The position numbers and the translations under genes are program-made. Positions 1 to 64,000 of a stretch of DNA of 64,000 nucleotides are shown in pieces. The notes below the pieces were generated by a model. The model did no database searches. It was not told the origin of the DNA and worked only from the letters and a program-made list of their open reading frames with translations. The first letter of the stretch is position 1, and the number at the start of each line of letters is the position of its first letter. This stretch comes from Sedimenticola sp. (lineage in GTDB: Bacteria; Pseudomonadota; Gammaproteobacteria; Chromatiales; Chromatiaceae). The stretch covers positions 1 to 64,000 of the forward strand of contig JALXAM010000070.1 in NCBI GenBank assembly GCA_026992075.1, in the 5' to 3' direction.

Positions 1-746
1 GCCCCCACCAGGGCGCCGCAGAAGACGGTCAGCTCCCCCACCCCCGGCAGGTAGGGAATGAGCAGGTACTTGGAGAGATAGAGGTGACCCGAGACATAGG
101 CGAACACCCCCAGGGCGCCGGCCACCATCACCGTGGGCAGGATCGCCAGGCCGTCCAGGCCGTCGGTGAGATTCACCGCGTTGGAGGAGCCGACGATGAC
201 GAAATAGGCCAGCAGGATGAACCAGGGCCCGAGGTCGATCACCACGTTCTTGAAGAAGGGGACGATGAGCTGGGTCTCCGCCGGCACCCGGGCGGTGGCG
301 AACAAGGCGTAGGCGGCCGCCAGCCCCAGCAGCGACTGCCACAGGTATTTCCAGCGGGCCGGCAGCCCCTTGGGATCGCGCAGCACCAGCTTGCGGTAGT
401 CGTCCACCAGCCCCACCACGCCGAAGGCCAGGGTGGTGAGCAGCACGATCCAGACGTAGCGGTTGTCCAGCCGCGACCAGAGCAGCACCGAGATGGCCAC
501 CGCCACCAGGATCAGGGCGCCCCCCATGGTGGGGGTGCCCGCCTTGGAGAGGTGGCTCTCGGGGCCGTCGTCGCGCACCGTCTGGCCGATCTTGTACCGG
601 CTGAGACGGCGGATCATCCCGGGCCCCACCACGAAGGAGATCACCAGGGCGGTGAGCACCGCCAGGATGGCCCGCAGGGTGATGTAGTGGAACACCCGGA
701 AGGCGGGCTCGAACTGGGCCAGGTAGTCGGTGAGCCAGATCAGCAT
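1..746 (-). CDS. mraY: Phospho-N-acetylmuramoyl-pentapeptide transferase, 3' end beyond window
   Basis: MraY makes lipid I by moving phospho-MurNAc-pentapeptide from UDP to undecaprenyl phosphate at the inner membrane. About 248 N-terminal residues are visible of a family length near 360; the rest lies beyond base 1. The protein starts [12 protein letters not shown] and shows several hydrophobic segments. The conserved acidic motif VDDYRK (about residue 115) and [10 protein letters not shown] (near residue 190) mark the active-site region of this family. The ATG overlaps the end of murF by 7 bp, so translation is probably coupled within the division and cell wall operon. Confidence 0.95.
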
Positions 747-2113
747 GGCGCCTCCTCCCGGCAGAGGGCCTCCACCACCTGCTCCATGGCGGCGGCCCGG
801 GAACCCTTCACCAACACGGTGTCGCCCGGTTGCAGCAGCGACAGCAGGTGCTCCACCAGCGCCTCCCGGCTGTGGAAATGGCGCGCGCCGACACCGAAGG
901 ACTCGGCCGTCGCCCGGCTCAGGGCGCCACAGGTGAAGAGCAGGTCCACCCCCTGCGCGCGGATGTGGTGGCCCAGCTCGCGATGGAGCGCCTCGGCTTC
1001 CGCACCCAGCTCGCCCAGATCGCCCAGCACCAGCAGCTTGCGGCCCGGCGCGCTGCCCAGCACCGCCACCGCCATGCGTACCGAGTCGGGATTGGCGTTG
1101 TAGCTGTCGTCCACCACCCGCACGCCGCCGCTCCCCTGCCGCGGCGCCAGGCGGCCGGCCACCGGTTCCAGGCTCGCCAACCCCTCCACCATCGCCTGGC
1201 GCGGCACGCCCAGGGCGTGGGCCGCGGCGATGGCCGCCAGGGCGTTCATGCGGTTGTGCGCCCCGGTGAGGGCCAGGGTGACGGTGAAAGCCTCCTCCCC
1301 GCCGATGCGCACCTCGAAGCGGCTGCGAAAGCCCTCTTCGCCCCAGGTCAATTCCAGAGAGCCCGCCGGACTGCTGACCTCGGCCGGCTGCGCCACGCCG
1401 AAGGTGACCTGCCGGCGCTCGCCGGCCATCTCGCGCCAGACGGGCGCGTGAGGATCGTCGGCATTGAACACCAGTACGCCGTCGGCCGCCAGCCCCTCGA
1501 CGATCTCGCCCTTGGCGCGCGCCACCCCCTCCAGGGTGCCGAACCCCTCCAGGTGGGCACGACCGGCGTTGTTGATCACCGCCACCTGGGGACGGGCGAT
1601 GCGGCTCAGGTAGCCGATCTCGCCGGGATGGTTGGCCCCCAGCTCCACCACCGCGAACCGCTCCTCCTGCAGGCGGCAGAGGGTGAGGGGCAGGCCGATG
1701 TCGTTGTTGAGATTGCCGCGAGTGGCCAGGGTGTCGCCCACCCGCGCCAGGATGGCGGCCAGCATCTCCTTCACCGTGGTCTTGCCGTTGCTGCCGGTGA
1801 CCGCCACCACCCGGGCGTCGGCGGCCTGGCGCCAGAGGGAACCGAGCCGCCCCAACCCAAGCCGGGTGTCCTCCACCCCCAGGCAGGGCAGCGCCTCGCT
1901 GGTGCGGCGGTCCACCAGGGCGCCGGCGGCGCCGGCCCTGGCCGCCTGCTCGAGGAAGTCGTGGCCGTCGAAACGGGGGCCATGGAGGGCCACGAAGAGA
2001 TCACCGGGCTTCAGGTCGCGGCTGTCGCTGCTCACGCCCCCCACCTCGGCGTCGGCACCGTGGAGCACCGCGGGCAGTCGTCTGGCCAGCTCGCTGAGGG
2101 TGAAGCGGATCAT
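740..2113 (-). CDS. murF: UDP-N-acetylmuramoyl-tripeptide--D-alanyl-D-alanine ligase
   Basis: MurF is the cytoplasmic ATP-dependent ligase that adds D-Ala-D-Ala to UDP-MurNAc-tripeptide. The 457-residue product has the Mur ligase N-terminal domain, the ATP-binding loop VTGSNGKTT (about residues 105-113), a central domain with [10 protein letters not shown] and a C-terminal domain with [10 protein letters not shown], all typical of MurF. The ATG at 2113 overlaps the murE stop as ATGA. A longer open frame runs upstream, but that stretch lies inside murE and has no MurF similarity. Length is normal for the family. Confidence 0.96.
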
Positions 2114-3627
2114 GCCTCCTCCTCCAGCCAGCGGCGCACCTGTTCCAGGTCGCTGAAGGGCTGCTTCAGGTCGCCCACCTGCTGGTAGTTCTCGTGTCCC
2201 TTGCCGGCCACCAGCACGGCGTCGCCCGGCCGGGCCTCCGCCAGGGCGGTGGCGATGGCCCAGGCGCGGTCGGGGATGACATGGGCCGAGGAGGGGGACT
2301 CCATCCCCTCGATAATGTCGGCGATGATGCTGGCCGAGGGCTCGTGGCGCGGGTTGTCGTCGGTGACGATCACCTCGTCCGCCAGGGCCTCGGCGATGCG
2401 CCCCATCTGCGGCCGCTTGCCGCGGTCGCGGTCGCCGCCGCAACCGAAGACGCACCAGAGTTTCCCCTTGGTGTGGGCCCGCAGGCTGGTGAGGGCCCGC
2501 TGCAGGGCGTCGGGGGTGTGGGCGTAGTCCACCACCACCAGCGGGCGGTCGCCACCGCCGAAGCGCTGCATCCGGCCGGGCACCGTCTCCAGGGCGGCGA
2601 GACGCGCCACGGCCTCCTCCATGGGTACTCCCCAGGCGAGCAGCACGCCCAGTACCAGCAGCAGGTTGGTGGCGTTGAAATCGCCCACCAGGCTGCTCTC
2701 GATGACACCGCCGCCCCAGGAGCTGGCCACCTCCAGGCGCAGTCCCCGGTCGCGCAGCTGGAGGGACTCCAGGCGCACGAACTCGTCCGCCCCCAGGGTG
2801 CGACCGCCCCGGTGACAGGCCACGGTGCGCACCCGCCCCTTCAGCTTTTCCACCAGCGCGGCGCCGGCGTCGTCATCGCTGTTGATCACCGCCAGCTCCA
2901 GCGCCGGCTGCTGGAAGAGCCGCGCCTTGGCCGCGGCGTAGGCACGCATGGAGCCGTGGTAATCGAGATGGTCCCGGCTGAGGTTGGTGAAGACCGCGGT
3001 GTGGAATGGCACCGCCGCCAGGCGGTGCTGGTCCAGGGCGTGGGAGGAGACCTCCATGGCCACCGCCTCGGCCCCTGCCGCCTCCAGTTCGGCGAGGAGG
3101 CGCTGGGCCTGCACCGCGTCCGGCGTGGTGTGGGTGGCCGGCTCCAGCCGGCCGGGGAAGCCGTTGCCTATGGTGCCGGTGACGGCGCAACGCCAGCGAT
3201 CTTTCAGCGCCTGGGCGAGAAACTGGGTCACACTGGTCTTGCCGTTGGTGCCGGTGACCCCCACCATTCGCATGCGCCTGGCCGGTTCGCCGTGGAAACG
3301 GGCGGCGATGTGGCTGGCCATTGCCGACAGCCCTTCCAGCGGCAGCACCGGCACCGCAAGCTCCCGCGAGAAAGTAAGGATCCGTTCCCGGTTCCACTGC
3401 TCCGTGGGCTCGGCCAGCACCAGCACGGCGCCCCTGTCCACTGCCTCCACCGCATGCTCCAGACCGTGGGAGCGGCTTCCGGCACAGGCGAGAAAGAGAT
3501 GGCCCGCAGCCGCTTCACGGCTGTCCAGAGCAACCCCCGACAGCGGCAGCCCCTGCCAGGAGCCGTGTGCCAGTTCCAGGCCCTCGAGCAACTCTCCCGC
3601 CCGCCAGAATTGTTCCGCAGGTTTCAT
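2110..3627 (-). CDS. murE: UDP-N-acetylmuramoyl-L-alanyl-D-glutamate--2,6-diaminopimelate ligase
   Basis: MurE adds meso-diaminopimelate to UDP-MurNAc-L-Ala-D-Glu in the cytoplasm. The product is 505 residues from the ATG at 3627, which has a GAGGG ribosome site just upstream; an in-frame TTG at 3639 is less likely. Key motifs are the ATP loop VTGTNGKTS (about residue 124) and DDNPRHEP near residue 405. In this family DNPR specifies diaminopimelate rather than lysine, which fits a Gram-negative wall. It lies 8 bp after ftsI and overlaps murF by 4 bp. Confidence 0.96.
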   Translation of the reverse strand: MKPAEQFWRAGELLEGLELAHGSWQGLPLSGVALDSREAAAGHLFLACAGSRSHGLEHAVEAVDRGAVLVLAEPTEQWNRERILTFSRELAVPVLPLEGLSAMASHIAARFHGEPARRMRMVGVTGTNGKTSVTQFLAQALKDRWRCAVTGTIGNGFPGRLEPATHTTPDAVQAQRLLAELEAAGAEAVAMEVSSHALDQHRLAAVPFHTAVFTNLSRDHLDYHGSMRAYAAAKARLFQQPALELAVINSDDDAGAALVEKLKGRVRTVACHRGGRTLGADEFVRLESLQLRDRGLRLEVASSWGGGVIESSLVGDFNATNLLLVLGVLLAWGVPMEEAVARLAALETVPGRMQRFGGGDRPLVVVDYAHTPDALQRALTSLRAHTKGKLWCVFGCGGDRDRGKRPQMGRIAEALADEVIVTDDNPRHEPSASIIADIIEGMESPSSAHVIPDRAWAIATALAEARPGDAVLVAGKGHENYQQVGDLKQPFSDLEQVRRWLEEEA

Positions 3628-3635
3628 CAACGCCC

Positions 3636-5399
3636 TCAACGCCCTTTCTCCATGCCGGCCAGCCGCACCGCCTGCCGGGACAGCAGGTCATCCGGCGCCA
3701 CGTTGAGCAGACGCAATGCGTCATCCATCACCCGGGCGAACACCGGCGCCGCCACCAGGCCGCCGTAATACTCCTTGCCGCGGGGCTCGTCGATCATCAC
3801 CACCGCCACCAGCCTGGGCTCGCTGGCCGGAACCATGCCGGCGAAGAGAGAAACGTAACGCCGCTCCTGGTACCCTCCTTTGCCCAGTTTCTTCACCGTG
3901 CCGGTCTTGCCGGCCACACGGTAGCCCGGGATGGCGGCCTTGGTGGCCGTACCGCCGGGTTTCACCACCGATTCCATCATCCGGCGCACCATGCGGGCGG
4001 TGCCGGCCTTGAGCACCTGCTCGCCCTGCGGTGGCCGTTGCCGGCGCAACAGGGTCAGAGGCCGACGCACACCGTCCGCCGCCAGCACCGCATAGGCCTG
4101 GGCCAGCTGCAGGGCGGTCACCGAGATGCCGTAGCCGAACGAAAGTGTGGCCTGGTCGATGCGGGCCCAGCGGCTGGCAGGACGCAGACGGCCGGTCACC
4201 TCGCCGGGGTAGCCGATGCCGGTCTCCCGGCCGAACCCCAATTTCTCCAGGTAGCCATGGAGCCGCTCTTTGGGCATGCGCAGCGCCACCTTGGCCGCCC
4301 CCACGTTGCTCGATTTCTGGATGATGGTGGTGAGATCCACCATGCCCAGGTTGTCGTGATCCTTGACCTGGTGGCGCCCGATGCGAAGGAAACCGGGGCT
4401 GGTGTCCAGCTTGAGACCGGAGGTGACCACCCCTGCATCCAGCGCCGCGGCCACCACCAGGGGCTTCATCGTGGAGCCGGGCTCGAACACCTGTGTCACC
4501 GCCCGGTTGAGCAGACGTCCGCCCCGGCTGCTGCGATCGCCGTTGGGGTTGTAACCGGGCTGGTTCACCATCACCAGCACCTCACCGGTACGGGCATCCA
4601 GCACCACCACGGAACCGGCCCGGGCATGGTGCTTGCGGATGGCCGCCTTGAGTTCGCGGTAGGCGATGTACTGCAGCCGCTGGTCCAGGCTCAGCGCCAG
4701 GTTGCGGCCGGGACGGGGCATGCGCAGGCTCTCCACGTCGGCCACCACCTGGCGGCGGCCGTCGCGCAACACCCGCTTGAGACCCGGCTCACCGGCCAGC
4801 TCCCTGTCGAACGCCAGCTCCAGCCCTTCCTGCCCCCGGTCGTCCACATCGGTGAAACCCACCACATGGGCAAAGATCTCCCCGTCGGGATAGTAACGCC
4901 GGTATTCCCGCCGCACCTGCACCCCTTTGAGCCCCTTTTCGCGAGCCACGGCCAGCACCTTCTGCGCCTGGGCGGGGGGCAGGCGGCGTTTCAGATAGAT
5001 GAAGTGCCGGTGGCTGTAGCGCGCCAGCCGGTGGCGGAGTTCGTCCAGGCCCATGCCCAGAGCCCGCGCCAGGCCGGCGAGTCCCTCGCTGTCGGGCCGC
5101 AACAAGCGGGGATTGGCGCCGATGGAATCCACCGGCGCGCTCATCGCCAGCACCACCCCGTTGCGGTCGGTGATGGCGCCACGATGGGCAGCCACCACCA
5201 CCTCATCGAGATAACGGTCGGCACCTTCGGACTGGAGAAAATCCTTTTCGAAGATCTGCCGGTCCACCGCGCGCGCCACCAGGGCGCCGGCTGCCAGCAG
5301 GAACAGCAGCAGCACGAAACGGCGCCGGCCGGCATAGGTCCGGGGCAGCCTCTCGGCCTGCTTCTGCATGCGCGCCCGCTTGCTACGTCTATTCGCCAT
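3636..5399 (-). CDS. ftsI: Septal peptidoglycan transpeptidase (penicillin-binding protein 3)
   Basis: FtsI cross-links septal peptidoglycan on the periplasmic side of the inner membrane during division. The 587-residue protein has a short cytoplasmic tail, one membrane anchor (about residues 28-44), a class B dimerisation domain and a transpeptidase domain. The three catalytic motifs are present: S-x-x-K as STMK (nucleophile Ser309), SSN (363-365) and KTG (498-500). The start overlaps the end of ftsL by 11 bp, the normal arrangement in this cluster. Nothing is missing or unusual. Confidence 0.96.
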   Translation of the reverse strand: MANRRSKRARMQKQAERLPRTYAGRRRFVLLLFLLAAGALVARAVDRQIFEKDFLQSEGADRYLDEVVVAAHRGAITDRNGVVLAMSAPVDSIGANPRLLRPDSEGLAGLARALGMGLDELRHRLARYSHRHFIYLKRRLPPAQAQKVLAVAREKGLKGVQVRREYRRYYPDGEIFAHVVGFTDVDDRGQEGLELAFDRELAGEPGLKRVLRDGRRQVVADVESLRMPRPGRNLALSLDQRLQYIAYRELKAAIRKHHARAGSVVVLDARTGEVLVMVNQPGYNPNGDRSSRGGRLLNRAVTQVFEPGSTMKPLVVAAALDAGVVTSGLKLDTSPGFLRIGRHQVKDHDNLGMVDLTTIIQKSSNVGAAKVALRMPKERLHGYLEKLGFGRETGIGYPGEVTGRLRPASRWARIDQATLSFGYGISVTALQLAQAYAVLAADGVRRPLTLLRRQRPPQGEQVLKAGTARMVRRMMESVVKPGGTATKAAIPGYRVAGKTGTVKKLGKGGYQERRYVSLFAGMVPASEPRLVAVVMIDEPRGKEYYGGLVAAPVFARVMDDALRLLNVAPDDLLSRQAVRLAGMEKGR

Positions 5400-5670
5400 T
5401 ACGCTTTATGATCACGATCTCGTCGGCGCGCGGCAGGCGCATCTTCAGCCGCTTGCGCGCCTCCAGCTCGATGCGCTGCGGCGCACCCCAGGTGCCGTGC
5501 TCGATGAGCAGGGCATTCCATTCGATATCCAACCGGTCCACCCGACGATCCAGCTGCTTGAGCTCCACGAAACGCTCCCGCGAGCGATATTTGCTGTGCA
5601 CCACGGCGACGGCCGAGACCACCACCGCCAGGGCGAGCCCCAGCAACAACAGCCAGTGTGCGCGCCTCAT
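5389..5670 (-). CDS. ftsL: Cell division protein FtsL
   Basis: FtsL is a small bitopic division protein that works with FtsB and FtsQ to activate septal synthesis. This 93-residue product has one membrane helix (about residues 5-24), then a charged helical periplasmic segment likely to form a coiled coil, and ends KRNGE. Sequence conservation is low in this family, so the call rests on size, topology and position between rsmH and ftsI. The start overlaps the rsmH stop by 4 bp. Confidence 0.9.
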
Positions 5671-6605
5671 GCACGCCTTTCCGCCACCCGCATGATGGCG
5701 CTGCGCGCCCGGGGATTGGCCGCCACCTCCGCCGGACCGGCACGCACCGGCTTCCCCACCAGCCGCAGTGGCCCGGGCTCCAGGCGGTCGGCGGTGACCG
5801 GCACCCCCCGGGGCGGTTGATGCCCCTGCGACTGTTCGCGCAGGAAACGCTTCACGATGCGATCCTCCAGCGAATGGAAACTGATCACCACCAGCCGTCC
5901 GGCTGGTGCCAGCACCTGCACCGCCGCCTCCAGCCCCTGCCGCAGCGCCTCCAGCTCACGGTTGACCTGGATGCGGATCGCCTGAAAGGTGCGGGTCGCC
6001 GGATGCTTGTGCCTCTCACGCACCGGCACCGCACCGGCCACCAGCTCCGCCAGCTCTCGGGTGGTGCGCAGGGGCAGCTCCTTGCGACGCTCTACGATGG
6101 CCCGGGCGATGCGGCGGGCGAAACGTTCCTCGCCATACTCCCGCAATATCCGGGCGATCTCCGCTTCCGGCGCGGCGGCCAGCCAGTCGGCGGCAGAAGG
6201 GCCACTGCTGCGGTCCATGCGCATGTCCAGGGGTCCTTCCTGCTGAAAGCTGAACCCCCGTGCGGGATCGTCCAGCTGGGGAGAGGAGACTCCCAAATCG
6301 AGCAGTACGCCGTTCACCTTTCCCGTTACCCCATGCCTCTCGGCAACCTCGGCCAGCGTGGCGAAGCTGGCCCTTTCCAGATGGAGACGCCGATCGGCGC
6401 CCCACCGTTCCCTGCCGTGTGCGATGGCCTCCTCATCCCGGTCGAAGGCCAGCAAGCAGCCCTCCGGCCCCAGCCGTTCCAGGATCGCCGCGCTGTGGCC
6501 ACCCCGGCCAAAGGTGCCATCCAGATAACAGCCCCCCGGCACCACCCGCAGCGCCGCCACCGCCTCTTCCAGCAGCACCGGCCGGTGGCCCTGCCCTTGC
6601 CCCAT
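5667..6605 (-). CDS. rsmH: 16S rRNA (cytosine-1402-N4)-methyltransferase
   Basis: RsmH methylates N4 of C1402 in the ribosomal P site; RsmI, also encoded here at 7812-8678, methylates the 2'-O of the same nucleotide. The 312-residue product begins [16 protein letters not shown] and carries the S-adenosylmethionine loop [10 protein letters not shown] (about residues 33-42), [12 protein letters not shown] and the C-terminal [13 protein letters not shown] signature. The ATG shares one base with the mraZ stop (TGATG). A longer open frame upstream lies within mraZ and is not used. Confidence 0.95.
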
Positions 6606-7060
6606 CAGAGAGCCAGGTTGGCCAGCTCTTCCGACAGCCCCTCTTCGGGGTTGCGGAATGCCTCCAGCCACTCCTCCTGGTTGCGGGCCCAGGCGTCGGC
6701 GTCCCAGATCTCGAACTTGTGGCCCTGACCCACCAGCGCCACCTGCTTGGTCATGCCGGCGTAATCGCGCAGCGACTTGCTCAGCAGAATCCGCCCCTGG
6801 CTGTCGAGCTGAACCTCCTCGGCGTAGCCGATGAGCAGGCGCTGCAGGTTCTTGTTCTGTGGAATCAGCGAAGGCAGGCGGGAGACCCGCTGCGCGATGG
6901 GCTGCCACTCCCGCTCCGGATAGAGCCAGAGACAGCGGTCGTGGGGATTCACCGTCACCACCATGCCGGCACCTTCGGTCGCCAGCTCCTTCCGGTATTT
7001 CACCGGAATGGCCAGGCGGCCCTTGGTGTCCATGCTCAGTGTGTTGACGCCGAGGAACAC
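6605..7060 (-). CDS. mraZ: Transcriptional regulator MraZ
   Basis: MraZ is a ring-forming DNA-binding protein with two AbrB-like domains; it represses the division and cell wall operon that it heads. The GTG at 7060 is chosen because it gives the family N-terminus (V)[14 protein letters not shown] and a normal length of 151 residues, and a G-rich ribosome site lies 4 bases upstream. The two repeats appear as [11 protein letters not shown] and [11 protein letters not shown] (about residues 9-19 and 84-94). Its own operator lies directly upstream at 7064-7090. Confidence 0.94.
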
Positions 7061-7063
7061 AAA

Positions 7064-7090
7064 TCCCCCCTTTTCCCCACGATTCCCCAC
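7064..7090 (-). promoter_or_regulatory. MraZ operator: three G-tract direct repeats with 10-bp period
   Basis: On the minus strand, GTGGGGAATC, GTGGGGAAAA and GGGGGGATTT follow one another with exact 10-bp spacing and run up to the mraZ GTG start. Known MraZ operators are direct repeats of TGGG or GTGGG separated by about 5 bases just upstream of mraZ, which matches. The third repeat doubles as the ribosome-binding region, so bound MraZ could affect both transcription and leader structure. Autoregulation is inferred from the family. Confidence 0.8.
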
Positions 7091-7101
7091 TTCCTGACAC
7101 A

Positions 7102-7130
7102 ATCATAGGCACCATTCCCCCACCGGTCAA
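7102..7130 (-). promoter_or_regulatory. Sigma-70-type promoter of the mra/dcw operon
   Basis: On the minus strand a -35 element TTGACC (7125-7130) and a -10 element TATGAT (7102-7107) are separated by exactly 17 bases. Transcription would begin near 7095, just before the MraZ repeats, so a bound repressor would sit at the start site. This is one of the two best promoter matches in the window. Confidence 0.8.
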
Positions 7131-7313
7131 GGACGAATCGAAAAAAAGGCTTTACAACTCAAGGGCTTACAAGCAAATGTTTCAGCAGGACAAACGCCCT
7201 GGGAAACAGGAGCATGAACAATGAACTTAAAGTGATTTATCAAGAATGGCGCCGCCGGGGCGCGAGAAGTGGGTCACGAAAAGGAGAGCGTGCAGAAACG
7301 TGCGGAAAATGGG

Positions 7314-7735
7314 GGGAGATGGTCTGTAAGCCGGGTTCTGTAACGGCGCCAAAACGCCGCCGATAGCCATTCATCTAGGACGCCCGTCACCGGACGCCTC
7401 GAGCGACCTACCCGGAAGCTCCCGCGGGCCACGGGTCGCGCCCTATGGCGCACGCTTCCCTATTTGGTCTTGCTCCGGCTGGGGTTTACCCTGCCACTGC
7501 CGTTACCGGCAGCGCGGTGCGCTCTTACCGCACCTTTTCACCCTTGCCGCCCGAATCAGGAGCCTGCCCCCTAAGTTGGACAGCCTCCCGCCCCGGGGTA
7601 GGCGGTCTGTTTTCTGTGGCACTTTCCGTGGGCTCGCGCCCCCCAGGCGTTACCTGGCAGCCTGCCCTGTGGAGCCCGGACTTTCCTCCATCGCCAGGAA
7701 CTCCCTGCGCGACAGCGGCTATCCGACCATCTCCC
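7314..7735 (-). ncRNA. rnpB: RNase P RNA (bacterial type A)
   Basis: This is the catalytic RNA that removes tRNA 5' leaders. On the minus strand the universally conserved core GAGGAAAGTCCGGGCTCC lies near the 5' end (7671-7688) and ACAGAACCCGGCTTAC near the 3' end (7326-7341). Ends were set from the P1 helix: GGGAGATGGTC (7725-7735) pairs perfectly with GACCATCTCCC (7314-7324). The length of about 422 bases is a little above the usual 350-400. Its place between rsmI and mraZ matches other gammaproteobacteria. No clear U-tract terminator follows. Confidence 0.95.
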
Positions 7736-7743
7736 GGAAATTC

Positions 7744-7772
7744 AAGATAGTGCCGTCCCGGCTGCTTTGCAA
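7744..7772 (-). promoter_or_regulatory. Promoter of rnpB
   Basis: Minus-strand -35 TTGCAA (7767-7772) and -10 TATCTT (7744-7749) have a 17-base spacer and lie 8 bases before the predicted 5' end of RNase P RNA at 7735. The distance supports both the promoter and the chosen RNA end. Confidence 0.7.
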
Positions 7773-7811
7773 CCCCCCCTCGGAAAGACGCACGCCCCGG
7801 CGGGCAACACC

Positions 7812-8678
7812 TCATCCCGGGTTTTTGTTCTCCAGGGCCTGTTCGTAGAGACGGTTGCGATTTTCGCCGGTGATCCGGCTGGCCAGTGCCACGGCCTGGC
7901 GGAGCGGAAGCTCTTCCAACAGCAACTCCAGCACCCGGTCCGCCTCCTGCATCCGTTGCGACCGCCCCGCTTCCGGCGCTGTTCCCACCATCACCACGAA
8001 CTCTCCTTTACGGCGCAGAGGGTCCGTCGCCACCACCCCCGCCAGTTCGCCCAGGGGAGCCGGCAGGATCTCTTCATGCTGCTTGGTGAGTTCCCGGGCC
8101 AGGCAGGCGGGACGATCCGCGCCGAGAATCTCCGCCATGTCGGCCAGGGAGCCGGCTATGCGATGGGAGGACTCGTAGAAGACCAGGGTGGCCGGTTCGC
8201 CGCGCAATTGCTCCAGCCGCTCCCGCCGGGCCGCCTGCTGTCGGGGCAGGAAGCCGTGAAAACAGAATCGATCGGTGGGCAGGCCCGAGACGCTGAGGGC
8301 CGCCACCAGGGCGCTGGGCCCGGGCACCGGGGAGACCCGGATGCCCCTCCGGTGGCACTCGCGCACCAGGGGAAAACCGGGATCGCTGATCAGCGGCGTG
8401 CCGGCGTCGGAGATCAGCGCCACCGACCGCCCCGACTCCAGCTGGTCGATCACCCGCTGCATCACCTGTCGCTCGTTGTGTTCGTGCAAGGAGACCAGGG
8501 ACCTTTCGATGCCGTGATGCCGCAACATCCGGCGCGAGTGGCGGGTATCCTCCGCCGCCACCAGATCCACGGATGCGAGAATCCGCTTTGCCCGGGGAGT
8601 GAGATCCTCCAGGTTGCCGATGGGGGTGGCCACCACGTACAGCACCCCTTTCCCGTTTGACACTGCCGCTCGGCTCAT
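7812..8678 (-). CDS. rsmI: 16S rRNA (cytidine-1402-2'-O)-methyltransferase
   Basis: RsmI 2'-O-methylates C1402 of 16S rRNA, the nucleotide also modified by RsmH. The 288-residue protein is a tetrapyrrole-methylase-fold enzyme: YVVATPIGNLEDLTPRA (about residues 14-30), AAEDTRHSRRML, ALISDAGTPLISDPG and VPGPSALVAALS are family signatures. It is transcribed divergently from lpoA, a conserved arrangement in gammaproteobacteria, and a small mobile element has inserted in the gap between them (8700-8757). Confidence 0.95.
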   Translation of the reverse strand: MSRAAVSNGKGVLYVVATPIGNLEDLTPRAKRILASVDLVAAEDTRHSRRMLRHHGIERSLVSLHEHNERQVMQRVIDQLESGRSVALISDAGTPLISDPGFPLVRECHRRGIRVSPVPGPSALVAALSVSGLPTDRFCFHGFLPRQQAARRERLEQLRGEPATLVFYESSHRIAGSLADMAEILGADRPACLARELTKQHEEILPAPLGELAGVVATDPLRRKGEFVVMVGTAPEAGRSQRMQEADRVLELLLEELPLRQAVALASRITGENRNRLYEQALENKNPG

Positions 8679-8699
8679 TGGATACTCGCCGCTTTCAAG

Positions 8700-8757
8700 G
8701 GAGCCTCTGACCTAATCCATGAACTCGCATCTTGTCCAGGATTAGATCAGAGGCCCC
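8700..8757. mobile_element. MITE copy 1, internally deleted (58 bp)
   Basis: This is the shortest of three related elements in the window. It begins GGAGCCTCTGA and ends TCAGAGGCCCC, keeps the outer 35 or so bases of the left end and about 20 of the right end, and lacks the middle. It is flanked on both sides by the tetranucleotide CAAG (8696-8699 and 8758-8761), a target duplication. It lies between the divergent rsmI and lpoA genes and may affect their promoters. Confidence 0.8.
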
Positions 8758-10713
8758 CAAGGATTGCCCGGGTACAGCGATCCCGGGGCCACCAGGGAAT
8801 CCAGACCATCTTCATGTGCCATCGCCTGCTTCCCTTCCTGCTGGCTCTGCTGCTGGCCGCCTGTGCCGGCAATGCGCCCCGCTCTCCGGTGGAGGCCCAG
8901 GCCGACCACGCCCACGGCCTCTACCAGGCCGGGCAGTACCATGCCGCCGCCGATCTCTACCAGGCACTGGCGGCGCAGGCCGGAGGAGAACGCCGTTCCC
9001 TCTACCTCCTGCTGGCAGCCGACAGTCTGCTGCAGGCCGGTGAGGAAGACAAGGGAAGAGCGCTGCTGCAACAGCTGAATCCCGAGTCGCTCCCCCCGGA
9101 GGGGCGGGAGCGCCTGCGGTTGCTGCAGGCACGGTTCGCCCTGGAAGACCAGGATGCGGAACGGGCGCTGGCACTGCTGCAGGGGCTGGAGGAGAGCGGC
9201 GAGCCCGAGATCGCCCGCCGCGCCCTGGCGTTGCGGGCCCGCGCCCACGCCCTGCAGGGCGATGCCCTGGCCCAGGCCCGGGATCTGATGGCGCTGGACC
9301 AGCGGCTGCGGGACGACAGCCGACGGCTGCTGGTGCAGCTGGAACTGCTCTCCCTACTGGTGCGGCAACCACCGGAGGTGTTGCGCAGCCGATTGCCGGC
9401 GGACGGCGTTGGCCAGGGCTGGGTTCAACTGGCCGGGCTGGTGCGCAGTTTCCCCAATGATCCGGAGGGGGTGGCGGCCTCCTACCGGGAGTGGCGATCG
9501 CTCTTTCCCGACCACCCGGCGCTGCCTCAACTGTTGCCGCGCTGGTACCAGGAACAGAGGAGGCTGGCGCCGGCGGAACTGCACCGGGTGGCGGTGCTGC
9601 TACCCGAAAAGGGCCCCTTCGCCCCTGCAGCCGCCGCCATCCGCGCCGGAATCCTCGCCGCCTGGCAGGCCACCCCCGGCGAACGGCGCCCACTGCTCAC
9701 CTTTCACGACAGCAGCGACCCACTGCGACTCTGGCCCCTGCTGAACCAGGTGGCCCAGTCCGGGGCCGACATGGTGATCGGACCGCTCACCAAGCAGAAC
9801 GTGCTGCAACTGGCCCGCGCCGGTTCCCTGCCCCTGCCGGTGCTGGCGCTGAACCAGACACAGAGCGACGTGGCGCCCCCCGCCAACCTCTATCAATATG
9901 CCCTGTCGCCGGAAGAGGAGGCTCGCCAGGCAGCCCTCTGGGCCGCCGCCCAGGGGCTGGGCCTGCCCGGCGTGCTCTACCCGGAAAACGGGCTGGGACG
10001 GCGGCTGCTGCAGGCCTTCCAGGAACAGTGGCAGCCCCTGGGACGCGGCGCCATCCGCACCCAGGCCTACCATCCGGCGGAGAAGGACTACTCCGCCGCC
10101 GTGGCCAGCCTGCTGGATATCCCACGGCTCAAGGCCGAGCATGAACGGCGCGAGAAAGCGGCCGGCGAGAAGCTTCCTTTCGAGCCGGAGCTGCCGGTGG
10201 ACTTCGTCTATGCCATCGGCAACCACGACGACCTGTTGCAATTGCGTCCCCTGGTCCGTTTCCACCACGGCAGCAAGCTCCCGGTGCTGGGGCTTTCCCG
10301 CGCCTGGAAAGGTAGGCTCACCAGGGACGAAGCGCTGGACCTCCAGGGACTGCAGCTGCCCGAGATTCCCTGGCTGGCGCAACCCGATGCGAACCAGGCG
10401 CCACTCTCCAGCGAGGAGGCACGACGCCTCTTCCCGGAGAGCTTTCGCCGCTATCCCCGGCTCATCGCCATGGGGATGGATGCCTACCGGCTGTTGCCAC
10501 AGCTGAACCGCCTCAGCGTGCCCGGTCAACCCCCCATGGCCGGCGCCACCGGCGAGCTGTCGCTGGACAACCGTCACCTGGTGCACCGGCGCCTCACCTG
10601 GATCGAGCTGGGTGAGCCGGTCCGGGTACTTGGCCTCACCCCGCTGCCGGAAAGCCTGGACAGCAGCCGCTGGGAGCCGGCTGTCCCCGAAACCGAAATT
10701 CTTCCCTCCGGAC

Positions 10714-11672
<959 letters not shown>

Positions 11673-11832
11673 GGAGCCTCTGATCCAATCCATGAACTCG
11701 CATCTTGTCCCCCTCTGGCCCGATTACTGCGTTGAAGTTCTTGCCAATAGCTTGCTATTGCCTGCGAACTTCGCCTTGTACTCGAACCAGAGGAGAACAA
11801 TCTGCTTCGTCCAGGATTAAATCAGAGGCTCC
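11673..11832. mobile_element. MITE copy 2 (160 bp)
   Basis: A non-coding element with about 19-bp terminal inverted repeats, GGAGCCTCTGATCCAATCC at the left and its near complement at the right, flanked by a CTAA duplication (11669-11672 and 11833-11836). Internal arms CCTCTGG and CCAGAGG and a weaker inner stem let it fold back on itself. It contains no reading frame of note. Terminal sequence and 4-bp YTAR-like target recall IS5-family elements, but no transposase is present, so it would move only in trans. Confidence 0.88.
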
Positions 11833-11842
11833 CTAAACCACC

Positions 11843-13216
11843 TTGGACCGCAGGTTGCAGAAAACCCTGGCCCGCCTCTTTCCCGGCGACGACCTCATCC
11901 TGGCGCCCGCCGCGCGGCTGGCCTACGGCTATGACAACAGTCAGCGCCAGGCCATGCCGGAAGCGGTGGTCTTCCCCAGCGAGACCGGACAGCTGGCCGA
12001 ACTGGCCGCACTCTGCAGCGAGGAGGGAATCCCCCTGGTGGGACGGGGTCGCGGCACCGGCACTGCTGGTGCCGCTGTGCCGGTTGCCGGGGGCATCGTC
12101 GTTTCCTTCGAGCGCATGGCGCGCATCCTGGAGCTGGATCCGGCCAACCGGTTGGCACGGGTGGAACCGGGGGTGAGCAACCGGGCGCTGCAACAGGCTG
12201 CCGGGGAACAGGGTTTCTTCTGGCCTCCCGATCCCACCAGCGCTTCGGTCTGCACCCTGGGCGGCAACCTGGCATGCAACGCCGCCGGCCCCCGGGCGGT
12301 GAAATACGGCACCTGCCGCGAGAACACCCTGGGACTGGTGGCGGTCACCGGTGAAGGTCGAGTGCTCCACACCGGAGTGCGCACCACCAAGGGGGTGGTG
12401 GGCTACGACCTCACCCGCCTGATCATCGGCTCCGAGGGCACCCTGGCCCTGATCACCGAGGCCACCCTCAAGCTCACTCCCCTGCCGGAGGCGCGCGCCA
12501 CCCTGCAGGCGGTCTACCGCGACATGCAGTCCGCCGCCGCCGCGGTCTCGGCCATCATGGCGCAGCCGGTGACCCCCTCGGCGCTGGAGTTCATGGACGG
12601 CGGCGCGCTGCGCCTGGTGCGTGAGCATTCCGACCCCGGCCTGCCGGAATCGGCGGGCGCCCTGCTGATGATCGAACTGGAAGAGAGCCAGGTGGCGCTG
12701 GAGGCCGCGTCGGAAAGGGTGGCCCGGGCCGCCCGCACCCCGGGCTGCCTGGAGGTGAGCCGGGCCCGGGATGCGGGCCAGGTGGCCAGATTGTGGCAGG
12801 CCCGCAAGGCGCTGTCACCGGCGCTGCGCAAGGTGGCGCCCAAGAAGATCAACGAGGATGTGGTGGTGCCGGTCTCCCGCATGCCGGACCTCATCGAGGG
12901 GCTGGCTGCGCTGGGCCGGGAATATGGCATCACCATCGTCAACTTCGGCCACGCCGGCAACGGCAACATCCACGTCAACCTGCTCATCGACCCCGAAGAC
13001 CCCCGCCAGCAGGAAGCAGCCCAGCAATGCCTGGACAGTCTCTTCGACCTGGTGCTGGCGCTGGGCGGCACCCTGTCGGGGGAACACGGCATCGGGCTGG
13101 TGAAACGGCGCTTCGTGGACCGGGAGATCGACGCCCCCACCCTGGCGCTGATGCGTGCTATAAAGGAACAATTCGACCCGGCGGGGATCCTGAACCCCGG
13201 CAAGGCGTTGCCCTGA
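11843..13216 (+). CDS. FAD-linked oxidase, GlcD/D-2-hydroxyacid dehydrogenase type
   Basis: The 457-residue protein oxidises a 2-hydroxyacid such as D-lactate, glycolate or D-2-hydroxyglutarate, with FAD. An FAD-binding PCMH domain fills the N-terminal half (GRGRGTGTAGAAVP near residue 68, NLACNAAGPRAVKYG near 143, IGSEGTLALITEATLKL near 192). The C-terminal half has the metal-ligand motifs NFGHAGNGNIHVNLL and GEHGIG. No GlcE or GlcF subunit is nearby, so the substrate is open. It must start at TTG (11843), just 10 bp after the MITE: a TAA stop lies in frame immediately upstream. Confidence 0.85.
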   Translation: MDRRLQKTLARLFPGDDLILAPAARLAYGYDNSQRQAMPEAVVFPSETGQLAELAALCSEEGIPLVGRGRGTGTAGAAVPVAGGIVVSFERMARILELDPANRLARVEPGVSNRALQQAAGEQGFFWPPDPTSASVCTLGGNLACNAAGPRAVKYGTCRENTLGLVAVTGEGRVLHTGVRTTKGVVGYDLTRLIIGSEGTLALITEATLKLTPLPEARATLQAVYRDMQSAAAAVSAIMAQPVTPSALEFMDGGALRLVREHSDPGLPESAGALLMIELEESQVALEAASERVARAARTPGCLEVSRARDAGQVARLWQARKALSPALRKVAPKKINEDVVVPVSRMPDLIEGLAALGREYGITIVNFGHAGNGNIHVNLLIDPEDPRQQEAAQQCLDSLFDLVLALGGTLSGEHGIGLVKRRFVDREIDAPTLALMRAIKEQFDPAGILNPGKALP

Positions 13217-13240
13217 AGCGGATACCAGAGGCCCGAGATC

Positions 13241-14653
13241 GTGAGGACGACCAGATTCCTTCTATTGCTTCTCTTCTCCCTGCCCCTGGCCTGCAGGGGC
13301 GAGTTGGTCAGCGACGCCGCGGACCAGAAAGCGCTCTCCCTCACCATCTACAACGGGGGCCTGGCCCTGGTACGGGACCGGCGCGAGGTGAAGCTGTCCA
13401 CCGGGGTGTTGGATCTCGCCCTGCGCGGAGTGAGCGGTCACCTGCAGCCGGAGACTGCCCTGCTGCAAGCGGTGGACGACCGTCCCCCGCTTCACATCCT
13501 GGAACAGAATTTCAATTTCGACCTGCTCACTCCCGCCAAGCTGCTGGAAAAGCAGGTGGGGCGCAAGATCCGCATCGTGCGCACCAACCCCGCAACCGGG
13601 GAGGAACGCAGCGAAGAGGCAACGGTACTGAGCACCCAGGGAGGACTGGTGGTACGCATCGGTGACCGCATCGAGACCAATCCCGGCGGTCGCTATATCT
13701 TCGACGGCCTGCCGCCCAATCTGCGGGACCAGCCCACCCTGGTGACCCGGTTGGAGAACCGCTCCGCCGGCCGGCGCACCCTGGAGCTGAGCTATCTCAG
13801 CGGCGGCCTGGACTGGAAGGCAGATTACGTGGCGCAACTCGACCGGGAAGAACAGAAAATGGAGCTGGCCGGTTGGGTCACCCTCACCAACACTTCGGAG
13901 ACCGACTACCGGAATGCCCGGCTGCAGTTGGTGGCGGGGGAGGTGCACCGGGTGACCGGTCGGCCCAGGCCGGAAAACCGCCTCAAGTCGATGGCGGTGG
14001 TCGCCGACCAGGTACGGGAAGAGTCACTGTTCGCCTACCACCTCTACACCCTGCCGCGCAAGACCACCCTGCTCAACCGCCAGACCAAGCAGGTGGCGCT
14101 GCTCGACGCCTCCGGCGTGCCGGTGCAGAAACATTATCGCGTGCAAGGAGGCGGCTTTGCCTACCGGGGTCGGGACGATCGCGGCCAGAAGCTTCCAGTC
14201 GGGGTCTATCTCACCTTCGACAACAGCAGCGACGCCCATCTGGGCCTGCCGCTCCCGGCCGGCGTGGTGCGTGTCTACAAGGCCGACAGCCGAGGTGGCC
14301 TGCAGTTCATCGGCGAGGACCGGATAGACCACACGCCCAGGGACGAACGGGTGCAGCTCAAGCTGGGCAACGCTTTCGACATCACCGCCCGCCGGATGCA
14401 GACGGCCCATGTGAAGCAGCACCCGCTGCCTCCCTACAAGAGCGCGGTGAAAGAGAGCTTTCGCATCGAACTGCACAATGCCGGCAAGCAGCAGGTGGAG
14501 GTGGAAATCCGGGAATCCGTGCCCGGCGACTGGCAGATGATCAGCGAGACGGCCCCTCACGAGAAACTCGATGCCAGCACCATCCAGTGGAAACTGCAGG
14601 TACCCGCAGGGGGAAAAGCCGCTCTAGACTACAGCGTGCTGATCCGATACTGA
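13241..14653 (+). CDS. DUF4139 domain-containing exported protein
   Basis: A 470-residue secreted protein of unknown function. It has an N-terminal hydrophobic signal (about residues 5-17) ending near LACRG, so it may be a lipoprotein though the box is not perfect. The rest is largely beta-rich, with YNGGLALVRDRREVKL near the start and LSGGLDWKADYVAQLD in the middle, which are typical of DUF4139 proteins. A GTG start at 13241 follows the previous gene by 24 bp, so they may be co-transcribed. No catalytic motif is evident. Confidence 0.8.
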   Translation: MRTTRFLLLLLFSLPLACRGELVSDAADQKALSLTIYNGGLALVRDRREVKLSTGVLDLALRGVSGHLQPETALLQAVDDRPPLHILEQNFNFDLLTPAKLLEKQVGRKIRIVRTNPATGEERSEEATVLSTQGGLVVRIGDRIETNPGGRYIFDGLPPNLRDQPTLVTRLENRSAGRRTLELSYLSGGLDWKADYVAQLDREEQKMELAGWVTLTNTSETDYRNARLQLVAGEVHRVTGRPRPENRLKSMAVVADQVREESLFAYHLYTLPRKTTLLNRQTKQVALLDASGVPVQKHYRVQGGGFAYRGRDDRGQKLPVGVYLTFDNSSDAHLGLPLPAGVVRVYKADSRGGLQFIGEDRIDHTPRDERVQLKLGNAFDITARRMQTAHVKQHPLPPYKSAVKESFRIELHNAGKQQVEVEIRESVPGDWQMISETAPHEKLDASTIQWKLQVPAGGKAALDYSVLIRY

Positions 14654-14805
14654 GCTCACGAAACCCCGTGCCTTGCCAGAAAACTTTTGACAGGCGGCTG
14701 CCATTTACCTTGTAATCCGTGCTCGAATGGAGAGGCTCCGGGGGTTGCCGGGGATTTCTCAGTTGCAATTGCGTCACGCTTCAAAACCAAAACAAGGACC
14801 CGGTC

Positions 14806-16230
14806 ATGAAGATAGCTCTCGGTTGCCTGTCGCTCCTCCTGGCGCCCACCACCACGCTGGCCTCCAGTGGACAGCCCCTGGATCTAACCAGTCACTGGGC
14901 CGGGTACACCGCCCTGGTGATCTTTGCGCTGGCCTATCTGCTGGTGATGGCGGAAGAATTCACCCATCTGCGCAAATCCAAGCCGGTGATCCTGGCAGCC
15001 GGCATCATTTGGGCCATCATCGGTTACGTCTACCATGCCCATGGCCTCAACCACGAGGCGGAACAAGCGGTTCGCCACAACCTGCTGGAATATGCCGAGT
15101 TGATGCTCTTCCTGCTGGTGGCGATGACCTACATCAACGCCATGGACGAACGCCGGGTGTTCGAGGCCCTGCGGGTATGGCTGGTGCGAAAGGGGCTGGG
15201 CTTCCGTGCCCTGTTCTGGATCACCGGTCTGCTGGCCTTCTTCATCTCTCCAGTGGCTGACAACCTCACCACCGCGCTGCTGATGTGCGCAGTGGTGATG
15301 GCGGTGGGAGGTGACAACCGACGCTTCGTTCTCCTCGCCTGCATAAACATCGTGGTGGCCGCCAACGCTGGAGGCGCCTTCAGCCCCTTTGGCGACATCA
15401 CCACCTTGATGGTGTGGCAAAAGAACATCGAAACTCCCCAGGGACCGGTGGACTTCTGGTCCTTCTTCTATCTGTTCATTCCTTCGCTGGTGAACTGGCT
15501 GGTGCCTGCGATCCTGATGGTGCTCGCAGTGCCCAAGGCCAATCCGGACCCCATCACCGAGGATCTCTCCATGCGTCGGGGCGCAAGACGCATCGTGGCC
15601 CTGTTCTTTCTCACCATCGTGACCGCAGTGAGCTTCCACAACTTCCTCCACCTGCCTCCGGTGATCGGCATGCTCACTGGTCTGGCCTATCTGCAGTTCT
15701 TCGGTTATTACCTGAAGAAGACCAGTCGGGCGAATGAATCCGGCGAAAGCATCGCCCATGCGGCCGATATGGGAAGCCCGGTCTCATTCGACATCTTTCG
15801 CAGCGTGGCCCGGGCGGAGTGGGATACCCTGCTCTTCTTCTACGGAGTAGTGCTGTGCGTGGGAGGCCTAGGTTTCATCGGTTATCTGGCCATGACCTCG
15901 GAGATCATGTACGTACAGTGGGGCGCCACCTATGCGAACGTGGCCGTGGGGCTGCTTTCGGCCATCGTGGACAACATCCCGGTGATGTTCGCCGTGCTCA
16001 CCATGATGCCCGACATGTCCCTGGGCCAGTGGTTGCTGGCAACCCTCACTGCCGGTGTCGGCGGCTCTCTTCTATCCATCGGCTCTGCCGCCGGGGTGGC
16101 GTTGATGGGGCAGGCCAGAGGCAAGTACACCTTCTTCGGTCATCTGAAATGGACGCCGGTCATCGCCTTGGGCTATGTCGCCAGCATTCTGGTGCACATG
16201 TGGTTGAACCAGGGCCTGTTCGGCCCCTGA
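14806..16230 (+). CDS. nhaD: Na+/H+ antiporter NhaD
   Basis: NhaD expels Na+ (or Li+) in exchange for protons and is typical of marine and haloalkaliphilic bacteria. The 474-residue protein begins with a signal-like hydrophobic stretch (MKIALGCLSLLLAP) and has about a dozen membrane helices. Conserved stretches include FFISPVADNLTTALLM, NAGGAFSPFGDITTLMVW and SAIVDNIPVMFAVL. The ATG at 14806 with an AAGGA site is preferred over an upstream GTG frame that would add 29 non-family residues. It sits alone between DUF4139 and phosphoribulokinase genes. Confidence 0.93.
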   Translation: MKIALGCLSLLLAPTTTLASSGQPLDLTSHWAGYTALVIFALAYLLVMAEEFTHLRKSKPVILAAGIIWAIIGYVYHAHGLNHEAEQAVRHNLLEYAELMLFLLVAMTYINAMDERRVFEALRVWLVRKGLGFRALFWITGLLAFFISPVADNLTTALLMCAVVMAVGGDNRRFVLLACINIVVAANAGGAFSPFGDITTLMVWQKNIETPQGPVDFWSFFYLFIPSLVNWLVPAILMVLAVPKANPDPITEDLSMRRGARRIVALFFLTIVTAVSFHNFLHLPPVIGMLTGLAYLQFFGYYLKKTSRANESGESIAHAADMGSPVSFDIFRSVARAEWDTLLFFYGVVLCVGGLGFIGYLAMTSEIMYVQWGATYANVAVGLLSAIVDNIPVMFAVLTMMPDMSLGQWLLATLTAGVGGSLLSIGSAAGVALMGQARGKYTFFGHLKWTPVIALGYVASILVHMWLNQGLFGP

Positions 16231-16256
16231 CCCCTGGCCTGTCTCCAAGAGCGTTG

Positions 16257-16265
16257 TGTTATAGT
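16257..16265 (+). promoter_or_regulatory. Possible extended -10 promoter for phosphoribulokinase
   Basis: TGTTATAGT forms an extended -10 element (TG, one base, TATAGT) about 100 bases before the phosphoribulokinase ATG. No good -35 is seen, and a regulator such as CbbR cannot be inferred from this sequence alone. Confidence 0.35.
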
Positions 16266-16367
16266 TTTTCAGATGGTTCAACAGCCAAGCTGCTTGTCTG
16301 CGCCGGGCAGGCGGCTTGACTGTTGATCTATCCGCTTTTCGATACCAATTTTGGGAGGTTCCAACCC

Positions 16368-17240
16368 ATGTCCAAGCAACACCCCGTCGTCGTCGTCACC
16401 GGCTCCTCTGGCGCCGGAACCACCACCGTCAAGCGCGCTTTCGAGCACATCTTTCTGCGGGAAGGGATCAAGGCCGCCATCATCGAAGGTGACAGCTTCC
16501 ACCGCTATGACCGTGCCGAAATGAAAGTGAAGATGGCCGAGGAGGGACTGAGCCACTTCGGCCCCCAGGCCAACCGCTTCGACAAGCTGGAAGAGTTGTT
16601 CAAGACCTATGGCGAAACGGGCCGGGGACAGAAGCGCTACTACCTTCACTCCCAGGAGGAGGCGGACGAGCACAATGCCCGCTTGGGTACCGACAAGAAA
16701 CCGGGCGAATTCACCCCCTGGGAAGACATTCCCGAGGGTACCGACCTGCTCTTCTATGAAGGGTTGCATGGCATGGTGGTGACCGAAGAGCACAACGTAG
16801 CCCAGCATGTGGATCTGGGTGTGGGCGTGGTACCCATCGTCAATCTGGAGTGGATCCAGAAGATCCACCGCGACAGCAAGGAGCGGGGCTATTCCGAGGA
16901 GGCCATCGTCGATACCATCCTGCGCCGCATGCCGGATTACATCAAGTACATCACGCCGCAGTTCTCGCGTACCGATATCAACTTCCAGCGTGTTGCCACG
17001 GTGGACACATCCAACCCCTTCATCGCTCGGGACATCCCCACACCGGACGAGAGCTTCGTGGTGATTCGCTTCGCCGATCCCGCCAAGTTCGACATCGATT
17101 TTCCCTACCTGCTGAACATGATCCCCCACAGCTTCATGTCCCGGCGCAATACCATTGTGGTTCCCGGCGGCAAGATGGGCTTCGCCATGGAGATCATCCT
17201 AGGCCCCATCATCGACCGCATGATGGAAGAGCGGGGCTGA
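16368..17240 (+). CDS. prkB: Phosphoribulokinase (Calvin cycle)
   Basis: Phosphoribulokinase converts ribulose 5-phosphate and ATP to ribulose 1,5-bisphosphate, the substrate of RuBisCO, so it is diagnostic of CO2 fixation by the Calvin cycle. The 290-residue length is that of the proteobacterial class. The nucleotide loop is VTGSSGAGTTTVKRAF (about residues 10-25), followed by IEGDSFHRYDR, and LLFYEGLHGMVV further on. The ATG at 16368 has a GGGAGG site 9 bases upstream; a longer frame upstream adds 15 residues without support. RuBisCO genes are not in the window. Confidence 0.95.
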   Translation: MSKQHPVVVVTGSSGAGTTTVKRAFEHIFLREGIKAAIIEGDSFHRYDRAEMKVKMAEEGLSHFGPQANRFDKLEELFKTYGETGRGQKRYYLHSQEEADEHNARLGTDKKPGEFTPWEDIPEGTDLLFYEGLHGMVVTEEHNVAQHVDLGVGVVPIVNLEWIQKIHRDSKERGYSEEAIVDTILRRMPDYIKYITPQFSRTDINFQRVATVDTSNPFIARDIPTPDESFVVIRFADPAKFDIDFPYLLNMIPHSFMSRRNTIVVPGGKMGFAMEIILGPIIDRMMEERG

Positions 17241-17265
17241 CCCCTCTCCACCCTGTCTTTTTTCA

Positions 17266-17292
17266 GGCCTGCCACGCACCAAGTGGCAGGCC
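17266..17292. other. 10-bp perfect hairpin between convergent prkB and dxs
   Basis: GGCCTGCCAC and GTGGCAGGCC (17266-17275 and 17283-17292) form a strong stem with a 7-base loop between two convergent genes. A run of T precedes it on the plus strand but no U-run follows on either strand, so it is not a standard intrinsic terminator. It could still slow polymerase or protect the 3' ends. Confidence 0.5.
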
Positions 17293-17362
17293 GCATCACA
17301 TCGGCCAGCGCCCAACGTCGTAACCAGCGTCAAACCACTGTTGGGTCGGGCCGAAGCCCAGC

Positions 17363-19231
17363 CTACGAAGAGAGACGGCGGCGGATGGCGTCGAGCAGCC
17401 GCTCGCGGGTGAGCCCCGCCTCTTCCAGCTGCTCGGCCTGGGTGCCCTGCTCGATGTAGCGATCAGGCAGGCCGAACTGAAGGAGGGATGCCTCCAGCCC
17501 CTCATTGTTCACCAGCTCGGCCACCGCCGAGCCGGCACCTCCCATGAGGGCGTTCTCTTCCAGGGTCACCAGCAGCCGGTGGGAAGCCGTCAGCTCCCGC
17601 ACCAGCGCCTCGTCCAGCGGCTTGATGAAGCGCATGTTGACCAGGGTGGCATCCAGCTCCTCCGCCACCTCGCCACCCAACGTCACCAGGCTGCCGAAAC
17701 AGAGCAGCGCCACCCCCCGCCCATGCCGGCGGATCTCCCCCTTGCCCCAGGGCAGGGCCTCCAGCCCCTCCGCCGGCTGCGTGCCGGGACCGGTGCCGCG
17801 GGGATAGCGCACCAGGGCCGGCCCTTCGTGCTCCCAGGCGGTCTGCAGCAGGACCCGACACTCCGCCTCGTCCGCCGGCGCCAGCACCGCCAGGTTGGGG
17901 ATGCAGCGGGCGTAGCTCAGGTCGTAGGCGCCAGCGTGGGTGGGACCGTCCCCCCCCACCAGGCCGGCACGATCCACGGCGAAGGTGACATCCAGGTTCT
18001 GCAAGGCCACATCGTGGATGAGCTGGTCGTAGGCGCGCTGCAGGAAGGTGGAATAGATGGCCACCACCGGCTTGAGCCCGTCGCAGGCCATGCCCGCTGC
18101 CAGGGTCACCGCGTGTTGCTCGGCGATGCCCACGTCGAAATAACGATCGGGATACTCCCTGGCGAACCGGACCAGACCAGAACCCTCGCACATGGCCGGG
18201 GTGATGGCCACCAGGCGCGGATCCCGCGCAGCGGCATCGCATACCCAATCGGAGAAGACCGCCGTGTAGGTGAGCCCGCCACTGCCCCGCTGCTGCTCTC
18301 CCGTCTCCGGATCGAAAGGTTTCACTCCGTGATAGAAGCAGGGATCCCCCTCCGCCGGCGCAAATCCCTTTCCTTTTCGGGTCACCACGTGCAGGAAGCG
18401 GGGACCCTCCATCTCCTTCATGTTCTGCAGGGTCTGCACCAGCATCGGCAGGTCGTGACCGTCGATGGGGCCGATGTAATTGAAGCCCAGCTCCTCGAAC
18501 AAGGTGCCCGGCATCAGCATCCCTTTCATGTGCTCTTCCCAGCGGTCCATGAGATCGCGCACCCCCGGCACCACGCCCAGCACCTGCTTGCTCCCCTCCC
18601 GCATGCGGTTGTAGAAGCGGCTGGAGAGCACCCGCGCCAGGTAGTTGCTCACCGCCCCCACCGGTCGCGAGATGGACATGTCGTTGTCGTTGAGCACCAC
18701 CAGCAGATCCATGTCCAGGGCGCCGGCGTGGTTGAGCGCCTCGAAGGCCATTCCCGCCGAAAGGGCGCCGTCACCGATCACGGCGATGTGCTCGCGCCGG
18801 ATCCCTTCCAGCCGCGCGGCCACCGCCATGCCCAGCGCCGCGCCGATGGAGGTGCTGGAGTGCCCCGCGCCGAAGGCATCGTATTCCGACTCGTCGCAAC
18901 GCAGGAAACCGGAGAGCCCACCCTTCTGGCGCAGGCTCTCCATGCGCCCACGCCGGCCGGTGAGGATCTTGTGAGGATAGGCCTGGTGACCCACGTCCCA
19001 GATCAACCGGTCCCGAGGCGTGTCGAAGACGTAATGCAGGGCGATGGTGAGCTCCACCACCCCCAGGCCGGCGGCCAGGTGACCGCCGGTGCGGGAGACC
19101 ACCTCCACCAGGTATTCCCGCAGCTCCTGGGCGAGCAGCGGCAGCTTCTCCAGCGGCAGCCGGCGCAGATCGTCCGGATAGTCCACCTGTTCCAGCAGGG
19201 GATAGAGAGGCTGCTCGGCGGAAGAGGACAT
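17363..19231 (-). CDS. dxs: 1-deoxy-D-xylulose-5-phosphate synthase
   Basis: Dxs condenses pyruvate and glyceraldehyde 3-phosphate, the first step of the non-mevalonate isoprenoid pathway, in the cytoplasm. The 622-residue product is full length. It has the thiamine diphosphate motif [14 protein letters not shown] with a downstream LNDNDMSIS (about residues 152-190), the transketolase Pyr domain ([15 protein letters not shown] near residue 370; [10 protein letters not shown] near 425), and the transketolase C-terminal domain. It is divergent from the methyltransferase gene, with only 43 bp between starts. ispA and xseB are not adjacent. Confidence 0.96.
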
Positions 19232-19274
19232 GGGTTAGAATGCGGGCATCAGGGAATACCCCAATTCTACCAGC

Positions 19275-19841
19275 ATGGAACCGGACCCACTGGAACAATT
19301 GTCAACCCGCGCCCTGCGCAAACGGCGACAGGAGCTGCTGCTGCGCAGTTACAACAAGCAGCGCCAGCGCAACCTGCTGGCCAAACCGGGGATCCACGAT
19401 TTCGTGCTGGTGCTCGATCACCTCAAGGCCAGCTTCAATGTGCCCAAGATCTTTCGCAGTGCCGAGGCCTTCGGCGCCCGCGAGATCCACCTGGTGAACA
19501 TCGGCCCCTTCGATCCCGCTCCCGCCAAGGGGGCCTTCCGCAAGGTGCCGGCCCGCTTCCATGACTCATTCGCACAGGCCTACGATGCGCTGGTGGCCGA
19601 AGGGTACAGCATCTTCGCCCTCACCCCTGGAGGCGAAAGCCAGTCCATCATCGGCGTGGAGTTTCCGCAACGCAGCGCCTTCGTGCTCGGACACGAGGAA
19701 CGGGGACTGAGCTTCGATCTCGCCGACTGGCCCGATATCCAACCCCTGCACATTCCCCAGTTCGGCGAGGTGGAGAGCCTCAACGTCAGCGTGGCCGCCT
19801 CCATCGTCATGTACGAGTACGTGCGCCAGCGCCATTCATGA
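19275..19841 (+). CDS. SpoU/TrmH-family RNA 2'-O-methyltransferase
   Basis: A 188-residue RNA ribose methyltransferase of the SPOUT knot family. Motif 1 appears as FNVPKIFRSAEAFGAREIHLV (about residues 55-75), motif 2 as FVLGHEERGLSFDL and motif 3 as LHIPQFGEVESLNVSVAASIVMYE, where the SLNVSVAASI stretch is the classic SpoU signature. The N-terminus is basic and likely binds RNA. It is close in size to TrmH-type tRNA Gm18 enzymes, but the target base cannot be fixed from sequence. Overlaps the next gene by 4 bp. Confidence 0.88.
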   Translation: MEPDPLEQLSTRALRKRRQELLLRSYNKQRQRNLLAKPGIHDFVLVLDHLKASFNVPKIFRSAEAFGAREIHLVNIGPFDPAPAKGAFRKVPARFHDSFAQAYDALVAEGYSIFALTPGGESQSIIGVEFPQRSAFVLGHEERGLSFDLADWPDIQPLHIPQFGEVESLNVSVAASIVMYEYVRQRHS

Positions 19842-20605
19842 ACCCTTTCCGGTTTCTCTGGCGTTTTCTGCTCCTGCTGCTGCACACCCTTGCAGCCGTG
19901 CGGCTGAGTCTGCGACACGAGCATGTCGTTGCCGGCGATGGTCAGCAGCTGCCGGACCCCGAACCCATCGCCGCCTGGTACCGGCGGTTGCTGGAGATTC
20001 TCCACGTCCGGCTCCACTGCCATGGAGAGGTTCCCCACGAGGCGGCCCTCATCGTCGCCAACCACCTCTCCTGGCTCGACATCCCGGTGGTTGGGGGATG
20101 CACCCATGCCGCTTTCCTCTCCAAGGAGGGCATTCGCCACTGGCCGCTCATCGGCTGGTTCGCCGCCGCCGCGGGCACCGTGTTCATCCGTCGGGGGAAA
20201 GGCGAGGCCCGCCAGGTGGCGGAGGCCATCGCCGGGCGGCTGCGGGGCGACCGCCAGCTGGCCATCTTCCCCGAGGGACGCATCAGCGACGGTCGGGAGG
20301 TGCAGCGCTTCTTTCCCCGCCTGTTCGCCGCAGCGATCGAAACCGACACGCCGGTACTGCCGGTGGCGCTGCGCTATTGCCACCAGGGCCGGTTCGACGA
20401 GCAGGTGATCTACCGCCCCGGCCGCCACTTCCTGGGCATCCTGTTCCGGGTGCTGGCTCGCCGGGAGACCGAGGCCCTGGTCTTCTTTTGCCCCGTCATC
20501 TCCCCCCGGGGAAAGGACCGGCGCACCCTGGCGCGGGAGGCGCGGGAGGCCATTCAATCGGCGTTGGCTTCCGGAGCCGCCGACTGCAGCACCAGCCGGT
20601 CGTGA
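19838..20605 (+). CDS. 1-acyl-sn-glycerol-3-phosphate acyltransferase (PlsC-like)
   Basis: A 255-residue membrane-associated acyltransferase for phospholipid synthesis. The HxxxxD catalytic motif is seen as NHLSWLDIP (about residues 72-80), the glycerol-phosphate motif as FPEGRISDG (near 145) and LPVALRYCH follows. One N-terminal hydrophobic stretch anchors it. Its ATG overlaps the preceding methyltransferase stop (ATGA). The last 52 bp overlap the convergent peptide transporter gene. Confidence 0.87.
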   Translation: MNPFRFLWRFLLLLLHTLAAVRLSLRHEHVVAGDGQQLPDPEPIAAWYRRLLEILHVRLHCHGEVPHEAALIVANHLSWLDIPVVGGCTHAAFLSKEGIRHWPLIGWFAAAAGTVFIRRGKGEARQVAEAIAGRLRGDRQLAIFPEGRISDGREVQRFFPRLFAAAIETDTPVLPVALRYCHQGRFDEQVIYRPGRHFLGILFRVLARRETEALVFFCPVISPRGKDRRTLAREAREAIQSALASGAADCSTSRS

Positions 20606-21903
20606 ATGAAGGGCACCAGCAGCGTGAACAGCAGCGCCGTGGCCAGCATCAGCCCGGTGAAGAACCAGAAATAGTCGGCCCCGGCCAGCTTCACGCTGCC
20701 GTCGGGATTCTGGATGAAGAAGTTGACCGCGCTGGTGAAGAGGTTGCCCAGCGAGATGGAGAGCATGAAGAGCGCCATGACGAAGGACTTGAGGGTACGG
20801 GGTGCCTGGGTGTAGGCGTACTCCAGCGCGGTGATGGAGACCAGCACCTCGGCGCTGGTTAGCAGCAGGTAGGCGAGCAGCTGCCAGAGAATGGTGGGCT
20901 CGCCACCCCCGTCGATGCGCTCCTGGGCCAGGGCGGTGACGGCGAAGGCCGCCGCGGCGACGAAGAATCCCAGGGCCACCTTGCGCATGGGGGTGACTCG
21001 CACCACCCGCCCCAGCAGCGGGTAGAGGCCGTAGGCGAAGAGCGGGATCAGCAGGATCACCAGCAGGGGGTTGGCCGCCTGGATCTGCGCAGGAAGGATC
21101 TCCAGCCCCAGCAGCTGGCGGTCCATCCGCTCCGCCTGCAGCACCCAGGAGGAGCCGGTCTGGTCGAACAGCGACCAGAACACCGCCACGAAGAGAAAGA
21201 CCAGCGCCAGCCGGGCGAAGGCACGCAGGCTCCGGGGCTGCAGCGCCTCCTCCAGCACCCGCCTGCCGGCCGGCGGCACGTGCACATAGCGATGGCGGCC
21301 GAGCCAGAAGATCCAGGTGGCCAGCGCCATCAGCAGCCCGGGAATGCCGAAGGCCCAATGAGGCCCGTGGTGCTCCAGCACCCAGGGGGTGAGCAGGGTG
21401 GAGACGAAGGCGCCGAGGTTGATGGCGGCGTAGAACCAGGCGAAGGTACGGCTCACCAGGTGACGGTTGCGCCAGCCGAACTGGTCCCCCACGTGGGCCG
21501 AGACGCAGGGTTTGATGCCACCGGCGCCCAGGGCGATGAGCGCCAGCCCGGTGGCGAGCCCCAGCCGGGTATCGTCCAGGGCCAGCGCCAGGTGGCCGCC
21601 GCAGTAGACCAGCGAGAGTGCGATGATGGTGCGGTACTTGCCCAGCCAGACATCCGAGAGCAGCGCCCCCAGCAGCGGGGTAAGATAGACCGCCGAGACG
21701 AAGAGGTGATACCACCCCTTGGCCTCGGTCTCGCTCATGGGCGCAGGGGTTCCGTCTGCAGCCATGAGGTACTGGGTCATGAACACCACCAGGATGGTGC
21801 GCATGCCGTAGAAGCTGAAACGCTCCGCCGCCTCGTTGCCGATGATGTAAGGGATGCCGGCAGGCAGCCCCTCCTGCTCCAGCGGGCGCGTGAGGTAGCT
21901 CAT
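20554..21903 (-). CDS. POT-family proton-dependent oligopeptide transporter
   Basis: A 449-residue major facilitator that imports di- or tripeptides with protons. The N-terminus carries the POT signature NEAAERFSFYGMRTILVVFMTQYL around residues 23-46, including ExxERFxYYG-like residues; LGAGGIKPCVSAHVGDQF and FAWFYAAINLGAF also match the family. About 12 membrane helices can be drawn. It ends inside the convergent acyltransferase gene (52-bp overlap) and starts back to back with the FAD oxidoreductase. Some POT proteins carry other solutes, so substrate is inferred. Confidence 0.88.
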   Translation of the reverse strand: MSYLTRPLEQEGLPAGIPYIIGNEAAERFSFYGMRTILVVFMTQYLMAADGTPAPMSETEAKGWYHLFVSAVYLTPLLGALLSDVWLGKYRTIIALSLVYCGGHLALALDDTRLGLATGLALIALGAGGIKPCVSAHVGDQFGWRNRHLVSRTFAWFYAAINLGAFVSTLLTPWVLEHHGPHWAFGIPGLLMALATWIFWLGRHRYVHVPPAGRRVLEEALQPRSLRAFARLALVFLFVAVFWSLFDQTGSSWVLQAERMDRQLLGLEILPAQIQAANPLLVILLIPLFAYGLYPLLGRVVRVTPMRKVALGFFVAAAAFAVTALAQERIDGGGEPTILWQLLAYLLLTSAEVLVSITALEYAYTQAPRTLKSFVMALFMLSISLGNLFTSAVNFFIQNPDGSVKLAGADYFWFFTGLMLATALLFTLLVPFIHDRLVLQSAAPEANAD

Positions 21904-21920
21904 GGGTGATCGACCAGGTG

Positions 21921-22994
21921 ATGCACGAAAGCTATGATTTTCTCATCATCGGCCAGGGCCTTGCAGGCAGCCTGCTGGCCTGGCGGCTGATCCGTCGCGG
22001 CCGGCGGGTATTGGTGCTGGACGACAACCACCGCACCGCCGCCTCCAGGGTGGCTGCCGGCCTAGTCAACCCGCTGGCCGGCATGCGTTTCAACCATTCG
22101 CCACGGATCGGCCGGTGGCTGGAGGCGCTGGCCGGGCTCCACGACGAACTGGCGCGGGAAGCGGGCCGGCGTTTTTCCCATCCCCAGCCCATGGTGCGGC
22201 TCTTCCGCTCCCCACAGCAGGCCCGCTTCTACGAGCGCAACCGCGCCCGGCCCGGCAGCGAGGGGCTGTTCGGCGACCGCTTCGGCCCGGAGGGCTCGGG
22301 CCAGCCGGTGAAGGCACCCCACGGCGGCTTCCATCAACACCACACCGGCCACGTGGATCTCCCTGCGCTGCTGGCTTTCATCGCCCGCTGGCTGGAGGCG
22401 CGGCAGGCGCTACGCCGCGAGGCGGTGGCGTACGGGCAGATCGAGCCCGGCCGGGACCGGGTGAGCTGCGGAGAGCTGGAAGCGGAACACCTGATCTTCT
22501 GCGAGGGCTACCGCGGCATGGAGAACCCCTGGTTCGGCCACCTCCCCTTCGCCCCCGACAAGGGCGAGTTCCTGGTGCTGGAAAAGAGGCCCCGGGCGTT
22601 GCCCGGCGGGGTACCGAACACCATCGTCAACGGCGCCCACTGGCTGCTCCCCCACGCCGACGGCCGTTACCGCCTCGGCGCCACCCACGACCACCACCGC
22701 CTGGACCAGCGAGCCACGGCGGAAGGACGAAAGAAGCTGGAACAGGGCATGCGCGACCTGTTACTTCATCCCGAGTCGTTACGACTGGTGGATCAGCAGG
22801 CCGGCGTGCGGCCGGCCACCGGCGACCGAAAACCCTTCCTCGGCACCCATCCGGAGCAACCCCGGCTGCATATTTTCAATGGCTTCGGCGCCCACGGCAG
22901 CCTGGCCATTCCCTGGTACAGTAAACGGATGGCGGAGTGGCTGCTCGAGGGAAAACCGTTGCCGGAGGAGGCGGATATCGGACGGTTTGGTTAG
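21921..22994 (+). CDS. FAD-dependent oxidoreductase (D-amino-acid oxidase superfamily)
   Basis: A flavoprotein of about 357 residues. The dinucleotide-binding motif FLIIGQGLAGSLLAWRL starts near residue 7 and ends in an acidic residue (VLVLDD) as expected for FAD. The C-terminal part has RYRLGATHDHH, AGVRPATGDRKPFLG and FNGFGAHGSLAIPWYS, typical of DAO-type oxidases. A GTG at 21906 gives 5 more residues; the ATG at 21921 is preferred. Substrate unknown. No partner gene is in the same operon. Confidence 0.75.
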   Translation: MHESYDFLIIGQGLAGSLLAWRLIRRGRRVLVLDDNHRTAASRVAAGLVNPLAGMRFNHSPRIGRWLEALAGLHDELAREAGRRFSHPQPMVRLFRSPQQARFYERNRARPGSEGLFGDRFGPEGSGQPVKAPHGGFHQHHTGHVDLPALLAFIARWLEARQALRREAVAYGQIEPGRDRVSCGELEAEHLIFCEGYRGMENPWFGHLPFAPDKGEFLVLEKRPRALPGGVPNTIVNGAHWLLPHADGRYRLGATHDHHRLDQRATAEGRKKLEQGMRDLLLHPESLRLVDQQAGVRPATGDRKPFLGTHPEQPRLHIFNGFGAHGSLAIPWYSKRMAEWLLEGKPLPEEADIGRFG

Positions 22995-23053
22995 CGTGAG
23001 ATGGGCACGGCCTGACGGCCTTTGCCCGTCCTACGCGCTTGAAAGCCGACGTC

Positions 23054-24307
23054 CTAGGGCACCACCTGGTCGATCACCAGGGCCACCGGCTTGCCGTCGC
23101 CGGGCTTGACCACCACCTCGGCGCTCTGCAGGTCGCCGCTGGCGGCCATGGGCTGACCGCTGCGGGCTATGCGGGCGGCCACCTTGAGCTGCGCATAATC
23201 CTTGAGATGCCCACCGCGAAGCAGGTCGTCATCGGTGATCCTCACCGTTTTCGGCAGTTCCCCAGCGGTCATACGCACCGCGGCCACCGGCATGGGCGGT
23301 CCCTGCACCGCCTTGGCGAAGATGAATAGCGGCTCGTCGGGCTTCACCTTTGTCTTCAACTCGGGACTGATGGAGACCTTCAGTTCGATGCCGGCCTTGG
23401 CCACCGACTTCAGCTCCACCGCCGAACCAGGGTCGTCCAGCTTCATCCCTTTGGCCTCGGCCGCCTGCTTGACCTGAGCGATGAGACCGCGAAGCTCCTG
23501 CACATATTCAGGCTGATCCGCCAAGCCCGCCTCGGCCTGGCGCCAGTAGTAGACGGCGTTCTGGAAGTCCCCTACCTCGCTGGCGCCCTGCCCTGCCAGC
23601 CAGAGGGCGGTGGTATCGTCGGGCGCCTTCTCCAGCGCCTCCTTCACCAGCGCGTAGGGTTTGCCGGACAGGCGCCCCCCCTGGGTCATGGCCAGGGAAT
23701 CGGCCCAGGCGATGAGGGCCTGGGGATGACGGTCGGTGAGCTCAGCCACCTTCCCGTACGCCTCGGCCGCCTTGTCGAAACGCTTCAGGCTGGCATATAC
23801 CCGGCCCAGCATGAACCAGGTTTCGGCATCGTCCGGCTGCTTCTGGACCTGTTGCTCCAGGGTGGCGACGATCTCGGCCATGGTGGGTGCCTTGCCACCT
23901 TCGGCATGGGGATCGCCCGCCATGGATCGCTGGTGCACCGATCGGGAGCCGGTGGCGATGGCGGGCTCGCCCAGCCAGAAATAGAGTCCCAGACTGGCCA
24001 CCGGCACCAACCCCAGCAACACCAGCGCAGCCCTTTTTCCCTGGGCAGTCACCGCCACCTCCCGTTGCGGGCCCGAAGTATCTTCCAGCAGCTCCAGCTC
24101 CAGCTCCTCCTTGGCCTGCTCGAAGGCCGCCTGGTCCAGGTTGCCGGCGGCAAGATCCGCCTCCAGCTCTTTCAGCTTCTCCCGCGCCACGCGCAGGTTG
24201 CGCGCCTTTATCTCGTCAACGATCCGCTCGCGCTGACGCAGCACGGACCAGGCCAGGACCAGCACCACCAGGCCCAGCATCAGGCCCGCGATCGACCAGA
24301 AGATCAT
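23054..24307 (-). CDS. ccmI: Cytochrome c biogenesis protein CcmI (apocytochrome chaperone)
   Basis: CcmI binds the C-terminus of apocytochromes and hands them to the haem ligase CcmFH. The 417-residue protein has two N-terminal membrane helices (residues 4-20 and about 95-113), a charged loop between them, then periplasmic TPR repeats (WFMLGRVYASLKRFDKAAEAYGKV near residue 165). The C-terminal domain (about 300-417) is beta-rich, with KTVRITDDDLLRG, as in long CcmI proteins. It overlaps ccmH by 4 bp and is the last gene of the block. Confidence 0.9.
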   Translation of the reverse strand: MIFWSIAGLMLGLVVLVLAWSVLRQRERIVDEIKARNLRVAREKLKELEADLAAGNLDQAAFEQAKEELELELLEDTSGPQREVAVTAQGKRAALVLLGLVPVASLGLYFWLGEPAIATGSRSVHQRSMAGDPHAEGGKAPTMAEIVATLEQQVQKQPDDAETWFMLGRVYASLKRFDKAAEAYGKVAELTDRHPQALIAWADSLAMTQGGRLSGKPYALVKEALEKAPDDTTALWLAGQGASEVGDFQNAVYYWRQAEAGLADQPEYVQELRGLIAQVKQAAEAKGMKLDDPGSAVELKSVAKAGIELKVSISPELKTKVKPDEPLFIFAKAVQGPPMPVAAVRMTAGELPKTVRITDDDLLRGGHLKDYAQLKVAARIARSGQPMAASGDLQSAEVVVKPGDGKPVALVIDQVVP

Positions 24308-24765
24308 ATTCTCTCCTCTTCTTGGCCCTGCAGCAGGGCTTCGGCCTTGCGCCGTTCCTCTTCGCTCAGAAGGTGGTCACCAGTGGAGGGACGCCGGCGG
24401 ATGAAGCGCACCAGGACCAGCACCCCAACCAGCAGGATGAGGAAGGGGCCGCCCCACAACAGCAGGGTGTTGCGCTGCACCGGCGGCTTGTAGAGCACGA
24501 AATCGCCATACCGGTTCACCATCCAGTCGACGATTTCCTCCTTGTCCTTGCCCGCCTTCACCATTTCATAGGTCTTTTCACGCAGGTCCTTGGCCAGGTC
24601 GGCGTTGGAATCGGCCAGGTTCTGATTCTGGCACACCAGACAGCGCAATTCGGCGATGAGCTCCTTGTAGAGCGCCTCCTGCGCCGGATCGTCGAACTGG
24701 TGCACTTCGATGGCCGCCGATGCCGCCAGGGACACCAGCAACAATGCAAACAGGATGGCGCGCAT
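24304..24765 (-). CDS. ccmH: Cytochrome c-type biogenesis protein CcmH
   Basis: CcmH is a membrane-anchored periplasmic thiol protein that reduces or holds the apocytochrome CxxCH cysteines. The 153-residue product has a signal peptide (ends near AAIEVHQ), the redox motif LRCLVCQNQN (about residues 41-50) and a C-terminal membrane helix (about 103-122). The ATG shares one base with the ccmG stop (TGATG), and this start is preferred to a longer frame inside ccmG. Length is that of short, single-domain CcmH proteins, with CcmI separate. Confidence 0.93.
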   Translation of the reverse strand: MRAILFALLLVSLAASAAIEVHQFDDPAQEALYKELIAELRCLVCQNQNLADSNADLAKDLREKTYEMVKAGKDKEEIVDWMVNRYGDFVLYKPPVQRNTLLLWGGPFLILLVGVLVLVRFIRRRPSTGDHLLSEEERRKAEALLQGQEEERI

Positions 24766-25301
24766 CAGCCCTGTTCCTCCTTCAATTTCCGGACCAGGGG
24801 CACCAGCCGGTTCTCCAGGATCTCTTCGGTGACCGGACCGATCACCTTGTCCCGGATGATGCCCTTCTTGTCGATGACGAAGGTCTCCGGTACCCCGTAG
24901 ACGCCCCAATCGATACCGGTATCGCCCTCAGGATCCACGATCACCGCTTCATAAGGGTTGCCCAGTTCCCTCAACCACTCTTTGGCATCCCTGGCCTCGT
25001 CCTTGTAATTGAGGCCATAGACAGGCGCCAGCCCCATCTGCACGAAACGGCTCACCACCTGGTGCTCGGCCCGGCAGGAGACGCACCAGGAGGCGAAGAC
25101 GTTGAGGAGCCACACCTTTCCTCGCAGCTTCTCCGGCGTGATCCTCTCCGCGGGATCGTAGAGCGTGGACAGCTCGAAGTGCGGCGCCGGCTTGCCGATG
25201 AGGGGCGAGGGTACCCGCTTGGGATCCATCTTGAGCCCTACCGCCAGGAAACCGACGATCACCAGGAAGATCGCCAGGGGAACCAGATAACGCGCCTTCA
25301 T
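24765..25301 (-). CDS. ccmG: Thiol:disulfide interchange protein CcmG/DsbE
   Basis: A 178-residue membrane-anchored periplasmic thioredoxin that keeps haem-binding cysteines reduced. An N-terminal helix (about residues 5-22) precedes a thioredoxin fold with active site ASWCVSCRAEH (Cys about 80 and 83) and the later cis-proline region YGVPETFVIDKKG, typical of CcmG. It overlaps ccmF by 4 bp and ccmH by 1. It is distinct from the second thioredoxin-like lipoprotein at 30475-31089. Confidence 0.94.
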   Translation of the reverse strand: MKARYLVPLAIFLVIVGFLAVGLKMDPKRVPSPLIGKPAPHFELSTLYDPAERITPEKLRGKVWLLNVFASWCVSCRAEHQVVSRFVQMGLAPVYGLNYKDEARDAKEWLRELGNPYEAVIVDPEGDTGIDWGVYGVPETFVIDKKGIIRDKVIGPVTEEILENRLVPLVRKLKEEQG

Positions 25302-27250
25302 GCCACCCCTCCCACCAGTGCTTCTCGTTCCCGGCGCGCCAGGACCCGGTAACGTTTGTCCGCCAGCGAACAGACCCCGCCCAGGGCCATGATCAATGCC
25401 CCGAGCCAGATCCAGCGTACATAGGGCTTGACGTAGATGCGCACCGCCCAGGCACCATCTTCACCAAGTGGTTCACCCAGCGCGACGAAGAGATCGCGGG
25501 TGAGCCCTGCATCGATGCCCGCCTCGGTCATGGGCATGCCGGTGAGATAGTTGCGTTTCTCCGGGTAGAGCACGGTCACCGGCTCACCGTCCCGGGTGAT
25601 GAGCACCTCCCCCCGGGCACCCTGGTAGTTGGGCCCCTGGATGGAGGTGGTGCCCTTGAAGTGAAAATCGTATCCCCCCAGCCCGTAATGGTCTCCGGGA
25701 GCCAGGCGCACATCCTCCTCCAGACTGTAGAGGGAGGTGAGCGTGATGCCCACGATGAACACTGCCACCCCGATGTGACCCAACGCCATGCCCCACTGGC
25801 TCAGCGAGAGCCCGCCCAGTCCACGGCCGCGGGCATGGTCCCGGATCACCCGGAGGGTGGTGAAGAAAACCCAGAAGGCCAGCACCATGCCCAGCGCCGC
25901 CTTCCAGGAAAAGTGGGCCATGGCCACCGCCGGGAAGACCAGCCCGAACACCAGGCTGGCGACGAAGGCGAGCCGTACCTTGGCCCAGATGTTGGCGACA
26001 CTGTCGCGCTTCCAGCGCGCCACCGTGCCCACCCCGATGAGAATGGCCAATGGAATGGTGAGCGGAATGAAGACCGCATTGAAGTAGGGCGGCCCCACCG
26101 AGATCTTGCCCGCACCCAAGGCATCGATGATGAGGGGATAGAGGGTGCCCAACAGAATGGAGACGGTGGTCACCACCAGGATCACGTTGTTGAGCAATAG
26201 CGCGGTCTCCCGCGACACCAGCTCGAAGCGGACATGGCTGCGCACCTTGGAGGCACGCGCCGCGTAGAGCGCCAGGGAGCTTCCCACAACCACCGCCAGG
26301 AACAGCAGGATGAAGAGGCCGCGGGAGGGGTCCGAGGCGAAGGCGTGCACCGAGGTGAGCACCCCGGAACGCACCAGGAAGGTGCCCAGCAGACTCAACG
26401 AGAAGGTGAAGATGGCCAGCAGCACCGTCCAGGCCTTGAAGGCGCCGCGCTTCTCGGTCACCGCCAGGGAGTGCATCAGGGCGGTGCCCGCCAGCCAAGG
26501 CATGAAGGAGGCGTTCTCCACCGGATCCCAGAACCACCAGCCGCCCCAGCCCAGTTCGTAATAGGCCCACCAGGAACCCAGGGCGATGCCCAGGGTCAGG
26601 AACACCCAGGCCGCCTGGGTCCAGGGCCGGGACCAGCGCGCCCAGGCGGCATCCAGTCGCCCGCCCAGCATGGCGGCGATGGCGAAAGCAAAGGGAATGG
26701 CGAAGCCCACATAGCCCATATAGAGCATGGGCGGGTGCATCACCAGGCCGATATCCTGCAGCAGAGGATTGAGATCACGCCCTTCGGCCACCGCCGGCAA
26801 CAGCCGCTCGAAGGGGTTGGAGGTGAAGATGAGGAAGGCGAGAAAACCGGTGGCCACCAGTCCCAGTACCCCCAACACCCGGGCCATCATCAGGGGCGAG
26901 AGACTGCGACCGAACAGGGTCACCGCCGCCGTCCAAGCGGAAAGGATCAACGCCCATAGCAGCAGGGAGCCCTCATGGGCGCCCCAAACCGCCGAAAACT
27001 TGAAGATCTGTGGCAGTTTGGTGTTGGAGTTCTCGGCCACGTAGAGCACCGAGAAATCGCTCTGCAGGAAGGACCAGGTGAGGCAAGCGAAGCTGGTGAG
27101 CAGCAGCAGGAACTGCAGACGGGCAGCCGGCTTCGACACCGCCACCCAGGAGGCATAGCCCTTGTAGGCTCCCACGATGGGAAAGATCCCTTGCACCAGG
27201 GCCACTACCAGGGCGACGATGAGGGCGAGATGGCCGATCTCCGGAATCAT
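25298..27250 (-). CDS. ccmF: Haem lyase subunit CcmF
   Basis: CcmF, with CcmH, attaches haem to apocytochrome c at the periplasmic face of the membrane. The 650-residue protein has many membrane helices and the tryptophan-rich haem-handling WWD domain GWGGWWFWDPVENASFMPWL (about residues 233-252). Conserved periplasmic histidines, as in WGAHEGSLLLW and LALMHSLAV-like stretches, flank it. It overlaps both neighbours (ccmE and ccmG) by 4 bp. Length and order are typical. Confidence 0.96.
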   Translation of the reverse strand: MIPEIGHLALIVALVVALVQGIFPIVGAYKGYASWVAVSKPAARLQFLLLLTSFACLTWSFLQSDFSVLYVAENSNTKLPQIFKFSAVWGAHEGSLLLWALILSAWTAAVTLFGRSLSPLMMARVLGVLGLVATGFLAFLIFTSNPFERLLPAVAEGRDLNPLLQDIGLVMHPPMLYMGYVGFAIPFAFAIAAMLGGRLDAAWARWSRPWTQAAWVFLTLGIALGSWWAYYELGWGGWWFWDPVENASFMPWLAGTALMHSLAVTEKRGAFKAWTVLLAIFTFSLSLLGTFLVRSGVLTSVHAFASDPSRGLFILLFLAVVVGSSLALYAARASKVRSHVRFELVSRETALLLNNVILVVTTVSILLGTLYPLIIDALGAGKISVGPPYFNAVFIPLTIPLAILIGVGTVARWKRDSVANIWAKVRLAFVASLVFGLVFPAVAMAHFSWKAALGMVLAFWVFFTTLRVIRDHARGRGLGGLSLSQWGMALGHIGVAVFIVGITLTSLYSLEEDVRLAPGDHYGLGGYDFHFKGTTSIQGPNYQGARGEVLITRDGEPVTVLYPEKRNYLTGMPMTEAGIDAGLTRDLFVALGEPLGEDGAWAVRIYVKPYVRWIWLGALIMALGGVCSLADKRYRVLARREREALVGGVA

Positions 27251-27714
27251 GGCTTGTTCCCCCCAGCCATCTCGGCCACACCTTCGTCATGCGCCTTCTC
27301 TAGAGCCGCCGCCACCTCCGGCGGCATGTAGTTCTCGTCGTGCTTGGCCAACACTTCATCGGCAACGAAGACACCGTCGGGCCCCATCCGGCCCTGGGCG
27401 ATCACACCCTGCCCTTCGGCGAAGAGGTCTGGCAGGATCCCCTGATAACGCACCTTGACCGACCTTTGGTTGTCCGTGACCATGAAGGTAGCCAGCACCG
27501 TCTTACCCTCGCCCTCACGTTTCAGGCTGCCCGGCTCCACCAGACCACCCAGGCGGAAGACATGGTTGGCCGGCGCCTTGCCCTCGGCCACCTCAGTGGG
27601 AGAAAAGAAGTAGGAGAGGTTGTTGCCCAGGGCCTGGAACACCAGGTAGGCGGCGGCAGCCAGGACCACCAGTCCTACCACCAAGAAGGTGAATCGCTTG
27701 TGTCGTGCTTTCAT
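27247..27714 (-). CDS. ccmE: Haem chaperone CcmE
   Basis: CcmE carries haem covalently on a histidine and delivers it to CcmF. The 155-residue protein has one N-terminal membrane helix (about residues 8-26) and an OB-fold domain. The haem-binding segment VADEVLAKHDENYMPPEV holds the conserved His near residue 127 and the following Tyr. It overlaps ccmD and ccmF by 4 bp each. Confidence 0.95.
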   Translation of the reverse strand: MKARHKRFTFLVVGLVVLAAAAYLVFQALGNNLSYFFSPTEVAEGKAPANHVFRLGGLVEPGSLKREGEGKTVLATFMVTDNQRSVKVRYQGILPDLFAEGQGVIAQGRMGPDGVFVADEVLAKHDENYMPPEVAAALEKAHDEGVAEMAGGNKP

Positions 27715-27887
27715 GAGGATTGCTCCGATTGAAGGCGGATCAGGCGCCGCAGCCGGCGGATCATCTCCCGGCGCCTGGCAACCAGCACCAAGGGCTCCGC
27801 AACCATCAGCAGCGCGGTGACGCCGAAGGAGCCCCAGACGTAGAGGGCGTAGCCACCCATGTGGAAAAAATCTTTGATCGAATCCAT
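27711..27887 (-). CDS. ccmD: Haem exporter subunit CcmD (small membrane protein)
   Basis: A 58-residue single-pass protein that helps release haem-loaded CcmE from CcmABC. It starts MDSIKDFFHMGGYALYVWGS, the family N-terminus, has one membrane helix (about residues 14-36) and a very basic cytoplasmic tail (ARRREMIRRLRRLI). The ATG shares a base with the ccmC stop, and its stop overlaps ccmE by 4 bp. It is easily missed because a longer frame runs through ccmC in the wrong phase. Confidence 0.92.
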   Translation of the reverse strand: MDSIKDFFHMGGYALYVWGSFGVTALLMVAEPLVLVARRREMIRRLRRLIRLQSEQSS

Positions 27888-28636
27888 CAGCCGCGCACCT
27901 CCGCCAGCTCCGCCACCCAGCGGGTCTCCCGCTCCCGTTCCAGGATGATCAGCCGTACCCGGGCCATGGCCACCGCGATGGCATAGGCCCAGAAGGCGAA
28001 GGTCATGATCAGCATCGTCTCCAGCATGATGGTGCTCATGCTCGATCCCTTGGTGATGCTCACCGAAGCGCCCTGGTGGAGGGTGTTCCACCACTTCACC
28101 GAGAAGTAGATGATGGGAATGTTCACCACTCCCACCAGCAGCAGGATGGCGCCGGCGCGATCGCCACGGCGCACGTCGGGAATGGCGCCCTGCAAAGCGA
28201 TGTAACCGATATAGAGGAAGAAGAGAATCAGCTCCGAGGTGAGACGGGCGTCCCACACCCACCAGGTACCCCACATGGGTTTGCCCCAGAAGGCGCCGGT
28301 CCAAAGGGCGATGAAGGTCATGAGCGCGCCGGTGGGCGCCAGGGCACGGGCCATCATGAAGGAGAGACGGGTGCGGAACACCAGCCCCATGGCAGCCCAG
28401 AAGGCCATCACCACGTAGATGAACATGGACATCCAGGCCGAGGGCACGTGGATGAAGATGATGCGGTAGCCCTCGCCCTGCTTGTAATCGGTGGGCGCCA
28501 CGAAGAAACTCATGTAGAGGCCGATGGCCAGCAGCACCACGGCGATCGCCGCCGCCACCTTCTGGATCTTCCCCGCCAGGGGATAGAAGGTCGCGGGCGA
28601 CGAGAACTTGAACCAGTTGAGAATACGGGATGACAT
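27887..28636 (-). CDS. ccmC: Haem exporter permease CcmC
   Basis: CcmC binds haem and loads it onto CcmE. The 249-residue protein has six membrane helices and the WWD haem domain, seen as GTWWVWDARLTSELILF (about residues 123-139), with the conserved histidine in IFIHVPSAWMSMF (near residue 64). It begins the tightly coupled ccmCDEFGHI part. Upstream, a 327-bp gap filled with repeats separates it from ccmB, which is unusual for a ccm operon. Confidence 0.95.
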   Translation of the reverse strand: MSSRILNWFKFSSPATFYPLAGKIQKVAAAIAVVLLAIGLYMSFFVAPTDYKQGEGYRIIFIHVPSAWMSMFIYVVMAFWAAMGLVFRTRLSFMMARALAPTGALMTFIALWTGAFWGKPMWGTWWVWDARLTSELILFFLYIGYIALQGAIPDVRRGDRAGAILLLVGVVNIPIIYFSVKWWNTLHQGASVSITKGSSMSTIMLETMLIMTFAFWAYAIAVAMARVRLIILERERETRWVAELAEVRG

Positions 28637-28963
28637 CGGGTTTCGGTTTCGTGGCTGTCAGCCAGCCGACAACCATTTCAGATTCTTTTGCTCACAAATA
28701 GTTTCCGGGACCTTCCACGTACCCCGCCTCCAGTTACCCCCGGTTCCTGTAGGTTGGGCAAAGCGAAGCGTGCCCAACGAAACGGAAACACGTCGGGCAC
28801 GGCGCTGCGCGCCTTTGCCCAACCTACGGGCTTTCCACCCGAAAGCGACGTCCCGGTGTTTGCAGCGGAACAGCAGCGCCCGGAAAGCAATAAGGCCGTC
28901 GGGCTAAAACCCGACCTACCTACGACAAACCGAGCAACCGCCAATGATCCATGTTACCGCCAT
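28637..28963. repeat. Repeat-filled gap between ccmB and ccmC
   Basis: No gene is seen in these 327 bases. They hold a full copy of the dispersed palindromic unit GTAGGTTGGGCAAAG...CTTTGCCCAACCTAC (28749-28827, related to copies at 53777-53848 and 47228-47299), followed by a second repeat type (28841-28867, GAAAGCGACGTCCCGGTG) also present near 41232, 41320 and 53855. The insertion seems to have split what is normally a continuous ccmABC unit. Confidence 0.8.
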
Positions 28964-29632
28964 TCACTCGGCGGATACCCGCAGGGCAGCCGAGGTTGCC
29001 AGGGGCGCGGCCACCAGCGCCGTCAGGCCGATGGCCCCCAGCATGGATAGGTGGCCGATGCCTCCCAGGCCCGAGCTTTCCGCCTCCACCGCACCGGCGC
29101 CGAAGATGAGCACCGGAATATACAACGGAAGCACCAGCAGCGAAACCAGCACCCCCCCGCCGCGCAATCCCAGGGTGAGAGCCGCGCCGATGGCTCCGAT
29201 GAGGCTCAACGCCGGGGTGCCCAGCAGCAGGGTGAGCACCAGCACGCCGATGGTCTCGCCTGGCAGATCGTACTGCAGCCCCAGCAGCGGGGAGAGCAGC
29301 ACCAGCGGCAACCCTGTGATCAGCCAGTGGGCGACCACCTTGCCCAGCACCAGCAACGACAGCGGCTGGGGCGCCAGCAGCATCTGTTCCAGGGCGCCGT
29401 CCTGGTAGTCCACCAGGAAGAGCTTCTCCAGCGCCAGCATGGAGGCGAGCAGCGCCGCCACCCAGAACACCCCGGGCGCGATGAGCCTCAGGGTATCCAG
29501 CTCCGGACCGATGCCCAGCGGAAACAGGCTCACCACGATGACGAAGAAGAACAGGGTGGTGAGCACGTCACTGCGCCGACGCATGGCCAGCAGCAGATCA
29601 CGGGCGACGATGGCGAAAAAGCTGTCAAACAT
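28964..29632 (-). CDS. ccmB: Haem exporter permease CcmB
   Basis: CcmB is the membrane subunit of the CcmAB ABC module that uses ATP to release haem-CcmE. The 222-residue protein has about six hydrophobic helices and family stretches such as RDLLLAMRRRSDVLTTLFFF (near the N-terminus) and FLVDYQDGALEQMLLAP (about residues 72-88). It lies 172 bp after the end of ccmA and 327 bp before ccmC, wider spacing than usual. Confidence 0.93.
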   Translation of the reverse strand: MFDSFFAIVARDLLLAMRRRSDVLTTLFFFVIVVSLFPLGIGPELDTLRLIAPGVFWVAALLASMLALEKLFLVDYQDGALEQMLLAPQPLSLLVLGKVVAHWLITGLPLVLLSPLLGLQYDLPGETIGVLVLTLLLGTPALSLIGAIGAALTLGLRGGGVLVSLLVLPLYIPVLIFGAGAVEAESSGLGGIGHLSMLGAIGLTALVAAPLATSAALRVSAE

Positions 29633-29804
29633 CGGCGGTCTTCAGCTTCGGCCCTTTTCCCAGGCGCAGCCCGGACGACGCAGGAACGGCGTCCCCGCCG
29701 CGAACCCTGGATAGCGTGAAACGGCGCCATGATTCGGCGCGAGGACGCGCCTCCTACAGAAACGCAACAAACCGCGAGCGGCCATCAAAGTCAAAAAGAG
29801 TCGC

Positions 29805-30440
29805 TCAGACATCGCCATCCCTCTTCCACCCCAGCTTCAGCCGCTTCACCTTGCCCGAGGTGAGTTCCACCTCCTGGTGGGTGGTGAGCACCACCAGGCC
29901 GCCGCCTGCGACGTGCTCGCGGATCACCTCCTGGAGCAGCGCCACCGCCGCGGTGTCCAGGCCCACGAACGGCTCGTCCAGCAGCCAGAGCCTGGCCCTG
30001 CTCACCAGCAGCCGGGCCAGGGCCACCCGCTTCTGCTGGCCCTGGGAGAGCACCCGGGAGGGAAGGTCCTCGTGGCCGCGCAACCCCATGCGTTCCAGCA
30101 CCTCCCACGCCTGGCGCTCGTTGATCGGGTTGCCGGCCAGACGGCAAGCGGTGCGCAGGTTCTCGACGCCGGTGAGGTCGTCCTTGATGCCGTTCTTGTG
30201 GCCCAGGTAGAGCAGCTCGGCGTGGTACTCGTCACGCTGTCCACGGATGGGCCTGCCCTGCCAGCGCACCTCGCCCTCGGTGGGCGTCACCAAGCCGCAC
30301 AACGCCCGCATCAGCGTGGTCTTGCCGCTGCCGTTGTGGCCTTGCAAGTGGAGCAGCTCGCCCGGTTGCAGTTCAAAGGCGATGCCGCTGAACAGGCGCC
30401 GGTCACCCCGGGTGCACTGCAGATTCACCGCTTCCAGCAT
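29805..30440 (-). CDS. ccmA: Haem exporter ATPase CcmA
   Basis: ATP-binding subunit of the CcmABCD release complex. The 211-residue protein has Walker A GHNGSGKTTLMRAL (about residues 35-48), the ABC signature VLSQGQQKRVALARLL (near 130), Walker B LWLLDEPFVGLD (about 151-162) and a switch histidine in TTHQEV. It starts 34 bp after the thioredoxin-like lipoprotein gene on the same strand, so the two are probably co-transcribed. Confidence 0.94.
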   Translation of the reverse strand: MLEAVNLQCTRGDRRLFSGIAFELQPGELLHLQGHNGSGKTTLMRALCGLVTPTEGEVRWQGRPIRGQRDEYHAELLYLGHKNGIKDDLTGVENLRTACRLAGNPINERQAWEVLERMGLRGHEDLPSRVLSQGQQKRVALARLLVSRARLWLLDEPFVGLDTAAVALLQEVIREHVAGGGLVVLTTHQEVELTSGKVKRLKLGWKRDGDV

Positions 30441-30474
30441 GAGATGGGATCGTCGCAGGGGATGGGCGGGCAGT

Positions 30475-31089
30475 TTACAACAAAGGCTTCACATAGGTAT
30501 CGAATTCTTCCTGCCCCATCTGCCCACGGTGGATGTACTTGATGCGGCCATCCCGGTCGATGACCACGGTGTAGGGGATGATGCCGGTGGTGTTGCCCCA
30601 GCGGGTCAGCAGTGGCCTTGCGGCAGACGGCTCCAGGATCAGCACCGGGTAGTTGATCTCCAGGCTACGGGCCACGTTGGCCAGTTTGCGTTTGTCGTCC
30701 ACGCCGATTCCGACCAGCTGCAACCCCCGGTCACCATACTCCTCCTGGTAGTGGACGAACTCGGGGATTTCGTACTGGCAGGGTGCGCACCAGCTGGCCC
30801 AAAAGTTCATCATGATCACCTTGCCCTTCCACTCCTCCAGCGAATGCAGCTTGCCATCCAGGCCGCGCAGCTTGAAAGGGATGATCTCCCAGGCGTCGTT
30901 GGTGCGTTCGGGCAGGGTGGTGGTGGCGATTCGCGTCGGAGGTGCAGGGCTTTTCTGCGCCCTGTCGGTTCCGACGGCAGCCCCCATGGCCGGCTTCCCG
31001 GAGCCGTTGCCATCACCGCAACCGGCCAGTAACACCGTGACCAGCAGGAGCCCCAGCCCCCATAGTGGTGCCCACGCTGACTCAGTCAC
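30475..31089 (-). CDS. TlpA-like thioredoxin-fold lipoprotein
   Basis: A 204-residue thiol-disulfide oxidoreductase in the periplasm. It has a lipoprotein signal with LLAGC (Cys about residue 24), a linker of small residues, and a TlpA/ResA-like fold with active site NFWASWCAPCQYEIPEF (Cys near 98 and 101). The GTG at 31089 is chosen because GGAGAGG lies 6 bases upstream; it overlaps the isomerase stop by 8 bp. A GTG 15 bp further upstream is possible. Its place ahead of ccmA suggests reduction of apocytochrome cysteines alongside CcmG. Confidence 0.85.
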   Translation of the reverse strand: MTESAWAPLWGLGLLLVTVLLAGCGDGNGSGKPAMGAAVGTDRAQKSPAPPTRIATTTLPERTNDAWEIIPFKLRGLDGKLHSLEEWKGKVIMMNFWASWCAPCQYEIPEFVHYQEEYGDRGLQLVGIGVDDKRKLANVARSLEINYPVLILEPSAARPLLTRWGNTTGIIPYTVVIDRDGRIKYIHRGQMGQEEFDTYVKPLL

Positions 31090-32380
31090 CTTTGGCCTCT
31101 CCACCGGCGTCGGCCACCACCTTCCACTCCACCGGGTATTTCTCCTGCAGCTCCGCCAGGTATTGCGCGAACTTCTCCTGGATGATCGCCTGCCGCACCC
31201 GGTCCTTCATGGTTTCGAAACGGCGCTTCAAAGCCGGCCTACGCTCCAACACCGTCACCAGGTGATAGCCCAGCGGGCTCTTGATCACCTTGCTCACCTC
31301 TCCATCGGCCATCTTTTTCAGCTCCGCTTCCAACGCAGGATTGCCTTCTCCCTCCTTGATCCATCCCATGTCGCCATTGTGCGCCCGGCCGTAGGGATCG
31401 ATGCTGTAACGACCTGCAAGCGCAAACAGGCTTTCACCAGCCAGAATGCGCTTGCGCATGGCCGCAGCCTGGGCATAGGAGGCGGTCACCAGCTGCCCCA
31501 CGTGCCAGCGCTCCGGCACATAGGAAAGCCCGGGGTGGCCGTCATAGTAGGCCTTGAGCGCGGCATCGTCCGGCGCCCACCGCTTTTCCAACTGCTCCAT
31601 GAGCATGGCGGGCAGGCGTTCCTGACGATAGGCGGCCATCTGGCTGCTGATGTCCACACCCTCCAGCTCTGCCTGCTTGGCAAACAGCAGCAGTTCCGCC
31701 CGCTTGTAGAGACGATCCTCCACCCATTCCCGGGCGGGCGTCCCGGCGGGCTGCTCATCCTCCACCAGGTCTCCATAGGTGATCTCCAGGCCGTGGTCTC
31801 CCTCCATGAGGAGGGTGTCGGCCTTCATTCCCTCGCCGATGCGATCCTCGTGGAAGGTCACATGCAGCAGGTCGCGCAGATGCCGAACGGTGAGCAGCTT
31901 GAGTTCCCGGTAACGCGCCACCAGCTCCGCCGCCCGGGCGGCCTCCAGGGCATCGGCGTCTCCTTTGTACCGGGCCCGAAGAGCCTGTTCCCGATCAGGG
32001 GGCAGCTCGATCTGGCGGCGCAGCTTATCCGTGTAGAAGCGGTAATACTGGGCGATCCGGTATTCCTGCTCCTCCTTCTTGAACGCTTCGGTGGCATCCA
32101 GCCCCCGGGCGTGGGCCTCCTTGCGCAGCAAACGGTAGGCCACCAGCCGCTTGAGGAAATCCCCCCGCAGCTCCGCCTGCGCCTCTTCGTCCAGGGTATT
32201 GAACTGGGTGGCATAGGGTGAGGACCGGATGGCATTCTGGAGATCGGCCAGGGTCACCGTCTCCTCTCCCACCTTGGCCAACACCTCCTGCTCCGCCTTT
32301 CCCGCCGCCTGTCCCGACCAGGCACCCACCAGGGCGCCGGTCAGGAGAAGCACCTGCAATGAGTTTCGTAACAGTTTCAT
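31082..32380 (-). CDS. Periplasmic peptidyl-prolyl isomerase, SurA/PpiC type
   Basis: A 432-residue exported foldase. A signal peptide (MKLLRNSLQVLLLTGALVG) precedes a SurA-like helical domain beginning EVLAKVGEETVTLADL. A parvulin domain follows, with GESLFALAGRYSIDPYGRAHNGDMGWI (about residues 310-336) and SPLGYHLVTVLERRP. The C-terminal helix continues to residue 432. The ATG at 32380 has a GGAGGAAG site directly upstream. It lies between the seven-heme cytochrome and the thioredoxin-like gene, which suggests a role in folding that cytochrome; this is inference. Confidence 0.85.
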   Translation of the reverse strand: MKLLRNSLQVLLLTGALVGAWSGQAAGKAEQEVLAKVGEETVTLADLQNAIRSSPYATQFNTLDEEAQAELRGDFLKRLVAYRLLRKEAHARGLDATEAFKKEEQEYRIAQYYRFYTDKLRRQIELPPDREQALRARYKGDADALEAARAAELVARYRELKLLTVRHLRDLLHVTFHEDRIGEGMKADTLLMEGDHGLEITYGDLVEDEQPAGTPAREWVEDRLYKRAELLLFAKQAELEGVDISSQMAAYRQERLPAMLMEQLEKRWAPDDAALKAYYDGHPGLSYVPERWHVGQLVTASYAQAAAMRKRILAGESLFALAGRYSIDPYGRAHNGDMGWIKEGEGNPALEAELKKMADGEVSKVIKSPLGYHLVTVLERRPALKRRFETMKDRVRQAIIQEKFAQYLAELQEKYPVEWKVVADAGGEAKGD

Positions 32381-32443
32381 CTTCCTCCAGACCTGCTTGC
32401 ATGGAATGCAGGCCACTTCGCCTCGCATTCCTGTTTTGCTTCC

Positions 32444-32474
32444 AACAAAAACAGGGAGCCCGAAAGCCCCCTGT
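32444..32474 (-). terminator. Intrinsic terminator or attenuator after the seven-heme cytochrome gene
   Basis: On the minus strand ACAGGGGGC and GGCTCCCTGT form a 9-bp stem with one G-U pair and a short loop, followed at once by TTTTTGTT. It lies inside the 140-bp gap before the isomerase gene. It would let the cytochrome be made in excess of the downstream isomerase, thioredoxin and ccm genes. Confidence 0.7.
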
Positions 32475-32488
32475 GAAGATTGGAGGAG

Positions 32489-32511
32489 GGAACCGGCCCG
32501 CGGCCGGTTCC
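32489..32511. repeat. Perfect 10-bp inverted repeat just after the seven-heme cytochrome stop
   Basis: GGAACCGGCC, a 3-base centre CGC, then GGCCGGTTCC. It begins 10 bp beyond the stop codon and precedes the terminator at 32444-32474. With no U-run of its own it is more likely an mRNA 3'-end stabiliser than a terminator. Confidence 0.6.
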
Positions 32512-32520
32512 TTCCATCAA

Positions 32521-35004
32521 TCACTCCTCCTCGTCGTCATCGTCCTCGTCCGGGATCCTGCCGCCCAGGTCGGGTGCCGTGGCGTGCATCCATTGAACGG
32601 CCAGATCATAGTCGTCGGCGATGGGCTTGCCCTTGTAGTGGTAATCCTTCTTCTTGGGATCCGCGATGTAGGGCACGCCATTCTCGTTCACCTCGTGGCA
32701 GGCGGCGCAGCGGAACGGGCCATGAGAACCGTCCGGGTTGTATTGCGGTGCCTGCTTGTAGGTGGTGGTGTCCGCCCGCGGCGACACCGGATAGAGCCCG
32801 TGGATGGACTGGTGACAAGCTTGGCAGGCCAGGCCGGCATGGCCCTTGGAGTAGCGCATCAGGCTGTACTTGCCAGGCTGGTTGATGGGGAAGGCAACTC
32901 CACCCTGTCCTTCCACGAAGGGCGCGGCGTGGCAGTCGGCGCAGTGCGGCGCACCGGGCGACAGCCAGTAGTCACGACCATGGGTGGCGGCTTCGTAGGG
33001 CACTGCCGCCGCTCCGGTGGCCCCTTCGGGAAGCTTAAGGCTGGCGATATCCACCGCCGGGTTGGCCGACAGGGGCACCACGTTGATGTCGCCATCCTCG
33101 TCCTTGTGCACCAGCGGGCCGTCACCCTTGAGCGCGATCACCGCGATGTCGGGCACCAGGCGTTTCTTGGCCCAGGTGTGCAGGATCTCGGACTTGCCAG
33201 GAGTGTCTTCACCCTTGGCGTTGAGCACTACCTTGGGATCCATCATCGCCTTCAGCTGGGTCATGGAGACCCCGATGGCCTTGGCGATCTCCGGCAACGA
33301 CTTGTTGCGGATGGTGGTGCCCTCCTGGGTGAAGGCGTTCTTCAGGTTGTCACGCTGATACAGCTCGCGGGAAAGCTGGTTGTGACAGTTGGTGCACCAC
33401 AGCCCCTTGCCGTTCTTGCCGTTGCCGATCTGCGAGACATTGGCCTGCAGCCACTTGCCGATGGCATTGAGGTGCTCGGGCGACTCCACGCCGTCCTTGT
33501 CCTTGCCGGGATAGGAGTGGACATCGCGGCCCACGTAACAACCACCGGCAGCATCCCGGTTGTCGGCGTCGGCATAGGCGTTCTTGCCATCCGGCGTGAT
33601 GGGATAACCCTCCATGCTGCGGTCGTAACGGTGTGCCGGGTGGCAACCCTGGCAGGCGCCGGAACGACCCTGGGAGTCGGGCAGCGGGCGCTTGATCTGG
33701 TGCACCGTGTGGATGGCCTCGGTGAGCGCCGGGATCCGGTGCTCCTTGCCGTCCTTGCCCTTGTGGGTCTTGGAGGCCAGGACACCAATGACGTTGTCGG
33801 CATGGCACTTCTGGCACAGGATGGGATCCCGGCCCAACCGGTTCATGGTGGATCGGCTGTTGGGATTGTAGTGTTTCAGGAAGTCCGTGCCGTTCTTGTC
33901 GTCATGCATCTCCAGGATGGAGATGGAGGTCGCCTTCAGGTCGGCGATCCAGTCGGACGCACCCAGTGCCTTCCAGAAGGCCCGTTCCTGCTTGTAGAGC
34001 TGGTACTTCTTGCCGTTGGCGTTCTCGTTGCCATGACAGTTGGCGCAATTGGGGATGTCGATGGGGTTGGTGCCCACGAAGGTAATGGGCTTGCCGCTGT
34101 GGCTGTCCAACACCGGCTTGCCGGTGTCGGCGTCCACCAGGCTCACCCAGTTCTCCTGGAAGGGCTGGATGTCGCTCTCCACCAGGGTCAGGATGTCCTT
34201 GGCCGCAGTGCGGTCGTTGAAGGGCGTGAGCGGCAGGCCCAGCGCATCCCAGATACCCGGGTTGGTGAGCACGATGGGCACATTGTCCAACACCGGGGAC
34301 TTGGTGAAGACGATGGTTCCCTTGCTACCGGTGTAATGCAGGTGCCCACCCTTCATGGGACTGGGCACCGCTGCCCCGGCAGGGCCGTTGTCACGCGGTA
34401 CCGGGATATCCAGACCCACCACCTTCTTGTCCTTGTCGGCGCTGCCTCCGGTGGGGTTGGTACCCTTCAGGTCCTTGTAGACATACAGGTGGGTCCAGTA
34501 GGCGTTGGCCACGTTCTCGTTGGGACCATACTTGCCATCGCCGTTGACATCATAGGGCACATCCCAGTATTTGAGCTTGTTGCCCTCGGAGTAGGTATTG
34601 TCCACGAAACCATAGGCCAGCTTGAAGCGCTTCTTGCCATCCACCACCACGCTGGCGTCTTCCTCGTCCGCCTCCAGCAACTCGGGATACTTCTTGCGGC
34701 CGGTGGCGGTCTTGATGACCTGCGACTGCACCGAGTTGTAGGGTGGCAGCACGCAACAGTAGCTGAAGTCGAAGCCGGTGCAATGCATGCCCAGCTCATA
34801 GTTGATGGTGATGTTGTAGTCGTTCTTTGGTTTGCTGGGATCAGCCGCCACCGTGGGTCCGCCATACACCTTTGGCTCCATGGGCACCACGGGTGCATGA
34901 GTGGCCTCGGATTTGGCTGTCTCTTTTTCTGCGACCGGTTCCTGTGTGGTACAGGCGCTCGCCGCCAACGCGGCCAATAGGGCTACGGACAGTGCCTTTT
35001 TCAT
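32521..35004 (-). CDS. Seven-heme c-type cytochrome, probable lipoprotein
   Basis: An 827-residue exported electron carrier or reductase that I do not recognise by name. A signal peptide ends near ALAASACTT, suggesting lipidation at Cys18. Residues 60-315 form a heme-free domain with the striking segment GMHCTGFDFSYCCVLPPYN (Cys75, Cys83, Cys84). Seven CxxCH sites follow, with haem histidines at 324, 401, 455, 541, 692, 731 and 770. The protein ends in an acidic tail, PDEDDDDEEE. It heads the block with the isomerase, thioredoxin and ccm genes. Outer-membrane placement and electron partner are inferred; no porin gene is near. Confidence 0.85.
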   Translation of the reverse strand: MKKALSVALLAALAASACTTQEPVAEKETAKSEATHAPVVPMEPKVYGGPTVAADPSKPKNDYNITINYELGMHCTGFDFSYCCVLPPYNSVQSQVIKTATGRKKYPELLEADEEDASVVVDGKKRFKLAYGFVDNTYSEGNKLKYWDVPYDVNGDGKYGPNENVANAYWTHLYVYKDLKGTNPTGGSADKDKKVVGLDIPVPRDNGPAGAAVPSPMKGGHLHYTGSKGTIVFTKSPVLDNVPIVLTNPGIWDALGLPLTPFNDRTAAKDILTLVESDIQPFQENWVSLVDADTGKPVLDSHSGKPITFVGTNPIDIPNCANCHGNENANGKKYQLYKQERAFWKALGASDWIADLKATSISILEMHDDKNGTDFLKHYNPNSRSTMNRLGRDPILCQKCHADNVIGVLASKTHKGKDGKEHRIPALTEAIHTVHQIKRPLPDSQGRSGACQGCHPAHRYDRSMEGYPITPDGKNAYADADNRDAAGGCYVGRDVHSYPGKDKDGVESPEHLNAIGKWLQANVSQIGNGKNGKGLWCTNCHNQLSRELYQRDNLKNAFTQEGTTIRNKSLPEIAKAIGVSMTQLKAMMDPKVVLNAKGEDTPGKSEILHTWAKKRLVPDIAVIALKGDGPLVHKDEDGDINVVPLSANPAVDIASLKLPEGATGAAAVPYEAATHGRDYWLSPGAPHCADCHAAPFVEGQGGVAFPINQPGKYSLMRYSKGHAGLACQACHQSIHGLYPVSPRADTTTYKQAPQYNPDGSHGPFRCAACHEVNENGVPYIADPKKKDYHYKGKPIADDYDLAVQWMHATAPDLGGRIPDEDDDDEEE

Positions 35005-35020
35005 GATTCCCCCCTTCTTG

Positions 35021-35179
35021 GGAACCTCTGATCTAACCCATGAACTCGCATCTTATCCTCCTCCGGCCCGATTACTGCGTTGAAGTTCTTGCCAATAGCA
35101 GGCTATTGGCAAGAACTTCGCCTTGCACTCGAACCGGAGGAGAACAATCTGCTTCGTCCAGGATTAAATCAGAGGTTCC
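35021..35179. mobile_element. MITE copy 3 (159 bp) in the seven-heme leader region
   Basis: The element starts GGAACCTCTGATCTAACC, ends with the complementary inverted repeat, and is flanked by CTTG (35017-35020 and 35180-35183). It contains an 18-bp perfect palindrome (35082-35099 and 35102-35119) with a 2-base centre and outer arms CCTCCGG/CCGGAGG. It lies 16 bp from the cytochrome ATG, so it must be crossed by any transcript of that gene that begins further upstream, and would fold into a strong hairpin in the leader. Confidence 0.88.
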
Positions 35180-35183
35180 CTTG

Positions 35184-35525
35184 ACGTCGGAATGTGCCGC
35201 GCATCCGGTTTTCACCGGCGGCGGCAACGATTACGAATTTTTGATGCCACCCTCCCATTGGCAGCACCCCCCTCCAAAATTCGCCTCCCTTGGATATGAC
35301 TTTGTTGTGCGAAATTTCGGAACCTCGAAACTATCACTCCGGCACTGACATAGTCAAATTTTTGTCGAATAAACAGAGGTTTAGTAATTTATTGTTCGCT
35401 TATTCTCTTGATTTTCCCGTCCTGCCATGAGCCATCATGACCCAGATCAATGAAGCTTCGCCCCAAGCTGGCTAGCCTGCTGGAATGTTGGATCCTGCCG
35501 CTCGGGAAGCAAGAGGGGAATTGCC
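35184..35525. promoter_or_regulatory. AT-richer divergent intergenic region with a candidate promoter
   Basis: These 342 bases separate the two cytochrome genes and are clearly lower in GC than the surroundings. On the plus strand TTGTCG (35362-35367), a 17-base spacer and TAATTT (35385-35390) could serve the diheme cytochrome gene; the match is modest. No gene, tRNA or clear FNR half-site pair was found. Promoters for both cytochrome genes are expected here. Confidence 0.4.
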
Positions 35526-36287
35526 ATGAAAACAGCGAACCTGGGAAAGCGGACGACGAGGCTGTTGACTGGAATCTGTTTCGCCACTCTCGCTTCCGCC
35601 AGCTGGTCCGAACCTTTCAAAGACGTGGCACCTCCTCATCTCAAGGAGTTCGAGGAGGCGATGAAACTGGAGCCGAACATCGACAACGGCCGTCAGCTCT
35701 ACAAGCGTTATTGCATCACTTGTCATGGCCCGGAGGGCTGGGGGGTTGCCGGCAGCGGCTATCCCCAGATCGCCGGACAACTCAAGGACGTGATCATCAA
35801 ACAATTGGCGGATTTCCGGGCAGGCAATCGTGACAACCCCATCATGCGGGCCTTCTCATCGCGCCGTTCCCTGGGCGGCCCCCAGGAGATCGCCGACGTG
35901 GCCGCCTACATTTCCTCCCTACCGATGAACCCGCGCAACGAGAAAGGCTTCAGCCTGCGCGTGGAAGAGGGGCGCAAACTCTACCAGGAACTCTGCTCCG
36001 ACTGTCACGGAGAACGAGCCGAGGGCGATCCGAAGCGCCACGCCCCCAAGCTGGCGGGCCAGCATTACAGCTACCTGATGCGGCAATTCAACTGGATCCG
36101 CAATGGCTACCGGCGCAACGCCGACAAGAAGATGGTGGAACAGATCCAGGAGATGACTCCGAGCCAGCAGGTGGCCATCATGTCCTATCTCTCCCACCTG
36201 CGACCGGACAACCTGGCCCCGGAAGGGTGGCGAAATCCCGATTTCGACTACTTCGATCGCAGCTGGCGACCAGCTACGTTGCACTGA
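35526..36287 (+). CDS. Diheme cytochrome c, c4-like
   Basis: A 253-residue periplasmic electron carrier. A signal peptide (about residues 1-28, ending ASWSEP) precedes two class I cytochrome c domains with CITCH (about residues 63-67) and CSDCH (near 157-161). Distal methionines are likely in NPIMRAFS and KKMVEQIQEM. The two-domain layout resembles cytochrome c4, though with an N-terminal extension of about 30 residues. The gene diverges from the seven-heme cytochrome and converges on the ankyrin gene. It may link the NapC-type quinol dehydrogenase to a terminal partner. Confidence 0.85.
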   Translation: MKTANLGKRTTRLLTGICFATLASASWSEPFKDVAPPHLKEFEEAMKLEPNIDNGRQLYKRYCITCHGPEGWGVAGSGYPQIAGQLKDVIIKQLADFRAGNRDNPIMRAFSSRRSLGGPQEIADVAAYISSLPMNPRNEKGFSLRVEEGRKLYQELCSDCHGERAEGDPKRHAPKLAGQHYSYLMRQFNWIRNGYRRNADKKMVEQIQEMTPSQQVAIMSYLSHLRPDNLAPEGWRNPDFDYFDRSWRPATLH

Positions 36288-36322
36288 CTCCAGCCCTGAT
36301 TTCCCGGCATTTTCCGGCCGGC

Positions 36323-36353
36323 AAAGAAAACCCGCATCCGGCTGGGATGCGGG
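36323..36353 (-). terminator. Intrinsic terminator downstream of the ankyrin gene
   Basis: On the minus strand CCCGCATCC, a 5-base loop and GGATGCGGG are followed by TTTTCTTT. The hairpin (36331-36353) lies between the convergent diheme cytochrome and ankyrin genes and may stop both, although the U-tract serves the minus strand. Confidence 0.75.
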
Positions 36354-36387
36354 CTCTTCAACAGGGTAAGGGTCGCCCGAAGCCTAC

Positions 36388-37371
36388 TCAGTGGGGGTTT
36401 TCCTGGTCACTGGCCTCTTTCAACAGTTTCAGGCAGCGTCCGTCCCGCATACTCTTGGCCATGTCCATGGCACTCTTGCCCCCCTTGTTCTTCCGGTTGA
36501 CGTCGGCACCGTAGGAGAGTAGCACCTTAACCACCTCCGGTTCACGCACGTCCACCGCCTCCATCAAGGCGGTGATGCCATCGTTGTCGGCCGCATGAAT
36601 GTCGGCACCATGCTGCAGCAGATACTCCACCGCCGCCACATTTCCGGCACCGGCCGCCCAGATGAGCGGGGTGGCTCCGTCCTTCGAACGGGCATTGACA
36701 TCGGCCCCGGCTTCCACCAGCGCCTTCACCACCTCCATGTTCTTGCCCTTCTCCACCGCATGGACAAGAGCCGTTTTCCCTTTCTTGTCCTTCAGATTCA
36801 CCTTGGCGCCATGCTTGAGCAGCAGCTTGACGATCTCCGGATGGTCGTGTTCCGCGGCCAGCATCAGGGGGGTGCGCCCCTCCTTGTCCCGGTCATTGGG
36901 GTCGGCGCCGCGGAACAGGAGCTGTTCCAGCATCTCCTTTTCACCATACCGCGCCGCCAACAGACAGGGCGTGGTACCCGCCCGGGTACGCGCATTGAGA
37001 TCCGCGCCCCGCTCGATGAGAAGCGCGGTGACCTCCTGTTCCCCGTTCTCCGCCGCCAGCGTGAGTGCGGTGCAGTCGGCCACCGTCTTCCGGTTGACGT
37101 CGGCACCCCGCTGCAGCAACAGGGAAACCGCACCCAGGTTGCCGTTCTCCGCGGCCATCATCAGTGCGGTCTTTCCATACTTGTTTGCACTGTTCACATC
37201 GGCACCCTGGTCGAGCAGCTTCTCGATGGCCTCCACGTCGCCCACGGATGCCGCCAGCCGCAGCTCACGCCCCAGCTCCTCCTTGTCCGGCTTGTCCCCC
37301 GCCCAGGCCTGGAAGGCCAGCAGCAACACCAACAGAACCGGGATGATCCTTCCTGTTCGAATCTTCATCAT
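36388..37371 (-). CDS. Periplasmic ankyrin-repeat protein
   Basis: A 327-residue exported protein with a signal peptide (to about residue 24, FQAWA) and about nine ankyrin repeats filling the rest; repeats read GKTALMMAAENGN...LLLQRGADVN with regular spacing of about 33 residues. No enzyme domain is present. Periplasmic ankyrin proteins in other bacteria often sit beside redox or stress enzymes and act as scaffolds, which fits here, next to the NapC-type cytochrome (27 bp upstream, same strand). The first of two adjacent ATG codons (37371) is chosen by its GAGGAG site. Confidence 0.85.
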   Translation of the reverse strand: MMKIRTGRIIPVLLVLLLAFQAWAGDKPDKEELGRELRLAASVGDVEAIEKLLDQGADVNSANKYGKTALMMAAENGNLGAVSLLLQRGADVNRKTVADCTALTLAAENGEQEVTALLIERGADLNARTRAGTTPCLLAARYGEKEMLEQLLFRGADPNDRDKEGRTPLMLAAEHDHPEIVKLLLKHGAKVNLKDKKGKTALVHAVEKGKNMEVVKALVEAGADVNARSKDGATPLIWAAGAGNVAAVEYLLQHGADIHAADNDGITALMEAVDVREPEVVKVLLSYGADVNRKNKGGKSAMDMAKSMRDGRCLKLLKEASDQENPH

Positions 37372-37397
37372 CGTCACTCTCCTCGCACCCCCGGCCA

Positions 37398-37940
37398 TCA
37401 CTCTTCGTCTTCTTCGTCCTCGGGCTCGTCAGGCTCTTCGTGCGCGATGCCCTGATGACAATCGATGCAGGTCTTTCCTTCATCCCGGGCTCGGCCGTGA
37501 CGCTTGCGCGCACTGCGGTCCTGCTCGGCCAGATCCATCGCCTCCCAGGAATGGCAGGAACGACATTCTCGTGAGTCCGAAGCTCTCATCTTTGCCCACA
37601 CCGCATTGGCCATCTGCCAGCGACGAGCCTCGAACTTCTCCTTGGTATCGATGGTACCCAGAATCTCGTGGTAGACATCCTTGGCCGCCATCACCTTGGC
37701 CACCATCTTGGGAATGAAGGACTTGGGAACATGGCAATCGGCACACCCGGCCCGCACCCCGGCAGGATTCTTCCAATGAATGGTCTCCTTGAGCTCCTCC
37801 AGATTCCACTTCATGCTGTGACACGAAGTGCAAAACTCCAGTTGGTTCGTAAAATGCAACCCCACGTTGAACAGGCCGGCGAAGACCACACCGGCCAGAA
37901 AGATGACGATGGCGATACCCAGGCTGATGCGTTGAGCCAT
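37398..37940 (-). CDS. NapC/NirT-family tetraheme c-type cytochrome (membrane quinol dehydrogenase)
   Basis: A 180-residue inner-membrane protein with one N-terminal helix (about residues 5-24) and four CxxCH motifs: CTSCH, CADCH, CRSCH and CIDCH. The first reads CTSCHSM, the CxxCHxM pattern of NapC/NrfH proteins, where Met binds the quinol-side haem. Such proteins take electrons from quinol and pass them to periplasmic cytochromes or reductases. No nap, nrf or nir catalytic gene is present. It ends in an acidic tail (EEPDEPEDEEDEE), as the seven-heme cytochrome does. It heads a two-gene unit with the ankyrin gene. Confidence 0.88.
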   Translation of the reverse strand: MAQRISLGIAIVIFLAGVVFAGLFNVGLHFTNQLEFCTSCHSMKWNLEELKETIHWKNPAGVRAGCADCHVPKSFIPKMVAKVMAAKDVYHEILGTIDTKEKFEARRWQMANAVWAKMRASDSRECRSCHSWEAMDLAEQDRSARKRHGRARDEGKTCIDCHQGIAHEEPDEPEDEEDEE

Positions 37941-38036
37941 TGCTTCCTCCCCGTGCTACCTTTGGTGTTCGACAAAGCTCCGGATGGGCATTTCATTGCT
38001 GCCCGATTGTTGTTCCGGATCTGGATACGCCCGTTT

Positions 38037-39410
38037 TTATTGGTAGACCAGCTTCGGCAACCAGGTGGCCAGTTGCGGCCACCAAGCCAGCAGCGCCAGC
38101 ATGACGAGCTGTATCAGGATAAAGGGTATCACACCCCGGTAGATGGCGCTCGTGGTCACCTCCGGCGGCGCCACCCCACGCAGGTAGAAGAGCGCAAAGC
38201 CGAATGGAGGCGTGAGAAAAGAGGTCTGCAGATTGATGGCAATCATGATCCCCAGCCAGACGGGATCCAGCCCCATCGCCAGCAAGACGGGTCCCACGAT
38301 GGGCACCACCACGAAGGTGATCTCGATGAAGTCGAGAATGAAGCCCAGCAGGAACATGAGCAACATCACCACCACCACTGCGCCCACCACGCCGCCCGGC
38401 AGGTTGTGCAACAACTCCTCCACCAGATCGTCTCCGCCGAAACCGCGGAACACCAGCGAGAAGACGGCGGCACCGATGAAGATGAGGAACACCATGCTGG
38501 TCACCTTCACCGTGGACTGCATCGTTTCACGCAGCGAATCCAGATTGAACTGGCGGCGCTGGATGGCCAGCAGCATGGCGCCCACCGCGCCCACCGATGC
38601 CGCCTCGGTGGGGGTGGCCATGCCCGCCAGAATGGACCCGAGCACCGCCACGATGAGCGCCAGTGGCGGCAACAACACAGTAATCACCCGGCGGACCAGG
38701 GAGCCCTGGCCTGACAGATCGGGAGCCGCCGGCACCTTGTCGGGGCGCAGTATGGCCACTCCGATCAGATAGAGCAGATACATGGCCACCAACCCCAGCC
38801 CTGGAATCACCGCCCCCACGAAGAGATCCCCCACCGACACCGTCTTCAGATCCCAGATACCCATCTCCAGCTGCGCCTGCTGGTAGGCCGAGGAGAGCAC
38901 GTCGCCCAGCAACACAAGAATGATGGAAGGGGGGATGATCTGCCCCAGGGTGCCGGAGGCGCAGATGGTGCCCGCCGCCACCGCCGGGTCGTAGTTGCGT
39001 TTCACCATGGTGGGCAGCGAGAGCAGCCCCATGGTGACCACGGTGGCGCCCACGATCCCGGTGCTGGCCGCCAGCAGCATCCCCACCAGGGTCACCGAGA
39101 TGCCCAGTCCGCCACGCAGGCGGCCAAACAGCGCCGCCATGGTATCGAGCAGCTCCTCGGCCACCCTGGAGCGCTCCAGCATCACCCCCATGAATACGAA
39201 CAGGGGCACGGCGATGAGGGTCTCGTTGGTCATGATGCCGTAGAGGCGGTTGGGCAGCGCCTCCAGAAAGGCCGGGTCGAAAAGATCGAGCTGCTCGCCC
39301 AGGAAGGCGAAAAGCAGGGAGACGCCACCCAGGGTGAAGGCCACCGGGTAACCCAGCATGAGCACCAGGGCCACCACGGCGAACAGGATCAGCGGCAGAT
39401 ACTCAGCCAC
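38037..39410 (-). CDS. dctM: TRAP transporter large permease, DctM type
   Basis: The 457-residue large membrane subunit of a tripartite, sodium-driven transporter. It has about 12 helices and family stretches GYPVAFTLGGVSLLFAFLG (near residue 20), IAVPLFVFMGVMLERS (about 66-81) and LTPPFGFALFYLRGVAP in the C-terminal part. It overlaps dctQ by 8 bp. Substrates are usually carboxylates or related acids, but the periplasmic binding protein that defines specificity is not next to it. Confidence 0.92.
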   Translation of the reverse strand: MAEYLPLILFAVVALVLMLGYPVAFTLGGVSLLFAFLGEQLDLFDPAFLEALPNRLYGIMTNETLIAVPLFVFMGVMLERSRVAEELLDTMAALFGRLRGGLGISVTLVGMLLAASTGIVGATVVTMGLLSLPTMVKRNYDPAVAAGTICASGTLGQIIPPSIILVLLGDVLSSAYQQAQLEMGIWDLKTVSVGDLFVGAVIPGLGLVAMYLLYLIGVAILRPDKVPAAPDLSGQGSLVRRVITVLLPPLALIVAVLGSILAGMATPTEAASVGAVGAMLLAIQRRQFNLDSLRETMQSTVKVTSMVFLIFIGAAVFSLVFRGFGGDDLVEELLHNLPGGVVGAVVVVMLLMFLLGFILDFIEITFVVVPIVGPVLLAMGLDPVWLGIMIAINLQTSFLTPPFGFALFYLRGVAPPEVTTSAIYRGVIPFILIQLVMLALLAWWPQLATWLPKLVYQ

Positions 39411-39909
39411 GATCCGCCCCGGTTACGATGCGCAGGCTCTTGAGCAGCAGCGCCGTGCCCTGCAGCAGCAGGGTGACCGGCAGAATCAGGATCAGGGTCT
39501 TCAGGAGAAAGACGCCGGGCAGACCTCCCGCCTCCCGTGATCCCTCCAGCACAAGCCAGGACTCCCGCACATAATCCCAGCTCACTACGAAGATATAGAT
39601 CGACAGGGGATAGAGCAGTAACAGGGTGCCGAGCAGGTTGACCCACGCCCGCCCACGCAATCCCAGCCGCTGGTAGAAGATATCCACCCGCACATGGCCG
39701 CCATGCTTCAAGGTGTAGGCCGCGCCCAGCATGAAGACTGCGGCATGCAGATAGGTGACCGATTCCTGCATGGCGATCCAGCCGGTATCGAACAGATAGC
39801 GGAGCATCACCACCAGGAAGGTGATGAGCACCATCAGCAGGGTGGCCCAGGCCACCGTCCGGCCCAGCCACTCCGCCGCCACCTCCAGCCTGAGGATCAG
39901 CTTCTCCAC
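39403..39909 (-). CDS. dctQ: TRAP transporter small permease, DctQ type
   Basis: The 168-residue small membrane subunit that pairs with DctM. Four helices are visible, with the typical N-terminal stretch RTVAWATLLMVLITFLVVMLRY (about residues 16-37) and HGGHVRVDIFYQRL (near 69-82). The gene follows the DUF2782 gene by 13 bp and overlaps dctM by 8 bp, so all three may be one transcript. No DctP binding-protein gene is seen. Confidence 0.88.
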   Translation of the reverse strand: MEKLILRLEVAAEWLGRTVAWATLLMVLITFLVVMLRYLFDTGWIAMQESVTYLHAAVFMLGAAYTLKHGGHVRVDIFYQRLGLRGRAWVNLLGTLLLLYPLSIYIFVVSWDYVRESWLVLEGSREAGGLPGVFLLKTLILILPVTLLLQGTALLLKSLRIVTGADRG

Positions 39910-39922
39910 CAGGCAGGCTCCA

Positions 39923-40240
39923 CTACCAGCGAAACAGGATCCACTGAGGCAGCACGATCCGACCGGGGTCGTCGCCGCTCACCTCGTCGAACTGACCGTC
40001 GCCATCCAGATCCATCAGGTAGTAGGGTTTTCCATGGCGGGGCACGATCTTGAGCATGTAGATCTGGCCGTTGATCCGGTATTCATGGATGGTCTTGCCT
40101 CCCTCTTCCCGGATGGTCACCTCGGGTTCGATCGCCTCTCCCTTCTCGTTCACCGGTCGGGGCGGCTGGGGTGGCTCCTCCTCCGCCACAACGACGGACG
40201 CCAAGGCCCAAAACGCCAGGAGCAGCAGGATTCTCTTCAT
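39923..40240 (-). CDS. DUF2782 family small exported protein
   Basis: A 105-residue protein with a signal peptide (to about residue 19) and a compact C-terminal domain: VTIREEGGKTIHEYRINGQIY, VPRHGKPYYLMDLDGDGQFD and the end region VLPQWILFRW match the gammaproteobacterial DUF2782 family, whose role is unknown. The DLDGDGQFD stretch resembles a calcium-binding loop, but this is only a resemblance. It lies just upstream of dctQ. Confidence 0.8.
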   Translation of the reverse strand: MKRILLLLAFWALASVVVAEEEPPQPPRPVNEKGEAIEPEVTIREEGGKTIHEYRINGQIYMLKIVPRHGKPYYLMDLDGDGQFDEVSGDDPGRIVLPQWILFRW

Positions 40241-40274
40241 GACGGCGCGATCCAGGAAGAAAGGGGGTCGCTCA

Positions 40275-40994
40275 TTATAGCTCGAGCAGAATCTCCTGCT
40301 CCTCCGGCGAGGGCTGAAAGCCGCGACCGCCGTAATGGGCGAAGATTGCGCGGACGATCTCTTCGGGCTCGTCGCACAGGTGCATCAGCTCCAAGTCTTC
40401 CGGATCGATGGTGCCCTCCGCCACCATCACCTCCCGGAACCAATCCAGCATTCCCTGCCAGAACCTGCGTTCCACCAGGATGATGGGGATCTTTCTGCCC
40501 TTGCCGGTCTGGATCAGGGTGAGGCACTCGGCCAGCTCGTCCAGGGTGCCAAAACCGCCCGGCAGCACCACATAGGCCGAGGCGTACTTGATGAACATCA
40601 CCTTGCGCGCGAAGAAATGGCGATAGGTGATGGAGATGTCCTGGTAGGGGTTGGCCGCCTGCTCATGAGGCAGGACGATGTTGAGCCCCACGCTGGGCGA
40701 GGGCCCCTGGAAGGCGCCCTTGTTGGCCGCCTCCATGATGCCCGGTCCGCCGCCGCTGACCACGGTGAAGCCGGCTTCGGAGAGCAGCCGCGCCACCTCC
40801 TCCGCTTTCCGGTACCAGGGATGGTCGGGCGGGGTGCGCGCCGAGCCGAAGATGCTCACCGCCGGGCGGATGCGGCTGAGCTGCTCGAACCCCTCCACGA
40901 ACTCCGCCATGATGCGGAAGATGCGCCAGGATTCGCGGTTCAGCTCCGCCTCCGATTCCGGGGTGCGGGGGCGGATGGTGGAAAAATCGTTCAT
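40275..40994 (-). CDS. LOG-family protein (nucleotide 5'-monophosphate phosphoribohydrolase-like)
   Basis: A 239-residue Rossmann-fold protein of the LOG family; members hydrolyse nucleoside 5'-monophosphates to base and ribose 5-phosphate. The signature VVSGGGPGIMEAANKGAF (about residues 78-95) and LPGGFGTLDELAECLTLIQTG (about 144-164) with the catalytic Arg/Glu region are clear. The ATG at 40994 with an AGAGAAG site is used; a longer frame adds 13 residues. It is longer than the Pseudomonas type and resembles the larger TIGR00730 group. Confidence 0.85.
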   Translation of the reverse strand: MNDFSTIRPRTPESEAELNRESWRIFRIMAEFVEGFEQLSRIRPAVSIFGSARTPPDHPWYRKAEEVARLLSEAGFTVVSGGGPGIMEAANKGAFQGPSPSVGLNIVLPHEQAANPYQDISITYRHFFARKVMFIKYASAYVVLPGGFGTLDELAECLTLIQTGKGRKIPIILVERRFWQGMLDWFREVMVAEGTIDPEDLELMHLCDEPEEIVRAIFAHYGGRGFQPSPEEQEILLEL

Positions 40995-41476
40995 TTTTTC
41001 TTCTCTTTTCGGGTTTGCGCGGAATTTCGCCACAGAGGCACAGAGATCACGGAAAATTCATTGGTGAGTCAGGTTTCAGCCCGACAGGCAATGAAATGGC
41101 TTTCAACGCTCTTGGTTGCTCAGTCCATGCCTCGATTTTCCATGGTTGGGGTATACCCATGATTCACGGAAGCTGGTGTGGAAATGTACCCATTCCATTG
41201 ACTACCAGGACCAATTACCCCCAATCCGTATGAAAGCCGATGCCCTGGTGTTTATAGCGGGGGCCTCCGAGGCATGGATGCCGAGACGGAACCTGCAGGG
41301 AGGTATTCACGGCGTCCCCGCTACAAATACCGGGGCAGCGGCGCCCCGAAAGCGGTGAGGCCGTCCGGGGCCAGATCATTTTTTCCATGACTCGGGGTGA
41401 ATCCATGATCCATGGGGGTTAGAATCCCCCGCCTTTTCCAGCCCGTCACGTAGGACAACCGGCGCCACTATAGGCC
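40995..41476. repeat. Repeat-containing intergenic region before rep
   Basis: No gene was found in these 482 bases. They contain CCACAGAGGCACAGAG (near 41033), a motif repeated at 53510 and in reverse at 53923; GAAAGCCGATGCCCTGGTG (41232-41250); and GTATTCACGGCGTCCCCGC followed by TACAAATACCGGGGCAGCGG (41308-41342), both seen again near 53630 and 53855. Several short frames in this stretch are made of these repeats and are not genes. Confidence 0.7.
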
Positions 41477-43480
41477 ATGAACGATCTCAATCCAAGACAG
41501 CGCGAAGCGGTCACCTGGCTCGACGGCCCCCTGCTGGTGCTGGCCGGGGCCGGCTCCGGCAAGACCCGGGTGATCACCCGCAAGATCGCCTGGCTGATCG
41601 AAAAGGCGGGCGTGGCGCCGCGCCACATCACTGCCGTCACCTTCACCAACAAGGCAGCGCGGGAGATGAAGGCGCGGGTAGGGGAACTGCTCAGCGGCCG
41701 CGACAGTCGCGGGCTCATCGTCTCCACCTTCCATACCCTGGGGCTGAACATCCTGCGACGGGAACAGGCCGCCGCCGGGCTGCGCCCCGGCTTCACCATC
41801 TTCGACGCGCTGGATAGCGAACATCTGATCAAGGAATTGCTGCTGGAGGAGCAGCCCGACCGCGAGACGGTGCGCCGCGCCCAGTGGGCCATCTCCCGCT
41901 GGAAGAACGACCTGCTCACCCCGGAACGGGCCCTGAGCCGGGCCGGCGACGAACAGGAGCTGCGCCACGCACACCTCTATCTGGCCTATCAGCAGGCGCT
42001 TTCGGCCTACAACGCGGTGGACTTCGACGATCTCATCCGCATGCCGGTGATGCTGTTGCAGCAAGACGCCGAGGCACGCGAGCGCTGGCAGAACCGCATC
42101 CACCACCTGCTGGTGGACGAGTACCAGGACACCAACGGCGCCCAGTACGAGCTGGTGAAGCTGCTCACGGGAGTGCGCCAGGCCCTCACCGTGGTGGGAG
42201 ACGACGACCAGTCCATCTACGCCTGGCGCGGCGCCCGGCCCGACAACCTGGCGCGGCTGAAGGAGGACTTTCCCCGCCTCAAGGTGGTGAAGCTGGAACA
42301 GAACTACCGCTCCACCGGCCGTATCCTGCGAGCCGCCAACGCCCTCATCGGCCACAACCCCCACCTGTTCGAAAAGCGGCTCTGGAGCGAGCTGGGACCG
42401 GGCGACCCCATCCGGGTGCTGATCTGCCGGGACGAGGAGGGAGAAGCGGAACGAGTGGTGTCGGAAATACTGCACCAGAAATTCACAAAACGGCACAGCT
42501 GGGGTGACTTCGCCATCCTCTACCGCGGCAACCACCAGGCACGGCTGTTCGAGAAACAGCTGCGGCTGCACAACGTACCCTATTTTCTCAGCGGCGGCAC
42601 CTCTTTCTTCTCCCGCACCGAGATCAAGGACCTGATGGCCTACCTGCGACTGCTGGCCAACCCCCACGACGACACCGCCTTCCTGCGGGTGGTGAACACC
42701 CCGAGGCGGGGCATCGGCCCCGGCTCGCTGGAGAAGCTCACCGCCCACGCCGCCGAGCGCGGCGTGCCCCTGCTCGAGGCGCTGGAGGAGCTGGGACTGG
42801 AACAGAAGCTCTCGGGCCGCCCGCTGAAGCAGCTGCGCGAGTTCGGCCGCTGGGTGTGGCAACTGGCCCGCCTGGCCGAAAACGAGCCGCCAGCGGAGAC
42901 TCTGCGCCAACTGCTGCGGGATCTGGACTACGAGGAGTGGCTGCTGCAGACCTCCCCCAACGACAAGGCGGCGCAGCGGCGCATGGAGAACGTGGAAGAG
43001 CTGGTGGCCTGGCTGGAACGGCTGCAGGCGGACGAACTCAAGGGCGACAGCCTGGCGGAGCTGGTGAACCACCTGTCGCTCATGGACCTGCTGGAGCGTC
43101 AGGACGAGGAGAGCGCCGACGACCGCGTCAGCCTGATGACGCTGCATGCCGCCAAGGGGCTGGAATTCCCCGTGGTCTTCCTGACCGGCATGGAGGAGGA
43201 GCTGCTGCCCCACCGCACCAGCATCGAGGAGGAGAACGTCGAGGAGGAGCGGCGCCTGGCCTACGTGGGCATCACCCGGGCGCGGCGCCGGCTCTACCTC
43301 TCACTGGCGAAGAAACGCCGTAAGGGGGGCGAGCTGGTGGAATGCGAGCCAAGCCGCTTTCTCTCGGAGCTTCCCGTAGAGGACCTGGAGTGGGAGGGTC
43401 GTGATCAGGAAACCGACCCGGAAGAGAAGAAGGCCAGGGGGCGCGCCCACCTGGCCTCCATGAAAGCAATGCTGCGGTGA
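41477..43480 (+). CDS. rep: ATP-dependent DNA helicase Rep (UvrD/Rep family)
   Basis: Rep is a 3'-5' helicase that helps restart and clear replication forks. The 667-residue protein begins MNDLNPRQREAVTWLDGPLLV, the Rep-type start, with Walker A AGAGSGKTRVITRKIAWL (about residues 23-40), motif II VDEYQDTNGAQYEL, motif III VGDDDQSIYAWRGA, motif V LMTLHAAKGLEFPVVFL and motif VI EERRLAYVGITRARRRLYL. The C-terminus is short and close to E. coli Rep in length. All helicase motifs are intact. Confidence 0.94.
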   Translation: MNDLNPRQREAVTWLDGPLLVLAGAGSGKTRVITRKIAWLIEKAGVAPRHITAVTFTNKAAREMKARVGELLSGRDSRGLIVSTFHTLGLNILRREQAAAGLRPGFTIFDALDSEHLIKELLLEEQPDRETVRRAQWAISRWKNDLLTPERALSRAGDEQELRHAHLYLAYQQALSAYNAVDFDDLIRMPVMLLQQDAEARERWQNRIHHLLVDEYQDTNGAQYELVKLLTGVRQALTVVGDDDQSIYAWRGARPDNLARLKEDFPRLKVVKLEQNYRSTGRILRAANALIGHNPHLFEKRLWSELGPGDPIRVLICRDEEGEAERVVSEILHQKFTKRHSWGDFAILYRGNHQARLFEKQLRLHNVPYFLSGGTSFFSRTEIKDLMAYLRLLANPHDDTAFLRVVNTPRRGIGPGSLEKLTAHAAERGVPLLEALEELGLEQKLSGRPLKQLREFGRWVWQLARLAENEPPAETLRQLLRDLDYEEWLLQTSPNDKAAQRRMENVEELVAWLERLQADELKGDSLAELVNHLSLMDLLERQDEESADDRVSLMTLHAAKGLEFPVVFLTGMEEELLPHRTSIEEENVEEERRLAYVGITRARRRLYLSLAKKRRKGGELVECEPSRFLSELPVEDLEWEGRDQETDPEEKKARGRAHLASMKAMLR

Positions 43481-43538
43481 TCCTTGCCACCCCTTTCTCC
43501 GGGAGCAGGGGCAGCGAAATCACCACGAATGGCCCGGT

Positions 43539-44039
43539 TCAGGGCTTCAGCGTCGCCAGCCAGTCGGCGATGGCTTTCATCTCCTCGTCGGAAACGCCGG
43601 CGATGACCCCTTTCATCACCGCGGACTGGCCGTTGTGCCGGGTACCGCTCTTGATGTCCTTCATCTGATTCAGCAGGTAGGTGGCGCTCTGACCGGCCAG
43701 CTTTGGGTAGACCGGCATCACCGTGGTCTTGCCATCCGCCCCATGACAGCCGGCACAACCCTTGGCTGCGTAGAGGCTGGCACCCGGGTTGTCACCGGCA
43801 GGCGCTGCCGCCGGAGCCGAGGCCGGAGCAGCCGCAGCGGGAGCTGCCTTCTCCTGTGCCGCAGGAGCCGCTGCAGGTGCAGGGGCAGCAGCTTCCGCGC
43901 TCTTCCCCTGCCCGGCCACGTTCACCTGGCCCACGGGTTTGATTCTGGAGAGCACATCATCCTCTGCCTGGACCGCAGCGGTGGAGAAGGCGGCCGCCAG
44001 CGCCAGGGAGACAAACAGGATCTTGGTTCTTTCTGCCAC
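43539..44039 (-). CDS. Cytochrome c5-type monoheme protein
   Basis: A 166-residue periplasmic monoheme cytochrome. The signal peptide (to about residue 24, VQA) precedes a long low-complexity Ala/Pro linker (about residues 50-90) and a class I cytochrome domain with KGCAGCHGADG (haem motif CAGCH), YPKLAGQ and the Met-containing MPVYPKL region. The GTG at 44039 with an AGAGGA site gives the proper signal start. The flexible linker suggests a tethered shuttle. It is divergent from the two Met-rich membrane proteins. Confidence 0.85.
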   Translation of the reverse strand: MAERTKILFVSLALAAAFSTAAVQAEDDVLSRIKPVGQVNVAGQGKSAEAAAPAPAAAPAAQEKAAPAAAAPASAPAAAPAGDNPGASLYAAKGCAGCHGADGKTTVMPVYPKLAGQSATYLLNQMKDIKSGTRHNGQSAVMKGVIAGVSDEEMKAIADWLATLKP

Positions 44040-44103
44040 TTTGAAAATCCTCTGGAAAAAATGGAGCCGGGCCGGATGGCGCCGGTACATATCGCGTTCG
44101 CCA

Positions 44104-44109
44104 ATCATA
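44104..44109 (-). promoter_or_regulatory. Candidate extended -10 promoter for cytochrome c5 gene
   Basis: On the minus strand TGCTATGAT is an extended -10 element; a weak -35 TGGAGC sits 17 bases upstream (44127-44132). Transcription would begin about 57 bases before the GTG start at 44039. Confidence 0.4.
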
Positions 44110-44186
44110 GCATTCTCCAAATCACCGCTCCAATCGCGTAGGAACCCCCGCCTGTCGAGCAATCATGGAAACCCTGCTGCCGATAT

Positions 44187-44195
44187 TGCTATAGT
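44187..44195 (+). promoter_or_regulatory. Candidate extended -10 promoter for the Met-rich pair
   Basis: TGCTATAGT (TG, one base, TATAGT) lies 30 bases before the ATG at 44225. No convincing -35 element is present, which is tolerated with an extended -10. Confidence 0.4.
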
Positions 44196-44224
44196 TGAAA
44201 GTTGAATCCACCTCCGGCAGGCAC

Positions 44225-44791
44225 ATGGCTGAGGAACCCCAGAATTCCGCACCCACCGTGGACCCCAAGCTGCTGCGGGCGGCCCGCTCCTTCGAGGCCA
44301 TCCTCTTCAGCCAGATCGGGATCCAGGAGAAGCTGAGCAACGATCTGAAGAACGCCATCCGTTTCGGCATGGTGATTCTCGGCCTCATCGCCGTCTCCAT
44401 CCTGGTGTTGCTGCTCACCCTCTCCTCCCAGATCAACCGCATCTCCGCCGTGGTGGCGGACATGAACCGCAACGTGGAGACCGTCACCAGCGAGATGGAC
44501 CGGGTGAGCGCCGCCATGGACTCCATGCTGAAACGGGTGGCCCTGCTGGAGCCCATGGATCGGGAGACCGGAGCCATGAAGAAGGAGATGGAGGCCATCG
44601 ACCGCGATATCGCCGGCATGCGCGACACCATCGGCACCATGGAGACCCACGTGGATCAGGTGCGGCAATCGGTGGAGAACATGGCCGCCACCATCAGCCG
44701 GATGGATGACGAGGTGCAGATGATGGCCGCCGACATGCAGCACATGGCCAAACCGGCCAGGACCCTCAAAAAGATGTTCCCCATACCCTGA
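44225..44791 (+). CDS. Single-pass membrane protein with Met-rich coiled coil (first of pair)
   Basis: A 188-residue protein I do not recognise. A polar N-terminal tail (about 45 residues) is followed by one membrane helix (about residues 46-68) and a long helical segment in which Met recurs at roughly heptad spacing (VVADMNRNVETVTSEM, MDRVSAAMDSM, MRDTIGTMETHV). 18 of 188 residues are Met. No enzyme motif is present. Its stop overlaps the ATG of a similar gene (TGATG), so the two are likely made together and may form a mixed coiled coil. Confidence 0.75.
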   Translation: MAEEPQNSAPTVDPKLLRAARSFEAILFSQIGIQEKLSNDLKNAIRFGMVILGLIAVSILVLLLTLSSQINRISAVVADMNRNVETVTSEMDRVSAAMDSMLKRVALLEPMDRETGAMKKEMEAIDRDIAGMRDTIGTMETHVDQVRQSVENMAATISRMDDEVQMMAADMQHMAKPARTLKKMFPIP

Positions 44792-45330
44792 TGTCCACGC
44801 AAGAACAGCAACTCTTCATCGACATGGTGGGGCGCCTGAGCTGGGAGACCCAGCTCCACCTGGACGAGCGTCATCACCACTTCTACATCAACAAGGTGAT
44901 CATCATCCTGATCTCCCTGTTGCTGGTGGTGCTGGCTGTGATCAACGTCTACTACGTGGCCATCCTCTACCGCGACCTCAACGGCATCGTCGACAACATG
45001 GACTCCATGCACACCCACATGCAGCGGGTCTCGGATCGCATGGCCCATATCACCGACACGGTGGAACGGTTCGAGAACTACATGCTGCACATGGACAGCA
45101 TCGAGGCCAGTACCCGCGACATGGCCAGAATGATGCCCAGTATCCGGGGCCACATGGACGGCATTCGCGACGAGATCGCCCTCATGGACGAGAACATGGC
45201 ACGCATGAGCAGCGGCATGTCCCATATCGACCAGCGCTTCCGCCACATGACCGACGGCGTGGCGGTGATGCGTTTCCACGTCTGGACCATCTCACGCCCC
45301 ATGGGCGCCATGAATCCGCTACTGCCCTGA
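44791..45330 (+). CDS. Single-pass membrane protein with Met-rich coiled coil (second of pair)
   Basis: A 179-residue protein with the same plan as its partner: short N-terminal domain containing HHH (residues 28-30), one membrane helix (about 36-57) and a helical domain with Met at heptad-like positions (VDNMDSMHTHMQRVSDRM; MARMMPSIRGHM; MDENMARMSSGMSHI). 20 of 179 residues are Met. The Met/His content could reflect core packing, oxidation sensing or copper binding; none can be shown. Coupled to the upstream gene and 14 bp before the ABC-F gene. Confidence 0.75.
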   Translation: MSTQEQQLFIDMVGRLSWETQLHLDERHHHFYINKVIIILISLLLVVLAVINVYYVAILYRDLNGIVDNMDSMHTHMQRVSDRMAHITDTVERFENYMLHMDSIEASTRDMARMMPSIRGHMDGIRDEIALMDENMARMSSGMSHIDQRFRHMTDGVAVMRFHVWTISRPMGAMNPLLP

Positions 45331-45344
45331 GGTACGTCTCCATC

Positions 45345-47231
45345 GTGCTGCAGTTCGAAGGTCTCACCCTGCGGCGCGGACCGCGGGTCCTTTTCCGCAA
45401 CGCAAGCTTCCAGGTGCATCCCCGTCAGAAGGTGGGGATCACCGGCGCCAACGGTTGCGGCAAGTCCAGCCTGCTGGCGCTGATCCTGGGGGAGCTGGAG
45501 GCCGATTCGGGTAGTTTGCGCATGCCGGCGGAATGGACCCTCGCCCACGTGGCGCAGGAGACACCATCCGACCCCCGCCCCGCTCTGGAATACGTGCTGG
45601 ACGGCGATTCGGAACTGAGGCGCATCGAGGCCGAGCTGAACCGTGCGGAAGCTACAGGAGACGGCACCGCCATCGCCCGGCTGCACGACCAGCTGGAACT
45701 GGCCGGGGGCTACGACGCCCGCAGCCGGGCGGCGGAACTGCTGCACGGCCTGGGCTTCTCCACTGCCGAACAGCAGCAGCCGGTGGCCGAGTTCTCCGGC
45801 GGCTGGCGCATGCGGCTCAATCTGGTCCGGGCCCTGTTCTGTCCCTCCGACCTTCTGTTGCTGGACGAACCCACCAACCACCTGGATCTCGATGCCGTGA
45901 TCTGGCTGGAGGGCTGGTTGCGCAGCTACCGTGGCACCCTGCTGCTCATCTCCCACGACCGAGAGTTTCTGGACCGGGTGTGCGACCACATCCTGCACAT
46001 CGAGGAGGAGCGGGCCACCCTCTACCGCGGCAACTACAGCGCCTTCGAGCGGCTGCGGGCGGAACGGCTGGCCGGCCAGCAGGCCCAGTACCGGCGCCAA
46101 CAGCAGGAGATCGCCCGCATCCGCGCCTACGTGAACCGCTTTCGCGCCAAGGCCACCAAGGCGCGCCAGGCGCAGAGCCGTCTCAAGGCGCTGGAGCGGA
46201 TGACCCTCATCGCGCCGGCCCACGTGGACTCCCCCTTTCGCTTCCGGTTTCTCGAGCCGGAACGAATGCCACGCCCCCTGCTGAGCCTGGAAAGGGCCGC
46301 CTGTGGTTACCGGGAACGGCCATTGCTGGAGAACCTGGAACTCACCCTGGTTCCCGGCGACCGCATCGGCCTGCTGGGCCCCAACGGCGCCGGCAAATCG
46401 ACTCTGGTGAAACTGCTGGCCGGGATGCTGCCCCTACTCACGGGCCGCAGGCAGGCCGCCCGCGACCTGCGCATCGGTTACTTCGCCCAGCACCAGCTGG
46501 ACCAGCTCCATCCGGACCACTCCCCCCTGGAGCACCTGCTGCAGGTGGAACCCGGACTGCGCGAGCAGGAGGCGCGGGACTATCTGGGCAGCTTCGGCTT
46601 CAGCGGCGACCAGGCAGTGCAGAAGGTGGCGCCCTTCTCCGGCGGCGAGAAGTCCCGGCTGGCCCTGGCCCTGCTCATCCGGCGCCGCCCCAACCTGCTG
46701 CTGCTGGACGAGCCCACCAACCACCTGGACCTGGAGATGCGCCAGGCGCTGACGCTGGCATTGCAGGAATTCGAGGGCGCCATGGTGATCGTCTCCCACG
46801 ACCGCCACCTGCTGCGGGCCACCACCGACCGGCTGCTGCTGGTGGACCAGGAGCGCCTGGCGCCGTTCGAGGGCAGCCTGGACGAGTATCCCGCCTGGCT
46901 GGCGCAGCGCAGCACATCCCGTGAGGCCAGGCCGAAAAACCGGGAGAGGGACCGCAAGGCCGACCGGCGTGCAGCCGCTCGACGTCGCCAGGCACTGGCG
47001 CCTCTCAGGCGCGAGCTGCGCCTAGCCGAAGAAAAGCTGGAAGCCCTGCACCGGCGACAGGCGGAACTGGAGCAGCTGCTGGCCGACAACGATCTCTATC
47101 TGCCGAAGAACCAGGATCGGCTCAAGGCCCTTTTACAGGAAAAAGGCGCACTGGACCGCGCCTGCGAGGAGCAGGAAACGGCGTGGATGGCCGCCGCCGA
47201 AGCCCTGGAAGCTGCCGGTAGCCAACAGTAG
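45345..47231 (+). CDS. ABC-F family ATPase (YheS-like ribosome-associated)
   Basis: A 628-residue soluble protein with two ABC domains and no membrane segment, as in ABC-F factors that act at the ribosomal E site. Walker A motifs are GANGCGKSSL (about residues 35-44) and GPNGAGKSTL (near 345); signatures are FSGGWRMRLNLVRAL and FSGGEKSRLALALL; both Walker B sites read LLLLDEPTNHLDL. The linker (about 235-300) is helical and basic, and the C-terminal arm is a coiled coil. Layout and size match YheS. GTG start at 45345. Its TAG stop lies within a dispersed repeat. Confidence 0.9.
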   Translation: MLQFEGLTLRRGPRVLFRNASFQVHPRQKVGITGANGCGKSSLLALILGELEADSGSLRMPAEWTLAHVAQETPSDPRPALEYVLDGDSELRRIEAELNRAEATGDGTAIARLHDQLELAGGYDARSRAAELLHGLGFSTAEQQQPVAEFSGGWRMRLNLVRALFCPSDLLLLDEPTNHLDLDAVIWLEGWLRSYRGTLLLISHDREFLDRVCDHILHIEEERATLYRGNYSAFERLRAERLAGQQAQYRRQQQEIARIRAYVNRFRAKATKARQAQSRLKALERMTLIAPAHVDSPFRFRFLEPERMPRPLLSLERAACGYRERPLLENLELTLVPGDRIGLLGPNGAGKSTLVKLLAGMLPLLTGRRQAARDLRIGYFAQHQLDQLHPDHSPLEHLLQVEPGLREQEARDYLGSFGFSGDQAVQKVAPFSGGEKSRLALALLIRRRPNLLLLDEPTNHLDLEMRQALTLALQEFEGAMVIVSHDRHLLRATTDRLLLVDQERLAPFEGSLDEYPAWLAQRSTSREARPKNRERDRKADRRAAARRRQALAPLRRELRLAEEKLEALHRRQAELEQLLADNDLYLPKNQDRLKALLQEKGALDRACEEQETAWMAAAEALEAAGSQQ

Positions 47232-47299
47232 GATGAGCAAAGGCCGCCGGGCCGTGCCCATCAACCTGTGGTGGGCACGCTGCGCTTTGCCCACCCTAG
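47228..47299. repeat. Dispersed palindromic repeat, copy C
   Basis: GTAGGATGAGCAAAG at the left and CTTTGCCCACCCTAG at the right flank an inner GTGCCCATCAAC/GTGGGCAC region. It is a diverged copy of the units at 28749-28827 and 53777-53848. It begins in the last codons of the ABC-F gene and supplies its TAG stop, and fills most of the space before the convergent ubiC. Confidence 0.7.
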
Positions 47300-47315
47300 G
47301 ACTACTGACAACTGA

Positions 47316-47888
47316 CTATCCTCCCTCCCCAATCAAATCCGGCAGGAAGAGCTCGTTCACCAGGATCGGCTGGCCGGCGTAACGGAACAGGGTGCGCCGG
47401 CCCCAGACCGATTCCGGCTTCTCTGCCAGATGGCTGGTGGCGGTGCCGTAGAGACGATGTCCCGGCAGGAAGCGGGCGATCTCCACCCGCTCGCGCCGGG
47501 TGTGGGGATCGGCGAAGAGCACCGCCCCCAGGGGCCGGTCGCGAAGCAGCGCCAGCCTGCGGGCGGCGCCACGCAGGCTCGTGGCCGGGATCAGTGTGCG
47601 GGCGAAGACCTGGGGACGACCGTCGCACAGAAGCTCCACCTCGCGCACCAGGCAGGCGGTGCGGAAGCCCAGTCCGAGAACCTGCCGCTCACTGTTGAAG
47701 GCCCGCCCCCAGCACTGGGAGACCACCTGCACCCGGAAGCATCCCCGGCAGGCCGCCGTCACCCGTCGTGTGAGGGAAGCACTGTCCTGCAGCCAGTGGA
47801 AAGTACGCTCCGGAAGATTTCCCGGCCTGCCGGAACCGAGTTCGAACCAGTGGGGCTCGCCGAGGGATCGGAACTGAAAATGCGACAT
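47316..47888 (-). CDS. ubiC: Chorismate lyase
   Basis: UbiC converts chorismate to 4-hydroxybenzoate and pyruvate, the first step in ubiquinone synthesis. The 190-residue protein has the family pattern FHWLQDSASLTRRV (about residues 30-43), ACLVREVELLC with the active-site Arg/Glu (about 78-88), FARTLIPATSL (near 95-105) and a C-terminal YAGQPILVNELFLP with the catalytic Glu. Similarity is moderate, as is usual for UbiC. It follows spoT by 14 bp on the same strand. ubiA is not adjacent. Confidence 0.85.
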   Translation of the reverse strand: MSHFQFRSLGEPHWFELGSGRPGNLPERTFHWLQDSASLTRRVTAACRGCFRVQVVSQCWGRAFNSERQVLGLGFRTACLVREVELLCDGRPQVFARTLIPATSLRGAARRLALLRDRPLGAVLFADPHTRRERVEIARFLPGHRLYGTATSHLAEKPESVWGRRTLFRYAGQPILVNELFLPDLIGEGG

Positions 47889-47902
47889 CGGGAGAAGAGG
47901 TC

Positions 47903-50089
47903 TCAGCGGCCGAGATCGCGCACGATCCGCATCACCTCGGGAATGGCGCGCAGGTGTCGCATGATGGTGGCCAGGTGCTTGCGGTCATGTACCGTGAGCA
48001 CCAGGTGCAGGGTGGAGGTGGTTCCGTCCCGCTCCTCGCTGCGGATATCCTCTATGTTGGAACCCTGTTCCGCAATGGCCGATGCGATGGTGGCCAGCAT
48101 GCCCCGCTTGTTGGTCACCGTGATGTTCAGGGCGGTGGAGAACTCGCCCTCGATCTCCTCTTCCCACTGCACCTCCAGCCATTCGGCCTCGGCACGGTGC
48201 TCCTTCATCACATTGGGGCAGCTCTGGTGGTGTACCACCAGCCCCTTGCCCGGATGGAACAGGGCGATCACCGGATCCCCGGGAATGGGGCGGCAGCACT
48301 TGCCGAACTTCACCACCATCCCCTCGGTGCCACGAATGGTGATCCTTCCCGCGGAATCCCCCTCCTTCGCCTCCGTGTCCCCTGAGACCAGGGCGCTGGC
48401 CACCAGCTTGGCCATGCGATTGCCCAGACCGATCTCCACCAGCAGGTTCCACAGGCTCTCCACCTTCAGCTGTTTCAGCACTTCGTCCAGGCGATCGATC
48501 TCGATGTAATGGAGACTGGCGCCATACTTCTCCAGCTCCCGCTCCAGCAGGCGCCCGCCCAGCTCGGCCGCCTCATCCTCCTCCAGCCGCTTGAGGTGGC
48601 TGCGGATGGCGGCCCGCGCCTTGCCGGTGACCACGAAATCGAGCCACGCGGGGTTGGGGCGGGCTTCGTCGCCGGTGAGGATCTCCACCGTCTGACCGTT
48701 ACGCAGCCGGGTGCGCAGGGGCACCAGGTGCTTGTCCACCCGCGCCGCCACGCAACGGTCGCCCACATCGGAGTGGATGGCGTAGGCGAAGTCCACCACC
48801 GTGGCCCCCTTGGGCAGCACCTTGATCTCCCCCTGGGGGGTGAAGACATAGACCTCGTCGGGAAAGAGGTCCACCTTCACGTGCTCGAGAAATTCCACCG
48901 AAGTGCCAGACCCCTTCTGCACCTCCAGCAGGCTGCGCACCCACTCCATGGCGGCACTGGGGGGGAATTTCTCCTCCCCGGTCTTGTAGTGCCAATGGGC
49001 GGCGATGCCCTCTTCCGCCACCTGGTGCATCTCATAGGTACGGATCTGCACCTCGATATGGTGGCCGTGGGGCCCCACCAGCACCGTGTGCAGCGACTGA
49101 TAGCCGTTGGCCTTGGGGATGGCGATGTAGTCCTTGAAGCGGCCGGGCACCGGCTTGTAGAGGCCATGCAGAGCGCCCAGCACCCGGTAGCAGGTATCCA
49201 CGTCCTCCACCAGGATGCGGAAGGCGAACAGGTCCGCCACTTCGGTGAGCGACACCCGCTTCTCGCGCATCTTGCGGTAGATGCCGTAGATGTTCTTCTC
49301 GCGACCGCTCACCTCGCAGCGGAAGGATTCCTGGGCCAGGCGATTGCGGATGCTCTCTTCGATGCTGTTGACCAGCTCCTTGCGGTGGCCGCGCAGTTTC
49401 GCCAGGCATTCGTCCAGCACCCGGTAGCGCCAGGGCCAGTAGGCCTGCATGCCCAGCTCCTCCAGCTCCAGGCGGATGCTGTTGATGCCCAGCCGCAAGG
49501 CGATGGGGGCGTAGATCTCCAGCGTCTCGCGGGCGATGCGTCGCGCCTTCTCCGGCCGCATCACCCCCAGGGTGCGCATGTTGTGCAGGCGGTCGGCCAG
49601 CTTGATGAGGATGACCCGGATGTCGCGGGTCATGGCCAGCATCATTTTGCGGAAGCTCTCCGCCTGGGCCTCGGTGTGGGTCTGGGTGTCGATGCGCGCC
49701 AGCTTGCTGACGCCGTCCACCATCTCCGCCACCTCCTCGCCGAACTCCTCCCGGAGCTGCTCCTTGGCGGTGGGGGTGTCCTCGATGACGTCATGCAGGA
49801 TGGCCGCCATCAGGCAGCGGTAGTCCAGGCGCATCTCGGCCAGGATGCGGGCCACCGCCACCGGATGACAGATATAGGGCTCGCCGGAAAGGCGTTTCTG
49901 GTCCTTGTGGGCCTCGGCGCCGAAGAGATAGGCGCGGTAGACCTCGCGCACCTGCTCAGGGGGCAGGTAGCTCTCCAGGTAGGTGCAGAGATCGCTGATG
50001 AGATAGCGCGGGCGTGCCGGCGCCTTGCGATGTTCGGGCACAGCCGGCGGCCAGCGGCTCCCTTGTTCCTTGGGAAGGGCCGTGGCCAC
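47903..50089 (-). CDS. spoT: Bifunctional (p)ppGpp synthetase/hydrolase SpoT
   Basis: SpoT makes and degrades the stringent-response alarmone. The 728-residue protein has an intact HD hydrolase domain (ICHPVAVARILAE, ILHDVIEDTPT with HD near residue 92), so hydrolysis is expected, then a synthetase domain (GREKNIYGIYRKMREK near 265; FKDYIAIPKANGYQSLHTVL near 320), a TGS domain (VYVFTPQGEIKVLPKGA near 405) and a C-terminal ACT domain. It follows rpoZ by 16 bp, the conserved rpoZ-spoT order, although gmk is absent upstream. Confidence 0.95.
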   Translation of the reverse strand: MATALPKEQGSRWPPAVPEHRKAPARPRYLISDLCTYLESYLPPEQVREVYRAYLFGAEAHKDQKRLSGEPYICHPVAVARILAEMRLDYRCLMAAILHDVIEDTPTAKEQLREEFGEEVAEMVDGVSKLARIDTQTHTEAQAESFRKMMLAMTRDIRVILIKLADRLHNMRTLGVMRPEKARRIARETLEIYAPIALRLGINSIRLELEELGMQAYWPWRYRVLDECLAKLRGHRKELVNSIEESIRNRLAQESFRCEVSGREKNIYGIYRKMREKRVSLTEVADLFAFRILVEDVDTCYRVLGALHGLYKPVPGRFKDYIAIPKANGYQSLHTVLVGPHGHHIEVQIRTYEMHQVAEEGIAAHWHYKTGEEKFPPSAAMEWVRSLLEVQKGSGTSVEFLEHVKVDLFPDEVYVFTPQGEIKVLPKGATVVDFAYAIHSDVGDRCVAARVDKHLVPLRTRLRNGQTVEILTGDEARPNPAWLDFVVTGKARAAIRSHLKRLEEDEAAELGGRLLERELEKYGASLHYIEIDRLDEVLKQLKVESLWNLLVEIGLGNRMAKLVASALVSGDTEAKEGDSAGRITIRGTEGMVVKFGKCCRPIPGDPVIALFHPGKGLVVHHQSCPNVMKEHRAEAEWLEVQWEEEIEGEFSTALNITVTNKRGMLATIASAIAEQGSNIEDIRSEERDGTTSTLHLVLTVHDRKHLATIMRHLRAIPEVMRIVRDLGR

Positions 50090-50105
50090 CGCAGTCGTTC
50101 CCTGA

Positions 50106-50384
50106 TCAGAGGCCGTTCACGGCTGCCTGTACTTCCTGTGCCAGCGCAGCGGCCAGTTCGTCGTCGATGGAATCGCTCTTCTGTTCCTGCGCCTCCACCG
50201 TCTCGGGGGTGATGAGCCCCGCGGCGATCTCGCGCAGGGCCACCACCGTGGGCTTGTCGTTGTCCCAGGGGACCAGGGGCTCCACCCCGTGTTCCAGCTG
50301 GCGCGCCCGCTTGGCGGCCAGCAACACCAGGTTGAAGCGGTTGTCCACGTGCTCGAGGCAGTCTTCTACGGTGATTCGTGCCAT
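50106..50384 (-). CDS. rpoZ: RNA polymerase omega subunit
   Basis: Omega helps RNA polymerase assembly and takes part in ppGpp binding. The 92-residue protein begins [20 protein letters not shown], with [13 protein letters not shown] and [16 protein letters not shown], all standard. It is followed by spoT in the usual order. The gene normally before it, gmk, is replaced here by ggt, with a 63-bp gap. Confidence 0.96.
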
Positions 50385-50447
50385 TTTCCGTACGGTCTCG
50401 TCGAAACTCTTCCAGTCAAAGGCATATTGTAGCTGGAAACGGCGCCT

Positions 50448-53496
<3,049 letters not shown>

Positions 53497-54031
53497 GGGA
53501 GATGGTTTACCACAGAGACACGGAGGACACAGAGGATTTTATGAGGGAACGCTTCAGATCATTAGAAAACCAATCTCGCAACCCAATGACCCAACGCCTT
53601 CCGGACGCCGCCGCCACGGCGTTCGTAGCGGGGACGCCGTGAATACTTCTGCACTACGTTTCCTGCTCTGCGCAAAAGCCCAGCCCGCCATCCATGGCGG
53701 GGCGTTCGGCAGGCTTCCTTCACCCACTGGGTGAAGGGTTCCCGCCTCACCTCTGCAGGCTCTGCGGCAGCTTTTCGTAGGTTGGGCAAAGCGAAGCGTG
53801 CCCAACGAAATCGTCGGGCACGGCGCCATGCGCCTTTGCCCAACCTACGAAAGCTACAAACACCGGGGCAGCGGCTTTCAAGCGGATAGGGTGATTTGGG
53901 ACGAGTCGATATCAATATAACCCTCTGTGTCCTCTGTGCCTCTGTGGTTCCTCCTCTCACCACTGGCCGAAGCCGCGATCCTTGGAGTATGCTGTTGCGC
54001 CACTCTTGAGGAGCCCCGACGGCGGTTCGAA
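53497..54031. repeat. Composite repeat island between rsmD and ftsY
   Basis: No credible gene lies in these 535 bases. CCACAGAGACACGGAGGACA (from 53511) and its inverse near 53923-53948 flank the interval. Between them are GTAGCGGGGACGCCGTGAAT (53627-53646; inverse of 41308), a full palindromic unit GTAGGTTGGGCAAAG to CTTTGCCCAACCTAC (53777-53848) and CTACAAACACCGGGGCAGCG (53854-53873). The island keeps rsmD and ftsY apart, though they are divergent, and must hold their promoters. Short open frames here are repeat-derived. Confidence 0.75.
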
Positions 54032-55012
54032 ATGTTCGGTTTTGGCAGAAAGAAAAAACGCGACGAAGCAGACGAAGAGGCGAAGGAAGGTCGCGGTCTG
54101 TTCCAACGGCTGAAGTCTGGACTGTCACGCACCCGGGCCAGCTTCACCGACAGCCTGGCCAGCCTGGTGCTGGGGCGCAAGCAGATCGACGAGGAACTGC
54201 TGGAAGAGCTGGAGACCCTGCTGCTCACCGCGGACGTGGGGGTGGAGGCCACCCGCCGCGTCATCGATGAACTCACCGGACGGGTGAAGCGCAAGGAGTT
54301 GCGGGACCCCCAGGCTCTCACCGAGGCGTTGAAGGCGCTGCTGGTGGAGATCCTGGAGCAGGCCGATGCTCCGGTGAAGCAACCGGCGCCGGGCAAGCCC
54401 CAGGTGATCCTCATGGTGGGGGTCAACGGTGCCGGCAAGACCACCACCATCGGCAAGCTGGCCAAGCAGCTGCAGCAGGAGGGGCAGAGCGTGATGTTGG
54501 CCGCCGGCGACACCTTCCGCGCCGCAGCGGTGGAACAGCTCCAGACCTGGGGCGAGCGCAATGGCATCCCGGTGATCGCCCAGCACACCGGCGCCGACTC
54601 CGCCTCGGTGATCTACGACGCCCTGCAGGCGGCCACCGCGCGCGGGGTGGACGTGCTCATCGCCGATACCGCCGGGCGCCTGCACACCAAATCCAACCTG
54701 ATGGAGGAGCTGGCCAAGATCGCCCGGGTGATGAAGAAGATCGATCCCGACGCGCCCCACGAGGTGATGCTGGTGGTGGACGCCACCACCGGACAGAACG
54801 CCCTCAACCAGGCGGAACAGTTCAACCAGGCGATCCCTCTCACCGGCATCACCCTCACCAAGCTGGACGGCACCGCCAAGGGGGGCATCGTCTTCGCCAT
54901 CGCCGAGCGGCTGAAGGTGCCCATCCGCTTCATCGGCGTGGGCGAGGGAATCGACGACCTGAAGCACTTCGATCCCCACGCCTTCGTGGAGGCCCTGTTC
55001 GAGACCTCCTGA
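54032..55012 (+). CDS. ftsY: Signal recognition particle receptor FtsY
   Basis: FtsY docks SRP-ribosome complexes at the inner membrane. The 326-residue protein has a short charged N-terminal A region (MFGFGRKKKRDEADEEAKEG), then the helical N domain and the GTPase G domain: GVNGAGKTTTIGKLA (about residues 131-145), DTFRAAAVEQL, DTAGRLHTKSNLMEEL, TKLDGTAKGG and FIGVGEGIDDLKHFD. The start at 54032 is chosen over longer frames because MFGFxR is the family start. It is followed by ftsE in 4 bp. Confidence 0.95.
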   Translation: MFGFGRKKKRDEADEEAKEGRGLFQRLKSGLSRTRASFTDSLASLVLGRKQIDEELLEELETLLLTADVGVEATRRVIDELTGRVKRKELRDPQALTEALKALLVEILEQADAPVKQPAPGKPQVILMVGVNGAGKTTTIGKLAKQLQQEGQSVMLAAGDTFRAAAVEQLQTWGERNGIPVIAQHTGADSASVIYDALQAATARGVDVLIADTAGRLHTKSNLMEELAKIARVMKKIDPDAPHEVMLVVDATTGQNALNQAEQFNQAIPLTGITLTKLDGTAKGGIVFAIAERLKVPIRFIGVGEGIDDLKHFDPHAFVEALFETS

Positions 55013-55016
55013 CCGG

Positions 55017-55676
55017 ATGATCCGCTTCGACCGGGTGAGCAAGAGTTACCCCGGCAGCCAGGGCGGGCTGCACGAGGTGAGCTTCCATATCGAGCCGGGC
55101 GAGATGGTCTTTCTCACCGGCCACTCGGGGGCCGGCAAGAGCACCCTGCTCAGGCTGGTGGGGCTGCTGGAGCGCGCCAACCGCGGTCAGGTATGGGTCA
55201 ACGGGCACAACCTGTCGCGCATCTCCTCCCGTCGGCTGCCGCTGTTCCGGCGCCAGGTGGGAATGATCTTCCAGGACCACCGGCTGCTGGCCGACCGCAC
55301 CGTGTTCGACAACGTGGCCCTGCCGCTGGTGGTGGCCGGCCTGGGACAGGCCGAGATCCGCCGCCGGGTGCAGGCGGCCCTGGACAAGGTGGGGCTGCTG
55401 AAGAAGGCCCGGGCGCTGCCGGTGACCCTATCCGGCGGCGAGCAACAGCGGGTGGGCATCGCCCGCGCGGTGGTGAGCCGGCCGCCGGTGGTGCTGGCCG
55501 ACGAGCCCACCGGCAATCTCGATCCCGAACTGTCGCTGGAGATCATGGAGCTGTTCCGCCAGTTCAACCAGGTGGGCGTCACCCTGCTCATCGCCACCCA
55601 CGACCTGGCGCTGGTGGAACACTTCTCCTGCCGCACCCTGACCCTGCGCGACGGCCGTCTGGTGGGAGACCGATAG
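55017..55676 (+). CDS. ftsE: Cell division ABC transporter ATPase FtsE
   Basis: FtsE powers the FtsEX complex, which activates septal peptidoglycan hydrolases. The 219-residue protein starts MIRFDRVSKSYPGSQ and has Walker A GHSGAGKSTLLRLV (about residues 36-49), the signature VTLSGGEQQRVGIARA (near 137-152), Walker B VVLADEPTGNLD (about 158-169) and switch histidine in ATHDLALV. The stop shares one base with the ftsX GTG. Confidence 0.95.
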   Translation: MIRFDRVSKSYPGSQGGLHEVSFHIEPGEMVFLTGHSGAGKSTLLRLVGLLERANRGQVWVNGHNLSRISSRRLPLFRRQVGMIFQDHRLLADRTVFDNVALPLVVAGLGQAEIRRRVQAALDKVGLLKKARALPVTLSGGEQQRVGIARAVVSRPPVVLADEPTGNLDPELSLEIMELFRQFNQVGVTLLIATHDLALVEHFSCRTLTLRDGRLVGDR

Positions 55677-56635
55677 TGGCCAGGCGGCGCCGGACCAACC
55701 GCCTGCGCGCCTCGCTGCAGCCCCGCGCCTGGCTGTTGCGCCATCTGCAGGTGTTCGTCTCCTCCCTGGGCCGGATCTGGCAGCGGCCCTTTGGCAACGG
55801 CATGAGCATCCTGGTGATCGCCATCGCCATCGCCCTGCCGGCGGGGCTGCAGCTGCTGGTGAGCAACCTGGCCCAGCTGGCCGGTCACTGGGAGGGAGGC
55901 GCCAGCGCCACCCTGTTTCTCAAGCCGGAGGTGAGCGATCGGCAGGTGAAGGCGCTGCTGCAGCGGTTAGGCAACGACCAGCGCATCGGAGCCCTGGAGC
56001 ATCTCACGCCGCAACAGGCGCTGGAAGAGTTCCGGCAGCACTCCGGCCTGAGCGAGGCCATCTCTCTACTGGAGGAGAATCCGCTGCCCCATGTGGTGTT
56101 GCTGAAACCAGCCGATGCCGGCCTGTCGCCGGAACGGTTCCAGGCGCTGGTGCGGGAGCTGCGGAGCCAGCCCGAGGTGGACCGGGCCATGGTGGACCTG
56201 CAGTGGGTGAGCCGATTCCGCGCCATGGTGCAGCTGCTGCGGCGCGGCAGCCAGGTTCTCGCAGTCCTGCTCTCCCTGGCGGTGGTACTGGTGATCGGCA
56301 ACACCATCCGGCTGGAGATCCAGGGACGCCGGGAGGAGATCGAGATCGTCAAGCTGGTGGGAGGCAGCCGTGCCTTCATCCGCCGCCCCTTTCTCTACGA
56401 GGGTTTCTGGTATGGCCTGCTGGGAGGACTCACCGCCCTGCTGCTGCTGGAGCTGTCCCTGCTCTTCCTGCGGGGACCGGTGGAGCGGCTGGCCCAACTC
56501 TACGGCGGCGGCTTCAGGCTCCAGGGCCCGGATCCGGCCCTGGCCCTGGCCATGCTCCTCGTCGCAGTGCTGCTGGGCGTCATCGGCGCCTGGCTGGCGG
56601 TGCAGCAACAGCTGGATCGAATCGAACCCGCCTGA
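55676..56635 (+). CDS. ftsX: Cell division permease FtsX
   Basis: FtsX is the membrane partner of FtsE. The 319-residue protein has a basic cytoplasmic N-terminus, a first helix (about residues 43-64), a periplasmic domain that contacts amidase activators, and three C-terminal helices in an FtsX domain (VVLVIGNTIRLEIQGRREEIEIVKLVGGS across about 203-231). The GTG at 55676 overlaps the ftsE stop as TAGTG and gives a proper length. Longer frames upstream lie within ftsE. rpoH, the usual next gene, is not here. Confidence 0.93.
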   Translation: MARRRRTNRLRASLQPRAWLLRHLQVFVSSLGRIWQRPFGNGMSILVIAIAIALPAGLQLLVSNLAQLAGHWEGGASATLFLKPEVSDRQVKALLQRLGNDQRIGALEHLTPQQALEEFRQHSGLSEAISLLEENPLPHVVLLKPADAGLSPERFQALVRELRSQPEVDRAMVDLQWVSRFRAMVQLLRRGSQVLAVLLSLAVVLVIGNTIRLEIQGRREEIEIVKLVGGSRAFIRRPFLYEGFWYGLLGGLTALLLLELSLLFLRGPVERLAQLYGGGFRLQGPDPALALAMLLVAVLLGVIGAWLAVQQQLDRIEPA

Positions 56636-56680
56636 GCCATCCGCTCTGAGAATCCCTGCTCATTCCGCGACCTTCCCGGA

Positions 56681-58702
56681 TTGCCGCTGTCGGCGCGAAC
56701 CGTTAGTATTGCCGGAGCAACCTCGTGGGGAGGCAGGACCATCAGCGATCTAACTGGCCAGCTGCAGGATTTCAGCGCCTGGAAACAGCGCCAGTTGCAC
56801 ACCCTGGAGCAGCTGGAGAGCTGGCTGAAACAGGAAGGACTCTACACCTCCCAGGTCCAGCGCGCCCTCAGCCAGGCCAACCTCACCCTGCACCGGGACC
56901 ACATCACCGTGGCGGTTGTGGGCGAGTTCTCTCGCGGCAAGACCGAGCTGATCAACGCTCTCTTCTTCAGCGATCACAACTTCCGCCTGCTGCCCACCGA
57001 TGCCGGGCGCACTACCATGTGCCCCACCGAGATCTACCAGGACATGGGCGAACCTCCCTGCCTGCGGCTGCTCCCCATCGAGACCCGCCTGGAGGAAACC
57101 AGCCTGCTGGAGCTGCTGGAACAGGAGTCACTCTGGGAACGGATCCCCCTGGACCTGGATGACAGCGAACGGCTGCAGGAAGCGCTGCTCCGCATCCGGG
57201 AACAGAAGCTGGTGCCCCGGGACGTGGCTGTGAGCATGGGACTGAGCGAGGTCTCGGAGATCGCCGACGAGCTGGAAACCATGGTTTCGGTACCCGCCTG
57301 GCGGCTGGCGCGTCTCAACTACCGCCATCCGCTGCTCTCCCAGGGGTTGCGCATTCTCGATACCCCAGGCCTCAACGCCGTCTCCAGCGAACCCGAGCTC
57401 ACCTACGAGATGCTGCCCAGCGCCCAGGCACGCCTGTTCGTGGTCGGCGCCGACACCGGCATCACCCAGTCGGACATGGAGATGTGGCAGCAGCTCATCC
57501 GCCAGCCGGGCGTGCGCCAGCGGCTGAGCGTGATGGTGGTGCTGAACAAGGCCGACACCCTGTGGGACGAGCTGCGCAGCGAGATGGAGATCCAGCAGAC
57601 CATCCAGCGCCAGTGCCAGGAAGTGGCGGAGATGCTGAACATCGACCCCAACCAAGTGTACGCGGTGTCGGCGCAGAAGGGGCTGGTGGCTCGGGTGAAA
57701 CAGGATTACCAGCTGGAGCAGCGCTCCGGCATCCCGGACCTGGAAAAGCACCTGGCGCGGGTACTGGTGGAGAACCGTCAGGCGCTCATCGTGGAGCAGT
57801 CCACCGAGGCGGTGATCTCGGCGCTGTGGAACATCGAGGCGCTGGTCTCCTCGCGGCTGCGGCGGCTGCGCAAGCAGTCCCGCGAGTTGAGCGAGCTGAG
57901 CAGCAAGAGCGAAGCGGCCATCGACCAGCTGCTGCGCCAGGCGCAAAAGGACAAGCTCCGATACCAGGCCAGCATCCAGGCCTACAAGCAGGCGCGGGCG
58001 GAGTTCACCGGACACGGAAAGATCCTGCTGGAAGCCATCTCCCCCACCCGCCTGGACAACATGATCGGAGAGGCCTACCGCCGCATGACCGGCGCCTGGA
58101 CCACCATCGGGTTGAAAGAGGCGATGAAATCGCTGTTCGAGGAGATCAACCAGCAGATGGAGATCGCCTCCAACCAGAGCCAGGAGATGCGGCGCCTGGT
58201 GCGCACCATCTACCGGCGCTTCCAGACGCAGCACGACATGCAGCTGGCGGAGCCGCAGATGCTCTCCCTGGTGAGCCACCAGGTGGAGCTCAACCTGGTG
58301 CACCAGGAATCGGAGATTTTCCGCAAGAGTCCCCGCACCACCCTCACCGAGCAGCATTTCGCGGTGCGGCGCTATTTCCAGACCATCGTCACCCGGGTGC
58401 GCAAGATCTTTCTCCAGGCCCACGCCGACGCCAAGGAGTGGCTGGAGACGGCACTGGACCCCCTCACCCAGGAGATCCACGAGCACCGCAACCTGCTCTC
58501 CCAGCAACTCGCCGACCTCAAGCTCTCCGGCCGTTCCCGCAGCATGGTGCGCCAACGGCTGGCCACCCTGGACCGGGAGTGCCGCAAGCTGGAGCAACAG
58601 CTGGAGACACTGCAGAACACCCGCAAGACCCTCACCCTTGCCGCACCCGGCAAAGAGGCGAGGAAATCCCACCTGAGGGTGGTGAGCAGCCGCAGCGCCT
58701 GA
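56681..58702 (+). CDS. Dynamin-like GTPase
   Basis: A large bacterial dynamin-family GTPase likely to act on membranes. The frame holds 673 codons with G1 GEFSRGKTELINALFF (about residues 81-96), a conserved Thr region (DAGRTTMCPTE), G3 DTPGLN (near 226-231) and G4 LNKAD (near 286-290). The rest is long helices with coiled-coil character and no clear membrane span. The start is uncertain: the frame has a TTG at 56681 but no ATG or GTG near the expected start, while a strong GGGGAGG site sits 7 bases before ATC at 56741 (ISDLTGQL). Confidence 0.8.
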   Translation: MPLSARTVSIAGATSWGGRTISDLTGQLQDFSAWKQRQLHTLEQLESWLKQEGLYTSQVQRALSQANLTLHRDHITVAVVGEFSRGKTELINALFFSDHNFRLLPTDAGRTTMCPTEIYQDMGEPPCLRLLPIETRLEETSLLELLEQESLWERIPLDLDDSERLQEALLRIREQKLVPRDVAVSMGLSEVSEIADELETMVSVPAWRLARLNYRHPLLSQGLRILDTPGLNAVSSEPELTYEMLPSAQARLFVVGADTGITQSDMEMWQQLIRQPGVRQRLSVMVVLNKADTLWDELRSEMEIQQTIQRQCQEVAEMLNIDPNQVYAVSAQKGLVARVKQDYQLEQRSGIPDLEKHLARVLVENRQALIVEQSTEAVISALWNIEALVSSRLRRLRKQSRELSELSSKSEAAIDQLLRQAQKDKLRYQASIQAYKQARAEFTGHGKILLEAISPTRLDNMIGEAYRRMTGAWTTIGLKEAMKSLFEEINQQMEIASNQSQEMRRLVRTIYRRFQTQHDMQLAEPQMLSLVSHQVELNLVHQESEIFRKSPRTTLTEQHFAVRRYFQTIVTRVRKIFLQAHADAKEWLETALDPLTQEIHEHRNLLSQQLADLKLSGRSRSMVRQRLATLDRECRKLEQQLETLQNTRKTLTLAAPGKEARKSHLRVVSSRSA

Positions 58703-58903
58703 TCCTTCCCTGGATCATTAACCCGCAGAAGGCCCGCCATCCGCATGCTGCCTCTTTATCTGGAAGATGGGGCCGGCACCAATGATTGAGCCGCCACTTG
58801 ATCCCGGCGAACTATAATTCCTGTTAAAGGCACGGGCATGAGCCATGACGGCATCAGTTTGCCCGGGCCCGCCACGAGAACCAGAACCACCCAGGAGGTC
58901 GAC

Positions 58904-59344
58904 ATGCTGAGAACCATTCTCGCCGCTTTTCTCTCGTTCACCCTTTGGAGCACGGGAGCCCTGGCGGAAAACGCCACCCGCGCCAAGGGCTACGCCATCC
59001 ACCACAATGCACTCCTCACCTCCGATCTCTCACCGGAGATGGCCAGCCGCTACCAGATCCGGCGCAGCCCCAACCGAGCCCTCGTCAACATCAGCGTCAT
59101 CAAGGAAGAGCCCGGCACCACCGGGAAACCGGTGCGGGCCATGGTCAAGGTCACCGCCCGCAACCTGCGCGGCCAAGTGAGACCCATCCCGCTGCGCGAA
59201 GTGCGCGACGGGGAGGCGGTCTACTACCTGGGTGAATTCCTGGTGGAGAATGGCGAGGTGGACACCTTCGACCTGGAAGTGACGCCCCAGGGCAGCAGCG
59301 AGACCTTACACGCCACCTTCGAGCAGCAGTTCTTCACCCGCTGA
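58904..59344 (+). CDS. DUF4426 family exported protein
   Basis: A 146-residue secreted protein of unknown function. The signal peptide ends near ALAEN (about residue 20). The mature part is a beta-rich domain: GYAIHHNALLTSDLSPEMASRY (near residues 26-47), SVIKEE and YYLGEFLVENGEVDTFDLEV, which fit DUF4426. The ATG at 58904 has a strong AGGAGG site 6 bases upstream; a longer frame from 58838 is not needed. In other gammaproteobacteria it lies near metW and metX, which are not seen here. Confidence 0.82.
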   Translation: MLRTILAAFLSFTLWSTGALAENATRAKGYAIHHNALLTSDLSPEMASRYQIRRSPNRALVNISVIKEEPGTTGKPVRAMVKVTARNLRGQVRPIPLREVRDGEAVYYLGEFLVENGEVDTFDLEVTPQGSSETLHATFEQQFFTR

Positions 59345-59355
59345 GAGAGCGCTGG

Positions 59356-60036
59356 TCAGGCACCCGGCCGCAGCTGGAACAGCATGGCCAGGCCCAGCAG
59401 GATCACCAGGAAACCGGCGATGCGGCGCACCGCTGGCCGGCGAAGGGTGCCGGCCAGCCAACCGGCCGCTGCACCCATGAGCAGCAGATTGGGCAGGGTG
59501 CCCAGCCCGAAGGCGCCCATCAACAGGGCGCCCTGCATCATGCCCCCAGCCGCCAGGGACCAGATGAGCACGCTGTAGACCAAGCCGCAGGGAAGCCAGC
59601 CCCACACCATCCCCAGCAGCAGCGCCTGCCAGGGCGAGCGCACCGGCAACAGCCGGCGACCCAGGGGTTCGATATGTTTCCACAACAGGCCGCCAGCCCG
59701 CTCCACCCGGGCCAACCCGCTCCACCAGCCGGCCAGGTAGAGCCCCAGCAGGATCATGAACAACCCCGCCAACAGGTTCAGCAGCTTCTGCGCCTGGCCC
59801 AGCGGCCCGGCACTGGCCAGCAGCAGCCCCAGGCCACCGGCCAGGGCTCCGGCCACCACATAGCTGGTCAGGCGCCCCAGATTGTAGGCCAGCTGCAGCA
59901 GCCAGAAGCCGGGTTCCGAGGCTCGGGCGCCACCCTGTCCCAGGGTGAGAGCGCCTACGATGCCACCACACATGGCCAGGCAGTGGACACCCCCCAGCAG
60001 GCCCACCACAAAGGCACCCAGCAGATCAGGCGCCAT
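59356..60036 (-). CDS. TauE/SafE-UreH-like membrane protein
   Basis: A 226-residue protein with about six helices. The N-terminal GLLGGVHCLAMCGGIVGAL (about residues 12-30) carries the HCxxMCGG motif of the UreH/CcoI-associated and cytochrome assembly subgroup of TauE/SafE proteins. Such proteins are often near cytochrome cbb3 or copper genes, and a CopD-like and a SCO-like gene are in fact close by (62342 and 63795). The cargo is unknown. It overlaps the ampG start region by 11 bp on the same strand. Confidence 0.78.
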   Translation of the reverse strand: MAPDLLGAFVVGLLGGVHCLAMCGGIVGALTLGQGGARASEPGFWLLQLAYNLGRLTSYVVAGALAGGLGLLLASAGPLGQAQKLLNLLAGLFMILLGLYLAGWWSGLARVERAGGLLWKHIEPLGRRLLPVRSPWQALLLGMVWGWLPCGLVYSVLIWSLAAGGMMQGALLMGAFGLGTLPNLLLMGAAAGWLAGTLRRPAVRRIAGFLVILLGLAMLFQLRPGA

Positions 60037-61423
60037 CTTTCTCTCCGTTCACCGGCACCCAGCGCCAGGCCGCTGCCACCAGCAGCAACACCGGCAACCC
60101 CATGGTGGCGGTGAGCAGGAAGAAGCCGGGATAACCGAGCTTCTCCACCATCACTCCCGAAAAGCCGCCCACGAACTTGGGAAACAGCAGCATCACCGAG
60201 CTGAAGAGCGCATACTGGGTAGCCGAGTAGGCCAGGTTGGTGAGTCCCGAGAGATAGGCCACGAAAGCCGCGGATGCGAGCCCGGCGCTGAGGTTGTCCG
60301 CCGCCACCACCAGCATCAGTAGCCCGATCTCCGGGCCGCTGCGCGCCAGCAGGGAAAACAGCAGGTTGGTGCCCGCCGCCAGCAACGCCCCCAGGAAGAG
60401 GATGCGCATCACCCCGAAACGGGAGACCAGCACTCCCCCGAAGGCGGCGCCCAGCAGGGTCATGAGAATGCCGAACACCTTGGTGACATCGGCGATCTGG
60501 GTCTTGGTGAAACCCAGGTCGATGTAGAAGACGTTGGCGATCACCCCCAGAACGATGTCGGAGATACGGTAGCTGGCGATGAGCGCCAGCAGCAGCACCG
60601 CCTGCCAGCGGTAGCGGCGCAGGAAGTCGGCGAAGGGGCTCACCACCGCCCGCCAGAGCCATTCCAGCAGGTCGGCCAGCCAGGCCGGGAGCCAGGCGAC
60701 CTGGCGGATGCGGCGGGCCCCGGCCCGCTCCACCTCACTCTCGCCGGGCGGCACCGCCGGTTCCGCCACCACCAGGGTGGTCACCACGCCCACCAGCATG
60801 GCGGCGGCCATCATGCCGTAAGCCAGGGTCCAGGCGTGGGGATGGTAGCCCTTCTCCCCGGAGGCCGCCCAATCGGCGATCCAAAGCACCCCGGCAGAGG
60901 CCAGGATCATGGCCAGCCGGTAACCCACCATATAGGTGGCGGCCAGCGCTCCCTGCAGCCGGGTCTCGGCACTTTCGATGCGGAAAGCGTCGATGACGAT
61001 GTCCTGGGTGGCGGAGCCGAAAGCCACCAGTACCGCCAGGGCCACCAGAAAACCCAGGCCCTGCACCGGATCGCTGAAGGCCATCCCCAGCAACCCCCCC
61101 ATCACCGCCAGTTGCGACAGCAGCAGCCAGCTGCGCCGCCTGCCCAGCCGGCGGGTGAGCCAGGGGACGGGCAGTTTGTCCACCAGAGGCGACCAGACCC
61201 ACTTGAAACCATAGGCCAGCGCCACCCAGCTGATGAAGCCGATGGTGGCCCGCTCCACCCCGGCCTCGCGCAGCCACACCGAGAGAGTGCCGAAGACCAG
61301 CAGCAGCGGCAGACCGGAGGAGAACCCCAGGAAGAGCATCACCCGCGCACGGGGATGGCGATAGACCTGCAAGCTCTGCCAGCCGCGGGTGAGAAGGGAG
61401 GCTGTGGCATCCGGGATCGGCAT
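60026..61423 (-). CDS. ampG: AmpG-type muropeptide permease (major facilitator)
   Basis: AmpG imports anhydro-muropeptides for cell wall recycling. The 465-residue protein begins at the membrane with RVMLFLGFSSGLPLLLVFGTLSVWL (about residues 27-51), a strong AmpG stretch, and continues with SWVALAYGFKWVWSPLVDKLPVPWL and SATQDIVIDAFRIES. About 12-14 helices can be drawn. It ends 11 bp inside the TauE-like gene. The N-terminal match makes this more likely AmpG than another facilitator. Confidence 0.88.
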   Translation of the reverse strand: MPIPDATASLLTRGWQSLQVYRHPRARVMLFLGFSSGLPLLLVFGTLSVWLREAGVERATIGFISWVALAYGFKWVWSPLVDKLPVPWLTRRLGRRRSWLLLSQLAVMGGLLGMAFSDPVQGLGFLVALAVLVAFGSATQDIVIDAFRIESAETRLQGALAATYMVGYRLAMILASAGVLWIADWAASGEKGYHPHAWTLAYGMMAAAMLVGVVTTLVVAEPAVPPGESEVERAGARRIRQVAWLPAWLADLLEWLWRAVVSPFADFLRRYRWQAVLLLALIASYRISDIVLGVIANVFYIDLGFTKTQIADVTKVFGILMTLLGAAFGGVLVSRFGVMRILFLGALLAAGTNLLFSLLARSGPEIGLLMLVVAADNLSAGLASAAFVAYLSGLTNLAYSATQYALFSSVMLLFPKFVGGFSGVMVEKLGYPGFFLLTATMGLPVLLLVAAAWRWVPVNGEKDGA

Positions 61424-61476
61424 GAGCGGCGATTATACGCTACCATTCCGCCACCTTTTTCCACCGGGACCCTCCC

Positions 61477-62118
61477 ATGCAGGCTTACCAAAAGGAGTTC
61501 CTAGAATACGCCCTAAAAAAGGGCGTGCTGCGCTTCGGCGAGTTCACCCTCAAGTCGGGCCGCGTAAGCCCCTATTTCTTCAATGCCGGGCTGTTCAACA
61601 CCGGCGAGGCGCTGGCCCGGCTGGGCCGTTACTACGCCCAGACCATCGTCGATTCCGGCATTGAATTCGACGTGCTTTTCGGACCCGCCTACAAGGGAAT
61701 TCCGCTGGTGGCGGTGACCGCGGCCGCCCTCTTCCAGCGCCACGGGCAAGACATCGCCTGGGCCTTCAACCGCAAGGAGGCCAAGAACCACGGCGAAGGA
61801 GGCACCATCGTCGGCCACCCCCTGGAAGGACGGGTACTGATCATCGATGACGTCATCACCGCCGGCACCGCCATCCGCGAATCGATGGAGATCATCCGCG
61901 CCCAGGGCGCCACGCCCGCCGGGGTGGTGATCGCCCTGGACCGCCAGGAGCGGGGACAGGGTGAACGCTCGGCGATCCAGGAGGTGGAACAGGAGTATGG
62001 GATCCCGGTGGCGGCCATCGCCCGACTGGAAAACCTGGTGGAGTTCCTGCGCCAGCGGGGCGACGACCCGGAAATGGTGACTGCAATCGAGAATTACCGC
62101 CACCGCTATGGGGTCTGA
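61477..62118 (+). CDS. pyrE: Orotate phosphoribosyltransferase
   Basis: PyrE makes orotidine 5'-phosphate from orotate and PRPP in pyrimidine synthesis. The 213-residue protein has [16 protein letters not shown] (about residues 21-36), the [10 protein letters not shown] loop, [13 protein letters not shown] and the PRPP motif [18 protein letters not shown] (about 121-138). Length and motifs match the gammaproteobacterial enzyme. A long structured 3' region and a terminator follow. Confidence 0.96.
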
Positions 62119-62280
62119 ACAATAACCTTACCCAGATATTGTTATTTTGTTGAGCTGCGTCAATATCAGTTTCTGTTGAAGCGTTAAACTACGTCTCAAG
62201 GTATTGGAAACAATATCTTGCATTTCGGGTAATGGAAGTTATCCAGAATGTTCTCACTCCTCCTGACTGTTGTCAGATTT
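62119..62280 (+). ncRNA. Structured AT-rich region after pyrE, possible small RNA or long 3' UTR
   Basis: This stretch is clearly AT-richer than its surroundings and has no reading frame. AGATATTGTT (62134-62143) and AACAATATCT (62209-62218) form a 10-bp long-range stem with 65 bases between, within which further AATATC/TATTG pairs occur. It ends at a strong intrinsic terminator (62281-62309). It may be the 3' UTR of pyrE or a separate small RNA; no clear promoter was identified. Confidence 0.35.
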
Positions 62281-62309
62281 AGCCCGCCTTCCCCAGGCGG
62301 GCTTTTTTC
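62281..62309 (+). terminator. Intrinsic terminator after pyrE region
   Basis: AGCCCGCCT, a 5-base loop TCCCC and AGGCGGGCT form a 9-bp GC stem, followed by TTTTTT. It lies 162 bases after the pyrE stop and faces the convergent CopD-like gene. It is the clearest plus-strand terminator in the window. Confidence 0.9.
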
Positions 62310-62341
62310 TTCTCCCAAAAAAACCATGCGTATCGATCTCT

Positions 62342-62809
62342 TCAGCCCGGCTGGATCCAGTACACCCCGCCCGTGGCCACCGCCACCGTGGCCAGCCCCA
62401 GCAGCAGGTTGAAACCCACCAGCTTGCGAATCTTCGCCAGCTCGCGCCCCCCTTCCGGCCAGTCCTCCGCCGCCACCGCCATGCGCAGCGCCCGGTAGGG
62501 CACGAAGAAGACATAGGAAAACACGCCCATCATCACCAACCCCATGCCCAGCATGAGGTGAACATGTAGTGCCACCCCCGCCATGCCGCCATAGACGCTG
62601 AAGATCATCCACAGGCCGCTGGCCAGGATGGCGATGACGCAGCCCCAGACCCAGGGAAAGAAACGGCCAAACACACCCACCCAGAGGCGCAGCCGCACTG
62701 GCGGCTCCAGCTGGCTGGCGGCCACCGGACGCAGGCACTGGTGGGCGAAGAACATGCCGCCCACCCAGATCACCACGGCGAGGACATGCAGGGGAATGGC
62801 GATATTCAT
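62342..62809 (-). CDS. CopD-like membrane protein
   Basis: A 155-residue protein with four membrane helices and conserved histidines: LHVLAVVIWVGGMFFAHQCL (about residues 7-26) and LHVHLMLGMGLVMMGVF. This HxxxxxxWVGGxF pattern belongs to CopD-type putative copper import proteins and related b-type cytochrome-like proteins. Function is inferred only from the family. A TauE/SafE-like gene and a SCO-like gene nearby suggest a link to copper for terminal oxidases. Confidence 0.75.
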   Translation of the reverse strand: MNIAIPLHVLAVVIWVGGMFFAHQCLRPVAASQLEPPVRLRLWVGVFGRFFPWVWGCVIAILASGLWMIFSVYGGMAGVALHVHLMLGMGLVMMGVFSYVFFVPYRALRMAVAAEDWPEGGRELAKIRKLVGFNLLLGLATVAVATGGVYWIQPG

Positions 62810-62931
62810 GGTCTTGTTCTCCCGAATAGTGTCATTGGAACCCCCGAATTCTACCCGACCCGGAAAGAAGCCTCGTGCCGGGGAACCACACAGGATTACA
62901 ATCTACGTCGAGTCACACAGGAAACCACGCC

Positions 62932-63306
62932 ATGAACCCTGCCGAACACCATGTCGCCGTTCTCGGCGCCACCCCGAAACCGGAACGCTATGCCAACCAG
63001 GCGGTGCGCCTGCTGCTGGAGAAGGGCTACCGGGTGACTCCCATCCATCCCAAGGTCAGCGAGATCGAGGGGCTCGCCGTGGCCCCTTCCCTGGAGGAGG
63101 TGGATAAGCCCATTCACACCCTGACCCTCTATGTGGGCCCCGCGCGGCTCGAGCCCATGGCGCAGCGCATCGTGGCCGCCCGGCCAAGCCGGGTGATCTT
63201 CAATCCCGGCACCGAGACCCCTGCGGTCCAGCAGGCGCTGGATACCGCCGGCATTCCCTGGGAAGAGGCCTGCACCCTGGTGCTGTTGCGTACCGGCCAG
63301 TTCTGA
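62932..63306 (+). CDS. CoA-binding domain protein (YccU-like)
   Basis: A 124-residue Rossmann-fold protein with the CoA-binding domain also found in succinyl-CoA synthetase. It has [23 protein letters not shown] (about residues 6-28), YRVTPIHPK and [16 protein letters not shown]. The ATG at 62932 follows a GGAAACC stretch. It is 2 bp from greB, so the two are likely one transcript. The biological role of this family is not known. Confidence 0.85.
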
Positions 63307-63308
63307 CC

Positions 63309-63782
63309 ATGGGCAGATCCCCCTATATCACCCGTCAGGGATACGACCGTCTGAAAGAGGAGCTGGAGCAGCTATGGAAGAAGCGCCGCCGGGTGGTGCA
63401 GGCGCTGTCGGCGGCGGCGGCCGAGGGGGATCGTTCCGAGAACGCTGAGTACATCTACCGCAAGAAACAGCTGCGGGAACTGGATCGCCGCCTCCGCTAC
63501 CTGCAGAAACGTTTGCCGGAGCTGAAGGTGGTGGAGCAGCCGCCTGCCGACCGGGAACGCATCTTCTTCGGCGCCGAGGTGGAACTGGAGGACGAGTCGG
63601 GCGAGGTGACCAGGCTGCGCATCGTGGGGGCGGACGAGTTCGACCCCGGGCGCAACTGGATCAGCGTGGACTCCCCCATGGCACGCGCCCTGCTGGGCAA
63701 GGCGTTGGACCAGGAGGTGGAAGTCCGGACTCCCGCCGGCCGGCGCAGCTTCCTGGTGCTGGAGATCCGTTACCTGGAGTGA
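63309..63782 (+). CDS. greB: Transcription elongation factor GreB
   Basis: GreB rescues backtracked RNA polymerase by stimulating cleavage of the RNA 3' end. The 157-residue protein begins [22 protein letters not shown], the GreB-type start, with the coiled-coil tip [27 protein letters not shown] (acidic tip residues near 41-45) and the C-terminal domain ending [11 protein letters not shown]. Length and the long basic coiled-coil arms indicate GreB rather than GreA. Its stop lies in a 25-bp tandem duplication. Confidence 0.94.
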
Positions 63783-63820
63783 GCCAGCACCCCACTACCT
63801 GGAGTGAGCCAGCACCCCAC
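63771..63820. repeat. 25-bp perfect tandem duplication at the greB/SCO boundary
   Basis: TACCTGGAGTGAGCCAGCAC plus CCCAC occurs twice in a row (63771-63795 and 63796-63820). The first copy holds the last codons and TGA of greB; the minus-strand SCO gene ends at the copy junction (63795-63797). The duplication has separated two convergent genes that would otherwise overlap. Confidence 0.9.
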
Positions 63821-64000
63821 GCAGGTGCTGCAGGATCACCTTGGGAGAGTCGCTGTGCTGGATCATGTCCACCAGCACGCCCTGCTCGTTCACCAGGTAG
63901 ATCACTGAGGAGTGGTCCACCGCATAGCCCAGCTCCGAGCCCTGCACCTCCGCCTTGCGGAAGAAGGCGCCATAGCGGTTGGCGATCTCTTTCAGCTGCT
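63795..64000 (-). CDS. SCO1/SenC-family copper protein, C-terminal part only
   Basis: The last 67 codons or so of a SCO1/SenC/PrrC-type protein; the start lies beyond base 64000. The visible end has AFFRKAEVQGSELGYAVDHSS with the conserved copper-ligand histidine in DHSS, VIYLVNEQGVLV and ILQHLRGVLAHSR before the TAG stop. SCO proteins deliver copper to terminal oxidases or manage thiols in the periplasm. The CxxxC motif is not visible because it lies upstream. Confidence 0.8.
   Translation of the reverse strand, partial: QLKEIANRYGAFFRKAEVQGSELGYAVDHSSVIYLVNEQGVLVDMIQHSDSPKVILQHLRGVLAHSR

Follow-up and report, generated by a model that had tools for sequence, protein, structure and literature searches.

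What might a domain without hemes, placed in front of the hemes of a multiheme cytochrome and holding a compact cluster of histidine and cysteine residues, contribute to the protein that carries it? The question is raised by a c-type cytochrome gene in a window of Sedimenticola sp. DNA (the window being the whole stretch analysed, 64,000 nucleotides), for which a preliminary description had singled out an HC...YCC cluster in the heme-free region of the protein. The cytochrome is periplasmic and belongs to sulfur-oxidising and methane-oxidising bacteria. Its features and those of the neighbouring genes are collected in Table 1.

Table 1 Features of the cytochrome locus, with positions counted in the window
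Feature	Position	Strand	Basis
Seven-heme c-type cytochrome	32521..35004	(-)	827 aa ORF; predicted lipoprotein, LAASAC lipobox, C18, by eye
Heme-free N-terminal domain (NTD), residues 54-319, predicted mainly beta	34048..34845	(-)	AlphaFold2; no significant Pfam, NCBIfam or PDB-sequence match
Seven-heme part, residues 320-770	32695..34047	(-)	CxxCH scan and Pfam Cytochrome_C7
Motif LGMHCTGFDFSYCCVLPPYN, residues 71-90, with H74, C75, D79, C83, C84	34735..34794	(-)	20/22 columns of residues 70-91 invariant, 81 sequences
EF-hand-like loop DVNGDGKYGPNE, residues 152-163, in the heme-free domain	34516..34551	(-)	alignment, 81 sequences
Second invariant non-heme cysteine site C489YVGRDVH496	33517..33540	(-)	C489, R493, D494, H496 81/81
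PpiC-type (parvulin, SurA-like) peptidyl-prolyl isomerase (PPIase), next gene downstream	31082..32524	(-)	Pfam Rotamase 52.7 bits
TlpA/ResA-like thioredoxin (WCAPC)	30475..31104	(-)	NCBIfam ResA subfamily E 6.5e-22, below cut-off
CcmA, first gene of cytochrome c maturation cluster	29805..30440	(-)	NCBIfam ccmA 234 and 276 bits, over cut-off
NapC/NirT-family tetraheme quinol dehydrogenase	37398..37940	(-)	NCBIfam napC_nirT 227 bits, below cut-off 310.6; 4 CxxCH
Diheme c4-like cytochrome, divergent	35526..36287	(+)	2 CxxCH

The protein carries CxxCH motifs at residues 320, 397, 451, 537, 688, 727 and 766, and besides these seven we found neither CxxCK nor an atypical C(X3-20)CH motif in its 827 residues. 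With the earliest CxxCH at C320, the preliminary statement that some 255 residues before the first heme motif are free of CxxCH agrees with our scan; the span given there for the domain (34040-34824, residues 61 to 322) covers the heme-free domain, although its end just touches the first heme motif. Apart from the 14 heme cysteines the protein has C18 (of the lipobox), C75, C83, C84 and C489. Between the lipobox and residue 320 the only cysteines are C75, C83 and C84, all of them inside GMHCTGFDFSYCCVLPPYN (residues 72-90 in precursor numbering), and the numbers originally assigned to His74, Cys75, Cys83 and Cys84 match the precursor numbering of the translated ORF exactly. The Pfam match to Cytochrome_C7 (PF14522; 32.9 bits, above the gathering cut-off of 24.8) is confined to residues 687-771.

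The first description could assign no family to the heme-free domain, and our searches lead to the same result. Nothing significant was returned for the NTD by NCBIfam (with no family at E 0.01 for the whole protein), by Pfam across the 81 family members aligned below (DUF5057 appeared in two, best E 0.04, and EF-hand_5 in one) or by PDB sequences, where an antibody chain came closest (E 0.13) and a second search gave no match. Against PDB sequences the full-length profile reached E 0.029 at best, in the heme part, and a copy from the sister branch introduced below had no match. AlphaFold2 produced fair models of the full-length protein (pLDDT 80.1, pTM 0.83) and of the NTD alone (mean pLDDT 83.5, pTM 0.82), with the NTD mainly beta in both. 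Foldseek reached E 0.1 at best with the full model and E 0.016 with the NTD, the latter at an rmsd of 20-30 Å, and VIA-align gave best Z values of 3.0 and 3.8, respectively, for antibodies and complement proteins that were all tied; the copper proteins FetP and P19 appeared at Z 2.9 with the full model, tied with other rows. As modelled, the NTD has fold matches that are weak Ig-like generalities only. We found no database name for the multiheme cytochrome superfamily whose N-terminal beta domain is formed here by residues 54-319, and in our searches of open-licence PMC papers we recognised nothing as this family. In sulfur oxidisers and methanotrophs the large multiheme cytochromes often go without assignment, and a domain model would result here for a family that the libraries searched have missed.

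Relatives were gathered by scanning 84,980 species, each represented by a single genome, being picked up by the patterns WCTNCHN or PKN[DS][YF]NI[TM] and not by the cysteine motif, and the best 80 of the 127 found were kept and aligned with the window's own protein. Their record titles, which cover Gammaproteobacteria among other groups, name Sedimenticola, Thiolapillus, tubeworm symbionts, Thiotrichaceae, Methylobacter and other Methylococcales, Gallionellaceae, Sulfuricella, Nitrospinota, vent Bacteroidota and two contigs of one bin labelled Hyphomicrobiales (phylum labels are the titles of metagenome bins, some of which could be mistaken). Sets A1 and A2 share genomes; L006 and L028, for example, look like one contig. 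The diversity of the 81 sequences is moderate, the lowest pairwise identity being 55% and clustering at 80% giving about 25 groups, and invariance among them may be overstated because 47 of the 127 relatives lie outside the alignment.

Far from varying freely among homologues, a possibility raised when the cluster was first described, H74, C75, C83 and C84 are each kept in 81/81 sequences, as are E70, D79 and Y82 and, further along the protein, C489, R493, D494 and H496. Residues 70-91 are the densest conserved block of the protein, the non-overlapping 22-column windows reaching 14/22 at most. Shuffling residues 19-319 produced a motif of the form HC-x(5-9)-CC 3 times in 100000, and its conservation in all 81 aligned sequences (the window's own included) places it beyond chance; the cluster is confirmed as unchanged in every close relative examined. 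The first strand of the superfamily's NTD leads into (D/E)LGMHC, and in the present branch TGFDF-x-YCC-(V/I)-LPPYNS follows. Such conservation points to an unstudied site, which could be an active site or one of redox control. C489, which lies after heme 3 and belongs to neither the hemes nor the lipobox, is the fourth invariant non-heme cysteine, and must be counted with the C75/C83/C84 cluster. The NTD also contains an EF-hand-like loop in which D152 and E163 are invariant (81/81) and positions 154 (N or D) and 156 (D or N) are restricted in all 81 members; it may bind calcium, and one of the 81 members gave a weak Pfam match to EF-hand_5 (E 0.025).

The distribution of the family is patchy. 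With counts that are lower bounds, because the searches score only some candidates per genome, matches in a sample of 55 related genomes were found in 9 of the 14 other genomes of the genus (84-93% identity), in one genome of another genus of the family (81%) and in a third genus, whose longer and divergent member has nine CxxCH and 49% identity in the best stretch. On the same footing, evenly drawn samples gave 2/398 genomes of the phylum (the window's genome included), 82/210 of the order (both branches counted), 10/24 of the phylum reached through a Nitrospinota locus and 2/198 of that reached through a Saprospiraceae locus (the centre locus itself and one weak match).

A second copy of the superfamily in the same genome (contig C7, locus L020) has nine CxxCH motifs and introduces the sister branch just mentioned. 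Among 19 sister-type proteins there are nine CxxCH in 18 and eight in one (L119), and all 19 carry NDLGMHC-x-D-x-D...LPP at the same place, with the D, H, C and D of the motif invariant and with FS, SS, AS or similar at the position of CC. Outside the hemes just two of their cysteines are invariant, that of GMHC and another soon after the heme-3 motif (in CLRGAM, or in one protein CMRGAM); the other non-heme cysteines often stand in nearby pairs. Profile comparison of the NTDs of the two branches gave an hhalign probability of 98 (E 2.9e-13), which rose to 99.7% (E 5.6e-26) when the profiles ran from the NTD through heme 3. These values support homology of the two NTDs and a superfamily with at least two branches, so that the NTD studied here is, judged by profile similarity, a homologue of that of a mostly nine-heme family, which keeps only the H-C of the cluster. 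The window's protein has (D/E)LGMHC and LPP in its NTD and then hemes 1-3 in the same order, as in the GMHC superfamily; membership of the sister branch itself was rejected, given its seven hemes and GGCYVGRDVH against eight or nine hemes and CLRGAM or CMRGAM after heme 3. C489 may correspond either to the cysteine of CLRGAM or to the first cysteine of the sister proteins' heme 4, a heme that is absent here. Three long members of the CC branch (L022, L161 and L164) combine CC and C489 with nine CxxCH, and CC is therefore independent of heme number. At L020:5653-8136 the nine-heme paralogue of the window's own genome adjoins genes that resemble, by eye, those of a sensor kinase and a response regulator.

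The acid, histidine, cysteine and aspartate residues invariant in both branches, together with the branch's own cysteines and a second invariant site after heme 3, lead us to favour, tentatively, a thiol/imidazole composite site at the interface between the NTD and the hemes, which may bind a metal or be catalytic. One observation against such a site is that the invariant non-heme cysteines are even in number, four here and two in the sister branch, which disulfides would explain as readily as a metal site. The cysteines may accordingly be structural disulfides or a redox switch, C75 pairing with the post-heme-3 cysteine throughout the superfamily, and C83 with its neighbour C84 (or a rewired set) in this branch. 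We rank this reading, itself a possible one, next after the composite site because of the even cysteine numbers in an exported protein. The pairing of other non-heme cysteines in the sister proteins and the TlpA-like thioredoxin gene nearby speak for it too, as does C75-x8-C84, which shares the CX8C spacing of MtrC, where these cysteines are reported to form a disulfide that controls flavin reduction (PMC9973256). However, the motif's histidine, acids and tyrosines are as invariant as its cysteines, and a mere disulfide would not call for the invariance of E, H, D, Y and N in the block. Furthermore, the NTD has no detectable profile similarity to seven OmcA/MtrC-family proteins in a comparison of little power (hhalign probability 0.2 over 14 columns, low-diversity profiles); the compared profiles being low in diversity, distant homology to OmcA/MtrC is compatible with this result.

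The models bear on a further alternative. In the model of the NTD alone, pLDDT is below 50 at residues 75-80 and 82-84, and in the full-length model the block means of the motif loop are 70 and 68, which suggests that the loop packs on the heme part, a change in pLDDT between two separate predictions being a hint only. If the loop does pack in this way, H74 (or C75) could be the distal axial ligand of one heme, and the loop an electron-entry structure without chemistry of its own; DsrJ provides an example of a heme with His/Cys ligation. Yet nine invariant histidines outside CxxCH, besides H74, are available for the seven hemes, so that H74 is not needed as a ligand by count, and C83 and C84 would be left unexplained. 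We consider this role unlikely. The sister branch likewise has nine histidines conserved in at least 18/19 proteins for its nine hemes and, since both branches have enough for hemes that are all bis-His, no open heme is implied.

In the window the cytochrome gene is followed by those for the PPIase, the TlpA-like thioredoxin and CcmA, with further ccm genes presumably beyond, to judge by gene order; upstream lie the genes for the NapC-type protein, an ankyrin-repeat protein and the diheme cytochrome. The NapC/NirT-type protein and the diheme c4-like cytochrome are candidate electron partners. The ankyrin-repeat protein (window 36388-37401), apparently exported (by eye), is encoded between the genes of these two, and stands at the same place in other genomes of the genus. 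A 161-bp palindromic element (window 35020-35180) begins 15 bases upstream of the cytochrome's start codon; it has imperfect inverted arms (73%) around a perfect 18-bp inner hairpin, and forms a MITE-like family with at least 39 other places in the genome at 75-96% (40 of 49 candidates scored).

A PPIase gene lies directly downstream in 58 of the 66 loci with at least 1.5 kb of downstream sequence (the exceptions being L063, L086, L088, L093, L104, L105, L106 and L107). This recurrence raises the possibility that the block is kept chiefly to guide folding or maturation, the LPPYN prolines, for example, being a PPIase client, rather than to serve as an active site. LPP and GMHC are also present in the sister branch, yet with the window's own PPIase as query, by which very divergent PPIases could be missed, no match was seen at any of the 14 sister-type loci that extend at least 1 kb downstream, whereas all three CC-type loci of that length compared alongside have one (the count omits L119, L121, L171, L179 and L180, with less than 1 kb, L120, with a split frame, and L175, with no LPP motif). 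We regard a signal of this kind as very improbable. PPIases also adjoin other redox systems: in the Uet cluster (UetJ, UetA, UetB) of cathode-oxidising Tenderiales and some Gallionella the peptidylprolyl isomerase UetB accompanies multiheme cytochromes (PMC10734462), and the PPIase MofB is reported beside a multicopper oxidase (PMC5566968). A PPIase alone consequently says little about a metal. Of 50 loci with at least 3.2 kb downstream, 33 have a TlpA-like gene on that side, whichever the strand, and L050, L052 and L060 have one upstream; among the 14 sister-type loci a single one (L172) has such a match.

The remaining neighbours are diverse. NapC is nearby in 15 of the 57 loci with at least 3.5 kb of upstream sequence, a c-type cytochrome BLAST cluster, mostly diheme, lies at most three ORFs away in 29/80 loci, and a COX1 relative was found near 14 of 82 sequences searched, mostly in methanotroph loci. 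One of these (L078) has both COX1 and COX2 by Pfam, the latter with the CuA-like motif CNEYCGMGHDHM, and the oxidase may be of ba3 type. Heavy-metal P-type ATPase genes stand beside the cytochrome gene in L083, L086 and L090 (Pfam) and in L072 (BLAST cluster), directly before it in L086, with 3 bases between the open frames; because L072, L083 and L090 also hold an oxidase gene, a reading of the ATPases in terms of copper is weakened. Hydrogenase genes (labelled by eye) occur near the Saprospiraceae loci. Eight-CxxCH cytochromes are found near some family members (L068:7056-8600, L072:523-1983 and L053:2783-4303), and those of L068 and L072 match Pfam Multi-haem_cyto (PF13447).

Sulfur genes also occur. 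In five of nine Nitrospinota-type loci (L093, L095, L096, L097 and L098 among L093-L101, several of them short) dsr genes precede the cytochrome, with dsrC, dsrK and dsrO over the NCBIfam cut-offs, dsrP and a contig-cut dsrB below them, dsrL labelled from a general match and position, and a three-CxxCH frame at the place of dsrJ in L093, L095 and L096. Between dsrP and the cytochrome, two of the loci encode a protein of 313-320 residues with no Pfam match (L095:8810-9748, L093:8813-9772). In L048, a Gallionellaceae locus, aprA and sat are at most 6 kb away, and the opposite flank has a molybdopterin oxidoreductase, which we take for SoeA. The window's own genome has dsrB, as do 181/210 genomes of the order, 43/45 with the CC type against 138/165 without it (p 0.049, the 45 having been typed by hand at E < 1e-150 and not by reading each motif). 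A role in sulfur metabolism alone was left as a weak candidate, dsrB being nearly universal in the order and COX1 and hydrogenase being neighbours elsewhere; indeed, any sulfur role is weak because the neighbours vary so widely (oxidase, NapC, hydrogenase).

From what sequence conservation, sister-branch homology and gene neighbourhood establish, we infer the spatial contacts, the metal or substrate, the electron direction and the partner roles of the following scheme. An old core of H74, C75, D79 and E70, to which the CC branch would have added C83 and C84, would meet the post-heme-3 loop (C489, R493, D494 and H496) at the interface of the beta domain and the heme part, where a thiolate/imidazole centre might bind a metal ion, or a small substrate that perhaps contains sulfur, beside a heme. 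The seven hemes would carry electrons between this centre and NapC (quinone), or a diheme cytochrome and an oxidase, and the co-encoded PPIase and TlpA thioredoxin would fold the cytochrome and keep its cysteines reduced. A bolder version, which we consider rather doubtful, has a site of H74/C75 and C489 beside a heme throughout the superfamily, which CC would turn into a branch-specific centre, built for example on copper or on a reactive cysteine that carries sulfur, for the oxidation or reduction of a sulfur species, with NapC, cytochrome c or an oxidase giving or taking the electrons; the family would then be a periplasmic metallo- or thiol-enzyme not described so far, found in lineages assigned to three phyla or more.

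How does the protein compare with known systems? The mcc cluster includes a PPIase, and the copper of MccA is held by two cysteines beside a heme. The MccA/SirA haem c-copper sulfite reductases resemble the present case in combining a multiheme cytochrome with a clustered TlpA-like thioredoxin (SirH), but membership was rejected: they have eight hemes with an atypical CX12NKGCH or CX15CH, whereas here there are seven regular CxxCH motifs and, as a further difference, a beta domain before the hemes. Loss of the SirA helper SirH is reported to delay sulfite reduction by 48 h (PMC6976685). The Uet cluster shares the association of a multiheme cytochrome gene with a PPIase, but its cytochromes are described as undecaheme, tetraheme and triheme (PMC10734462), numbers that differ from the seven found here.

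The outer-surface decaheme cytochromes MtrC and OmcA (TIGR03507; PF22113) are similar in joining a beta domain to a multiheme part. We nevertheless reject membership, the protein having seven hemes and no match to TIGR03507 in NCBIfam; its genome, too, gave no TIGR03507 match at E 1e-30. MtrC/OmcA have 2+2 domains and ten hemes in two pentaheme modules, against one beta domain and seven hemes here, and H74 and C83 are extra. In Pfam, residues 672-733 resemble MtrC/MtrF domains II/IV weakly, with a score below the cut-off (24.5 bits against 30), and residues 324-474 of MtrC (6qyc) superpose on the NTD with Z 3.3 and an rmsd of 4.3 over 119 aligned residues, tied with Ig-like rows whose best Z is 3.8. 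The mostly nine-heme DLGMHC...LPP cytochromes share a homologous NTD and hemes 1-3 (by profile comparison), DLGMHC, LPP and the cysteine after heme 3, and differ in lacking CC, in having more hemes and in lacking the PPIase neighbour at their 14 loci. With a recurrent PPIase partner and one dense non-heme block on one side and a sister branch without CC on the other, the two branches offer a clean mutational and structural test of non-heme chemistry in a multiheme cytochrome.
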